A stretch of 46,136 bases of DNA. Origin: Draconibacterium orientale. GTDB lineage: Bacteria; Bacteroidota; Bacteroidia; Bacteroidales; JAADGE01. The stretch covers positions 1 to 46,136 of the forward strand of contig DYMH01000011.1 in assembly GCA_020721645.1 (NCBI GenBank), given 5' to 3'. The notes beneath the pieces were generated by a model. The model saw only the letters and a program-made list of their open reading frames with translations, was not told where the DNA came from and searched no databases. Within the stretch, counting starts at the first letter, position 1, and each line of letters begins with the position of its first letter. This document shows, one piece after another, positions 1-46,136 of the stretch. The translations under genes and the position numbers were made by a program.

Positions 1-812
1 ATACTAAACGAAGGACACGGAACGATGCCTTTGTGAGAGTGACAACCCGAAAAAATAAGTAAAAAAATCATGCAGAGAAGAAGGGCAGGCTTGGAAATTC
101 TTTTTTTCATGGTGGTGTGAATTTTATATTTTAAAAGCAAGTGAATAATAAATAATAATAATCAGTTAAATTAGCTTACTTCTAAGATAAATAACAAAAA
201 TCTTGCAAAATTAAAATGATTTATGTCGTTATTGTAATCTTATGAAATCTTTTTCGATTTTATTATTTTTTATTAGCAGAATCAAATGAAAACTTGCAAG
301 GGGCAGAATAAATATAAAAATGGACGGAATGAAATATTTCAAAAAGAATATTAGTTCTACTTTGACAGTCTTAAAACATAGATAATTAATTTATTACGCA
401 CATTTAACTTATTCAGATTTTTTCACAATTACAATTAATTATGCTGTAGGTTTAGAGAAAACAATGAGTTCCATTGAGAATAAGCAGCTTTGCGGTTTTA
501 AAAACAACGTGTTCTCTAAGTGTCCTAAAACAGTCTTCGCTTGAAAATTAATATGTTTATCCCGAATAATACCTAAAATGATATTTTGAAACATTTTTTT
601 TTGAGACGACCGCAAGTCGTCTCTACACACTATGCAGAAAGTTCTGTACGTAGAGACGTGTTGCACACGTCTCAAAAAATAATTTCTTTTTTCACTGTTT
701 TACAATAAGATACAAATTTTACAAATTATATAGGTAATAATCGGGATAGGCATTAAAATTAATTTTATATTTATTGAACAGCAATAAATTGTATCATGTA
801 CTAAAAAAATAT
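1..812. other. Gene-poor AT-rich region
   Basis: No reading frame here looks like a real protein. The only open frame of note (439-675, minus) runs through the hairpin pair at 603-673 and has no recognisable composition. A plus-strand frame from 3 to 62 could be the last 19 codons of a gene starting left of the window; it ends in a basic tail but cannot be identified. The rest is AT-rich sequence with the REP-like pair. Confidence 0.6.
603..673. repeat. Pair of REP-like hairpins
   Basis: Two perfect 8-bp stem hairpins with 5-nt loops lie 29 nt apart. 603-623 pairs GAGACGAC with GTCGTCTC, and 653-673 pairs GAGACGTG with CACGTCTC. They face each other: the first is followed by TAC and the second preceded by GTA, so the outer borders are both GAGAC-type. 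This bipartite layout resembles REP/BIME elements. It is noncoding, with no gene within 480 bp. Confidence 0.7.
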
Positions 813-1069
813 ATAGTTTTTCACTACTGACCGACTAAACTTTGATAAATACATGTAATTTACTGTATTACTTACATATACATGGGTTTTAATTGTAGTG
901 AGGTCGGTTTTTGCAATAGCAATGAGAAACGTGTACAGTATTTTAATTTTTAGCAAATTACTGATATCCAACTCTCCAAGCTCAAAAAGTCAAAAAACGC
1001 CTTACTGTAAAATAAACGACAAATGCAAGCAATATGATTTATTTTAGTCGGTCAGTAGTGATAGTTTTT
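813..1069. mobile_element. MITE-like element with 18-bp TIRs and 9-bp target duplication
   Basis: CACTACTGACCGACTAAA at 822-839 is repeated as its exact reverse complement at 1043-1060. Outside these arms the 9-mer ATAGTTTTT occurs as a direct repeat at 813-821 and 1061-1069. The 239-bp body has no open frame long enough for a transposase, so this is a nonautonomous element. A 9-bp duplication is common for DDE elements of the IS4 and IS5 types; which family mobilised it cannot be told from this sequence. It sits about 90 bp upstream of the SpmAB-like gene and could influence its promoter. Confidence 0.85.
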
Positions 1070-1156
1070 AAATATCGTTATATATTTCTCGAAAATTCTA
1101 ATCTTTGATTTTTAAAATTAATATTTGTTGGATATTTATCTTTCTAAATTTAACTT

Positions 1157-2389
1157 ATGGTATTAAATTATATTTGGATAGCTTTTTTTATTATCGCGTT
1201 TATTGTTGCTTTGGTAAAAATGATTTTTTTGGGAGATACAACAATATTTTCCGAAATCATCACTTCAATTTTCGATTCATCGAAAACAGGATTTGAAATA
1301 TCACTCGGACTGACCGGCGTATTAACCCTTTGGATGGGAATGATGAAAATTGGAGAAAACGGTGGTGTTGTCGGGTTATTTTCCAAAGCTGTAGGACCCG
1401 TTTTCTCGAAACTATTCCCCGAATTACCAAAAAATCACCCGGCTTTCGGGTCTATGATGATGAATTTTGCCGCCAACATGCTTGGACTTGATAATGCCGC
1501 AACACCCTTGGGACTGAAAGCAATGAAAGAATTGCAATCTGAAAATAAAACCCCCGACACCGCAACAAATTCACAAATCATGTTTTTGGTTCTCAACGCA
1601 TCGGGTTTAACAATCATTCCTGTCAGTATCATGGTATATCGAGCCCAAGCTGGAGCCGCAAATCCTTCGGATATTTTTCTACCAATACTTATCGCCACTT
1701 TTTTTTCTACCATAGCCGGCTTAATAAGTGTTTCAATCGTTCAAAAAATCAATCTTTTTAATAGAACGATTTTGATTTATCTTACTTCGTTAACAGTAAT
1801 CGTTTTTGGAATTATTCTATTAATGTCTTCACTCTCGAAGGATCGCATACAAGTTGTTTCGTCGCTTGTGGCGAATGTAATATTATTTTCGATTATCGTA
1901 TTTTTTATTGTTTTGGCACTGATAAAAAAAGTGAATGTTTACGAATCGTTTGTCGAAGGTGCAAAAGATGGATTTCAAACGGCGATAAAAATTGTTCCTT
2001 ATCTGATTGCGATACTCATTGCCATAGGAGCTTTTCGGGCTTCGGGGGCTATGGACTTTTTAATTTCGGGAATTGCAGCGGTATTTCATCTGATGGGAAT
2101 AAATACCGATTTTGTCGGAGCCTTGCCCACCGGATTGATGAAACCATTGAGCGGCAGCGGTGCTCGCGGAATGATGGTTGATGCCATGAAACAATATGGT
2201 GCGGATTCTTTCGTTGGACGCGTTGCATCTACCATTCAAGGTTCGGCTGACACTACATTTTATATTATTGCCGTATATTTCGGTGCCGTTGGTATTAAAA
2301 AAACACGCTACGCCATTTCTTGTGCTTTGATTGCCGATTTGGTAGGGCTCATTGCGGCAATTGTCGTTTCCTACATCTTTTTTCATTAA
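1157..2389 (+). CDS. SpmA-SpmB fusion, Gate-domain membrane protein
   Basis: A 410-residue polytopic membrane protein with two Gate (nucleoside-recognition) domains. The N-terminal half resembles spore maturation protein A, with the stretch MMMNFAANMLGLDNAATPLG around residues 99-118. The C-terminal half resembles SpmB, with GSADTTFYI near residue 363. In Bacillus the two are separate proteins needed for spore core dehydration. Bacteroidota do not sporulate, so the role here is unknown; transport or gating of a small solute is only a guess from the domain name. The start at 1157 was chosen because the first membrane helix follows directly. It stands alone, downstream of the MITE and 244 bp before dnaE. 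Confidence 0.85.
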   Translation: MVLNYIWIAFFIIAFIVALVKMIFLGDTTIFSEIITSIFDSSKTGFEISLGLTGVLTLWMGMMKIGENGGVVGLFSKAVGPVFSKLFPELPKNHPAFGSMMMNFAANMLGLDNAATPLGLKAMKELQSENKTPDTATNSQIMFLVLNASGLTIIPVSIMVYRAQAGAANPSDIFLPILIATFFSTIAGLISVSIVQKINLFNRTILIYLTSLTVIVFGIILLMSSLSKDRIQVVSSLVANVILFSIIVFFIVLALIKKVNVYESFVEGAKDGFQTAIKIVPYLIAILIAIGAFRASGAMDFLISGIAAVFHLMGINTDFVGALPTGLMKPLSGSGARGMMVDAMKQYGADSFVGRVASTIQGSADTTFYIIAVYFGAVGIKKTRYAISCALIADLVGLIAAIVVSYIFFH

Positions 2390-2633
2390 AAAACCTGCTT
2401 TAATTTGATGTGTTTCAGAACAACGGATTGGAAAATTTTCGACTTGGCAAAAAATATTTAAAGTAAAACAGCCTTTACAATCAATGCCTTAGGTATCAAG
2501 AAAAATAGTTATAAACAATGCACTTTTTTTCGATTGCTTTCTGTATTTTTACAAAGCAGAATCTATCGATACAAGGAAATATCAATTCTCTGCTCCACAA
2601 TACAATAACCCCAAAGTAAACTCAAAAATCACA

Positions 2634-5600
2634 ATGCCTGATTTCACGCATTTGCATGTTCACACGCAATATTCAATATTGGACGGAGCCTCCAATATTC
2701 CCGATTTATTGGACAAAGCAAAAAATGCAGGAATGCATTCCATAGCCATCACCGACCACGGAAATATGTTCGGTGTTAAACAATTTCATAAATATGCTCT
2801 ATCCAAAGGAATAAAACCTATTTTAGGTTGCGAAGTTTATGTTGCCGCAAATTCAAGATTCAATAAAACCGCAAAAGAAGACCGAAGTGGTAGGCACTTA
2901 GTTTTGCTTGCCAAAAATTTAACAGGCTATCACAATTTAATGAAATTGGTATCTTTCGGCTGGACAGAAGGCTTCTATTATCGACCGCGTATCGACCGGG
3001 AACTGCTTTTTAAATATTCCGAAGGACTGATTGTATCCTCTGCCTGCCTTGCAGGTCCAATATCGCGTTCCATTTTGAATAACAATATCGAACAAGCCGA
3101 AGAAATTGCCTTGGAATATAAAAATGTTTTTGGCGATGACTTCTATCTCGAATTGCAAAGACATTACACCGGAGACCCCGAAAAAGATGCCAAGACATAT
3201 CAGCATCAAGTTTTTGTGAACAAACATATCATAGAAATTGCACAGAAACACGATATAAAATACATTGCAACCAACGATGTTCATTATATCAACCAAGAAG
3301 ATGCCGAAGCACATGATATATTAATTTGTTTGAGCACCGGAAAAGATTTGGACGACCCCAATCGAATGCGTTATTCGGGACAGGAATTTTTGAAAACCCC
3401 CGAAGAAATGGCATCAATATTTGCCGATTTACCCGAGGCACTTCTCAATACACAAGAAATAGCCGATAAAATAGAACAATACGAGCTCAACAGAAAACCC
3501 ATCATGCCCGATTTTCCGCTACCCGAGGGATTTTCTTCGGAAGCCGAATATTTAAAATATCTAACCTACGAAGCCGCAAAATTACGATGGGCGGAAATCA
3601 CCCCGGAAATTCAAGAACGTATTGATTTTGAATTGAATACTATTATCGGAATGGGCTTTCCCGGTTACTTTCTTATTGTTTGGGATTTTATTAAGGCGGC
3701 TCGCGAAATGGGTGTTTGGGTCGGACCCGGTCGTGGCTCCGCTGCGGGTTCGGTAGTTGCATACTGTTTGCATATCACCGAAATGGATCCTTTGAAGTAT
3801 GAATTACTGTTCGAACGTTTCCTAAATCCCGACCGTATTTCCATGCCCGATATCGACATCGATTTCGATGAAGACGGGCGGGAAAAAGTACTAAACTGGG
3901 TTGTAGAAAAATACGGACATCACCGCGTGGCAAGTGTTATCACCTTTGGGTCCATGGCGGCTAAATCATCGATAAAAGACGTTGCACGCGTTCAGAAATT
4001 ACATCTTTCGGAATCGGACAGGCTCTCGAAAATGGTGCCCGCAAAACCGGGTATGAACTTAAAAACCGCTTTTTCACAAGTACCGGAACTTAAATCTGAA
4101 TTGGAATCGGACAATCCTCTCATTGTAAAAACCCTAAAATTAGCTCAAACCCTCGAAGGTTCAATCCGGCAAACAGGTGTTCATGCCTGTGGAATTATCA
4201 TTGGCAGAGACGACCTCACAAATTATATTCCGATTAGTATCGCAAAGGAATCCAAACTTTTTGTTACCCAATACGATGGGAAACATGTTGAAGATGTCGG
4301 AATGTTGAAGATGGACTTTTTGGGGCTCACTACATTGTCGATTATTAAAGATGCGGTTCAAAATATTAAACTGTCGAAAAATATTGATGTCGATATCGAT
4401 AATGTTCCTTTGGACGACCCCGAAGTCTTTAATCTTTTTTCAAAGGGAGAAACCTCCGCCATTTTTCAATTTGAGTCCGACGGAATGAAAAAACATTTGA
4501 AAGGATTAAAACCAACACATTTCGATGATTTAATTGCGATGAACGCTTTGTATCGACCCGGACCGATAGATTACATTCCAAGTTTTATCGCACGAAAAAA
4601 CGGACACGAAAAAATAGAATACGACCTTCCTGAAATGAAAGAATATCTGGAAGGAACATACGGCGTAACAGTCTATCAAGAACAAGTAATGATGCTTTCG
4701 CAAAAATTAGCCGGCTTCACAAAAGGACAAGCCGACTCGCTGCGAAAAGCAATGGGAAAGAAAATAAAATCGATGATGGATGAATTGCGTCAAAAATTCA
4801 TCGAAGGAGCTACTCTCAATGGGCATTCACAGAAAATTGCAGAAAAAATTTGGACCGATTGGGAAGCTTTTGCCCATTATGCCTTTAATAAATCACATTC
4901 AACATGTTATGCATTTTTGGCATATCAAACCGGATATTTAAAAGCCCATTTCCCGGCAGAATTTATGGCTGCTGTTTTAAATCGAAATCTCTCTAAAATA
5001 GAAGAAATAACCGCTTTGATGGACGAATGCCGTCGAATGAACATACCTGTTTTGGTGCCCGATGTGAATGAAAGTCATTTGAATTTCACAGTAAATAAAA
5101 AAGGTGAAATTCGATTCGGACTTGCAGCAATAAAAGGTGTCGGTGAAATTGCCGTTCGCGAAATTATTGCCGAACGCGAAAAAAACGGCAACTATACAGA
5201 TTATTATAATTTTGTTGAACGTGTCAATTTAACATCTGTCAGCAAACGTAATCACGAAGCATTGGCAACTGCTGGAGGTTTTGATTCTTTTGAAAACTTA
5301 AAACGCAGTCAATATTTGGGCATTGCTGCCGGAAACGATAAAACATTTATTGAAGAGTGCATTATTTACGGTAATAAAATAAAAGGCGAAGCCGGAACAT
5401 CACAAGCCAGTATTTTTGGAGAGACTGCAATGGTAGAAGTAAAAAAACCGGAAATTCCTATGGTTCCCGATTGGGACAGAATTGATAAAATGAACCGAGA
5501 AAAAGCATTAATCGGAATTTATCTTTCGGAACACCCACTCGATGATTATCGAATTGAAATTCTCAATTATTGTACCCCTCTGTCCGATTTGCACGAATTA

Positions 5601-6122
5601 GAAAAATATAAAGGTCGCGACTTGAAAATTGCAGGCATCATTACAAGTGTCGTTCACGCTACAACAAAAACCGGCAATCCCTATGGTTCCATTACCATTG
5701 AAGATTACAGCGATTCGTATAAATTGACCCTTTTCGGTAAAGATTACATCAACTTCAAGGCATATTTTACAAAAGGGTATGCCATATTAATTGCCGGCAA
5801 AGTGCAACATCGATTCAATGATGCGAGCAAAGAACTCGAACTGAAACTCAATTCGATTGATATGCTTGCAGATTCAAAAGCCAAAATGCTTAAAAGCCTT
5901 TCAGTAAAATTGCCCATCGAAAATTTAACAAAAGAATTTATCAAAGAACTGACTCTTGTATTAGGAAAACATAAAGGGAATGCAGATTTGAAATTCATGA
6001 TTTACGAGCCCGGAAGTCGTGTTTGGGTTGAAATGTTTTCCAGAAATTTCAGAGTCGATATTTCTAATGGACTTATAGAGTTTTTAAATGAAAATTCGAT
6101 TGTTGAATATAAAATTTCATAA
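2634..6122 (+). CDS. dnaE: DNA polymerase III subunit alpha
   Basis: The replicative polymerase, 1162 residues, slightly shorter than many DnaE proteins. The PHP domain is at the N-terminus (HLHVHTQYS at about 6-14, TDHGNMFG about 41-48). Polymerase motifs follow: PGRGSAAGSVV near 365-375, PDIDIDF at 405-411 carrying two catalytic aspartates, and KMDFLGL near 560 with the third. Then come the helix-hairpin-helix part and an OB-fold near 995-1040 (LKIAGIITSVVH). The start is the ATG directly before the PHP domain. This is the DnaE1 type, not PolC, as no embedded exonuclease is seen. It appears to be a single-gene unit. Confidence 0.97.
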   Translation: MPDFTHLHVHTQYSILDGASNIPDLLDKAKNAGMHSIAITDHGNMFGVKQFHKYALSKGIKPILGCEVYVAANSRFNKTAKEDRSGRHLVLLAKNLTGYHNLMKLVSFGWTEGFYYRPRIDRELLFKYSEGLIVSSACLAGPISRSILNNNIEQAEEIALEYKNVFGDDFYLELQRHYTGDPEKDAKTYQHQVFVNKHIIEIAQKHDIKYIATNDVHYINQEDAEAHDILICLSTGKDLDDPNRMRYSGQEFLKTPEEMASIFADLPEALLNTQEIADKIEQYELNRKPIMPDFPLPEGFSSEAEYLKYLTYEAAKLRWAEITPEIQERIDFELNTIIGMGFPGYFLIVWDFIKAAREMGVWVGPGRGSAAGSVVAYCLHITEMDPLKYELLFERFLNPDRISMPDIDIDFDEDGREKVLNWVVEKYGHHRVASVITFGSMAAKSSIKDVARVQKLHLSESDRLSKMVPAKPGMNLKTAFSQVPELKSELESDNPLIVKTLKLAQTLEGSIRQTGVHACGIIIGRDDLTNYIPISIAKESKLFVTQYDGKHVEDVGMLKMDFLGLTTLSIIKDAVQNIKLSKNIDVDIDNVPLDDPEVFNLFSKGETSAIFQFESDGMKKHLKGLKPTHFDDLIAMNALYRPGPIDYIPSFIARKNGHEKIEYDLPEMKEYLEGTYGVTVYQEQVMMLSQKLAGFTKGQADSLRKAMGKKIKSMMDELRQKFIEGATLNGHSQKIAEKIWTDWEAFAHYAFNKSHSTCYAFLAYQTGYLKAHFPAEFMAAVLNRNLSKIEEITALMDECRRMNIPVLVPDVNESHLNFTVNKKGEIRFGLAAIKGVGEIAVREIIAEREKNGNYTDYYNFVERVNLTSVSKRNHEALATAGGFDSFENLKRSQYLGIAAGNDKTFIEECIIYGNKIKGEAGTSQASIFGETAMVEVKKPEIPMVPDWDRIDKMNREKALIGIYLSEHPLDDYRIEILNYCTPLSDLHELEKYKGRDLKIAGIITSVVHATTKTGNPYGSITIEDYSDSYKLTLFGKDYINFKAYFTKGYAILIAGKVQHRFNDASKELELKLNSIDMLADSKAKMLKSLSVKLPIENLTKEFIKELTLVLGKHKGNADLKFMIYEPGSRVWVEMFSRNFRVDISNGLIEFLNENSIVEYKIS

Positions 6123-6237
6123 GCCAAATAATGAAAATCGTATGAATTTCCTATAATATACAGTTTTCTGCATATTTGGAACATTTATTGCACGTTGATA
6201 AACAAAACCATTTTCATTCATTAAAAAAAATCAGTCT

Positions 6238-6696
6238 ATGAAAAAATTAAGTTACATTGCAGCAATTGCACTTATTCTCTCAATTTTCTTTAGTCCAAAT
6301 ACCTTTGCTCAGGTAGATAAAATGATAGGCACATGGAAAACCATTGATGATGAAACGGGCGAAGCCAAATCGCATGTTAAAATTTTTAAAGCAACCAACG
6401 GGCTTTATTACGGAAAAATCGTTAAATTGTTGAAAGAACCGGCCGACAAAAAATGTACAAAATGCTCAGGAAGTCTAAAAGACCAGCCATTAATCGGAAT
6501 GCTTGTGATTACAAAAATGAAAGTTGACGGCAAAGAACTCGCCGATGGTAAAATTATGGACCCTGCAAACGGAAAATATTATTATTGCACCCTCACCTTA
6601 GACGAAGACGATAATAATAAATTGAATGTTCGCGGCTCACTCGACAGTTGGGGCATTGCCGGAAGAAATCAAACATGGTATCGAACGGCTGAATAA
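6238..6696 (+). CDS. Secreted DUF2147 protein
   Basis: 152 residues with a clear signal peptide, cleaved probably after TFAQ (residue 25). The mature part matches the DUF2147 pattern: it opens with IGTWKTIDDETG, has NGLYYGKIVKL in the middle, and ends with the typical RGSLDSWGIAGRNQTW-like block. A CTKC pair near residue 80 may form a disulfide or bind metal. DUF2147 proteins are small envelope beta proteins of unknown function. A 1-mismatch -7 box (CATATTTG, 6171-6178) lies upstream and a terminator follows, so it is probably transcribed alone. Confidence 0.88.
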   Translation: MKKLSYIAAIALILSIFFSPNTFAQVDKMIGTWKTIDDETGEAKSHVKIFKATNGLYYGKIVKLLKEPADKKCTKCSGSLKDQPLIGMLVITKMKVDGKELADGKIMDPANGKYYYCTLTLDEDDNNKLNVRGSLDSWGIAGRNQTWYRTAE

Positions 6697-6705
6697 AAAA
6701 TCAAC

Positions 6706-6737
6706 AAAAAAAAGGAAGCCGAAAACTTCCTTTTTTT
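6706..6737 (+). terminator. Intrinsic terminator after DUF2147 gene
   Basis: AAGGAAG (6712-6718) pairs with CTTCCTT (6726-6732). The stem is extended by A/T pairs and ends in a run of T, 10 bp after the stop codon. Confidence 0.8.
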
Positions 6738-6785
6738 GTTTCATATTTACTATAAAAAGCATCTCAGTCGCAATTCTTATACATT

Positions 6786-7604
6786 ATGCAAAAACAGTTC
6801 ACACTCTCCAAAATGAGAGCCCAAAACGAACAATTGGTTCGGTATTTTATTACTATGGGAGATACCGAAATTGAAATGAATCAATATATCGGGAAAAAAA
6901 TCAAAATAGAATTTACCGGTAAAATTCAGTGTTTGGGCTGTGGTCGCGAAATACGGAAATCCTTTCATCAAGGCTATTGTTACACCTGTTTGATGACTCT
7001 TCCCGAAACAGCACCTTGCATTTTAAATCCCGAATTATGCGAAGCTCATTTGGGTATTTGGCGAAATAAAGAATGGTCGGAAAAAAATTGTTTGAGTCCT
7101 CATTTTGTTTATCTTTCCAATACCGGAAACCTCAAAGTGGGCGTAACCCGCGAAAGCCAAATTCCTACACGTTGGATAGACCAAGGGGCATCACAGGCAA
7201 TTATTGCTGCGAAAACACCAAACCGTTTCACTGCCGGACAGATAGAAGTCGCACTCAAAAAAATATTTTACGATAAAACAAATTGGCAAAGAATGCTCAA
7301 AACCGGCGGCGACATATCGGTCGATTTACAAAAAGAAAAACAAAAGCTGAAAACCAAACTTTCACCCGACTTTATGAAATACTTTTTTGAAGACAATACA
7401 ATTACCGAATTAAAATTTCCAATAACAAATTATCCGGAAAAAATTTTGCCTTTTAATATCGAAAAAGAAAAAATATTCGAGGGCACACTCAACGGAATAA
7501 AAGCTCAATATCTTATTTTGGAAAGCGGAAAAGTACTCAACATTAGAAAATTCGGAGCTTATGGAGTCATTTTTTCGGCACCTTCAATTGCTGATTCTTT
7601 TTAA
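6786..7604 (+). CDS. DUF2797 protein, Cys-rich with GIY-YIG-like core
   Basis: 272 residues. It starts with the DUF2797-type N-terminus (LSKMRAQ then FITMGD). A cysteine/histidine cluster follows (C49, C52, C65, C68, C78, C85, H88) that could hold one or two zinc ions. Next is VYL at 108-110, KVGVTR at 117-122 and RWIDQGASQA at 129-138. The order Y, then KVGVT, then R with following W resembles the core of GIY-YIG nucleases; this is an impression from motifs, not a demonstrated relation. The family has no known function. The last 38 bp overlap the 3' end of the convergent exosortase gene. Confidence 0.8.
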   Translation: MQKQFTLSKMRAQNEQLVRYFITMGDTEIEMNQYIGKKIKIEFTGKIQCLGCGREIRKSFHQGYCYTCLMTLPETAPCILNPELCEAHLGIWRNKEWSEKNCLSPHFVYLSNTGNLKVGVTRESQIPTRWIDQGASQAIIAAKTPNRFTAGQIEVALKKIFYDKTNWQRMLKTGGDISVDLQKEKQKLKTKLSPDFMKYFFEDNTITELKFPITNYPEKILPFNIEKEKIFEGTLNGIKAQYLILESGKVLNIRKFGAYGVIFSAPSIADSF

Positions 7605-8148
7605 TTTTCAGAGTTCCAAACTTATTCATCCAAACCACCCACAGCAGAAAAATAACAATCCATGCCGCAATTTTAAATACAACATAATGATTAATGTCGC
7701 TATACTGCGGACAACAATCGGCAATAATTGCCAAACCGGCTATTCTTATGGCGTTTACAAAAACCAAAATCATTAAACCTAAGGGGATATACCACAGTTT
7801 ATGTATGTTTCGTCCGGGATATGCAAGAATAAGCCCAAGATAGCCCAACATCACATTTCGCCCCATACATCCGCGGTCCATAAAAATTCCCTTAGTCGAG
7901 AAATTATCTATAATGCGTATCGTTTTACCATACGTAACAACTTCGTAACCAAACTGTTGAATGATATGTTTTGCAATTTTCAGAAGGATAATAGCATAAT
8001 CGTTTAAGCGATTGACATACCACATGTTTATCGATTCAATTCGTCTTAAAAGACCATAAAATAGTATCATCAGTAAAAAAATACCAACTGTATTTGCAAT
8101 AAAAAGATACATTTTATTTTGATACACAATTTTAAGCTTTGCCAACAT
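7567..8148 (-). CDS. Exosortase/archaeosortase-family protein
   Basis: A 193-residue polytopic membrane protein. It has the three exosortase catalytic positions in the expected setting: Cys94 in DRGCMGRN, Arg135 in NAIRIAGLA and His154 in INHYVVFK. Exosortases cut C-terminal sorting signals (PEP-CTERM and variants) and are usually tied to exopolysaccharide or surface-protein export; short Bacteroidota forms (XrtF, XrtN, XrtX and others) exist, but I cannot assign the subtype. No protein in the window ends with a recognisable motif-TM-basic sorting tail, and no exopolysaccharide cluster is adjacent. The gene diverges from the MORN-repeat gene and overlaps the DUF2797 gene tail to tail. Confidence 0.85.
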   Translation of the reverse strand: MLAKLKIVYQNKMYLFIANTVGIFLLMILFYGLLRRIESINMWYVNRLNDYAIILLKIAKHIIQQFGYEVVTYGKTIRIIDNFSTKGIFMDRGCMGRNVMLGYLGLILAYPGRNIHKLWYIPLGLMILVFVNAIRIAGLAIIADCCPQYSDINHYVVFKIAAWIVIFLLWVVWMNKFGTLKIKKNQQLKVPKK

Positions 8149-8253
8149 AGAATTTTCTCGTAGTTTTTATTTCGAAAGATTTACAAAAATATCAAAAATT
8201 TTCTTTTTCTTGAAGGATTGATTATATTGCTGCGAAAATTTATATTTCTCGAA

Positions 8254-10002
8254 ATGAAAAAATCACTCCTTGTCCTTTTCTTACTTCAAGGAATCTCATT
8301 ATCCTTGATATCACAGGAATTGAAAACCTACAAACGTAAAGACGGAAGCAAAGAAAGCGAAGGAATACTCGTAGAACAAAAAGAACACGGAATCTGGAAA
8401 TATTGGGATAAAGACGGACATTTGCTCCGAGAAACCGAATATTCGCATGGGTTAATAAACGGACGTGTTACTTATTACTATCTCAACGGGAAAAAAGAAA
8501 ATGAAGGATTTTTTGAAGGCGGTTTCCAGACCGGCAGGTATTCCGAATGGACAAAAGACGGGGTTTTAACCCTTTCAGGCAAATATGTCAGAGCAAAAAA
8601 AGACAGCATCTGGAACGCCTTTTACAATACCGGCAAACCCAAAGAGATAATAAAATATTCCAACGACACGGCCTCAATACTCATGTTTTTCACACCCAAA
8701 GGCGACACGGCAATTGTCGCAGGAACCGGAAAATATGAGACCTATTATCAGGACGGAAAAGTCTTTGAAACAGGATTTTATCGCAACGGACTTAAAGACT
8801 CGTTGTGGACAACTTTCTACAGCAACGGGTACGAACTTGCAAAAGGTTATTACAAAAACGGACATAAAACCAATGAATGGAAAACTTTTTTCGATGACGG
8901 GAAGGCTCAAAGTATTATCAATTTCGAGAACGGAAAAAATATCGTTTGGTACAATAACGGGCAAAAATCAATGGAAGGTTTTTTAAAAGACGGGAAGAAA
9001 AACGGTGTATGGAACCTTTGGCAGGAAAATGGGCAATTAAAATCTTCCGGAAACTATATCCTCGATAAAAAAAACGGTCTTCATACTCAATATTTCGATA
9101 ATGGAACTTCTGAAACTCAAATCAGCTACACAGAAGGTTTTAAAAATGGTTCTGCACACTGGTTTTTCCCCGATGGAAATCACGACATCGATGGTAATTT
9201 TCTGAACGACACCATGAGCGGACATTGGTGCTATTGGCAAACAGACACCACGGGCACAGAAAAAAAATCGGTCAAGGGAAATGAAGGGGAGTATCTCAAA
9301 GGGGCAATGACAGGAACTTGGATTTATTATTATCCGAATCAAAATATATGGAAAAAAGGCAATTTCCTAAACGGAAAACGTAACGGAAAATGGTCTGTTT
9401 ATTTCGAAGACCGCTCTCTTAATTATGAAGGAGATTTTTTAAATGATAAGGAAAACGGTCCGTGGATATCTTACACACACACCGGAAAAATTGCAGTCAA
9501 AGGCACTTTTTCCGAAGGAAAAATGGATCAATTATGGGAAGCATGGTTTGAATCCGGAAACAAAAAATTTGAAATATCCTACAAAATGAATCTTAAAGAC
9601 GGAATGTCGATATACAGGAACGAAAACGGCATGAAAGAAAGTATGGAAGGATACAAAGACGGAATGTACAACGGAAAATATGAAACTTATTTTCCGGACG
9701 GCAAAGTCAATATTTCCGGCTTTTATATCATGGGAAAAAAAGACGGCACATGGACAGAATATTCGAATTACGGCACTATTTCCCGCTCCGAAAATTATAA
9801 AAACGGCAAACGCAACGGAACAATGCAAATGTATTACGACAATGGAAAAATTTTCAAAAAAGTAGAATACTCCGACGGAAAAATCAACGGAACATATAAA
9901 ACTTTCTCACGCTACGGCGAGCTTCAATATGAAGCTGTTTACAAAAACGGGAAAATTGTTAAAATAATCAAAGATTCTCATGCAAAAATCAACGAGAATT
10001 AG
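8254..10002 (+). CDS. Secreted YwqK/MORN-repeat protein
   Basis: About 582 residues from the ATG at 8254; the in-frame ATG at 8218 is less likely because the signal peptide (MKKSLLVLFLLQGISLSLIS) begins at 8254. Nearly the whole mature protein is made of roughly twenty tandem repeats of about 23 residues with the pattern G-x-W-x-x-Y then G-x-x-x-x-x-x-x-Y-x-x-G-x-x-x-G. These match MORN_2 (YwqK antitoxin-type) repeats, which form beta-hairpin ladders. The label YwqK antitoxin is used for such proteins, but no toxin partner is visible here and this one is exported. It overlaps the next gene by 23 bp, so the two are probably co-translated. Confidence 0.85.
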   Translation: MKKSLLVLFLLQGISLSLISQELKTYKRKDGSKESEGILVEQKEHGIWKYWDKDGHLLRETEYSHGLINGRVTYYYLNGKKENEGFFEGGFQTGRYSEWTKDGVLTLSGKYVRAKKDSIWNAFYNTGKPKEIIKYSNDTASILMFFTPKGDTAIVAGTGKYETYYQDGKVFETGFYRNGLKDSLWTTFYSNGYELAKGYYKNGHKTNEWKTFFDDGKAQSIINFENGKNIVWYNNGQKSMEGFLKDGKKNGVWNLWQENGQLKSSGNYILDKKNGLHTQYFDNGTSETQISYTEGFKNGSAHWFFPDGNHDIDGNFLNDTMSGHWCYWQTDTTGTEKKSVKGNEGEYLKGAMTGTWIYYYPNQNIWKKGNFLNGKRNGKWSVYFEDRSLNYEGDFLNDKENGPWISYTHTGKIAVKGTFSEGKMDQLWEAWFESGNKKFEISYKMNLKDGMSIYRNENGMKESMEGYKDGMYNGKYETYFPDGKVNISGFYIMGKKDGTWTEYSNYGTISRSENYKNGKRNGTMQMYYDNGKIFKKVEYSDGKINGTYKTFSRYGELQYEAVYKNGKIVKIIKDSHAKINEN

Positions 10003-12001
10003 GAGTCTTTTGGCGGCTTTTTTACTGATGTCAGAGCTTGCTTTTTCGCAAAATTTAAACACTATTGCTTTTTCACAACAAGCAAAAATATTTCAGGCTT
10101 TGCCAAATCTGAAAATCATCTATTTTCAAACAAATACTAAACAAAAAACGACTTGTCGCCTGATTACGGCTGACAACATTTTCGTTACACAACCCGTACA
10201 AAATTATTTCAATGATGCCTTAAGTATCGCCTTTCGCAAATATTTTTTTTCCGAAACAAATTTTACGGACTCTTCGGATATAAAAATTCGATTGAAAAAG
10301 CAAACCATTGTTTTTGAAGCGAACTCAGCCAATATCGACACATTACTCAGATATTTTTCGCAAATGTATCGGATATTTTTTGTAGAAGAAAATGTTCGGA
10401 ACGATATTGCACAAAAAAAATATCAAGCCCAAGCTCCCAAAATCACAACAAGTTCTTCTTTCTATAACTATCTCACAACTCAGAATGCGGATATTCCAAA
10501 TAATTCAATACTTTTCGGCGATTATTTGTATCAACAGGAAATAACAAATGCACCAAAATATTTAATCGCAGTTTCCGATTTAGAATTTGATATATTTAAA
10601 ATTAAAATCGAAAAAGCTTTTGCCGATTTTAAAGAAAAAAATAAAAACGAAACTCAAAACAAAGATTTCCGTAATGTAAAACCCGTTTTGTATTTTTTCA
10701 GAAATGACCAAACAAAAAATGCCGATTTTATTGTTACATATTTCGCCGAAAAACAAAAAGGAGATAATAACAAATTGATTCATTTGTTGAGCGAAAATTT
10801 CCTGTCGGATATAAATAATATCGGAATCAACAACTCAATTACTTCGTACAATTTCAAAAAACACAGATTGTATGCCGACAACCGATTTCAACCACAATCT
10901 TTTTTTGAAGGCTCGTGCGAGAACGAAAACTTAACTAACGTACTGCTGACCCTCACAAATGCAGATATTTTACTCAAAAAATTTTCTCTTGATAAAAACC
11001 TTTTCCTAAAAATTCAATCGCAAACCCTGAAAGATTTTTCCGATAGTTTGACAAGCACAAATTTTGCAGAGCAACTGATTATCGAAAAATCGGAAAACCA
11101 ACTCTCCGAAAATTTCAACACCCTTCTTAAAACACAAATAAATTCAGTATCCGAAGAAGAATTTATTTCGGCATCACGCAACGCATTAAATACCGAACAC
11201 TGTGTCGTTTTTGCACAAGGACCGAAAAAAGTGGAAAACGACCTATTTGCACTATCAGATAATTTTGAAATCAGAATCATTACTTCCGATACCTCACAAA
11301 ACATGGTATTTCGTAGGTATTTTGGTGTTGGTGATATTCTGGGGAAATACGAAAAAAATGTCTGTACACCCAAATCCGGTAAATCATTTAAAATAAAAAT
11401 CAAAGGGAATTATGATTTTACCGAAAGCCGTTTGGAAAGTTTTGAAATCGTTTGCCTCAAAGGGGAAAAATATGCTTCCGAATTTTACTTTGCTCCCGAC
11501 AGTTTGACACGTATTTTAGTTCAAAAAACAGCTTTCGACGGACATATTTTTTATTCCGTCAATGCTTCCGATACAACATTTTCGTCGATAGATGATTCAT
11601 TGCAAACCAACGATTTCGCCTCATTCCTTGCAGAATCCGGCATCACAAGCACTATAGACTCCATGTGGTTTGAAGGTTTTTTCGATGAACAAAATCCGGC
11701 AGTCGTTTGCATTGTAACTCAATTTAAAAACGGAACCGAACGAATATCGACCTACGAAAAAGAAACAGGCTTTTTAATCAAAATCGAAGAATTTAGAAGC
11801 GAAAATGACCGACATAATCCAAGCCGAACCATAGCAATTAGCGACTACCGAAAACTTCCGAACACAAATTTGTACTTCCCTTATCAAAAAAAAATAACAA
11901 CACAAGAGTATTCGGCAGATTTTCAACTTATTGATATTGAACTTAAACCAAAACTTAAATCATCAGATTTTAAAATTCGTACCTCACAAAATGTCCGGTA
12001 A
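9980..12001 (+). CDS. Secreted protein resembling M16 peptidase but without HXXEH
   Basis: 673 residues with a signal peptide ending near AFSQ (about residue 24). The middle contains stretches that recall insulinase (M16) lobes, such as ANIDTLLRYFSQMYRIFF near 115-132. The end (from KIKIKGNYDFTESRLESFE onward) recalls the beta domain found at the C-terminus of Bacteroidota M16 proteins. The zinc motif HXXEH is absent, so if the relation is right this is an inactive subunit, as in M16 pairs where one lobe lost its metal site. No partner peptidase is in the window. The start overlaps the MORN-repeat gene by 23 bp. The assignment is tentative; hypothetical secreted protein is the safe name. Confidence 0.55.
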   Translation: MQKSTRIRSLLAAFLLMSELAFSQNLNTIAFSQQAKIFQALPNLKIIYFQTNTKQKTTCRLITADNIFVTQPVQNYFNDALSIAFRKYFFSETNFTDSSDIKIRLKKQTIVFEANSANIDTLLRYFSQMYRIFFVEENVRNDIAQKKYQAQAPKITTSSSFYNYLTTQNADIPNNSILFGDYLYQQEITNAPKYLIAVSDLEFDIFKIKIEKAFADFKEKNKNETQNKDFRNVKPVLYFFRNDQTKNADFIVTYFAEKQKGDNNKLIHLLSENFLSDINNIGINNSITSYNFKKHRLYADNRFQPQSFFEGSCENENLTNVLLTLTNADILLKKFSLDKNLFLKIQSQTLKDFSDSLTSTNFAEQLIIEKSENQLSENFNTLLKTQINSVSEEEFISASRNALNTEHCVVFAQGPKKVENDLFALSDNFEIRIITSDTSQNMVFRRYFGVGDILGKYEKNVCTPKSGKSFKIKIKGNYDFTESRLESFEIVCLKGEKYASEFYFAPDSLTRILVQKTAFDGHIFYSVNASDTTFSSIDDSLQTNDFASFLAESGITSTIDSMWFEGFFDEQNPAVVCIVTQFKNGTERISTYEKETGFLIKIEEFRSENDRHNPSRTIAISDYRKLPNTNLYFPYQKKITTQEYSADFQLIDIELKPKLKSSDFKIRTSQNVR

Positions 12002-12025
12002 TCTTTCCAAACCACGAATTTTTAT

Positions 12026-12033
12026 TACATTTG
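12026..12033 (+). promoter_or_regulatory. -7 promoter box before dapD
   Basis: TACATTTG matches the Bacteroidota -7 consensus TAnnTTTG exactly, 16 bp before the dapD start. The -33 element is weak. Confidence 0.6.
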
Positions 12034-12049
12034 TTTTTTTTGAAAATTA

Positions 12050-12865
12050 ATGGAAGACTTAAAAAATAGAATCAACAATTGTTGGGAAAATCGTTCGCTT
12101 CTCACACTTGGGGAAAACATTCAAGCTGTTGAATACGTAATCGAACAGCTTGAAAAAGGTGTGTTTCGGGTTGCTCAATTAAATAATAACGAATGGATTG
12201 TGAATGAGTGGATTAAAAAGGCGATACTCCTTTATTTTCACATTCGGAAAATTGAAAAAACCGAAGCCGGAATTTTGGAATTTAATGACAAAATTCCTCT
12301 CAAACGTGGCTATTCCGAACTCGGTATCCGAGTTGTTCCGCAGGCTACGGCTCGTTATGGGGCTTACATTGCACCGGGTGTTATTTTAATGCCTTCGTAT
12401 GTCAATATCGGTGCTTACGTTGATGAAGGAACCATGGTGGACACGTGGGCTACTGTCGGCTCTTGTGCCCAAATCGGCAAAAATGTTCATTTGAGCGGCG
12501 GTGTGGGTATCGGTGGTGTTTTGGAACCCTTGCAGGCAAGTCCGGTTATTATCGAAGACAATTGTTTTATCGGGTCCAGGTGTATCATTGTCGAAGGTGT
12601 TTGGGTGAAAAAAGGAGCAGTTCTCGGTGCAAATGTAGTCATTACTCAATCAACTAAAATTATTGATGTTACAAAAGATAAACCGATTGAATACAAAGGA
12701 ATCGTTCCTGAATTTGCCGTTGTAATACCCGGAAGCTACGAAAAAAAATTCCCGGCAGGCAGCTACAATGTGCCATGTGCTCTTATTATAGGACAACGAA
12801 AAGAAAGTACCGATTTAAAAACATCACTCAACGATACGCTGCGGGAATTTAACGTAGCAGTCTAA
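12050..12865 (+). CDS. dapD: 2,3,4,5-tetrahydropyridine-2,6-dicarboxylate N-succinyltransferase
   Basis: 271 residues, full length for the family. It catalyses succinylation of tetrahydrodipicolinate in the lysine/diaminopimelate pathway, in the cytoplasm. The N-terminal helical part is followed by a left-handed beta-helix of hexapeptide repeats with the DapD signatures RVVPQATARYGAYI, NIGAYVDEGTMVDTWATVGS and GVGIGGVLEP. It has its own -7 box and is followed 12 bp later by a glycosyltransferase gene, so the two are probably one transcript without an obvious functional link. Confidence 0.97.
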   Translation: MEDLKNRINNCWENRSLLTLGENIQAVEYVIEQLEKGVFRVAQLNNNEWIVNEWIKKAILLYFHIRKIEKTEAGILEFNDKIPLKRGYSELGIRVVPQATARYGAYIAPGVILMPSYVNIGAYVDEGTMVDTWATVGSCAQIGKNVHLSGGVGIGGVLEPLQASPVIIEDNCFIGSRCIIVEGVWVKKGAVLGANVVITQSTKIIDVTKDKPIEYKGIVPEFAVVIPGSYEKKFPAGSYNVPCALIIGQRKESTDLKTSLNDTLREFNVAV

Positions 12866-12877
12866 AAATAATTTCGC

Positions 12878-14002
12878 ATGAATATTGGACTTGATGCCAA
12901 ACGAGCATTTTACAACAGAAGCGGACTGGGAAATTACAGTCGTAGTACGATTAATTTATTAGAAAAATATTTCCCTAAAAATAATTATTTTCTCTACACG
13001 CCATCGACCGAAAACGCCATTTCGTTTCCAATTTACGAAAACACAAAAATTGTAACACCTACGGGCATTTTCAATCGATTTATGAAAACATATTGGCGAA
13101 GTTTTAAGCTCGCCCGTCGTTTTAAAAAAGATAAACTCGATATCTATCACGGGCTTAGTAACGAAGTGCCTCACAATGCTCACAAAAAAGATGCAAAAAT
13201 TTTTACTACCGTTCACGATTTAATTTTTTTCAGATATCCCGAACTGTACAACAAGTTTGACCGTAAAATTTATTATCAAAAATTCAAATATTCGGCTCAA
13301 ATTTCAGATAAGGTGATTGCAATCAGTGAACAAACAAAAACCGACATTATTCATTTTCTAAATATCGATGAAAACAAAATAGAGGTTGTTTATCAGGGCT
13401 GTAATCCAATTTTTTATAAAGAAGTGAGTACCGAACGAAAAATTGAAGTCGCTCAAAAATACAATCTACCCAAACAATACATCTTAAATGTAGGTACAGT
13501 CGAAAAAAGAAAAAATATACTGAGTACTGTTCAAGCATTGCATTTACAAAAAATTGATATTCCCTTAATTATCATCGGCGGTCACACCTCGTATCAGGAC
13601 GATATTGAAAATTATATCACCCAACACGGCATGAAAAATCAGGTTTTAATTTACAACAATGTGCCGTTCAACGATTTGCCTGCCTTATACCAATTGAGTG
13701 AATTATTCATTTATCCGTCCTTGTTCGAGGGGTTTGGAATCCCGATTTTGGAAGCTCTTAATTCAAAAATTCCTGTAATCACAACACGCGGAGGCTGTTT
13801 CAGCGAAGCAGGCGGGCTGCATTCGATGTATGTGAAACCCGATAACATAGAAGAAATAGGAGAAGCAATTCGTAAAACACTTTCCGACACACAATTGAAA
13901 AAAGCAGTGATAGAAGAAGGATACAAATACGCTCAAAAATTCAACGAAGATAAAATCGCCGAAAATTTGATGAATGTGTATTTAGGAATGCTTAATTATT
14001 AA
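12878..14002 (+). CDS. Glycosyltransferase family 4 (GT-B) protein
   Basis: 374 residues. The N-terminal half is an acceptor-side Rossmann domain beginning MNIGLDAKRAFYNRSGLGNY. The C-terminal half is a Glycos_transf_1 domain with YILNVGTVEKRKN (about 206-218) and the E-x-F-G-I-P-I-L-E motif in LFEGFGIPILEAL (near 283-295), whose two glutamates contact the nucleotide-sugar. It resembles mannosyltransferases of GT4, but the sugar and acceptor cannot be read from the sequence. It is separated from dapD by 12 bp. Confidence 0.9.
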   Translation: MNIGLDAKRAFYNRSGLGNYSRSTINLLEKYFPKNNYFLYTPSTENAISFPIYENTKIVTPTGIFNRFMKTYWRSFKLARRFKKDKLDIYHGLSNEVPHNAHKKDAKIFTTVHDLIFFRYPELYNKFDRKIYYQKFKYSAQISDKVIAISEQTKTDIIHFLNIDENKIEVVYQGCNPIFYKEVSTERKIEVAQKYNLPKQYILNVGTVEKRKNILSTVQALHLQKIDIPLIIIGGHTSYQDDIENYITQHGMKNQVLIYNNVPFNDLPALYQLSELFIYPSLFEGFGIPILEALNSKIPVITTRGGCFSEAGGLHSMYVKPDNIEEIGEAIRKTLSDTQLKKAVIEEGYKYAQKFNEDKIAENLMNVYLGMLNY

Positions 14003-14274
14003 TGTATAATGGTTAATGTTGCTTTCGCATTATTAATAGTAAGCCAAGTATAAAAAGTATAAAGTTTGAAAATTAAGGTATAAGCTATTGATATTCAGTA
14101 ATTTATGTGAAAATAAAAAAAATACGTTAAAGTCTTTATTTTCAGTACTATAACTTTATAAACTTTCTACTTTATCACTTTTTAACTGAACTTATAGTTA
14201 TTTACAATATTATCCGTTATACTTTTTTTCTAAACAGTTCCTTAAAATAGAAAAAAATCGTATATAAAAAGAGA

Positions 14275-14310
14275 TGTGAAAGAAATTGACCTCAAAGAAT
14301 TTCTTTCACA
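14275..14310 (-). terminator. Strong hairpin terminator after glyS
   Basis: A perfect 13-bp stem (TGTGAAAGAAATT at 14275-14287 with its complement at 14298-14310) lies 10 bp past the glyS stop. On the minus strand it is followed by a T-rich stretch, TCTCTTTTTAT. The neighbouring plus-strand gene ends at 14002; 14003-14274 is AT-rich and otherwise featureless. Confidence 0.75.
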
Positions 14311-14319
14311 TTTATTCCA

Positions 14320-15873
14320 TTAATCCAGTTGCCTAAGTAAATATTTCATATTAACAAGTTTGTCGATAATTTCATCTAATTTTTCGACATCGACTCGTTC
14401 TTGTTTCATCGAATCGCGATAACGCAAAGTAACGGTATTATCTTCTAAGGATTGATGATCTACTGTAACGCAAAAAGGCGTTCCGATTGCATCTTGTCTT
14501 CGGTATCGTTTGCCGATGGAGTCTTTTTCTTCGTATTGGCAGTTAAAATCAATTTTCAGTCTGTTCATTATTTCACGGGCTTTTTCGGGCAATCCGTCTT
14601 TTTTTACCAATGGCAAAACAGCGACTTTAACCGGAGCTATTGCCGGGTGAATGCTCAGAACAACACGAATTTCCGATGTTCCGTCTTCTTTTGCCAATAC
14701 CTCTTCTTTATATGCCGATGAGAGCACGGAAAGAAACATACGGTCTAAGCCTACGGAAGTTTCTATAACATAAGGCACATAAGATTCATTTCGTTCCGGA
14801 TCGAAATATTGAAGTTTCTTGCCCGAAAATTCTTGATGTTGCGACAAGTCAAAATCTGTTCGCGAATGAATGCCTTCGAGTTCTTTGAAGCCAATCGGAA
14901 ATTCAAATTCAATGTCGGCAGCTGCTTTGGCATAATGGGCAAGTTTTTCGTGATTATGCCAACGGTATTTTTCAACGCCAAGCCCCAATGTTTTATGCCA
15001 TTTCATGCGTTTTTCACGCCACTTTTCGTACCATTCGTTTTCGTCTCCCGGAGCAACAAAAAATTGCATTTCCATTTGTTCAAATTCCCGCATACGAAAA
15101 ATAAACTGCCGTGCAACAATTTCGTTTCGAAAAGCTTTCCCGGTTTGAGCAATTCCGAAAGGAATTTTCATACGACCTGTTTTTTGTACATTCAGAAAAT
15201 TTACAAAAATTCCCTGTGCAGTTTCAGGTCGTAAATAAATTGTGTTTGAATCTTCGCTTACCGAGCCTAATTTTGTATCGAACATAAGATTAAATTGGCG
15301 AACATCGGTCCAATTCCGAGTCCCGGAAACAGGGCAAACGATTTCGTTGTCTTCAATAATTTTTTTTATCTCCGTCAAATCTCCTGTTTCAAGAGCTTTC
15401 ACAAAGCGAGTACTCAATTCGTCAATTTTCGATTGATATTCTAATGCACGCGGATTGGTTGCGGTAAATTGCTGTTTGTCAAAACTATCACCAAATTTTT
15501 TATGTGCCTTGTCAACTTCTTTATCGATTTTAGCTTGTATTTTTTCACGATGTTCTTCTATCAACACATCGGCACGGTAGCGTTTTTTTGAATCTTTGTT
15601 GTCGATAAGCGGGTCGCTGAATGCACCAACGTGTCCCGAGGCTTTCCACACAGTAGGGTGCATAAAAATTGCAGCATCAATGCCGACAATATTTTCATTG
15701 AGTTTTACCATAGCTTCCCACCAATATTTTCGGATATTGTTTTTAAGTTCGACACCGTTTTGTCCATAGTCGTAAACAGCACTGAGTCCGTCATAAATTT
15801 CGCTCGATGGGAATACGAAACCATATTCTTTTGAATGAGCTATTATCTTTTTAAAGAGTTCTTCGTTTACCAT
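14320..15873 (-). CDS. glyS: Glycine--tRNA ligase
   Basis: 517 residues, the single-chain (alpha2) class II glycyl-tRNA synthetase rather than the two-subunit GlyQ/GlyS type. Visible marks are VYDYGQNGVELKNNI near the N-terminus, TAQGIFVNFLN, the class II motif 2 FRNEIVARQFIFRMREFEQ, and the motif 3 region SVGLDRMF. The C-terminal anticodon-binding domain begins near VAVLPLVKKD. It has its own promoter (15896-15903) and terminator. Confidence 0.97.
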   Translation of the reverse strand: MVNEELFKKIIAHSKEYGFVFPSSEIYDGLSAVYDYGQNGVELKNNIRKYWWEAMVKLNENIVGIDAAIFMHPTVWKASGHVGAFSDPLIDNKDSKKRYRADVLIEEHREKIQAKIDKEVDKAHKKFGDSFDKQQFTATNPRALEYQSKIDELSTRFVKALETGDLTEIKKIIEDNEIVCPVSGTRNWTDVRQFNLMFDTKLGSVSEDSNTIYLRPETAQGIFVNFLNVQKTGRMKIPFGIAQTGKAFRNEIVARQFIFRMREFEQMEMQFFVAPGDENEWYEKWREKRMKWHKTLGLGVEKYRWHNHEKLAHYAKAAADIEFEFPIGFKELEGIHSRTDFDLSQHQEFSGKKLQYFDPERNESYVPYVIETSVGLDRMFLSVLSSAYKEEVLAKEDGTSEIRVVLSIHPAIAPVKVAVLPLVKKDGLPEKAREIMNRLKIDFNCQYEEKDSIGKRYRRQDAIGTPFCVTVDHQSLEDNTVTLRYRDSMKQERVDVEKLDEIIDKLVNMKYLLRQLD

Positions 15874-15895
15874 ATTTTTATTTTTTTTGAGAATG

Positions 15896-15903
15896 CAAAT
15901 TTA
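15896..15903 (-). promoter_or_regulatory. -7 promoter box before glyS
   Basis: On the minus strand the bases read TAAATTTG, an exact TAnnTTTG match, 22 bp before the glyS ATG. Confidence 0.6.
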
Positions 15904-16091
15904 AAAAAAGTATTCGGAATGTTTATTGATATTTTCGGGTGTTTGTGAAATCAAGTATCAAATTTACCGGCTCCTCTAAATCATATCCGGATAGCGAGAA
16001 TTGCGTCCTTTTTATTCTATTTTGATTTTAAAAAAATGATTTTTTAAAGGTTTTCTTTGATACAAAATGAAAAAACATGTGAGTTTTTATA

Positions 16092-16118
16092 ACAAAAAAG
16101 CTGCTATAAAGCAGCCTT
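16092..16118 (-). terminator. Terminator after universal stress gene
   Basis: GCTGCT (16100-16105) pairs with AGCAGC (16110-16115), with a T run on the minus strand. It lies 22 bp beyond the stop codon. Confidence 0.75.
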
Positions 16119-16139
16119 TCAGATAATATATTTCCATTT

Positions 16140-16970
16140 CTATGTCAATCCACCTGTTTTTGTTAAATCTTCACGAGGATTAATGCACATAACCGGAATA
16201 CGCTCTTTGTTGGCTATTATTTTTTGTTCATCGGCACCTAAGACATAATCCTGCAATCGAATATTTTTTGTTGTCGCAATAAGGACTAAACCTGCATTTT
16301 GTTCTTCGGCAAATTTTAAAGTTTCATCTGCCAAAGAATTTTTGCCTTCAAGTTTTACAACTTCAAAATCAATTCCTTTATCGGATAAATGTTTTTGAGC
16401 AAAAATAGCGTTGGCATGAATCTTTTTTCGTATACCCGAATCAGAGACTGATTGGTAAACTAAATGAAATTTTGTTTTCGATAATTTGGAAATTAAATCA
16501 GCCCAGCGTAATTTTTCTTTCTCTTCAAATTTAAAATCAACGGGGAAGACAACATTGTCGAAAATATTTTTCTTATCGGGTGGTGCCTGAACAACAATAA
16601 AAGGAGCTTTTGACCCAATAATTACTTTTAATGCCCAACTACCTGTAAACTTTTGCATTCCCTTCATTCCATGGGTTCCCATGACAGCAAAAGATGCGTC
16701 AGTTTCTTCGATAAGCTCAGTTATTGCAGTGAAAATACTTCCTTCTTTGACTGCAACTTTGGGCTTAATACCGTATTTTTTTTCGGCATCGGCTGCGATC
16801 ACATTCATCTTTTCGGTAACCTCTTGTATTTCTGTATCTTTTTTCACAATATGTACCAAAATAATATCCGAGCCTATTATTTTCGCAATATTTTCGGCAT
16901 GTTGTAAGGCATAACCTGCCAGTTCCGAAAAATCCCAAGGAACTATTACCGGTCTTTTATAATCTGTCAT
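16140..16970 (-). CDS. Tandem universal stress protein (UspA family)
   Basis: 276 residues made of two UspA domains. Domain 1 (about 1-140) begins VIVPWDFSELAGYALQHA and has the nucleotide-binding pattern GTHGMKG followed by GSWALKVI. Domain 2 (about 155-276) begins VVFPVDFKFEEKEKL and has a poorer binding loop (ATTKNIRLQDYVLG), so probably only the first domain binds ATP. Such proteins respond to starvation and stress. It is monocistronic, with an exact -7 box upstream and a terminator downstream. Confidence 0.92.
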   Translation of the reverse strand: MTDYKRPVIVPWDFSELAGYALQHAENIAKIIGSDIILVHIVKKDTEIQEVTEKMNVIAADAEKKYGIKPKVAVKEGSIFTAITELIEETDASFAVMGTHGMKGMQKFTGSWALKVIIGSKAPFIVVQAPPDKKNIFDNVVFPVDFKFEEKEKLRWADLISKLSKTKFHLVYQSVSDSGIRKKIHANAIFAQKHLSDKGIDFEVVKLEGKNSLADETLKFAEEQNAGLVLIATTKNIRLQDYVLGADEQKIIANKERIPVMCINPREDLTKTGGLT

Positions 16971-17010
16971 CGTATTTTGATTTTAATGTTTTAATTCATT
17001 TTTGGCAATT

Positions 17011-17018
17011 CAAAGTTA
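17011..17018 (-). promoter_or_regulatory. -7 promoter box before universal stress gene
   Basis: The minus strand reads TAACTTTG (TAnnTTTG), 40 bp before the ATG. A TTG lies 20 bp upstream of it, close to the usual -33 position. Confidence 0.6.
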
Positions 17019-17245
17019 TAAATAAAATTATGATATTTCAAGTTTTTCAAAAAAAAACTTATAATAAAATAAAAAAAAATACTTTTTTGTTCTAATTATT
17101 TGTTTGAATTTTAAAAATTTCGTAATTTTATTTGGAAAAGCACCGAATAATTTTAATTTTTTGATATTTTTCAACTAAATTTGAGAGTTGAAATATTTTA
17201 TCTTTTGATTGCTTAAAAAAGGTATTTTTCTTAAATTTTTCTAAC

Positions 17246-18652
17246 ATGGACGAAAAAGAATTTAAAAATCTCACAGACCGAATTACGGTATTGACGGAAA
17301 GGATTACCTATCTCGAAAGTTTGAATCGCGAATTGGTAGAACAAAATAAAGAATTGCTTAACGAAAACGATAGAAATGCCGATTTGCTCTCATTTTTACC
17401 CACCGATTCAAAAAATCAATTAGATTTAAAAGGCAATGCCAATTCATTGAGATACAAAATGGTAACTGTGCTATATTCCGACGTCAAAGGCTTTACAAAA
17501 CTTTCCGAAGAACAAGATGCAGAAGCTCTAATTGATGAATTGGATAATTTTTTCTTTCACTTTGATAATACCGTTGAAAAACATAATATTGAGAAAATCA
17601 AGACAATCGGCGATACATACATGTGCAGTGGAGGTATTCCGAAAAAAAACAGAACCAATCCCATTGAAGTTATTGTTGCAGCTTTGGAAATGCAGGAATA
17701 TTTAAAACATATTCAAAAAGAAAGCAAGAAAAATAATCGGAAAATATGGAATTTAACCTTCGGAGTTCATACCGGACCGGTTATCGCCGGTGCAGCAGGG
17801 AAGAAAAAAATTTCTTATGATATAAAAGGAGATACCGTGAATATTGCCAGTCGAATAGAATCGATGTGCGAACCGGGCGAAATTTTTATTTCCGAAATGA
17901 CATACGAATTAATAAAAGACTTTTTTGTTTGTGAATTTCGTGCCAAAATGCCTATAAAATATAAAGGAGATGTATCGGTTTTTGCGGTAAAAGGATATCG
18001 CCCCGAATTATCTATTGAGGGCAAGGGTTTACGTCCGAATGAAATTTTTAGAACACGATTCTTGTTAATAAAATTTGAAGACTTAAATGATTACGTATTA
18101 GACCGTTTGGAAAGAGAATTACCGAAACATCTGTATTATCATAATTTGAAACATACCATAGACGTAACCATTGGTGTTGAAATTATTGGAAGTGGCGAAG
18201 GTGTTTCGGCAAAAGAGATGTTGTTGTTGAAAACAGCGGCGGTTTTTCATGATTTTGGTCAAGTCAGCGGTTCTGTTGGACACGAAGCCCGCAGTTGCGA
18301 AATTGCAGCCGAAATTCTACCTCAATTTGGATATAATTCCGAAGAAATTGAGATTATCAAAGGAATTATTATGGCAACCAAACTTCCGCCTCAGCCCCAC
18401 ACTTTGTTGGAACAAGTTATATGCGATGCCGATTTGGATTACCTGGGTCGAAGCGATTTTATTCCCGTTTCGGACACCTTGCACCACGAATTGAAAGTTC
18501 AGGGTTTAATTGGAACTTTGAACGAGTGGAATAAAATGCAAGTCAAATTTCTTTCAATCCACCAATTTTTCACAAAAACAGCACAAAGCCTTCGACATGT
18601 TAATAAAGAAAAACAAATCGAGCGACTGAAAGACATCATCACTGATGACTAA
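17246..18652 (+). CDS. Class III adenylate cyclase fused to HD phosphohydrolase domain
   Basis: 468 residues without membrane segments. An N-terminal coiled coil (about 7-45) is followed by a class III cyclase domain (about 70-250) with metal aspartates D79 (YSDVKGF) and D123 (TIGDTYM), and N199/R203 for the transition state. The substrate-specifying pair is K117 (EKIKT) and D192 (YDIKGD), the Lys/Asp pair of adenylate cyclases rather than the Glu/Cys of guanylate cyclases. The C-terminal HD domain (about 285-460) retains its ligands: H299/H303 (YHNLKHT), H335-D336 (HDFG), H346 and D394. One protein could thus make cAMP and hydrolyse a nucleotide; that is inference. It ends at its own terminator. 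Confidence 0.9.
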   Translation: MDEKEFKNLTDRITVLTERITYLESLNRELVEQNKELLNENDRNADLLSFLPTDSKNQLDLKGNANSLRYKMVTVLYSDVKGFTKLSEEQDAEALIDELDNFFFHFDNTVEKHNIEKIKTIGDTYMCSGGIPKKNRTNPIEVIVAALEMQEYLKHIQKESKKNNRKIWNLTFGVHTGPVIAGAAGKKKISYDIKGDTVNIASRIESMCEPGEIFISEMTYELIKDFFVCEFRAKMPIKYKGDVSVFAVKGYRPELSIEGKGLRPNEIFRTRFLLIKFEDLNDYVLDRLERELPKHLYYHNLKHTIDVTIGVEIIGSGEGVSAKEMLLLKTAAVFHDFGQVSGSVGHEARSCEIAAEILPQFGYNSEEIEIIKGIIMATKLPPQPHTLLEQVICDADLDYLGRSDFIPVSDTLHHELKVQGLIGTLNEWNKMQVKFLSIHQFFTKTAQSLRHVNKEKQIERLKDIITDD

Positions 18653-18661
18653 AATCATCAT

Positions 18662-18694
18662 AAAAAGTTTTGTTCTCAGGGACAAAACTTTTTT
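18662..18694 (+). terminator. Terminator after cyclase gene
   Basis: An 11-bp stem (AAAAGTTTTGT at 18663-18673 with ACAAAACTTTT at 18682-18692) with an 8-nt loop and a T run, 10 bp after the stop. Confidence 0.85.
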
Positions 18695-18703
18695 CTTTAC
18701 AAA

Positions 18704-18711
18704 TAATTTTG
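18704..18711 (+). promoter_or_regulatory. -7 promoter box before ilvE
   Basis: TAATTTTG matches TAnnTTTG exactly, 27 bp before the ATG and directly after the cyclase terminator. Confidence 0.6.
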
Positions 18712-18738
18712 GAAATTTCTAAATAAATATTAATTAAA

Positions 18739-19755
18739 ATGAATCAAATAATAGATTGGAAAAATCTTCCGTTTGGCTATCAACCGACGGATTATAACGT
18801 GCGTTGCTATTTTAAAAACGGGGCTTGGGGCAAGATTGAAATTTCGTCATCGGAATATGTTCCTGTTCATATAGCAGCAACCGGATTACATTATGGACAA
18901 GAAGCTTTTGAAGGATTAAAAGCCTTTAGGGGAAAAGACGGTAAAATACGCCTTTTTCGTTGGGAAGAAAATGCCAAACGCATGCAAATGTCGGCAGAAG
19001 GCATTTTGATGGCAGTACCACCAACTGAATTGTTCAAAGAGATGACATTTCAAGCAATAAAACTCAACGAACGTTTTGTTCCGCCATACGGAACAGGTGC
19101 TTCGCTCTACATTCGTCCCGTATTATTTGGAACCGGTGCCCAAGTAGGTGTCAAGCCGGCAAGCGAATATTTATTGATTATTTTTGTTAGCCCGGTCGGA
19201 CCCTATTTTAAATTAGGATTCAGTCCGGTTTCAATGTTGATAACCCGAGATTATGATCGCGCAGCACCTTTGGGAACCGGAAAATACAAAGTAGGCGGAA
19301 ATTATGCCGCAAGTTTGGCTTCGATGAAAAAAGCACACGATGAAGGCTACGCAAATGTGTTGTTTTTAGATGCCAAAGAAAAAAAATATATTGACGAATG
19401 CGGTCCGGCTAACTTTTTTGCAATTAAAAATAATACATATATAACACCAAAATCCGATTCGATACTTCCCTCAATCACCAATATGAGCCTCGAAGTTCTG
19501 GCACAAGATATGGGAATGAGAACTGAGCGACGTGCTGTTCTTTTAGAAGAATTAGCAAGTTTTGATGAAGCCGGAGCCTGCGGAACGGCTGCCGTAATCA
19601 GTCCTATTGACAGAATAACTGACGATTCTACAGGTAAGGATTATCTTTTCAAAAATGCTCCCGGACCGGTGAGTACAAAATTATACAATGCTTTAACTGA
19701 AATTCAGAATGGAGACCGACCGGATAAATTTGGCTGGGTTTCTATTGTTGAATAA
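18739..19755 (+). CDS. ilvE: Branched-chain-amino-acid aminotransferase
   Basis: 338 residues, fold type IV PLP enzyme. It performs the last transamination in valine, leucine and isoleucine synthesis and the first step of their breakdown. Recognised by LHYGQEAFEGLKAFRG (about 51-66), SLYIRPVLFGTG, the PLP-lysine region APLGTGKYKVGGNYA, and ECGPANFFAI. This is the longer type (about 340-350 residues) common in Bacteroidota. It has its own promoter and is followed by the IS110 element, which has not broken it. Confidence 0.95.
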   Translation: MNQIIDWKNLPFGYQPTDYNVRCYFKNGAWGKIEISSSEYVPVHIAATGLHYGQEAFEGLKAFRGKDGKIRLFRWEENAKRMQMSAEGILMAVPPTELFKEMTFQAIKLNERFVPPYGTGASLYIRPVLFGTGAQVGVKPASEYLLIIFVSPVGPYFKLGFSPVSMLITRDYDRAAPLGTGKYKVGGNYAASLASMKKAHDEGYANVLFLDAKEKKYIDECGPANFFAIKNNTYITPKSDSILPSITNMSLEVLAQDMGMRTERRAVLLEELASFDEAGACGTAAVISPIDRITDDSTGKDYLFKNAPGPVSTKLYNALTEIQNGDRPDKFGWVSIVE

Positions 19756-19792
19756 AGAGATATTAAATCAATGTCGTATAGCCTCATTTAAA

Positions 19793-19826
19793 GTTCTTTG
19801 AAAAAAATATATATAACTTTGTAAAG
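19793..19826. repeat. Left subterminal inverted repeat of IS110
   Basis: GTTCTTTGAAA and TATAACTTTGTAA, separated by an A/T spacer, are matched in reverse complement at 21323-21349 (spacer shorter by 6 nt). Subterminal inverted repeats are described for the IS1111 branch of the IS110 family. Confidence 0.7.
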
Positions 19827-20005
19827 CCCCGACAGTAAGCCGATATTAACCCGGTGCATAAAAGCCCGACGTTAAGCGTGGCTGCAGAATGTCTTGTAGA
19901 AATTACCGGTGAAAGATTGATTGTCCTCAATTCTTATCCCGCATGTGAGTATGCACAGCAACAAACATTCTGCCGAAAGGCACATAATTTAAAAAACTTT
20001 GAAAA
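19827..20005 (+). ncRNA. Candidate bridge RNA in IS110 leader
   Basis: These 179 nt between the left repeat and the transposase ATG carry no gene. They can fold: GCAGAATGT (19884-19892) pairs perfectly with ACATTCTGC (19965-19973), enclosing about 70 nt with small hairpins (GCAT/ATGC at 19941-19954, TTGA/TCAA around 19918-19930). The part before it is locally GC-rich for this genome. In the IS110 family, structured noncoding RNAs from such end regions bind the recombinase and pair with target and donor DNA (bridge RNA, known from IS621). Assignment here rests on position, length and structure only. Confidence 0.45.
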
Positions 20006-21373
20006 ATGAAAACAAAATCAAAGAAAGCCAAATCGTCCGACAACATGATTTCCATGCCCGTTGTCAATCCCCACGCAGCAGGTATTGACATAGGAAGTAA
20101 AAGTCATTTTGTTTGTGCGGCTCAGGACAATGTCAAGGAATTTGCTGTTTTTACCTCAGATTTACACGAAATTGCAAGACATTTGAAAGATTGCGGAATA
20201 AAAACTGTTGCCTTAGAATCCACGGGATTTTATTGGCGTCCGCTGTTTGTGCTTTTGCAAGATTACGGTTTTGAAGTAATTTTGGTCAATGCCCGACATC
20301 TGAAAAATGTCAAAGGACATAAGACCGATGTGGTGGACAGCAGATGGTTACAATTGTTGCACAGTATCGGATTGCTTTCAAACAGTTTTCAACCGGATGT
20401 TTTTACACATCAACTCCGAAACTACACGCGGCATCGCAAAGCTTTGATTGAAGATGCAAGTCGCTTCATCACAAAGATGAATAAAACCTTGGTGTTGATG
20501 AATATTCAACTCAAAGCCGTGTTGCGTGACATCGCCGGCGAATCAGGAATGCGTGTCATCCGAGCAATTTTGGCGGGCGAACGCGATGCCCGAAATTTGG
20601 AACCGCTCGTGAGTGAACTCTGTCAATCCGACCGAAAAGACATTTTAAAAGCTTTGACCGGCGATTGGCGTGAAGAGTATCTTTTTGAACTTCAGGATTG
20701 TTACGATTTGTACCATTATTATTGGCAAAAAATCAGAAACATCGACAAAGAAATCGAACGAATGTTGGAAATACACTCAAAACAGGTGCAACACGAAGTT
20801 TCCAAAAAAGATTACAAACCGGACAAAAAAAAGCAACATCAAAGAAACGATCCGCAAATCGACATCGAAGGTTTTGCTTATGAAATTACCGGAGGTGTCG
20901 ATTTATTGCAAATTCCGGGTGTCGGTATCAATACAATTTTGACCATGATGTCCGAAACCGGATTTGATTTGTCCGAATTTAAAACCGCCAAACATTTTGT
21001 TTCATGGCTCGGATTTGCACCGAATCGAAAAATCAGCGGAGGAAAAGTTCTGTCGTCCAAAACTCGAAAAAAAACCAATCCGCTGTCAAAAATTATCCGA
21101 GATGCCGCCAATGCTGCCGGAAACAGCAAAAGCCGGCTTGGTGATTTTTTTAGAAGATTATCATACCGAAAAGGCAGGATGGTTGCTATTACTGCCACGG
21201 CAAGAAAAATCGGAGTGATAATTTATACGATGTTAAAAAACAAACAACCGTTCTGTTACGAATATTCGCAAGATGACAGTCAACGGATTAAAACAGTAAA
21301 AATTAAAAACGTTTTAAAAACCTTACAAAGTTATAATATTTCAAAGAACGATATTGAAATGGCTTGGGCTTAA
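20006..21373 (+). CDS. IS110-family transposase (DEDD recombinase)
   Basis: 455 residues. The N-terminal RuvC-like domain has all four acidic residues: D28 (GIDIGS), E71 (ALESTG), D108 and D111 (KTDVVD). The C-terminal Transposase_20 domain starts near 300 with LLQIPGVGINTILTMMSETG and holds the likely nucleophile S344 (RKISGGK). Between them lies a long charged helical linker (about 235-290) including a Lys-rich stretch. Nothing is truncated, so the element may be active. The last codons lie inside the right inverted repeat. The gene probably starts at 20006, because the next Met (M14) is closer to the first catalytic residue but leaves the basic N-terminus out. Confidence 0.93.
   Translation: MKTKSKKAKSSDNMISMPVVNPHAAGIDIGSKSHFVCAAQDNVKEFAVFTSDLHEIARHLKDCGIKTVALESTGFYWRPLFVLLQDYGFEVILVNARHLKNVKGHKTDVVDSRWLQLLHSIGLLSNSFQPDVFTHQLRNYTRHRKALIEDASRFITKMNKTLVLMNIQLKAVLRDIAGESGMRVIRAILAGERDARNLEPLVSELCQSDRKDILKALTGDWREEYLFELQDCYDLYHYYWQKIRNIDKEIERMLEIHSKQVQHEVSKKDYKPDKKKQHQRNDPQIDIEGFAYEITGGVDLLQIPGVGINTILTMMSETGFDLSEFKTAKHFVSWLGFAPNRKISGGKVLSSKTRKKTNPLSKIIRDAANAAGNSKSRLGDFFRRLSYRKGRMVAITATARKIGVIIYTMLKNKQPFCYEYSQDDSQRIKTVKIKNVLKTLQSYNISKNDIEMAWA
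21323..21349. repeat. Right inverted repeat of IS110, inside the gene
   Basis: Reverse complement of the left repeat at 19793-19824. It encodes the residues LQSYNISKN near the C-terminus of the transposase, so coding sequence and transposition signal overlap. Confidence 0.7.
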
Positions 21374-21492
21374 ACCCTTGCTGTTTCTTATAATGCTGCA
21401 ATTTTATTAGATGAAAAATCTAATCGGAATTGCTTTGAAATAACTCACGAGATATTGTTATATGTGAGTTAAGGGGTATATTTGCTGTTCGG

Positions 21493-21591
21493 CTTAGGCT
21501 CCGCCTAAGTCGAGGTTATCATGACAGGCTCTGCCTGTCAAAGCAGGGCAGAGTCTTGCAAAATAAGCCCGACTGAGACAGAGCCTCAGTC
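21493..21591. repeat. Cluster of three palindromic hairpins
   Basis: Three hairpins in 100 bp: CTTAGGC/GCCTAAG (21493-21509), TGACAGGC/GCCTGTCA (21522-21540) and GACTGAG/CTCAGTC (21571-21591). Base composition is richer in GC than the flanks. They resemble REP-type intergenic palindromes and lie right after the IS110 tail. Confidence 0.7.
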
Positions 21592-21638
21592 GAACAAATG
21601 CTTAACTAAACAATATTGGATATTAAATTCTAAAAAAG

Positions 21639-21656
21639 CCTCTCAATTTTGAGAGG
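21639..21656 (-). terminator. Terminator after deoxynucleoside kinase gene
   Basis: CCTCTCAA and TTGAGAGG form an 8-bp stem with a 2-nt spacer, flanked by T runs on both strands. On the minus strand it lies 13 bp past the kinase stop; it could also end transcription from the IS110 side. Confidence 0.8.
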
Positions 21657-21669
21657 ATTTTTTATTATA

Positions 21670-22284
21670 TTAAAACAGTCCGTGCAATTCGGCATCAACA
21701 CGTTCGATAATATTACTTAAATCGTTTCGTCGTTCTTTAAAATCGAGTTCATTCACATTGATTATTAAAAGTTTACCGAGCTTATAACTACTAATCCACG
21801 CCTCGTAGCGTTCGTTGAGGCGAGTCAGATAATCAATACGAATGGTGTTTTCGTATTCCCGCCCGCGTTTTTGAATTTGATTCACCAAAGTAGGAACCGT
21901 GGCACGCAGATAGATAAGTAAATCCGGAGCATCTATCAGAGTACTCATTAATTTGAACAGACGAAAATAATTTTCATAATCGCGTGTCGCCATCAACCCC
22001 ATAGCGTGCAGGTTTGGTGCGAAAATATGAGCATCTTCGTAGATGGTTCTATCTTGAATGATGGTTTTTCCTGAGTTGCGAATGTCGATAACCTGTTTGA
22101 ATCGACTGTTGAGGAAATACACTTGAAGATTAAATGACCAGCGTTTCATATCTTCGTAAAAATCGTTGAGGTACGGATTTTCATCAACATCTTCGTATTG
22201 AGCTTCCCAATTATAATGAGCTGAAAGTAAATCAGTCAAGGTGGTTTTTCCCGACCCTATATTGCCGGCTACTGCAATGTGCAT
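21670..22284 (-). CDS. Deoxynucleoside kinase
   Basis: 204 residues, the usual length of the dNK/dGK family. It phosphorylates a deoxynucleoside to its monophosphate in purine or pyrimidine salvage. The P-loop GNIGSGKTT is at residues 7-15. The substrate-site glutamate lies in EDVDENPYL, the DR-type motif is QDRTIYED, and the lid arginines are in RGREYE. Whether it prefers deoxyadenosine, deoxyguanosine or another substrate cannot be told. It stands alone between a terminator and the large phosphatase gene, about 90 bp downstream of the latter's stop. Confidence 0.92.
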   Translation of the reverse strand: MHIAVAGNIGSGKTTLTDLLSAHYNWEAQYEDVDENPYLNDFYEDMKRWSFNLQVYFLNSRFKQVIDIRNSGKTIIQDRTIYEDAHIFAPNLHAMGLMATRDYENYFRLFKLMSTLIDAPDLLIYLRATVPTLVNQIQKRGREYENTIRIDYLTRLNERYEAWISSYKLGKLLIINVNELDFKERRNDLSNIIERVDAELHGLF

Positions 22285-22375
22285 AGTTTTCAGAATAAAA
22301 ATATCTGTGTAAAATAAAAAATGTAAAGTAAAAAAAATGATTTTGAATTACAATCTATTTTAGTGAAAAATGTAA

Positions 22376-25300
22376 TTAAATTCTGATACCGATTACCAAC
22401 ATATCGTCAATCTGTTGAAATAATTCTCCTTTACTGTTGGTATGAGCAATCCAATTTTCGATAAAAATGTTCAAAGCTTCTTTTTGCTGTATTGGTGTTT
22501 TTTGGTGATTTTCCAGCAGAACGTCTTTAAATCTTCCCGACATAAGTTTGTTGCCGCTTTCGCCTCCAAATTGATCGACATATCCATCGGAAAAAATATA
22601 GAGACAATCGCCTTTTTGAAGGTCTGTGGTGTTGTTGGTGAATGATTCTTTTTCTTTGATATAAATTCCGATAGGCATTCTATCGGCTTTAAAAGTTTCA
22701 ACTTCGCCGTTGCGAATCAAATACAATGGATTGTAGGCACCGGCATATTCTAATTTCATGTTATCGTAATCGATAATGCAAAGTGAAATATCCATACCGT
22801 CTTTTGCTTCGTTTTCTTTACCGGTTTGTCGCAACGATTTTTTTACATTGTTTCGTAATTCGTTCAATATCAAATGTGCATGCACTTCATCGAGTTTGAA
22901 AATAATTTCGTTCAAAAAAGCCATGCCGAGCATGCTCATAAAAGCTCCGGGTACGCCATGCCCTGTACAATCTGCTACTGCTAAAATGAATTTATTGTCG
23001 CGTTTGTATGCCCAGTAAAAATCACCGCTGACGATGTCTCTCGGGCGAAACAGAACGAAATGTTCGGGAAAAAATGATTGCAGCATTTCATCGGGCGGAA
23101 GCAATGCGGTTTGTATTCGTTTGGCATAGTGAATGCTGTCCATGATGCTTTTCTTCTGGTCGGCGATTTTGTCGCGTTGCTTTTCAATTTCGTCTCTTTG
23201 ACCAATTACTTGGTCTCTTTGCACTTCAATTTCATCGCGTTGGGCAATAATTTCTTCTTTCTGTTGTTCGAGTTCTGTGTTTTTGGTCTGTATTTCGATG
23301 GTTCGTTCTTTGACAATTTTTTCGAGGCGTTGTTTGTCTTTTACAAGGCGGCGTGTGTTGAGTTTTACAATCACGTAAATTGCAAAGCCTATAAGAATGG
23401 CAAAAATAAGATATGCCCAAAGTGTTCGATACCAAGGCGGAAGAATATTAAATTCGTAAAATGCGACAGAGCTTTCGGTGTTGTAGATGTTTTTGGCTTT
23501 AACTTCAAAACGATAATCGCCTTCGTATAAATTTGTGAAATTGATTTTGTTGTCAGTTGTCCATTTCGACCATACGTCCGATTCACCAACTAAACGGTAG
23601 GAGTACAATGTATTTTGTTCTTGTTCGAAAAACGGGGCGGCGTATTCAAAAACAAAGTCGTTATTTTTATAGTTTAAAACCGGAATTTTTGTTGAGTCTT
23701 GTTTATATGTATTTACAACGGTATTGTTTACAATCGACACGTAATTGCCCGAAAACAGAAGAGAATCTCCGGTGTTTTTTATTTTTGTAATGATGGTTTG
23801 AAATGGGACAGCGTAATCTTTTACAATAGATTTATTGTATTTGAATAAGCCTTTTTCGTTGCCTATCCAAACGTAATTGCCATCGGGATAGATGAGAAAG
23901 GCAGGTTTAGCGGGTATTCTTTTAGCAAAAACACTGTCGATTTGTAGTTTATTTTTTGTTGAAACTTTCATCAGTTGGTTTTCTGCTGTTGCATTGTCGT
24001 AAACCGACAGCCATACATCCTCACGGTCTTCAACAAAATTGAAAACACCATTGGTTTGGTTACAGAACTGCGAACCAAATTCGGTAAATGGTTCGGCAAA
24101 AAATGTTTTTTCGTTGATGGTGTATAGCCCCGCTCCGCAGATTATGAGGGATTCTTCTTTGTACCTTTTTACTTTAAAATCATTTCCTTTAAATGGAAGA
24201 TTTCTTGTTGTATCTATAGTTACTATTTGATTATCATCAAAATTTTTAAGGCATATTACGCCATCATTTAGTGTTCCGAGTGCAATGTAGTTTGGCGTTT
24301 CGATAATACTGTTTATTTGGGATTTGATTTGAGAATGAAGTCCAATAAGTTCCCAACTTTTCTTGTTTTTCTTCAATAAACTTAATCCATCATAACTTCC
24401 GATATACAGAAATTCCGGGTTCCTAAGTGTTTGATATAAAGAAGTGGCATAATTTGTTTGTGCAATAAGATTGCATTTTTGGTTTTTATACTCAAAAACG
24501 CCTTCGGAACTTCCAATAAGAAGTTTTGATACTTTCAATTCAGGAACTTGAAATTCGATTAAATCCCAACAATAAACAATATCTTTTATTATTTCAAATT
24601 TTGTTGACGAAATCACTTTTTCGTTTAGAAAGTAAATACCGGTATTTGTGCTTAAAAATAAAGTATCATGAATTTTTATAACATCTGTTACTGCACCTGA
24701 AAGCCCGCTTTCTTTCCCCCAATAAGTAGTAGGGCTTAATATATCGGCTTTTAAAATACCAAAATCTTGGCAGGTGAACCATAAATTTGAGAATGACGCT
24801 TTTTGATTAAAATAAATTGAAAGCACAAATTGATTTGGTAAGCCGGATTGTGTATTTAGGTGTTGGGTAATTTTTCCGTTTTTGTCGAAAACGATTAATC
24901 CGTCAGCAAAAGTTCCGATTGCAAAAGTCCCGTTGGGAAGCGTTACTCCATTGTAAATTGCACTGTTTGTTATCATTTCGGGAGTTCCGACTTCAAACGG
25001 AGTGATGGCATTTTCTTTCAGTGTTGTGTCGTAAAGATAAAAACCGTTTTCGCGTGTTCCGATTAAGATTTTGGTATCATCGTATGGGAGCATCACATAG
25101 ATTCTAATGTTTGCAAACAATTCCCCTTGTGTTATTAATTCCGGTTTATTATTTTTGACTATGCACAATCCTTTTTCCCATTCGCGAACATAGAGTTTAT
25201 CAAAAACATTGAAAGATAAATGAAATTGTGTTTTTTCGGGTTGAATAATTTCAATGTTCGACACTAATTTTTGATTCTTATCTATTTGAATCGGCAAATC

Positions 25301-25768
25301 GCAGGTAAATATTTTTTCGAAACTTTGAAAATACACTTTCTTTCCAATTACCAATGTTTTCCATACCGAAGTATAATCCGGTGGTGTTTTCTTGTAAATA
25401 TTTGCCGATATTGAGTAAAATTCTAATCCTCCCTTCGAATTGGTAAGTATTACACCAAAATCGCTCTCAGCTCCATAATACACAACGCCATTTTCATCAA
25501 CATCTAATGATTTTATAATGGTGCTGCTTTCTAAATGATATGTTTTCCATTGCTTGCCGTCGAAAGTTTTTAAGCCGTAATTGCAGCCAAAATACATCAC
25601 GCCTCGGGTATCTTGTGTAATTGCCCAAATTTGACCCGCTTCTCCAAAATCGGCATCGGTATATGTGTCAATAAAAGGCAAACCGTCTCTATTTATTTGG
25701 GGTAATCCTCTGAAAGGCAATATCATTAAACAAAATAACAAAAATGCTATAATATATTTTTTTTTCAT
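22376..25768 (-). CDS. Membrane sensor phosphatase: beta-propeller, Y_Y_Y, coiled coil, SpoIIE/PP2C
   Basis: 1130 residues. A signal peptide (about 1-24) is followed by an outside region of two-component-regulator propeller repeats (about 25-690; for example ITQDTRGVMYFGCNYGLKTF). Then come a Y_Y_Y domain (about 700-775), one membrane helix (LWAYLIFAILIGFAIYVIV, about 786-804), a long coiled coil with repeats of QRDEIE, and a SpoIIE/PP2C domain (about 895-1130) with VSGDFYW and DCTGHGVPGAFMSM carrying metal aspartates. The layout is that of a hybrid sensor, but a serine/threonine phosphatase replaces the histidine kinase. The likely target is a phosphorylated anti-sigma antagonist or similar protein; none is adjacent. 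Confidence 0.93.
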   Translation of the reverse strand: MKKKYIIAFLLFCLMILPFRGLPQINRDGLPFIDTYTDADFGEAGQIWAITQDTRGVMYFGCNYGLKTFDGKQWKTYHLESSTIIKSLDVDENGVVYYGAESDFGVILTNSKGGLEFYSISANIYKKTPPDYTSVWKTLVIGKKVYFQSFEKIFTCDLPIQIDKNQKLVSNIEIIQPEKTQFHLSFNVFDKLYVREWEKGLCIVKNNKPELITQGELFANIRIYVMLPYDDTKILIGTRENGFYLYDTTLKENAITPFEVGTPEMITNSAIYNGVTLPNGTFAIGTFADGLIVFDKNGKITQHLNTQSGLPNQFVLSIYFNQKASFSNLWFTCQDFGILKADILSPTTYWGKESGLSGAVTDVIKIHDTLFLSTNTGIYFLNEKVISSTKFEIIKDIVYCWDLIEFQVPELKVSKLLIGSSEGVFEYKNQKCNLIAQTNYATSLYQTLRNPEFLYIGSYDGLSLLKKNKKSWELIGLHSQIKSQINSIIETPNYIALGTLNDGVICLKNFDDNQIVTIDTTRNLPFKGNDFKVKRYKEESLIICGAGLYTINEKTFFAEPFTEFGSQFCNQTNGVFNFVEDREDVWLSVYDNATAENQLMKVSTKNKLQIDSVFAKRIPAKPAFLIYPDGNYVWIGNEKGLFKYNKSIVKDYAVPFQTIITKIKNTGDSLLFSGNYVSIVNNTVVNTYKQDSTKIPVLNYKNNDFVFEYAAPFFEQEQNTLYSYRLVGESDVWSKWTTDNKINFTNLYEGDYRFEVKAKNIYNTESSVAFYEFNILPPWYRTLWAYLIFAILIGFAIYVIVKLNTRRLVKDKQRLEKIVKERTIEIQTKNTELEQQKEEIIAQRDEIEVQRDQVIGQRDEIEKQRDKIADQKKSIMDSIHYAKRIQTALLPPDEMLQSFFPEHFVLFRPRDIVSGDFYWAYKRDNKFILAVADCTGHGVPGAFMSMLGMAFLNEIIFKLDEVHAHLILNELRNNVKKSLRQTGKENEAKDGMDISLCIIDYDNMKLEYAGAYNPLYLIRNGEVETFKADRMPIGIYIKEKESFTNNTTDLQKGDCLYIFSDGYVDQFGGESGNKLMSGRFKDVLLENHQKTPIQQKEALNIFIENWIAHTNSKGELFQQIDDMLVIGIRI

Positions 25769-25934
25769 TAATATGGTTTTATGCCGACAATTTTTGATAA
25801 ATGTATAAAAAAAAATTATAATTTTATCAATATTGTGTAAACTATTTGATATATACTCCTGAGATTGAACAATCCAATAGTATCAAAAATAAACGGGGAA
25901 TGTTCCGCCGCTGTGATTCAGATTTTGTTGTAAA

Positions 25935-26240
25935 TTATTTGTTTTCTATGATTTTTTTAAATTCCGATATTTGTTGTTGAAGGTCTTCGATACGTTTTTG
26001 TTGCTCTTTCAATCCTTCAACCAAAAGTGGTGTAACTGCTGAGTAATTTACAAATTTAACGCCGTTTTCGTTTGTTTGTACTGCATTGGGCATAATTTTT
26101 TCCAAACCTTGTGCCATCAAACCATAAGTTGATTCTATTTTAGTGTCTTTTTCTGTATCGGACTTTGTTCGGATAAAATCGTAAGAATACCCTGTAAGGG
26201 CACAAGATGTCGCCCTTACAGATACTGTGATTAAATCCAA
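25935..26240 (-). pseudogene. Relic of peptidase S74 (tail-fibre chaperone) domain
   Basis: The 101-codon frame ends with a clear S74-type stretch (TYGLMAQGLEKIMPNAV, then VNYSAVTPLLVEGLKEQQKRI and a C-terminal coiled coil). The domain is normally the self-cleaving C-terminal part of long fibre proteins. Here the frame opens just after an in-frame stop, has only TTG as a start before the conserved part, and its first codons are a palindromic repeat (26192-26221). The fibre part is missing. It was probably the tail of a protein like the repeat protein at 26999, cut off by repeat insertion or deletion. Confidence 0.7.
26192..26221. repeat. Palindromic repeat inside S74 relic
   Basis: CTGTAAGGGC (26192-26201) pairs with GCCCTTACAG (26212-26221), a perfect 10-bp stem with a 10-nt loop. 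It resembles the high-copy hairpins found between genes in Bacteroidota and cyanobacteria. Confidence 0.75.
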
Positions 26241-26581
26241 ATTTATTTTTACATTTTTTTATAATATTTTCTTTTTTTACCTTTGTCGGGCAGAAAGAAG
26301 GCTTCAGTCGATTCGTTGAACCGGAGTCTATCTACGGGCGGACATTTAACTGAACTGAAAATTTAATACACAATTTGTATTCTTGTTTTGAGTATATTAT
26401 TTAATCTGTCAAAGTAGAATTAACAAAGAAAAATGCCCATACCATTTATAAAAAAGGAAATTTCGACTGTACTTCTAAAAATAAATCTTTACAATCAGGT
26501 AACTTTACGGATAAGGAAACAAAATATGAATCTAGTCTAAAAACAATTTTCCGTACAATACAAAGATAAGAAGAAAAATAT

Positions 26582-26720
26582 TAATGAGTCCGGTATAAAA
26601 AGCTCAAATTTTGAAATCAGAGTCGCAAAGCGGTTATCTTATTAACTGTTTTACAGTATTTTGAGAGTAACCCATTTTGCATAAATATCCGCTATGCGAC
26701 TTATTATACTGAACTCATTA
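26582..26720. repeat. Imperfect inverted-repeat element, MITE-like
   Basis: TAATGAGTCCGGTATAA (26582-26598) is matched in reverse complement at 26704-26720 with two mismatches. A second inner pair, GTCGCAAAGCGG (26622-26633) and CCGCTATGCGAC (26689-26700), has one mismatch. Together they form a long bulged stem of 139 bp. No clear target duplication is seen. Confidence 0.5.
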
Positions 26721-26832
26721 TTTTATAAACATAAATTTTTTAGAGGACTTTGCCGATAAGCATTAAAAATATATTGAAGAAAGGTATAAATAAGGCTTCC
26801 GACTGCCTATTCTTGTTCAAATTTAAAAACTT

Positions 26833-26864
26833 ATAAAAAAGTCCCGCTTTTTCCGGCGGGACTT
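26833..26864 (-). terminator. Terminator downstream of repeat protein
   Basis: AAGTCCCGC (26839-26847) pairs with GCGGGACTT (26856-26864). On the minus strand it is followed by a T run. It lies about 135 bp beyond the stop of the repeat-protein gene. Confidence 0.75.
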
Positions 26865-26998
26865 GAAATTATAAAGAAATACCAATGCAAAACAAATACA
26901 ATACCCGATATTTTTATTTTTTAAGAATGAGTGTTTTCAGTTCTTGGATTTAGGCTTGTTGTTTTTTTTTATTGAAGGAGTTCCATTTATTTAAACGA

Positions 26999-29900
26999 TT
27001 AATCAATTTCCGAAATCACAAACCAAGCTGTGCCGTTTGATTGTAAAACATATCCCTTATATTGAGTGCTTATTACTTGATTTAATGCTCCGTCAATTGT
27101 TTCTGAGCCTTCGCCTTCAATAGTTACATTATAAGTATAGATTCTTTTAATTATCAATATCCTGCCGTTATTTGCCGATGCGGTTGGTAAGGTAACCGTT
27201 ATTGCAGCCGAGGTGTTGTTGCACAAAATTGTGTAGTATCCATCTGTATCTGTGATGGTATAATCAGCCGTAATTGTTGATAAATTCATGGCAACACTAC
27301 CGTTTACATCAAGGGTTGCAACGGGTGATGTTGTTCCGATACCAACATTTCCGGTGTTTTTTTGAAATGTAATATAATCACTGGCATCATTTCTAAAAAC
27401 GAAATCATCGGAAGCGTTCATGTACATGTACCAATCTTCCGTCGTTGCAAGCGATGTCTCAAATCGTAAACCATACGAGGCTGTTGTTCCTTTTTGTTTG
27501 ATATGCAAAGGGGAACTGGGGGCGTCTGTTCCTATCCCGACGTTCCCGGCGGAAGAAATTCTCATTTGTTCCGAATTATTAGTTGTAAAACTCATATAAT
27601 TACTACCGTGAGAATAAAGGATGTTTCCTATATCTTGATCCTCTGCATCACCGAAATCTACAACACTTGCACCTGCATTGCCTCCTATTACAGATATTCT
27701 GCTCCAATTATCGGTGCCTGAATTTTGCTGGAAACAAGCAACTGTTCCCGCAAATTGACTTGCAAGTGAAGTTCCTGACAGCAATACATGAAGTTTTGTT
27801 TCAGTTGCGGGTGATGTTGTTCCGATACCCACCTTCCCAGATTGAAAAATCCATTGCGAAGCTGCCACATCTCGCCCGAAATAAATGGATTGGTTCGCTT
27901 CAGTAGGATCTATATTTACGGCTGAGATTACTGAGTTCCACGGGTCTATAACTAAACCATGCAAATATGAACTGTGATAGACTTCAAGTGCATCACCGCC
28001 GGAGTTTCTAATTTTAAAATTGCCGGTGCCGTTTTGACTGAATACCATATCATAGTTACCCTGCGTTATTGTTGTTGTTTCGTTTAGTGCACCTCCCAAC
28101 TCTACATAATTGCCTTCTAAGTTTAACCCGTTGCTTGCGTTAGTCGATTCACCGGTAAGGCTCGTCCAGTAGGCTTGCCCTGTGGTTGCATTAGTAGCTA
28201 ATACTTGCCCTGTTGTTCCTCGTGAGTTGGGCATAATAATAGAATTTGGGTCTTCATTAAACGTGAGGGTACCGTGTATTCTGAGTGCATCGGTACTGAA
28301 ATCTCCGTAGATGAGGGGTGTTATGGTTGAGGAGTTATCGATATAGAGCAGGCTTGAGCCTGTTTCGTTGAAGCCGACATCTTTGCCGATAAACACATTA
28401 CTTGAACCCGTAGCATTGTACCCTGATGATTTTCCGAGGTAAACATTGTCATCACCCGGATTTCCTCCTGCCGTAAACCCATAGCCGGCATTCATACCGA
28501 TATAAACGTTTCCGTCTCCGTCGGGCGTGTTGTAACCTGTGGTTTGCCCCATATAAACATTATCTTGTCCGGTACCGTTTAAATTTCCCGACGACATTCC
28601 CACAAATGTATTGCGTTGTCCGGTTGTGTTTTGCCCGGCTTGGTACCCGACAAAAGTTTGCGACCAAGCATTTACGCCTGAGCTGTTCTGCCCGGCTTGC
28701 ATACCGAGGTGGGTATTTCCGCCTTCTGTATTGAGTTCTCCGGCTTCGGTTCCCACATATGTATTTCCGAATGATTCTGTATTTTCTTTACCGGCATTTT
28801 TCCCGATGAAAGTATTGTTGTATCCCAAGGTATTTTTTTCTCCTGAAGCATAACCGATAAATACATTTTCGCTTCCCGTTGTGGTATTTGTTCCGCTGTT
28901 ATACCCCAAATATACATTGAATGATGCCGTAGTCAGGAGGTTACCGGCTTTGTATCCCATTAAAATGTTGTAAGTGGAATTTGTAGAGAATTGTCCGGCA
29001 TAATTTCCCATGAAGATATTGGAATGTCCGATGAGGTTTCTTTCACCGGCACCTGTACCGAGAAAGATGTTATTATCACCGGTGCTGTTTGAGTATCCGC
29101 TTTTTGTTCCCATAAAGATATTGTTCTCTCCGGATTCTCCCGAAACAGCACCGTATCCGGCTTCCAAACCGATGAATATATTGTTGTTTGCTTGGTTTGC
29201 AGTACCTGTGCCGACATGATTGTAGCCGGCATCTCTGCCGAAAAAGATATTATCACTGTTGTTTGCATTTCTGTATCCGGCTTGGCTTCCGATGCTGATA
29301 TTATTCCCGGCAGAGGTTAGCGAATAACCTGAACGATAGCCCAAAAGAACATTATCATTCCCGTTTACAATACTGCGTCCGGCTTCTCTTCCGACAAAAA
29401 CGTTTTGGGCACCGCTTTCTCCTGCATCAGCCCCCCTTCCTGTTTCGTATCCGATATACACATTGCTCGAATTTGTTCGATGATTCATACCGGAAGCCGG
29501 ACCGATAAATACATTTTGACTCCCGTCGATATTATTATAACCCGCGCCGTGTCCTAAAAAAGTGTTAGAAATTCCGGTTTCATTTTCGTAACCTGCTCTA
29601 TAACCCAACAAAACATTATAATTTCCGCTTGTATTCGAATAACCCGCACTTTCGCCCAAGAAAACATTAAGTTCTCCTTCTGTATTACTCAATCCTGCAT
29701 TAAACCCTAAAAAAACATTTTTTGAACCGGTATCATTGTTTTTACCGGATTCGGTGCCGATAAAAACGTTGTTTATTCCTTTTCCCCCGGAAACAGGTCC
29801 GTAACCTGCCTTCAAACCGATATAAATATTATTATTTGCCGAATTATCCGCACCTGTCCCAATATGATTGTATCCTGCTTCGAGTCCCAGAAAAATATTA

Positions 29901-30994
29901 TTGCTGTTGTTGGTATTTCGATATCCGGCTTGGCTTCCGATGCTGATATTATTCCCGGCTGTTGTAACTTTATAACCCGCTTGATATCCCAATAAAACAT
30001 TGGCATTTCCTTGTGTATTTGAAAACCCTGCTTGATATCCCAAAAAAACATTTCGCGAACCTAAAGTATCCAAACCGACAACAGACCCAACGTTTTTATT
30101 TCCGGCTTGATTGCCAAGAAATACGTTAAATTTTCCAATCGTGTTTTCATATCCCGTTTTATATCCAATAAACACATTATTGCTTCCGCTAATATCTTTC
30201 AATCCGCTTTGGTAACCGAAAAAAGTGTTGTAAATTCCGGTGTAAGCGGGGTGTAATTGAATGGCACTACCGGCTTGGTGTCCGATAAAATAGTTTTCGG
30301 GAACCATATACAAGTAGTTGTCTTTTGGACCTTTGGCTGCCGTATATCTCCCAACCGCAAATCCGCCCGAAACTCCGGCAGCTTCTTCTGTATAAACCCT
30401 CGTACTGTCTTCGGTTACAACAAATAAGTCGGCAACACCTTTGTCTTTTGCAGCTGTGTATCTTCCAACTGCAAAACCTCCGGATACGCCTTTGCTCATA
30501 TCTTTTACATAAACCCGCACACCTTCTGATGTAACAGACATTATTACACCGCCGTCTTTGTCTTGGATTTCTAAAAGAGGGTCGCTTGCTAACTTTGAAG
30601 CATCAGCTTTTATCACAAATTTATTCCCGGCTAATGGTGTTGTACCAATGCCCACATTTTTCAAAGGGTCGGTAAGAGTAACATTCGACCCGCTTTGTGT
30701 CCATATTTCCGATGATAGGTCAATCCAAGCAGAACTGCCACGCAGATAGAACGCACCAAAATCGGTGTCATAAACCAATAAGCCTGCAACAGGGGCACTT
30801 ATGGAGGTTCTTTCGGCTGTTGTCATGCGCGGAATAAGCAAGCCTTGCGTGGTGGATCGTATTTCGAGCATTGCCGAATTGTCGGGTATGGCTCCGGAGT
30901 TGTTGGAAATAACAACACCTTGAGAGAAGGCGGAAATTGTAAAACCTGAAAAAAGAATTACAATTGATAGTTTGAATAGGTAGATGTTTTTCAT
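26999..30994 (-). CDS. Giant secreted fibre-like protein with 36 YadA-head-like repeats
   Basis: 1331 residues from the ATG at 30994, chosen because the signal peptide MKNIYLFKLSIVILFSGFTI starts there; an in-frame ATG at 31045 would add 17 residues. About residues 232-885 are 36 repeats of mostly 17 residues, pattern N-(N)-V-F-(I/L)-G-x-x-(A/S)-G-Y-x-N-x-T-G-S. These resemble the beta-roll repeats of YadA heads and phage tail fibres. A block of five repeats occurs twice, 216 residues apart. The rest has NVGIGTTSP motifs typical of Bacteroidota tail-fibre-like proteins and a C-terminal beta domain (TVTLPTASANNGRILIIKR). No S74 domain or T9SS tail is seen. Probably a surface fibre or adhesin. 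Confidence 0.88.
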   Translation of the reverse strand: MKNIYLFKLSIVILFSGFTISAFSQGVVISNNSGAIPDNSAMLEIRSTTQGLLIPRMTTAERTSISAPVAGLLVYDTDFGAFYLRGSSAWIDLSSEIWTQSGSNVTLTDPLKNVGIGTTPLAGNKFVIKADASKLASDPLLEIQDKDGGVIMSVTSEGVRVYVKDMSKGVSGGFAVGRYTAAKDKGVADLFVVTEDSTRVYTEEAAGVSGGFAVGRYTAAKGPKDNYLYMVPENYFIGHQAGSAIQLHPAYTGIYNTFFGYQSGLKDISGSNNVFIGYKTGYENTIGKFNVFLGNQAGNKNVGSVVGLDTLGSRNVFLGYQAGFSNTQGNANVLLGYQAGYKVTTAGNNISIGSQAGYRNTNNSNNIFLGLEAGYNHIGTGADNSANNNIYIGLKAGYGPVSGGKGINNVFIGTESGKNNDTGSKNVFLGFNAGLSNTEGELNVFLGESAGYSNTSGNYNVLLGYRAGYENETGISNTFLGHGAGYNNIDGSQNVFIGPASGMNHRTNSSNVYIGYETGRGADAGESGAQNVFVGREAGRSIVNGNDNVLLGYRSGYSLTSAGNNISIGSQAGYRNANNSDNIFFGRDAGYNHVGTGTANQANNNIFIGLEAGYGAVSGESGENNIFMGTKSGYSNSTGDNNIFLGTGAGERNLIGHSNIFMGNYAGQFSTNSTYNILMGYKAGNLLTTASFNVYLGYNSGTNTTTGSENVFIGYASGEKNTLGYNNTFIGKNAGKENTESFGNTYVGTEAGELNTEGGNTHLGMQAGQNSSGVNAWSQTFVGYQAGQNTTGQRNTFVGMSSGNLNGTGQDNVYMGQTTGYNTPDGDGNVYIGMNAGYGFTAGGNPGDDNVYLGKSSGYNATGSSNVFIGKDVGFNETGSSLLYIDNSSTITPLIYGDFSTDALRIHGTLTFNEDPNSIIMPNSRGTTGQVLATNATTGQAYWTSLTGESTNASNGLNLEGNYVELGGALNETTTITQGNYDMVFSQNGTGNFKIRNSGGDALEVYHSSYLHGLVIDPWNSVISAVNIDPTEANQSIYFGRDVAASQWIFQSGKVGIGTTSPATETKLHVLLSGTSLASQFAGTVACFQQNSGTDNWSRISVIGGNAGASVVDFGDAEDQDIGNILYSHGSNYMSFTTNNSEQMRISSAGNVGIGTDAPSSPLHIKQKGTTASYGLRFETSLATTEDWYMYMNASDDFVFRNDASDYITFQKNTGNVGIGTTSPVATLDVNGSVAMNLSTITADYTITDTDGYYTILCNNTSAAITVTLPTASANNGRILIIKRIYTYNVTIEGEGSETIDGALNQVISTQYKGYVLQSNGTAWFVISEID

Positions 30995-31575
30995 GTTTTT
31001 AGTCAAAGTTGGTTTATATTTGAAATATTGTCTTTTAGATATCATCTATTTTAAAATCAAAACGGTAGAAAGAATATTACTGTAATATTATAATTTTTCA
31101 GAAAAAAACATTCTAAATGTTGATAAAAAAACGATTTGAATACAATTTGTTATTAGTAAATTTTCTGTTTAAACGAATATACACAAAATAACTTAACTTT
31201 ATAATTAATCTCGATGAAATTTTGATGAAACAGTATTGTTTTATGGTGAACAACAGTTGATAAACTGTTTTATTTTTAAGAAAATCACATTCGCAGTGTT
31301 CTAATTTATACCCTATTTTAATCTTTAAATTTTGGATAAAATTATATTTTGAGAATACTGCAAAAAACATGACTTTTGCATACTGCTAAATATCGTTATA
31401 ACCTTAAATCCGCATGTCTCTCGCAAAGTCGCAGAGACGCAAAGATTTAAAAATGAATCAGGTGAATAGGTTTCTTTGCGACTTAGCGTCTTTGCGAGAA
31501 CGGCTTAGCCCTCAACGAAGTTAAATATAAAAAGTCTTACGGAATTTAGGTATAAACGAAAATAAACATCGAATA
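30995..31575. other. Intergenic region between divergent genes
   Basis: About 580 bp upstream of both the repeat-protein gene (minus) and tsaE (plus). It should hold both promoters, but no exact TAnnTTTG box stands out at the expected distances. The inverted repeat at 31419-31499 is its main feature; a minus-strand open frame at 31113-31370 has low-complexity AT-driven composition and is not credited. Confidence 0.5.
31419..31499. repeat. Imperfect inverted repeat of the TTTGCGAGA type
   Basis: The left arm begins TCTCGCAAAGTCGCAGAGAC (31419-31438). The right arm, 31474-31499, ends with TCTTTGCGAGA and is its imperfect reverse complement (22 of 26 positions by hand). The loop is about 30 nt. 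Sequences of this kind (CTTTGCGACTTAGCGTCTTTGCGAGA-like) are dispersed repeats in several Bacteroidota, which is recalled, not checked. Confidence 0.6.
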
Positions 31576-32061
31576 ATGGCGTACTGTTTGATTTCAAAAA
31601 ACGAAAACGAGACAAAAAACATAGCACAAGCGATTGCAACTTTTTTCAGTTCGGGTGATATTATTTTGTTAGAAGGCGATTTGGGTGTCGGGAAAACACA
31701 TTTTGTGCAAGGTTTTGCCCAAGGAGTGGCATCGAATGATACGGTAACAAGTCCCACGTTCAGCATTGCCAATTTTTATCGAAGCCAAAATATCGGCGTT
31801 CTTCATATTGATATGTATCGCATAGAAAAAGAAGAAGAATTCAACGACATTGGTTTGGCGGATTACTATACTCAAAATATCGTTCTGGTAGAATGGGGGA
31901 CAAAATTCCCGGGTTATTTCGAGGAGTATTTTTTGGTGTCCATCTCAAATCATACAAATTCAAAAACGGATCGCACAATTTCTTTTTCTTTTCAGGGCGA
32001 AAAATACAGTTCGCTATTCAATCAAATAATACAAAATCTGCCAAAACATAAAAAATGCTGA
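31576..32061 (+). CDS. tsaE: tRNA t6A biosynthesis ATPase TsaE
   Basis: 161 residues. TsaE is the P-loop ATPase that drives turnover of the TsaBD complex in making threonylcarbamoyladenosine at position 37 of ANN-decoding tRNAs. The Walker A loop GDLGVGKT is at 34-41, the TSPTFSI segment at 58-64, HIDMYR at 77-82 and the E-W pair at 106-107. It is the first gene of the operon and overlaps tsaB by 7 bp. Confidence 0.94.
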   Translation: MAYCLISKNENETKNIAQAIATFFSSGDIILLEGDLGVGKTHFVQGFAQGVASNDTVTSPTFSIANFYRSQNIGVLHIDMYRIEKEEEFNDIGLADYYTQNIVLVEWGTKFPGYFEEYFLVSISNHTNSKTDRTISFSFQGEKYSSLFNQIIQNLPKHKKC

Positions 32062-32690
32062 CATTAGGAATTTCAACCTCTTCGGGTCAATTTGCCATCG
32101 TTTTGGGTGATGACAGAAAAATGATTTTCAATTCAGAAGAATATCATCTTGCGGAGCAAAAAGACATATCAGTCCTTATAAATAAATGTTTAGAAATTTC
32201 GGGAAAAACCATTTTCGACGTAAATAACATTATTGTTGATATTGGTCCGGGCGGCACAAGCCGCGTGCGTACCGGCATTGCATTTGCCAACAGCTTGTCG
32301 TACAGTTTGGGTATAAAAGTTTGCCCGGTTTCTTCAATGGAAATGGCAGGTATCAATGCGTGGGAAAAATATTCGCTTCCTGTAATTGCTACTGTGAAAT
32401 CAATCAACGGAAATGCGTATGTTGGTTTTTTTAACAACAATACTTTAATATCGACTGAGTATGGCAAAATAGAAAATTTAATACCAAGTTTAATCGGTGA
32501 TTGCCAAGAGCTTGTTGTTGTTGGATATCATCGTGAATTGATTATAAGCCTATTTCCTGAAATTAAAATTATTGACAGCGGCATGTTTTATGGAGATGTT
32601 AAAATATTTGCAGAACAGGCATTGCGTTTCATAAACAGAGGCATTCTGTTTCCCGAAATTGCCTTTGCAGTAACCGAAAAATCGAGCTAA
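32055..32690 (+). CDS. tsaB: tRNA t6A biosynthesis protein TsaB
   Basis: 211 residues, ASKHA-fold paralogue of TsaD that forms a heterodimer with it and has no catalytic site of its own. LGISTSS at 4-10 is the first phosphate loop and GPGGTSRVRTG at 64-74 corresponds to the usual GPGSFTGLRIG. The C-terminal half is divergent, as is common. It starts inside the tsaE stop region, suggesting translational coupling. Confidence 0.92.
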   Translation: MLTLGISTSSGQFAIVLGDDRKMIFNSEEYHLAEQKDISVLINKCLEISGKTIFDVNNIIVDIGPGGTSRVRTGIAFANSLSYSLGIKVCPVSSMEMAGINAWEKYSLPVIATVKSINGNAYVGFFNNNTLISTEYGKIENLIPSLIGDCQELVVVGYHRELIISLFPEIKIIDSGMFYGDVKIFAEQALRFINRGILFPEIAFAVTEKSS

Positions 32691-32754
32691 AAATTTGTTT
32701 TGTTTAAAATATCAACTTTTACTATATAACTTATCAACAGACCGCTACCTAAAA

Positions 32755-33351
32755 ATGAAAGACAAGGAAATAATAGAATGTTTACAAAACGGCGGCGTAG
32801 TTCTGCTTCCAACAGACACCGTGTATGGTTTGGCAGCAAGTCCGTTGAATGAAAAAGGTGTTAAGAAAATATTTGACTTAAAACAGCGTTCCGAATCTCA
32901 ATATCTGCCAATTATGGTTTCATCAGGAGAAGATTTAGAGGCTTTTGGACTTGATTTATATCCTGCGGTTCGGAGGCTTTTAAATTCACAATTTGTACCC
33001 GGCGATTTAACAGTTATCCTCGGATTTACGCATGAAGCTCTTCTTCCTTGGTTGAAAGGCAGAATAGAATGTGCCGTTAGGATACCCGACAATGAACGAT
33101 TATTAGAAATACTGAAACAAACAGGACCATTACTTGTAACAAGCGCCAACAAACACGGAACTCCGATAACACCGAGTAATGTTTTGGATATTTTAGAAGA
33201 TTTAAACGGGAAACCGGATTTAATTATAGACGGCGGCATCGTTGAAAATGTTCCGTCAACAATCGTCAATTGCCGCCTACAACCACCGGTTATAGAACGT
33301 ACCGGGCGAATATCTTATGAAGAACTACAAAAAATATTAAATAATGAATGA
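32755..33351 (+). CDS. tsaC: L-threonylcarbamoyladenylate synthase (TsaC/Sua5 family)
   Basis: 198 residues from the ATG at 32755; an in-frame ATG at 32695 would add 20 residues that do not match the family. It makes threonylcarbamoyl-AMP from threonine, bicarbonate and ATP. YrdC-domain marks are LPTDTVYGLAAS (18-29), K43/R45 in LKQRSESQYLP, and the TSANKHGTP motif. It has no C-terminal Sua5 domain, so the TsaC type is right. It overlaps tsaD by 8 bp. Confidence 0.93.
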   Translation: MKDKEIIECLQNGGVVLLPTDTVYGLAASPLNEKGVKKIFDLKQRSESQYLPIMVSSGEDLEAFGLDLYPAVRRLLNSQFVPGDLTVILGFTHEALLPWLKGRIECAVRIPDNERLLEILKQTGPLLVTSANKHGTPITPSNVLDILEDLNGKPDLIIDGGIVENVPSTIVNCRLQPPVIERTGRISYEELQKILNNE

Positions 33352-34336
33352 GTTTGTACTCGGAATAGAAACATCGTGCGATGATACCGCAGCGGCAGTT
33401 GTTGATTCAAAGGGAAATGTATTATCGTCTGTCGTTTCATCGCAATTAGAAATACACAAAGCTTTTGGAGGAGTCTATCCCGAGTTTGCTGCACGTGCAC
33501 ACATCACCGCAATATTACCAACTATTCATGAAGCACTTTTACGAGCAAATATTCAAGCGTCCCAATTAAAAGCAATTGGTGTAACACGCGGTCCGGGATT
33601 AATCAGTTCGGTTCTGGTAGGACTGAATACCGCCGTAGGATTGGGACTTGGGTGGAACAAGCCGGTTATTGGGATCAATCATTTACGCGGTCATCTCCGT
33701 AGTGCCGACCTCGAAATGCAGCGTGTTCAATATCCTGCGATGATATTGCTCGTATCCGGTGGGCACACTTTTTTGGCATATATGGAAAGTACGGTCGATA
33801 TTGTACTTCTGGGCTCAACGCGTGATGATTCGGTTGGTGAATCTTACGATAAAGTTGGGCGAATGCTGGGTTTGGGGTATCCGGGAGGTCCGGCAGTAGA
33901 TAAACTTGCTGTACAGGGCAAACCTACAATAAAATTTCCACGTCCTTTGCTCAAAAACGGATTGGAATTTTCTTTTTCGGGACTCAAATCTTCGGTTGCA
34001 CGTTATTTGGATTCTGTGAAAGAGCTTGTTTATGAAGATATTGCAGCATCTTTTGTACAAGCTGTCTTGGACGTATTGATTACAAAATCAAAACTTGCGT
34101 TGAAAGAAAAGCCTGTAAAATCATTCGCCATTGTTGGAGGTGTGGCGGCAAGTCCACAGTTAAGGGAAGCTGCTGCAAAATTATGTCGCAATCTGAAAGT
34201 TGATTTATGTTTACCACCCTTGCGTTGGTCCACTGACAATGCTGCTATGATTGCCTTAGCAACATTTGACTACTTGAATTTAGGCATTTATAAAGAGCCT
34301 TTACCTGAATTACAATTATCAATCAGCGATTTTTAA
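33344..34336 (+). CDS. tsaD: tRNA N6-adenosine threonylcarbamoyltransferase TsaD
   Basis: 330 residues, typical length. It transfers the threonylcarbamoyl group to A37 of tRNA. The N-terminus has GIETSCDDTAAAVVD (7-21), the metal histidines are H113 and H117 (NHLRGHL), and the C-terminus has STDNAAMIALA with the conserved aspartate. The ATG lies within the tsaC stop (AATGAATGA), so coupling is likely. It completes the four-gene t6A operon and converges on hflX with only 19 bp between stops. Confidence 0.96.
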   Translation: MNEFVLGIETSCDDTAAAVVDSKGNVLSSVVSSQLEIHKAFGGVYPEFAARAHITAILPTIHEALLRANIQASQLKAIGVTRGPGLISSVLVGLNTAVGLGLGWNKPVIGINHLRGHLRSADLEMQRVQYPAMILLVSGGHTFLAYMESTVDIVLLGSTRDDSVGESYDKVGRMLGLGYPGGPAVDKLAVQGKPTIKFPRPLLKNGLEFSFSGLKSSVARYLDSVKELVYEDIAASFVQAVLDVLITKSKLALKEKPVKSFAIVGGVAASPQLREAAAKLCRNLKVDLCLPPLRWSTDNAAMIALATFDYLNLGIYKEPLPELQLSISDF

Positions 34337-34355
34337 CAACACATTATTGGGGGGG

Positions 34356-35546
34356 TTAGTAAAGAAATGTGTCGTAGGGATATTTTTTAGCATGCATTTC
34401 TTTGGCATTCTGATAAATCATATCCTTTAATGAATCGATGTTCATATTTTTTTTTGCAGAAATAAATATACAAGGCTTATTTTTTTGAGCAAACCACGTT
34501 TTTTGTAGTTCTTCGAGCGAATAATTTTTTTTTGTTTTTTCAGTCAAATCGTCATCATCTTTTCTTTCGTAAGTGAAAGCATCTATTTTGTTAAAAACTA
34601 AAATCGTGGGTTTATCACCGGCACCAATATCGGTTAAAGTTTTTTGAACGACATCAATTTGACCCTCGAAGGCATGATGAGAAATATCTACAATGTGCAG
34701 TAATATGTCCGATTCCCTTACTTCGTCTAAGGTCGATTTAAAAGATTCGACCAAATGATGCGGTAATTTCCGAATAAAACCAACAGTGTCCGACAAAAGA
34801 AAAGGCATATTTCCAATGACAACCTTTCTGACGGTTGTATCCAAAGTCGCAAATAATTTATTCTCGGCAAAAACCTCTGACTTACTTAATAAGTTCATCA
34901 ATGTCGATTTGCCTACATTCGTATAGCCTACCAAAGCGATGCGAACGAGTTGTCCGCGATTTTTGCGTTGGACAACTGTCTGCATATCAATTTTTTTTAG
35001 TTGCTCTTTTAAATTAGAAATTTTATCACGAATCACCCTCCGGTCTGTTTCGATTTCAGTTTCACCAGGACCGCGTAATCCGATTCCTCCGCGTTGTCGT
35101 TCCAAGTGGGTCCACATTCCTGTCAATCGTGGTAAAAGATATTGATATTGAGCCAAAGCAACTTGAACTTTTGAGTAGGCAGTTTGAGCACGTTTTGCAA
35201 AGATATCGAGTATTAAATTAGTTCGGTCCAAAACTTTACACCCCAAACCTTGGTCTATATTCCGAAGTTGAGAGGGGCTTAATTCATCATCAAAAACAAC
35301 TAAATCGATTTCGTTTTCTTCAACAAATTTTGCTATTTCCTCGAATTTACCTTTCCCTACGAAAGTTTTTGGGTGTGCACTATCAATTTTTTGAGTAAAC
35401 CGGCGAACAACCATTGCACCTGCCGTATCGACTAAAAAATCGAGTTCGTCTAAATATTCAGCTACATTTTCCTCAGTTTGGTGTTGATTAATAATGCCGA
35501 CAATAATGGCTTTTTCAGGCTCTTTGTTTAATAAATCTTTTTGCAT
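34356..35546 (-). CDS. hflX: GTPase HflX
   Basis: 396 residues. HflX binds the large ribosomal subunit and splits stalled ribosomes under stress. The N-terminal domain includes VGKGKFEEI and the VVFDDELSPSQLRNI block. It is followed by the family linker GLRGPGETEIETDRR. The G domain has GYTNVGKST (G1), DTVGFIRKLP (G3) and NKID (G4). It is a single gene, convergent with the t6A operon and upstream of tRNA-Ala on the other strand. Confidence 0.96.
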   Translation of the reverse strand: MQKDLLNKEPEKAIIVGIINQHQTEENVAEYLDELDFLVDTAGAMVVRRFTQKIDSAHPKTFVGKGKFEEIAKFVEENEIDLVVFDDELSPSQLRNIDQGLGCKVLDRTNLILDIFAKRAQTAYSKVQVALAQYQYLLPRLTGMWTHLERQRGGIGLRGPGETEIETDRRVIRDKISNLKEQLKKIDMQTVVQRKNRGQLVRIALVGYTNVGKSTLMNLLSKSEVFAENKLFATLDTTVRKVVIGNMPFLLSDTVGFIRKLPHHLVESFKSTLDEVRESDILLHIVDISHHAFEGQIDVVQKTLTDIGAGDKPTILVFNKIDAFTYERKDDDDLTEKTKKNYSLEELQKTWFAQKNKPCIFISAKKNMNIDSLKDMIYQNAKEMHAKKYPYDTFLY

Positions 35547-35722
35547 TGAAGATGTTGAGTTAATAGAATTGACTCGTTAAAAAAGCAATTTTTAGACGAT
35601 TCTGTCGTTTTTATAAGTAATAAAAAATTTTAAAAAGCTAATTTTAAAATCGTGTAAATGTACGCAGTGTAAAAAAAGAAAACAAAAAATTAAATAAATA
35701 TTTTATTATTCGATGAAATTAT

Positions 35723-35730
35723 TACTTTTG
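35723..35730 (+). promoter_or_regulatory. -7 promoter box before tRNA-Ala
   Basis: TACTTTTG, an exact TAnnTTTG match, ends 10 bp before the mature tRNA 5' end. The same 8-mer precedes efp and the gene at 39391. Confidence 0.7.
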
Positions 35731-35740
35731 CAAAAGATTT

Positions 35741-35814
35741 GGGGGCATAGCTCAGTTGGCTAGAGCGTTTGACTGGCAGTCAAAAGGTCAGGGGTTCGAT
35801 TCCCCTTGTCTCCA
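35741..35814 (+). tRNA. tRNA-Ala(GGC)
   Basis: A complete 74-nt cloverleaf. The acceptor stem GGGGGCA/TGTCTCC carries the G3-U70 pair that identifies alanine tRNAs. The D arm is GCTC/GAGC, the anticodon stem TTTGA/TCAAA encloses loop CTGGCAG with anticodon GGC (codon GCC), and the T arm is AGGGG-TTCGATT-CCCCT. The discriminator is A; CCA is not encoded. An integrase relic follows 150 bp downstream on the same strand. Confidence 0.97.
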
Positions 35815-35967
35815 CTTTTTAGAGTAAACTCGACAAAGCTATATTTTTATTTATTTGGTTATCAGAGGTGTTGATAGTTAAACGAGAAGCCTTAAAAGTT
35901 TATAATTTCCATTTTTTCGACAAAATGTGTTACTAAATTGTTACTAAAAATTTAGCATTTTGTCAAT

Positions 35968-36349
35968 ATGAAACCTCTTATTTATCTTAGAACAAACCAA
36001 CCTAAAACCGATGGTTCGTGTTCTGTTTACATGCGTATTACTGTAAAAGGTGATAAAAACTATTATTCGTTAAAAGTTACTGTACTTCCGATTTGTTGGG
36101 ATTCCGACAAATATAAAGTTTCTCGTAAAGAAATAAAGCATGAAGCGTACAACAAAATCATTGCAAAACATTTGAACAAAGCCGAAAACATTATTTTCAG
36201 ATACACGATTTCGGACAAAGATATTATCATTATCGGAATTTGATAAAAATTTCAGAAACAAATTTTATGATAATGTTGATTTTTTTGTATTTGTAGAATC
36301 GGAATTTGAAACACGTGTTAAAAAATCGGAAACGCTTCGAATGAAATGA
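35968..36349 (+). pseudogene. Broken tyrosine-recombinase (integrase) fragment
   Basis: The first 91 codons (35968-36243) match the arm-type DNA-binding domain of Bacteroidota integrases: PLIYLRTNQPKTDGSCSVYM, then YYSLKVTVLPICWD. Near 36231 the frame is lost. In the frame that starts at 36233 the protein continues in register with the family (EFDKNFRNKFYDNVDFFVFV, then KKSETLR) until a double stop at 36347. The catalytic domain is gone. Sitting just after a tRNA gene, this is probably what is left of an integrative element that used tRNA-Ala as its attachment site. Confidence 0.82.
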
Positions 36350-36466
36350 TGATACAGCAGGCTATCATTCGTTAAATGCTTAATAAAATTAAATTTTTTT
36401 TTTAACAGTTTCTTACAAATCACGATTTATTTTTCATTAAAAATTAGTTAATTAAATGAATTGCTT

Positions 36467-36474
36467 TACTTTTG
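36467..36474 (+). promoter_or_regulatory. -7 promoter box before efp
   Basis: TACTTTTG, an exact TAnnTTTG match, 47 bp before the efp ATG, leaving a leader of about 40 nt. Confidence 0.65.
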
Positions 36475-36521
36475 CAAAAAATGAAAAATCAATAAACATT
36501 TTATAACGATAGAAGAAGAAT

Positions 36522-37088
36522 ATGGCAACAACAGCTGATTTTAGAAACGGACTTTGTCTTGAATTTAATAACGATTTGTTCACAATTGTCCAATTTCAAC
36601 ACGTAAAACCGGGCAAAGGACCTGCATTTGTTCGTACAAAAATGAAAAGCCTAACTACGGGGAAGGTGATTGAAAACACGTTCAATGCCGGTGTCAAAAT
36701 CAACACGGCACGCGTAGAACGTCGCCCACATCAATTTTTGTTTAAAGACGATTTGGGCTATAATTTTATGCACACCGATACATTTGAACAAATAAGTATT
36801 AAAGAAGATTTAATAGAGAATTATGATTTACTCAAAGAAGGTCAAAATGTTGAAATCGTAATTCATGCCGATACCGAAACACCTTTATCGTGTGAATTGC
36901 CATCTTTTGTGGAAATGGAAATCACATATACCGAGCCGGGTTTGAGAGGCGATACGTCGTCATCATCGTCTCTGAAACAAGCGACCGTAGAAACAGGCGC
37001 CACAATCAATGTTCCGTTGTTTATCAATATCGGAGATCGAATTAAAGTGGATACGCGCGACCGTTCGTACAGCGAAAGATTAAAATAA
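36522..37088 (+). CDS. efp: Elongation factor P
   Basis: 188 residues, full length. EF-P relieves ribosome stalling at proline runs. The loop that carries the modified residue reads HVKPGKGPAF, with K32 at the tip, the position that is beta-lysylated in E. coli. The C-terminal OB domain ends with GDRIKVDTRDRSYSERLK, the canonical EF-P signature. No modification gene (epmA, epmB) lies nearby. It has its own promoter and ends 142 bp before the phosphatase gene. Confidence 0.97.
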   Translation: MATTADFRNGLCLEFNNDLFTIVQFQHVKPGKGPAFVRTKMKSLTTGKVIENTFNAGVKINTARVERRPHQFLFKDDLGYNFMHTDTFEQISIKEDLIENYDLLKEGQNVEIVIHADTETPLSCELPSFVEMEITYTEPGLRGDTSSSSSLKQATVETGATINVPLFINIGDRIKVDTRDRSYSERLK

Positions 37089-37230
37089 GACGAAATCGAA
37101 GGACAATTCTATTTCAACTGTTTTCAAACAAATAAAGAGCAACCTTGAATCGGGAAATAATATAATTCAACAAATTTTTGAATTATCATAATTCCGGTAC
37201 AAGGTTTGTTTTTTAGATAAATAAAAAAAT

Positions 37231-38466
37231 ATGTCTCCCAAAGCATCATTAACCCGATTGCAATTTTCCAATTTCAAACTTTCGGCTCTTCTTGAAATGA
37301 CAAACGCAATAAACGGCAATCTTTCCACAGCCGAACTTTTAGGAAAATTTAAATCTTTATTATTAGACGAACTGCATATCGGAAAATTAATAGTTTTCGC
37401 ATATTTTGATTCGTGGAGCATCATGCTGGAATCGGGAGGCAAATCGAAAGATTTTGAAAAAATTCGGGTTGAAGAGGATCTAATTGATATTAACGATATT
37501 ACAACAACTTCTTCTACAGAGAATAATAAAATTTCGTCCTACGATTTCGTTATTCCCGTATTTCACAACAAAATACCCTTGGCTTATGTCCTTATCGGTG
37601 ATGTGGAAGAAGAACAGGAAGGGGTGAGTCCGAGTATAAAACATCTAAGTTTTATTCAAACTTTGACCAATGTTATCTTTGTCGCTATTGAAAATAAAAG
37701 ACTTTACAAAGAAACATTGAAACAAGAACGTATAAAGCAAGAGATGAAAATGGCAACCGAAATGCAAAACATGCTCGTGCCCGATGCTAATTTATTTCCT
37801 GCAAATCAATATTATTCAGTTCATTCTTTCTATTTGCCGCATTTTGAAGTTGGCGGCGATTATTATGATTTTATCGAATTAGACGAAAAAGAGCTTTTCT
37901 TTTGTATAGCCGATGTATCGGGAAAAGGAATGCCGGCTGCAATTTTGATGTCGAATTTTCAAGCCGGATTAAAAGCATTTTTGAAATACCGGCCCCAATT
38001 GCCCGATTTAATCAGCAACTTGAATGAACGTGTATTGGATAGTGCAAAAGGCGAAAAATTTATCACGTTTTTTGCAGGTCAATACAATGTTCAAAGCCGC
38101 GAATTAAGATATATTAATGCCGGGCACAATCCACCTTTTCTCTACGAAAAAAAGAATGGAAATTTACAACAATTAACAAAAGGGTGTGTTGGAATGGGCA
38201 TGCTGGATTTTTTACCCAATCTTGAAGAAGGTGTCATTATCATTCCAAAAGACTCAAAACTCATCTTGTTTACCGATGGCTTAGCTGAATTGGATTATCA
38301 AAACAAGAACAATCCGGAAGGCGGTTTGGAAGCTCTTGAAATTTGTTTGAGCGACCGCTTGTCGCTTTTGTCCAATATCGAAAAATTGCGAAAAGAATTA
38401 AATCTCGAAAAAACAAATCAAGCTCTTTTCGATGACATTACAATACTAGGAATCGAATTTTTTTAA
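37231..38466 (+). CDS. SpoIIE/PP2C-type serine/threonine phosphatase with GAF-like N-terminus
   Basis: 411 residues, no membrane segment. Residues 1-150 look like a GAF-type sensor (LLEMTNAINGNLSTAELLGKF), then a short helical linker (RLYKETLKQERIKQEMKMATEMQ). The catalytic domain follows from about 165, with GGDYYDF (208-214), DVSGKGMPAA (D228), FTDGLAELD and DDITILG as metal-binding elements. This is the RsbU/SiaA-like class that dephosphorylates small regulatory phosphoproteins. Its stop codon overlaps by 4 bp the stop of a convergent SiaC-like gene, a likely substrate. Confidence 0.93.
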   Translation: MSPKASLTRLQFSNFKLSALLEMTNAINGNLSTAELLGKFKSLLLDELHIGKLIVFAYFDSWSIMLESGGKSKDFEKIRVEEDLIDINDITTTSSTENNKISSYDFVIPVFHNKIPLAYVLIGDVEEEQEGVSPSIKHLSFIQTLTNVIFVAIENKRLYKETLKQERIKQEMKMATEMQNMLVPDANLFPANQYYSVHSFYLPHFEVGGDYYDFIELDEKELFFCIADVSGKGMPAAILMSNFQAGLKAFLKYRPQLPDLISNLNERVLDSAKGEKFITFFAGQYNVQSRELRYINAGHNPPFLYEKKNGNLQQLTKGCVGMGMLDFLPNLEEGVIIIPKDSKLILFTDGLAELDYQNKNNPEGGLEALEICLSDRLSLLSNIEKLRKELNLEKTNQALFDDITILGIEFF

Positions 38467-38852
38467 TAGGTTATCATTCTGATTTTAACACCTGTTTCGT
38501 GGATAACATCTTGTATATCCTCTTCCATATCAACATCATCTTTATTATAGTACCATTCAATATCCACCTTACCGCCGCGAGTTTCAAAATCTTTCAGAGT
38601 CTCCATGATGGTATAGAGGCAGCCGGAAGTTCCTGTGTTGTAATAGTCTAATTTACAAATAAATTTCAAACTTCGCGACACATCTTCAGCATAATCCATC
38701 AACCAACGAAATATTGGGTCGAAAAATTCAAAAGTATTATCCATATATGATTCGCCGCTTATTTCGCAAATACCGGTCGTTCCGTCAAAATTAATAAGAG
38801 GGGTTGTATTTATTTGGTCTTCGACCCGAATGTCGATGTGTAAATTTTTCAT
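38463..38852 (-). CDS. SiaC-family regulatory phosphoprotein (DUF1987)
   Basis: 129 residues, full length. The family pattern is clear: the GICEISGESYMDN block at 27-39, F-x-P-x-x-x-W-L near 44-51, and LDYYNTGTSG at 68-77. The last corresponds to the SiaC stretch YLNTSS that holds the phosphorylated threonine; T73 is the likely equivalent. In Pseudomonas, SiaC is phosphorylated by SiaB, dephosphorylated by the PP2C SiaA, and when free activates the diguanylate cyclase SiaD. Here the convergent neighbour is a SpoIIE/PP2C phosphatase, but no SiaB kinase or GGDEF protein is in the window. A weak -7 box (TAATTTCG on the minus strand) lies at 38879-38886. Confidence 0.88.
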   Translation of the reverse strand: MKNLHIDIRVEDQINTTPLINFDGTTGICEISGESYMDNTFEFFDPIFRWLMDYAEDVSRSLKFICKLDYYNTGTSGCLYTIMETLKDFETRGGKVDIEWYYNKDDVDMEEDIQDVIHETGVKIRMITY

Positions 38853-39390
38853 GTTTATTATTGTTCGGTTAAAATACTCGAAATTAGATATGTAGTGATT
38901 ATTTCATTTTCAATAAAATGTGATAAACTTTGATTGGTTGATTATTTGATGTGATGATTATTCAATACTTACATACGAAAAAAAACAAATAATCCGTTTT
39001 TAGAATCGTACGGAACTTTGAAAATTTAATAATTTTCAAATACAACAATTTTTTTGCCGGTTAAATTATTTATATGTTTATTATTAGTAAATTACTAATT
39101 GGACGAATTGTTAAAATTTGATTTTTCCCTGTTCACATACTTCAAATTTAGCATAAATATATAAAAAAAAATAAAAAATACTTTTTTGTAAAAGAAGTTG
39201 CTCGTTCAATTATTTATAAATCGCAAAACAGAACTGGGTTAAAAACATCAATTTTCAAATGTATGAAAAAGAATTTTGATTTTATGCATTTTATCAATAA
39301 ATTTATACAAACTATAAATTAATACTAAACTATTCGGAAATATATGTTTTATTTGTACTTTTGAAAGACAAGAATCAATAAATTATTTTC
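38853..39390. other. AT-rich intergenic region
   Basis: 538 bp between divergent genes. Apart from the promoter box at 39356 and the weak minus-strand box near 38880, I see no gene, hairpin or repeat. Composition is very AT-rich with runs of A and T. Confidence 0.6.
39356..39363 (+). promoter_or_regulatory. -7 promoter box before unknown gene
   Basis: TACTTTTG, an exact TAnnTTTG match, 27 bp before the ATG at 39391. It supports that this small gene is real and transcribed. Confidence 0.6.
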
Positions 39391-39957
39391 ATGCCCGTAA
39401 ACATTAAATCAAACACAATCAACGCAATATTCCGTTCAATAAAACCTCGTTTTACAGCTCAACTTGGCAAATTCACACATCATCGTTTCTCGTCCGATTG
39501 GCATTTCTACGGATTGGCCTTTGTGAAAGATGAGCTGACTTATGTTTTCGGTTTTAACGTAGGATTTTTTAAAAAATCTGATTCAGAGAATTTTGATTTT
39601 GTCGGAATGAATGTTTTGGTACGTTCCAATGAGCCAAACGAAGAATTACGTGAAAAATATGCCGTTTTTTTTCGGGAAAATCTCAAAGATTGGTTTTTTG
39701 CAGAAGACGAATATTCTTCGTTTCGAGGTGCCGGGCGAGAATTTATGCGTTATAAAAAAATTGAAGAATTTGAAAATCAAGACCAAATCATCGAATTCAT
39801 TCACCAAAGTATTGATGCACTGCAAAAAGTATATCCGCTGATACTCAGCAATCCGGAAAATATTTTCGATGATGTTTTGCGAGCCGCTTTCCCTTGGCAC
39901 GATTCAATAAAAGACATCTGCGAAAATGTTTTTAGTCAAAACGAACGAAATTCCTGA
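39391..39957 (+). CDS. Hypothetical protein
   Basis: 188 residues, not recognised. It has no signal peptide or membrane helix. The first half looks beta-rich (HRFSSDWHFYGLAFVKDELTY, then a Phe-rich strand VFGFNVGFF). The second half looks helical (EFENQDQIIEFIHQSIDALQ). The composition is acidic and aromatic. A good promoter box precedes it and the codon use is like its neighbours. It ends 45 bp before the BatA-like gene on the same strand and may be co-transcribed with it. No function is proposed. Confidence 0.75.
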   Translation: MPVNIKSNTINAIFRSIKPRFTAQLGKFTHHRFSSDWHFYGLAFVKDELTYVFGFNVGFFKKSDSENFDFVGMNVLVRSNEPNEELREKYAVFFRENLKDWFFAEDEYSSFRGAGREFMRYKKIEEFENQDQIIEFIHQSIDALQKVYPLILSNPENIFDDVLRAAFPWHDSIKDICENVFSQNERNS

Positions 39958-40002
39958 TTCTTTTTATCTTTTTATTGATATCAAATCAATATATAAATTT
40001 CA

Positions 40003-42054
40003 ATGAACTTCACGTATCCCGCCTTTTTATTTTCACTTTTTGCCCTTGCAATTCCCATAATCATACATCTTTTTACGTTTAGAACCTACAAAACGGTTTA
40101 TTTCAGTAATGTGGCATTTCTTAAAAATTTAAAACAAGAAACTGCTTCGAAATCTAAAATAAAACATCTTTTAGTGTTGATATCAAGACTTTTAGCTTTG
40201 GCTGCTTTGATATTCGCATTTGCTCAACCGTTTCTTCCTTCGGCAGATTCCGGAAAAATTTTCAAAGATAATTTGGTGGGTATTTATATCGATAATTCGT
40301 TCAGCAGCCAAGCCGACAGCAAATTCGGAAAGATTATTGAACTTGCCCAAAAAAAAGCCTTTATCACAGTTGATGCCTATCCGCAGGGAACAGAATTTAT
40401 TTTTCTGTCCAACGAATTTAAACCATTGCATCAAAGACCGGTGGGAAAGGAGCACGTTCGCGAATTTATCAATACTACCCAAAGCGGTCCGGAAGTCAGA
40501 CAAATATCCCAAGTTATTGAGCGATTTAAAAATACCTTTTCCGAATTTTCAAAATCGCAAAACAACATTCTGTATTTGATTTCCGATTTACAGAAATCAA
40601 CTGCCGATTTACAGAATCTCAAAGACGACAGTCTGTTCAAAATTGTTCTTGTTACGCTGGAAGCCCAATCGCAAAATAAATTGACCATCGATTCTCTTTG
40701 GTTCGATAATCCGAACCGTAAACTCAACGCACCCGATGAAATATTTGTGTCGCTGAGCAACCAATCAGACGAAAATTTTCAAAATATCCCGCTGAAACTC
40801 TATTTGAATGATACGTTGAAAGTACCGGGAAGTTTTAACATCGCACCGCACGAATCGAAAATAGAAAAATTGATTTTTACCAATACCAAAGCAGGTTTTG
40901 TAAACGGCAAAATCGAAATTACTGATTTCCCTGTAACATTCGACAATTCTTTCTATTTCAATTTCGAAATACCCCAAAATAAAAAGGTATTAATCGTAGG
41001 AAGCGAACAGAAGAATCCTTTTATCGATGGACTTTTTGAAGGGAATTCTTACTTTATCATTGAACATCGAACCGAAAACACAATCAAAAATTCGGAATTG
41101 TCTAAATTTGATGTTTTAATTTTAGACGGTCCAAAATCGATTTCCGAACATTTATCCCGAGAAAGTACCGCATTAGTTGCCGACGGCGGCACATTGCTCG
41201 TTTTCCCGGGAAATAATATTGACATTACCTCGTACAACAATTTTTTTACAAAAATAGGGGCTAATTATATCATAGGAATTGACAGCTCCAAATTATTCTA
41301 CAACAGAATCAATGAAAATGAAGCCATTTTTAAAGATGTTTTCATTAAAAAAGAAGAAAATCCCGATTTGCCTTTCACAAGCCGCCATTACAAATTCAGT
41401 GATATTATCGGCAAAGACCAAACAACTTTGCTGGCTGCCGAAAATAACGATATGATGCTTGGAAAAACACGATTCGGAGCAGGAATTGTCTATATATCAG
41501 CACAAGCCGCCAATGCAAAATTCGGAAATCTAACCCTGCACCCAATTTGGGCTCCCACGCTTTACAACATGGTTTTCTTCGGAAACAAAGCCGATGAACT
41601 TTATTATATTATCGGAGAAAATACCAGAATAGCCGTAAATACAGACACGTATTCAAAGGATAATGTTGTGAAAATTACAAACTTGGAACAAAAAACTGAT
41701 TTCATACCGCAAATACGCCGAAGCGAAAACGGGCAGGGTTTTGTGCTTTTCCCGGAAGACAATGTTCGTTACTCGGGAAATTATTCTGTTCGACAAGCCG
41801 AAAAATTGATTAAAGGAATTGCTTTCAATTATAATCGTGCGGAGGCTGAGCCGGCGTGTTATTCGTCGGAAGATATTCAAAAAATAATTGCGGAAAAGGG
41901 CTTAAAAAATTTTACAACAGCCGATTTCAGCGAAAATACAGCCATTGCCGAAATTCTCCCTTTCGGAAAACAAACCGAATTGTGGAAATATTTTATTGTT
42001 GCAGCCCTTGTATTTCTTGGATTTGAAGTTTTGCTTATCCGATTTTTCAAATAA
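40003..42054 (+). CDS. BatA-domain membrane protein with von Willebrand-like region
   Basis: 683 residues. The first 80 are the BatA (aerotolerance N-terminal) domain: a membrane helix, HLFTFRTYKTVYFSNVAFLK, and a second helix ending AFAQPFLPS. A periplasmic von Willebrand A-like domain follows, with a partial MIDAS motif D97-x-S99-x-S101 (IDNSFS). A larger beta-rich part has a GATase-like stretch (FDVLILDGPKSISEHLSRES). A final membrane helix (YFIVAALVFLGFEVLLIRF) closes the protein. Bacteroidota usually have such genes outside the classical bat operon; the function is not settled, but envelope maintenance is assumed. Confidence 0.85.
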   Translation: MNFTYPAFLFSLFALAIPIIIHLFTFRTYKTVYFSNVAFLKNLKQETASKSKIKHLLVLISRLLALAALIFAFAQPFLPSADSGKIFKDNLVGIYIDNSFSSQADSKFGKIIELAQKKAFITVDAYPQGTEFIFLSNEFKPLHQRPVGKEHVREFINTTQSGPEVRQISQVIERFKNTFSEFSKSQNNILYLISDLQKSTADLQNLKDDSLFKIVLVTLEAQSQNKLTIDSLWFDNPNRKLNAPDEIFVSLSNQSDENFQNIPLKLYLNDTLKVPGSFNIAPHESKIEKLIFTNTKAGFVNGKIEITDFPVTFDNSFYFNFEIPQNKKVLIVGSEQKNPFIDGLFEGNSYFIIEHRTENTIKNSELSKFDVLILDGPKSISEHLSRESTALVADGGTLLVFPGNNIDITSYNNFFTKIGANYIIGIDSSKLFYNRINENEAIFKDVFIKKEENPDLPFTSRHYKFSDIIGKDQTTLLAAENNDMMLGKTRFGAGIVYISAQAANAKFGNLTLHPIWAPTLYNMVFFGNKADELYYIIGENTRIAVNTDTYSKDNVVKITNLEQKTDFIPQIRRSENGQGFVLFPEDNVRYSGNYSVRQAEKLIKGIAFNYNRAEAEPACYSSEDIQKIIAEKGLKNFTTADFSENTAIAEILPFGKQTELWKYFIVAALVFLGFEVLLIRFFK

Positions 42055-42172
42055 AAAATTAGAATATTTTTTTTATTGCTTATAAAAAAATCGCATAAAA
42101 ATATTTTCAAAATAAAAAAAAAATCTTACATTGCGTAGAATTTAAAATTTTTAACCTCAAATTTAAGGAATT

Positions 42173-42385
42173 ATGGAAGAAAAGAAAGTACAATCGAAAG
42201 TAACGATGATTATTGTATGCTGGTTTCTCGGCGGATTAGGAATTCATCGTTTAATGATGGGTTACAGTAATTGGTGGTTGATGCTCATTACTTTGGGCGG
42301 TTGCGGAATTTGGACAATTATTGACCTTATTCAAATTATCACCGGAAAAATGGGTATGGCAGACGGACGACCGTTGGAAGGCTAA
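42173..42385 (+). CDS. TM2-domain protein
   Basis: 70 residues forming two membrane helices joined by a tight turn, with the TM2 pattern: WFLGGLGIHRLMMGYSNWWL, then GGCGIWTIIDLIQIITG. The first helix begins after a short charged N-terminus. TM2 proteins are small integral membrane proteins of unclear role. It is followed by a strong terminator and is probably a single-gene unit. Confidence 0.9.
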   Translation: MEEKKVQSKVTMIIVCWFLGGLGIHRLMMGYSNWWLMLITLGGCGIWTIIDLIQIITGKMGMADGRPLEG

Positions 42386-42402
42386 AACAACAAGATTAAA
42401 TT

Positions 42403-42437
42403 AAAAAAACCGATTTCATTGAAAATCGGTTTTTTTT
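42403..42437 (+). terminator. Terminator after TM2 gene
   Basis: CCGATTT (42410-42416) pairs with AAATCGG (42423-42429), extended by A/T pairs and followed by a run of eight T, 25 bp after the stop. Confidence 0.85.
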
Positions 42438-42540
42438 ATTGAAAATTTCCGGGAAACGGATAAGGATATAAAGTAATAGGACATATTTATTTGTATATTA
42501 TAATGTCCATATTCTTTTCAAAATCAAATTATTACATCAT

Positions 42541-42568
42541 TAACCATTAACCATTAATATTTAACCAT
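42541..42568. repeat. Short TAACCAT repeats
   Basis: TAACCAT occurs at 42541-42547, 42548-42554 and 42562-42568, just past the stop of nrdJ. It is a simple low-copy repeat with no known role. Confidence 0.5.
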
Positions 42569-42575
42569 TAGTAAT

Positions 42576-45140
42576 TTATCCGCATTCAGAACTACCGCAA
42601 CTTTGGCAAATTAAACACCCTTCTTGGTAGATTAATGCCGAAGAATCACATTCCGGGCATTGAGCACCTTTTTTGGCTTTGGTACCATCGGGAATATAAT
42701 GTTTCAATGCACGCTCCACACCGTTTTTCCACGTATTCATGGTTTCGCTTTCCAAATGCAGAGACGAAATTAAATGCACAGCATGGTCAATCGGCATACC
42801 GTGTCGTAATAAGCCGGAAATCAACTTGGCGTAATTCCAGTATTCCGGGTCGAATTTATACGAAAGACCTTCGACAGTAACGTGGAATCCATATTTATTG
42901 GCATATTGAAAATCATATCGTTTCGTACCGTCTTCAAAGCGATGTTTTATAATTTTACCCTTTTTCACTGATTTGGGAATCGGAAGAATATCGTCTTCGG
43001 AAATTCCGGTAAAAATTTCGTACGGATTTCCATCGACCAATCCCACGAAAGCAATCCACTGTTGTTCGTTGTTTAAAAAACGCACAACATCGGCATCAAT
43101 TGTTGAAGGGCGACGTTTGGAGTCGTGAGAGTTCTCTTTATTTTCGGGCGTGGCAGCTAATAATACGCCGTCTCGTGAACCATCGCGATAGACGGTAACA
43201 CCTTTACAACCGGATTTCCACGCTTCAATGTAAACCTGTCCAACCAAGTCCTCTGTTGCATCATTTGGTAAATTCACGGTAACGCTAATCGAATGATCGA
43301 CCCAATGTTGAACTTTTCCCTGCATTCGCACTTTATTCAACCAATCGACATCGTTTGATGTGGCTTTATAATATGGCGATTTCTTTACCAATTCTTCAAC
43401 AGCAGCATTATCCAAATTTTTGATGTTAGAAGTATCGTATCCGTTTGCCTTCATCCATGTGATAAAATGGTGATGATACACGTTAAATTCTTCCCACGAA
43501 TCGCCGGTTTCATCGATAAAAGAAACACGAACGTCGTTGTCGTTGGGATTTACCTTTCGTCGTCTTTTGTAGAACGGCATAAAAACAGGTTCGATACCCG
43601 AAGTGGTTTGTGTCATCAGACTTGTAGTTCCGGTGGGTGCAATGGTAAGCAGGGAAATATTTCTTCGTCCCGATTTTGACATGCGTTCGTATAATTTTTC
43701 ATCGGCTGCTTTGAGACGTTGCACAAATGGATTGTTTTTTTCTTTGCCGGTTTCGTAAATCGGAAAAGCACCGCGTTCTTCAGCCATTTCAACCGATGAA
43801 CGATAGGCTTCGAGGGCTAATGTTTTGTGTACTTCGGTGGAAAAATCAACCGCATTTTCATTGCCGTATATCAACCCCAAAGCAGCCAACATATCACCTT
43901 CCGCAGTACTTCCCACACCTGTTCGGCGACCTTGAAGTGCTTTACTTTGAATGTTTTCCCAAAGTTTTCGTTCCACACGTTTCACTTCCGGGTCTTCGGG
44001 ATCCTTATCAATTTTTTCGATAATTGCATTTACTTTTTCCAATTCAAGGTCGATGATGTCGTCCATAATACGCTGTGCCGAACGAACGTGTTTTTTGAAC
44101 AGGTCGAAATTGAACTTTGCTTTTTCGGTAAAAGGTTTTTCGACATAGCTGTACAGGTTTAATGCGAGCAAACGGCAACTGTCGTGTGCACACAAAGGAA
44201 TTTCGCCGCATGGATTGGTGGAAATGGTACGAAATCCTTTGTCGGCATAACTGTCGGCAACCGATTCCCGAATCACGGTATCCCAAAATAAAATTCCGGG
44301 TTCGGCAGATTTCCATGCGTTGTGCACAATTTTATGCCATAATTTACCGGCTTGTATTTCTTTGGTGAATTTAGCGTCTTTGCAATCCACCGGATATTGC
44401 TGTTTGTATTCTTTCCCGCCGACAACAGCCTCCATAAATTCATCATCTATTTTAACCGAGATATTGGCTCCGGTTATTTTACCCGATTCCAATTTGGCAT
44501 CGATAAAATCTTCGGCATCGGGGTGTTTTATGGAAACTGAAAGCATGAGGGCACCGCGTCGTCCGTCTTGTGCAACTTCGCGTGTCGAATTTGAAAAACG
44601 TTCCATGAACGGAACAATTCCGGTTGAAGTGAGGGCACTGTTTAAAACCGGACTTCCTTTGGGGCGAATATGTGATAAATCATGTCCAACGCCGCCGCGT
44701 CGCTTCATCAATTGAACCTGTTCTTGGTCCGTTTTCATGATTCCTCCGTAGGAATCGGCAGGTTTATCTTCGCCGATAACAAAACAATTGGAGAGTGATG
44801 CAATTTGATAGCGATTTCCGATTCCGGTCATTGGGCTGCCTGCCGGGATAATGTATTTAAAATGGTTGAGAAGAGCGAATATTTCATTTTCGCTCATCGG
44901 ATTTGGGTATTTGAGTTCGATTCTCGCTATTTCGGAAGCAATGCGGCGGTGCATATCCGAGGGGCTTTTTTCAAAAAGATTTCCATACGAATCTTTCATT
45001 GCATATTTAGTTACCCACACGCGTGCGGCTAAATCATCATTATCAAAATATGCCAAAGAAGCTTGGTAGGCTTCATCGAATTGATAAGTTTTCACCCCAT
45101 TATCCTGAATACCTATTTGTGATTTACTTTTAGTTTCCAT
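42576..45140 (-). CDS. nrdJ: Adenosylcobalamin-dependent ribonucleotide reductase (class II)
   Basis: 854 residues from the ATG at 45140, chosen over an in-frame ATG at 45191 because the extra 17 residues are Lys-rich and untypical. It reduces ribonucleotides to deoxyribonucleotides with a radical made from coenzyme B12, in the cytoplasm, and works with or without oxygen. Family marks are SLSNCFVIGED, MKRRGGVGHDLSHIRPKGSP, NPCGEIPLC followed by SCRLLALNL with the active-site cysteine and glutamate, and APTGTTSLMTQTTSGIEPVF. The C-terminus is a zinc ribbon (CPECDSS, then CLICQSCG) that feeds electrons. No intein and no ATP-cone are seen. No B12 riboswitch is apparent in the 160 bp upstream. 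Confidence 0.95.
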   Translation of the reverse strand: METKSKSQIGIQDNGVKTYQFDEAYQASLAYFDNDDLAARVWVTKYAMKDSYGNLFEKSPSDMHRRIASEIARIELKYPNPMSENEIFALLNHFKYIIPAGSPMTGIGNRYQIASLSNCFVIGEDKPADSYGGIMKTDQEQVQLMKRRGGVGHDLSHIRPKGSPVLNSALTSTGIVPFMERFSNSTREVAQDGRRGALMLSVSIKHPDAEDFIDAKLESGKITGANISVKIDDEFMEAVVGGKEYKQQYPVDCKDAKFTKEIQAGKLWHKIVHNAWKSAEPGILFWDTVIRESVADSYADKGFRTISTNPCGEIPLCAHDSCRLLALNLYSYVEKPFTEKAKFNFDLFKKHVRSAQRIMDDIIDLELEKVNAIIEKIDKDPEDPEVKRVERKLWENIQSKALQGRRTGVGSTAEGDMLAALGLIYGNENAVDFSTEVHKTLALEAYRSSVEMAEERGAFPIYETGKEKNNPFVQRLKAADEKLYERMSKSGRRNISLLTIAPTGTTSLMTQTTSGIEPVFMPFYKRRRKVNPNDNDVRVSFIDETGDSWEEFNVYHHHFITWMKANGYDTSNIKNLDNAAVEELVKKSPYYKATSNDVDWLNKVRMQGKVQHWVDHSISVTVNLPNDATEDLVGQVYIEAWKSGCKGVTVYRDGSRDGVLLAATPENKENSHDSKRRPSTIDADVVRFLNNEQQWIAFVGLVDGNPYEIFTGISEDDILPIPKSVKKGKIIKHRFEDGTKRYDFQYANKYGFHVTVEGLSYKFDPEYWNYAKLISGLLRHGMPIDHAVHLISSLHLESETMNTWKNGVERALKHYIPDGTKAKKGAQCPECDSSALIYQEGCLICQSCGSSECG

Positions 45141-45365
45141 AAGTTGTTTTTCGTTTATTTTGAGATATTTACGCTGTATTTTTTTGAGCAATAATTTGAT
45201 TGCAAGTTACAGGAATTTCAAACGTAAAAAAACACAAAACGCCAAGTAGGTATTAAAATTAATTCCGGTGAATGTTCATAAAGTGCTTAGATTTTTGATT
45301 ATCAATCGGTTTTGCTGTTAATAAAAAAATGAAAATTGATGTACTATGTACTTTACGTTGCAGGA

Positions 45366-45821
45366 TTAATTTTTTCTTAATGAAAGGAAAAAATCAGTCA
45401 TTAAATTTCGACAATCGGTTTCTAATATACCGGAAATAACTTGGGTTGCCGGGTGAATCAATTCGTTTCCGAAACGCATACAACCGCGTTTTGAGTCGCC
45501 CGTACCGTAAACGATACGCGAAAGTTGTGCCCAATACGAAGCTCCGGCACACATAACACATGGTTCCACTGTAACATAAAGCACGCAGTCTTTGAGATAT
45601 TTATTGCCGATAAAATTCGCCGCCGAAGTAATGGCTTGCATCTCGGCATGTGCCGTTGCATCGTTTAGAGTTTCTGTAAGGTTGTGTGCACGTGCAATAA
45701 TTCTTCCTTGATGAACTATGACTGCCCCAATGGGAACTTCGCCTTTTTCCAATGCCATGCGTGCTTGGATAAGTGCTTGTTTCATAAAAAATTCATCTGT
45801 CAAAAAATCTGATTCGGGCAT
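45366..45821 (-). CDS. tadA: TadA-like nucleoside/tRNA adenosine deaminase
   Basis: 151 residues, zinc cytidine-deaminase fold. The active site HAE is at 58-60 (H58 zinc ligand, E60 proton shuttle) and PCVMCAGA starts at P87, with C88 and C91 as zinc ligands. The N-terminal FFMKQALIQARMALEKGEVPIGAVIV is typical of TadA, which converts A34 to inosine in tRNA-Arg(ACG). Guanine deaminases of the same fold are the main alternative; the length and the N-terminus favour TadA. It lies 10 bp upstream of nothing else on this strand but follows the lipoprotein gene closely (10 bp), so these two are probably one transcript. Confidence 0.85.
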   Translation of the reverse strand: MPESDFLTDEFFMKQALIQARMALEKGEVPIGAVIVHQGRIIARAHNLTETLNDATAHAEMQAITSAANFIGNKYLKDCVLYVTVEPCVMCAGASYWAQLSRIVYGTGDSKRGCMRFGNELIHPATQVISGILETDCRNLMTDFFLSLRKN

Positions 45822-45831
45822 ATCATTATTT

Positions 45832-46136
45832 TTATTTTAATCCGATGTCATTAATTTTCACTATCTTGCCGTCTTTCCAACAAATTTCATAGATTTTTAC
45901 AGCGATGTCGATATCTAATTCAACAAGGTAACAATTGCCTTTCTGTTTAATAATTTTGGGGTTTTTGAATGGATACAAAGCCATATCATTTTTAATAATA
46001 TAGGGGCTTGCACCAAATTTTTCCAAAGCAAATGCCACTTGTGATGCAGAACCATTAAACATACCCAAAAATTGTGTCATTGGGTCCGATTCTTTTTTTC
46101 CGGAATCGGATTGACACGAAAATAAGAATGTAAATA
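45832..46136 (-). CDS. Lipoprotein, 5' end outside the window
   Basis: The frame is open to the right edge. Reading leftwards from 46134 it gives FTFLFSCQSDSGKKESDP and then MTQFLGMF. The stretch LFSC is a lipobox, so this is the end of a signal peptide with a lipidated cysteine at 46114-46116, and the true start lies beyond the window. The ATG at 46080 is therefore internal. The mature part is about 95 residues with no domain I recognise (KNDMALYPFKN, then YLVELDIDIAVKIYEICWKDGK). Localisation to the outer membrane is inferred from the lipobox only. Confidence 0.75.
   Translation of the reverse strand, partial: FTFLFSCQSDSGKKESDPMTQFLGMFNGSASQVAFALEKFGASPYIIKNDMALYPFKNPKIIKQKGNCYLVELDIDIAVKIYEICWKDGKIVKINDIGLK

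What the first reader, a model, noticed from the sequence alone, without database searches (positions are those of the whole stretch)
19827..20005. Structured IS110 leader as a bridge RNA candidate
The 179-nt gap before an intact DEDD/Ser recombinase gene holds a perfect 9-bp long-range stem and smaller hairpins. Length and place fit the bispecific bridge RNA known from IS621. If both loops can be matched to target and donor ends, this is a new programmable recombinase-RNA pair from Bacteroidota.
Basis: partly seen in the sequence, partly recalled or inferred. Interest (0 to 1): 0.7.

Follow-up and report, generated by a model that had tools for sequence, protein, structure and literature searches.

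The report
IS110 bridge RNA, reversed guide order
The stretch in front of this jumping gene encodes a conserved folded guide RNA whose loops match the DNA where the element sits and the element's own right end; its guide strands come in the opposite order to the best-known relative, IS621, so this branch of RNA-guided recombinases is wired differently.

Summary
In detail: a perfect 9-bp stem (19884-19892/19965-19973) closes a structured RNA directly 5' of an intact 455-aa IS110 recombinase. The bridge-RNA reading is well supported by computation. Across 8 elements the fold keeps 97% of its pairs, 11 of them with changes on both sides; a covariance model from these finds the RNA at the same place in relatives down to about 33% protein identity. 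The element runs from core AG 19780-81 to AG 21467-68, and its joined flanks match an uninterrupted dispersed repeat in the same genome. The RNA matches the left target, right target and right element end, and these matches change together between elements (permutation P 7e-5, 4e-4, 6e-4). Two of them repeat in 25-30 relatives not used for the model (0 of 20,000 permutations). No guide for the left element end was found. Published work ties that order to IS1111 elements, yet this element has the upstream RNA and long recombinase of IS110 and lacks IS1111-type subterminal repeats. Transcription, binding and transposition are untested. New variant of a known kind.

The parts
19782..21468 (+). 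IS110-family element, 1687 bp (from after the left core to the end of the right core)
   Evidence: Junctions shared with relatives; joined flanks equal an uninterrupted repeat copy, L012
19768..19781 (+). Left target TCAATGTCGTATAG ending in core AG (19780-19781)
   Evidence: repeat copies
19814..19821 (+). TAACTTTG, Bacteroidota-type -7 box (TAnnTTTG); expected RNA start near 19828
   Evidence: Sequence and recurrence in relatives; consensus from general knowledge
19826..19982 (+). Bridge RNA, approximate extent; short terminal stem GCC 19826-19828 / GGC 19979-19981
   Evidence: Covariance model R1 matches 19837-19974; terminal stem co-varies in relatives
19838..19883 (+). Target arm (first stem-loop)
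   Evidence: Conserved helices 1 and 2
19846..19850 (+). Right-target guide TTAAC, pairs with GTTAA at the right junction
   Evidence: P 4e-4 over 9 elements; anchored test P 5e-5 over 21
19870..19876 (+). Left-target guide CGTTAAG (flank here CGTATAG; CGTTAAG in other repeat copies)
   Evidence: P 7e-5; 0 of 20,000 permutations in 30 independent elements
19884..19973 (+). Donor arm, closed by the 9-bp stem 19884-19892 / 19965-19973
19942..19949 (+). Right-end donor guide CATGTGAG, matches ATGTGAG of the right end
   Evidence: P 6e-4; 0 of 20,000 permutations in 25 independent elements
20006..21373 (+). IS110 recombinase, 455 aa, DEDD and S344
21459..21468 (+). Right end TATATGTGAG with core AG 21467-21468
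   Evidence: Conserved in relatives
21469..21618 (+). Right target: remainder of the dispersed repeat, ending in the inverted terminal copy 21601-21618

Best explanation
About 19826-19982 encodes a bridge (seeker) RNA of an IS110-family element of the long-recombinase branch. It comes from the left end, just 5' of the recombinase gene. Its first arm reads the target: the 5' side pairs with the top strand right of the cut, and the 3' side is identical to the top strand left of the cut plus core AG, so it pairs with the bottom strand. Its second arm reads the donor: the 3' side matches the right end of the element. The recombinase would hold target and circle junction together on this RNA and exchange strands at AG, placing the element in the terminal inverted repeat of a dispersed intergenic repeat. 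Relative to IS621 the resolved guides sit on the opposite sides of both arms, as if the RNA-and-gene cassette had been turned around with respect to the element's ends; core AG is then the reverse complement of IS621's CT. Shown by computation: fold, covariation, ends, target, three of four guides and their order. Inferred: transcription, complex formation, strand exchange, programmability.
For: Structure: 96.9% of cells paired against 36-46% when slid, 0/500 shuffles on all measures; terminal stem P 5e-4. Model from 8 elements finds the RNA directly 5' of the gene, same strand, in distant relatives. Guides: P 7e-5, 4e-4, 6e-4 over 9 elements; left target and right end repeat in independent elements, 0 of 20,000 permutations, controls not significant. 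Ends and empty site. Recombinase intact and structurally closest to IS621 and ISCro4. IS621 control with the same convention gives the published order.
Against: No guide for the left element end found. The left-target guide here has two mismatches to its own flank. Weak opposite signals (D1 segment against right end P 0.002-0.009; rc(T2) against right flank P 0.04-0.06). Single intact copy, no circle or transcript seen. Permutations ignore shared ancestry.
Confidence: 0.9

Rival explanations
1. A bridge RNA of ordinary IS621 layout (left-target guide 5', right-target guide 3'), the reversal being an artefact of strand or end assignment.
For: Upstream RNA as in IS621 and ISEc21; weak signals for rc(T2) against the right flank and a D1 segment against the right end.
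Against: 5' side against left flank P 0.58-0.70, while the 3' side matches it in 0 of 20,000 permutations. The same reading of two IS621 loci gives the published order. Ends are fixed by an empty site.
Confidence: 0.04
2. The leader is a 5' UTR regulator of the recombinase (attenuator or translation control), not a guide.
For: Structured leader directly before the start codon.
Against: Does not explain loop segments that change together with the flanking DNA and the right end. It could act in addition.
Confidence: 0.03
3. A decayed, inactive copy: the RNA and gene are relics.
For: One intact copy only, two mismatches between guide and flank, degenerate solo ends elsewhere in the genome.
Against: Complete ORF with all catalytic residues; the RNA has the best score of all matches to the model, though it was one of the eight it was built from. 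Inactivity would not change what the RNA is.
Confidence: 0.15

Closest known systems
IS621 recombinase and bridge RNA (PMC11208160; structures 8wt6-8wt9)
   Same: DEDD/Ser recombinase fold; RNA from the left end upstream of the gene; two arms, target then donor; guides for both target strands; insertion into a dispersed repeat
   Different: Guide order reversed in both arms; core AG, not CT; recombinase 455 aa, not about 326; -7 box inside the left end; left-end donor guide not found
ISEc21 seekRNA (IS110 type, PMC11187229)
   Same: Upstream RNA; no IS1111-type subterminal repeats
   Different: ISEc21 has the bottom-strand match 5' of the top-strand match; the opposite is found here. Its transposase is 358 aa
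IS1111-group seekRNAs (ISEc11, ISKpn4, ISPa11; PMC11187229)
   Same: Top-strand complement precedes bottom-strand match; TG as well as SG occurs at the serine position
   Different: Their RNA is downstream of the gene, their transposases 330-350 aa, and they have 11-13 bp subterminal inverted repeats

Membership tests
IS110 family (broad) | DEDD RuvC-like domain and C-terminal PF02371 domain with conserved serine | tested here: met
   S344 here, T in several close relatives
IS110 family (broad) | Long non-coding end that encodes a conserved structured RNA | tested here: met
IS110 family (broad) | Circular intermediate and scarless excision | not testable with these tools
   Needs PCR or long reads
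Bridge RNA | Loop matching both target strands, co-varying with the target | tested here: met
Bridge RNA | Second loop matching both donor ends | tested here: inconclusive
   Right end met; left end not found
Bridge RNA | Binds the recombinase and is required for recombination | not testable with these tools
   Experiment needed
IS621-type bridge RNA | Left-target guide 5', right-target guide 3'; right-end guide (LDG) on the 5' side of the donor loop | tested here: not met
   IS621 control
IS1111 group | Subterminal inverted repeats of 11-13 bp | tested here: not met
   Longest matches 7-9 bp with one mismatch, at inconsistent positions
IS1111 group | RNA region downstream of the gene | tested here: not met
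   RNA upstream
IS1111 group | Transposase of 330-350 aa | tested here: not met
   455 aa
IS1111 group | Top-strand complement 5' of bottom-strand match in the RNA | tested here: met
   published order in PMC11187229

The most novel reading that the evidence does not exclude
The long-recombinase branch of IS110 as a whole uses an upstream bridge RNA with reversed (IS1111-type) guide order and, in many members, an AG core. Guide order would then not follow the IS110/IS1111 split, and the RNA cassette must have been turned around relative to the element ends at least once. Tested in Bacteroidota; seen by inspection only in alphaproteobacterial and cyanobacterial plasmid copies.
Probability: 0.75. 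Interest if true: 0.65.

Novelty: new variant of a known kind. Interest (0 to 1): 0.58.

Why it matters
Bridge recombinases are being developed as programmable DNA-insertion tools, and the design rules come from a few elements (IS621, ISEc21, some IS1111). A branch with the opposite guide order, an AG core and a longer protein would need different design rules and widens the choice of cores. It also makes an evolutionary question testable: whether guide order, RNA position and subterminal repeats change independently of one another.

Tried and rejected
Rfam: only a tRNA in the whole window. Viral contigs: no relatives. Other full copies in the same genome: none, only degenerate ends. Left-end donor guide: ungapped scan (max-statistic P 0.04) and rc(D1) tests gave nothing convincing. 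The unanchored test of the right-target guide was not significant (P 0.05-0.07); the anchored one was but is post hoc. The 13-bp inverted repeat 19812-19824/21323-21335 was considered as a subterminal repeat and rejected: one copy lies inside the 3' end of the gene and relatives do not keep it. MAFFT misaligned the terminal stem, so it was tested outside the alignment. In one search the left end of L057 was placed at an upstream repeat of the same motif; one search corrected it. Its left-target letters are the same, so the scores stand, but the 1802 bp printed there for L057 should read 1690.

Full report
Observation. On its own it is only mildly unusual (59 of 2000 shuffles contain one), but the 179-nt leader folds better than all 200 dinucleotide shuffles (z -2.72). 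The ORF 20006-21373 is a complete 455-aa IS110 recombinase (PF01548 and PF02371; NF033542) with D28, E71, D108 and D111 invariant in a 22-sequence alignment and S or T followed by G at 344-345. Its AlphaFold2 model (pLDDT 83.9) matches the IS621 and ISCro4 recombinases best among solved structures (E 1.6e-11 to 6.4e-10).

Ends and target. Five relatives came from genome contigs and more from whole-genome searches. Comparing junctions gives a left junction AATGTCGT(A/T)TAG|CC and a right junction TATATGTGAG|TTAAGG that share AG. The element is 19782-21468, 1687 bp. Joining the flanks gives TCAATGTCGTATAGTTAAGGGGTATATTTGCTGTTCGG; the same genome holds an uninterrupted copy, TCAATGTCGTATAGTTAAGAAACGTATTTGTTGTTCGG (L012). 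The target is the end of a dispersed repeat with terminal inverted repeats CAATGTCGTTTAGTTAAG: 79 sites with at most 3 mismatches, against 11 for the reversed control pattern.

RNA structure. Eleven pairs have changes on both sides, no shuffle reaches any of the five measures, and sliding drops pairing to 36-46%. A terminal stem, up to 13 bp in relatives and only 3 bp here, also co-varies (P 5e-4). A covariance model from the eight finds the RNA in further relatives, with E-values from 1e-6 to 1. All are on the gene's strand directly 5' of it; three overlap the estimated start of the gene by 6-18 nt. It also finds the RNA in plasmid-borne copies from Nostoc, Sphingomonas and Acetobacter. A TAnnTTTG box at 19814-19821 lies just before the RNA and recurs in relatives; that this is the Bacteroidota -7 consensus is general knowledge, and no good -33 box is at the usual spacing.

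Guides. Left flank and RNA change together: CGTTTAG in both (L025-L027), AAAATAG (L057), TCTGCAAG (L028), CAAAAAG (L058), TAAAGTAG (L059), TGAGTAG (L029). The window has CGTATAG in the flank and CGTTAAG in the RNA; CGTTAAG occurs in other copies of the target repeat. The right flank pairs with the 5' side of the same arm (GTTAA with TTAAC). The right end matches the 3' side of the donor arm (ATGTGAG, ATATGAG or ATGTAAG in both). Permutation P values over 9 elements are 7e-5 (left target), 4e-4 (right target) and 6e-4 (right end). In elements not used to build the model, left flank (n=30) and right end (n=25) are matched better than in any of 20,000 permutations, with control strands and sides not significant. 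An anchored test of the right flank over 21 elements gives P 5e-5.

Order. In IS621 the left-target guide is 5' and the right-target guide 3', and the guide for the right end (left donor) is on the 5' side of its loop (PMC11208160). Two E. coli IS621 loci read with the same convention give that order. In the present family every resolved guide is on the opposite side, and the IS621-order prediction for the left flank fails (P 0.58-0.70). Core AG is the reverse complement of IS621's CT, as expected if the RNA-and-gene cassette is turned around relative to the ends. Siddiquee et al. (PMC11187229) report this order for IS1111 elements and the other for the IS110-type ISEc21. Here it occurs with an upstream RNA, a 455-aa recombinase and no IS1111-type subterminal repeats. 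No paper found in the library describes this combination. Priority is uncertain: the figure of PMC11208160 that draws the guides of ISPpu10, ISAar29 and ISHne5 could not be read, and preprints are not held.

What is not shown. A left-end donor guide was not found. Weak signals of the opposite sense exist for a D1 segment against the right end (P 0.002-0.009) and for rc(T2) against the right flank (P 0.04-0.06); with several tests made they get little weight. Permutation tests ignore shared ancestry, though the independent set reaches down to about 33% identity. No transcript, complex, circle or transposition was tested.

Verdict. This is a bridge RNA of an IS110 element in Bacteroidota. The reversed guide order is the notable feature: a new variant of a known kind.

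Noticed in passing
window 21467-21618 and about 70 places in the genome: A dispersed intergenic repeat of about 150 bp with terminal inverted repeats CAATGTCGTTTAGTTAAG and inner palindromes; the IS110 sits in its left terminal repeat. L026, from another genome, shows the same terminal sequence about 100 bp past its right end.
   Followed up: partly
G000:C26:7408-7568 (L022), C26:18371-18419 (L023), C5:19830-19881 (L024): Degenerate solo ends of the same element: one right end with a scrap of the gene's 3' end, and two left-end scraps, two of the three with recognisable target sequence. They point to past transposition in this lineage.
   Followed up: partly
window 19812-19824 and 21323-21335: A perfect 13-bp inverted repeat, TATAACTTTGTAA / TTACAAAGTTATA: the first copy is the -7 box before the RNA, the second lies in the 3' end of the gene on the other strand. 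Not kept in relatives; chance or an antisense promoter.
   Followed up: partly
recombinase residue 344 (window 21035-21037) and aligned relatives: The residue aligned with the catalytic serine is S here and in L027 but T in L025, L026, L028, L057, L058 and L031, as reported for some IS1111 members.
   Followed up: partly
L105 and L106 (E. coli IS621 control loci), 300 nt before the gene: Both carry a partial duplication of the IS621 left end; in L106 the second copy begins right after the CT of the RNA's own left-target guide, which looks like insertion of the element into its own guide. These hits were picked because they matched in two pieces.
   Followed up: no
L108, L110, L111 (alphaproteobacterial plasmids): Relatives sit in sequence resembling an IS3-type orfA/orfB junction at a TAAAAAAC motif that recurs in their RNA at the left-target guide position, suggesting the same reversed order outside Bacteroidota; by inspection only.
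   Followed up: no
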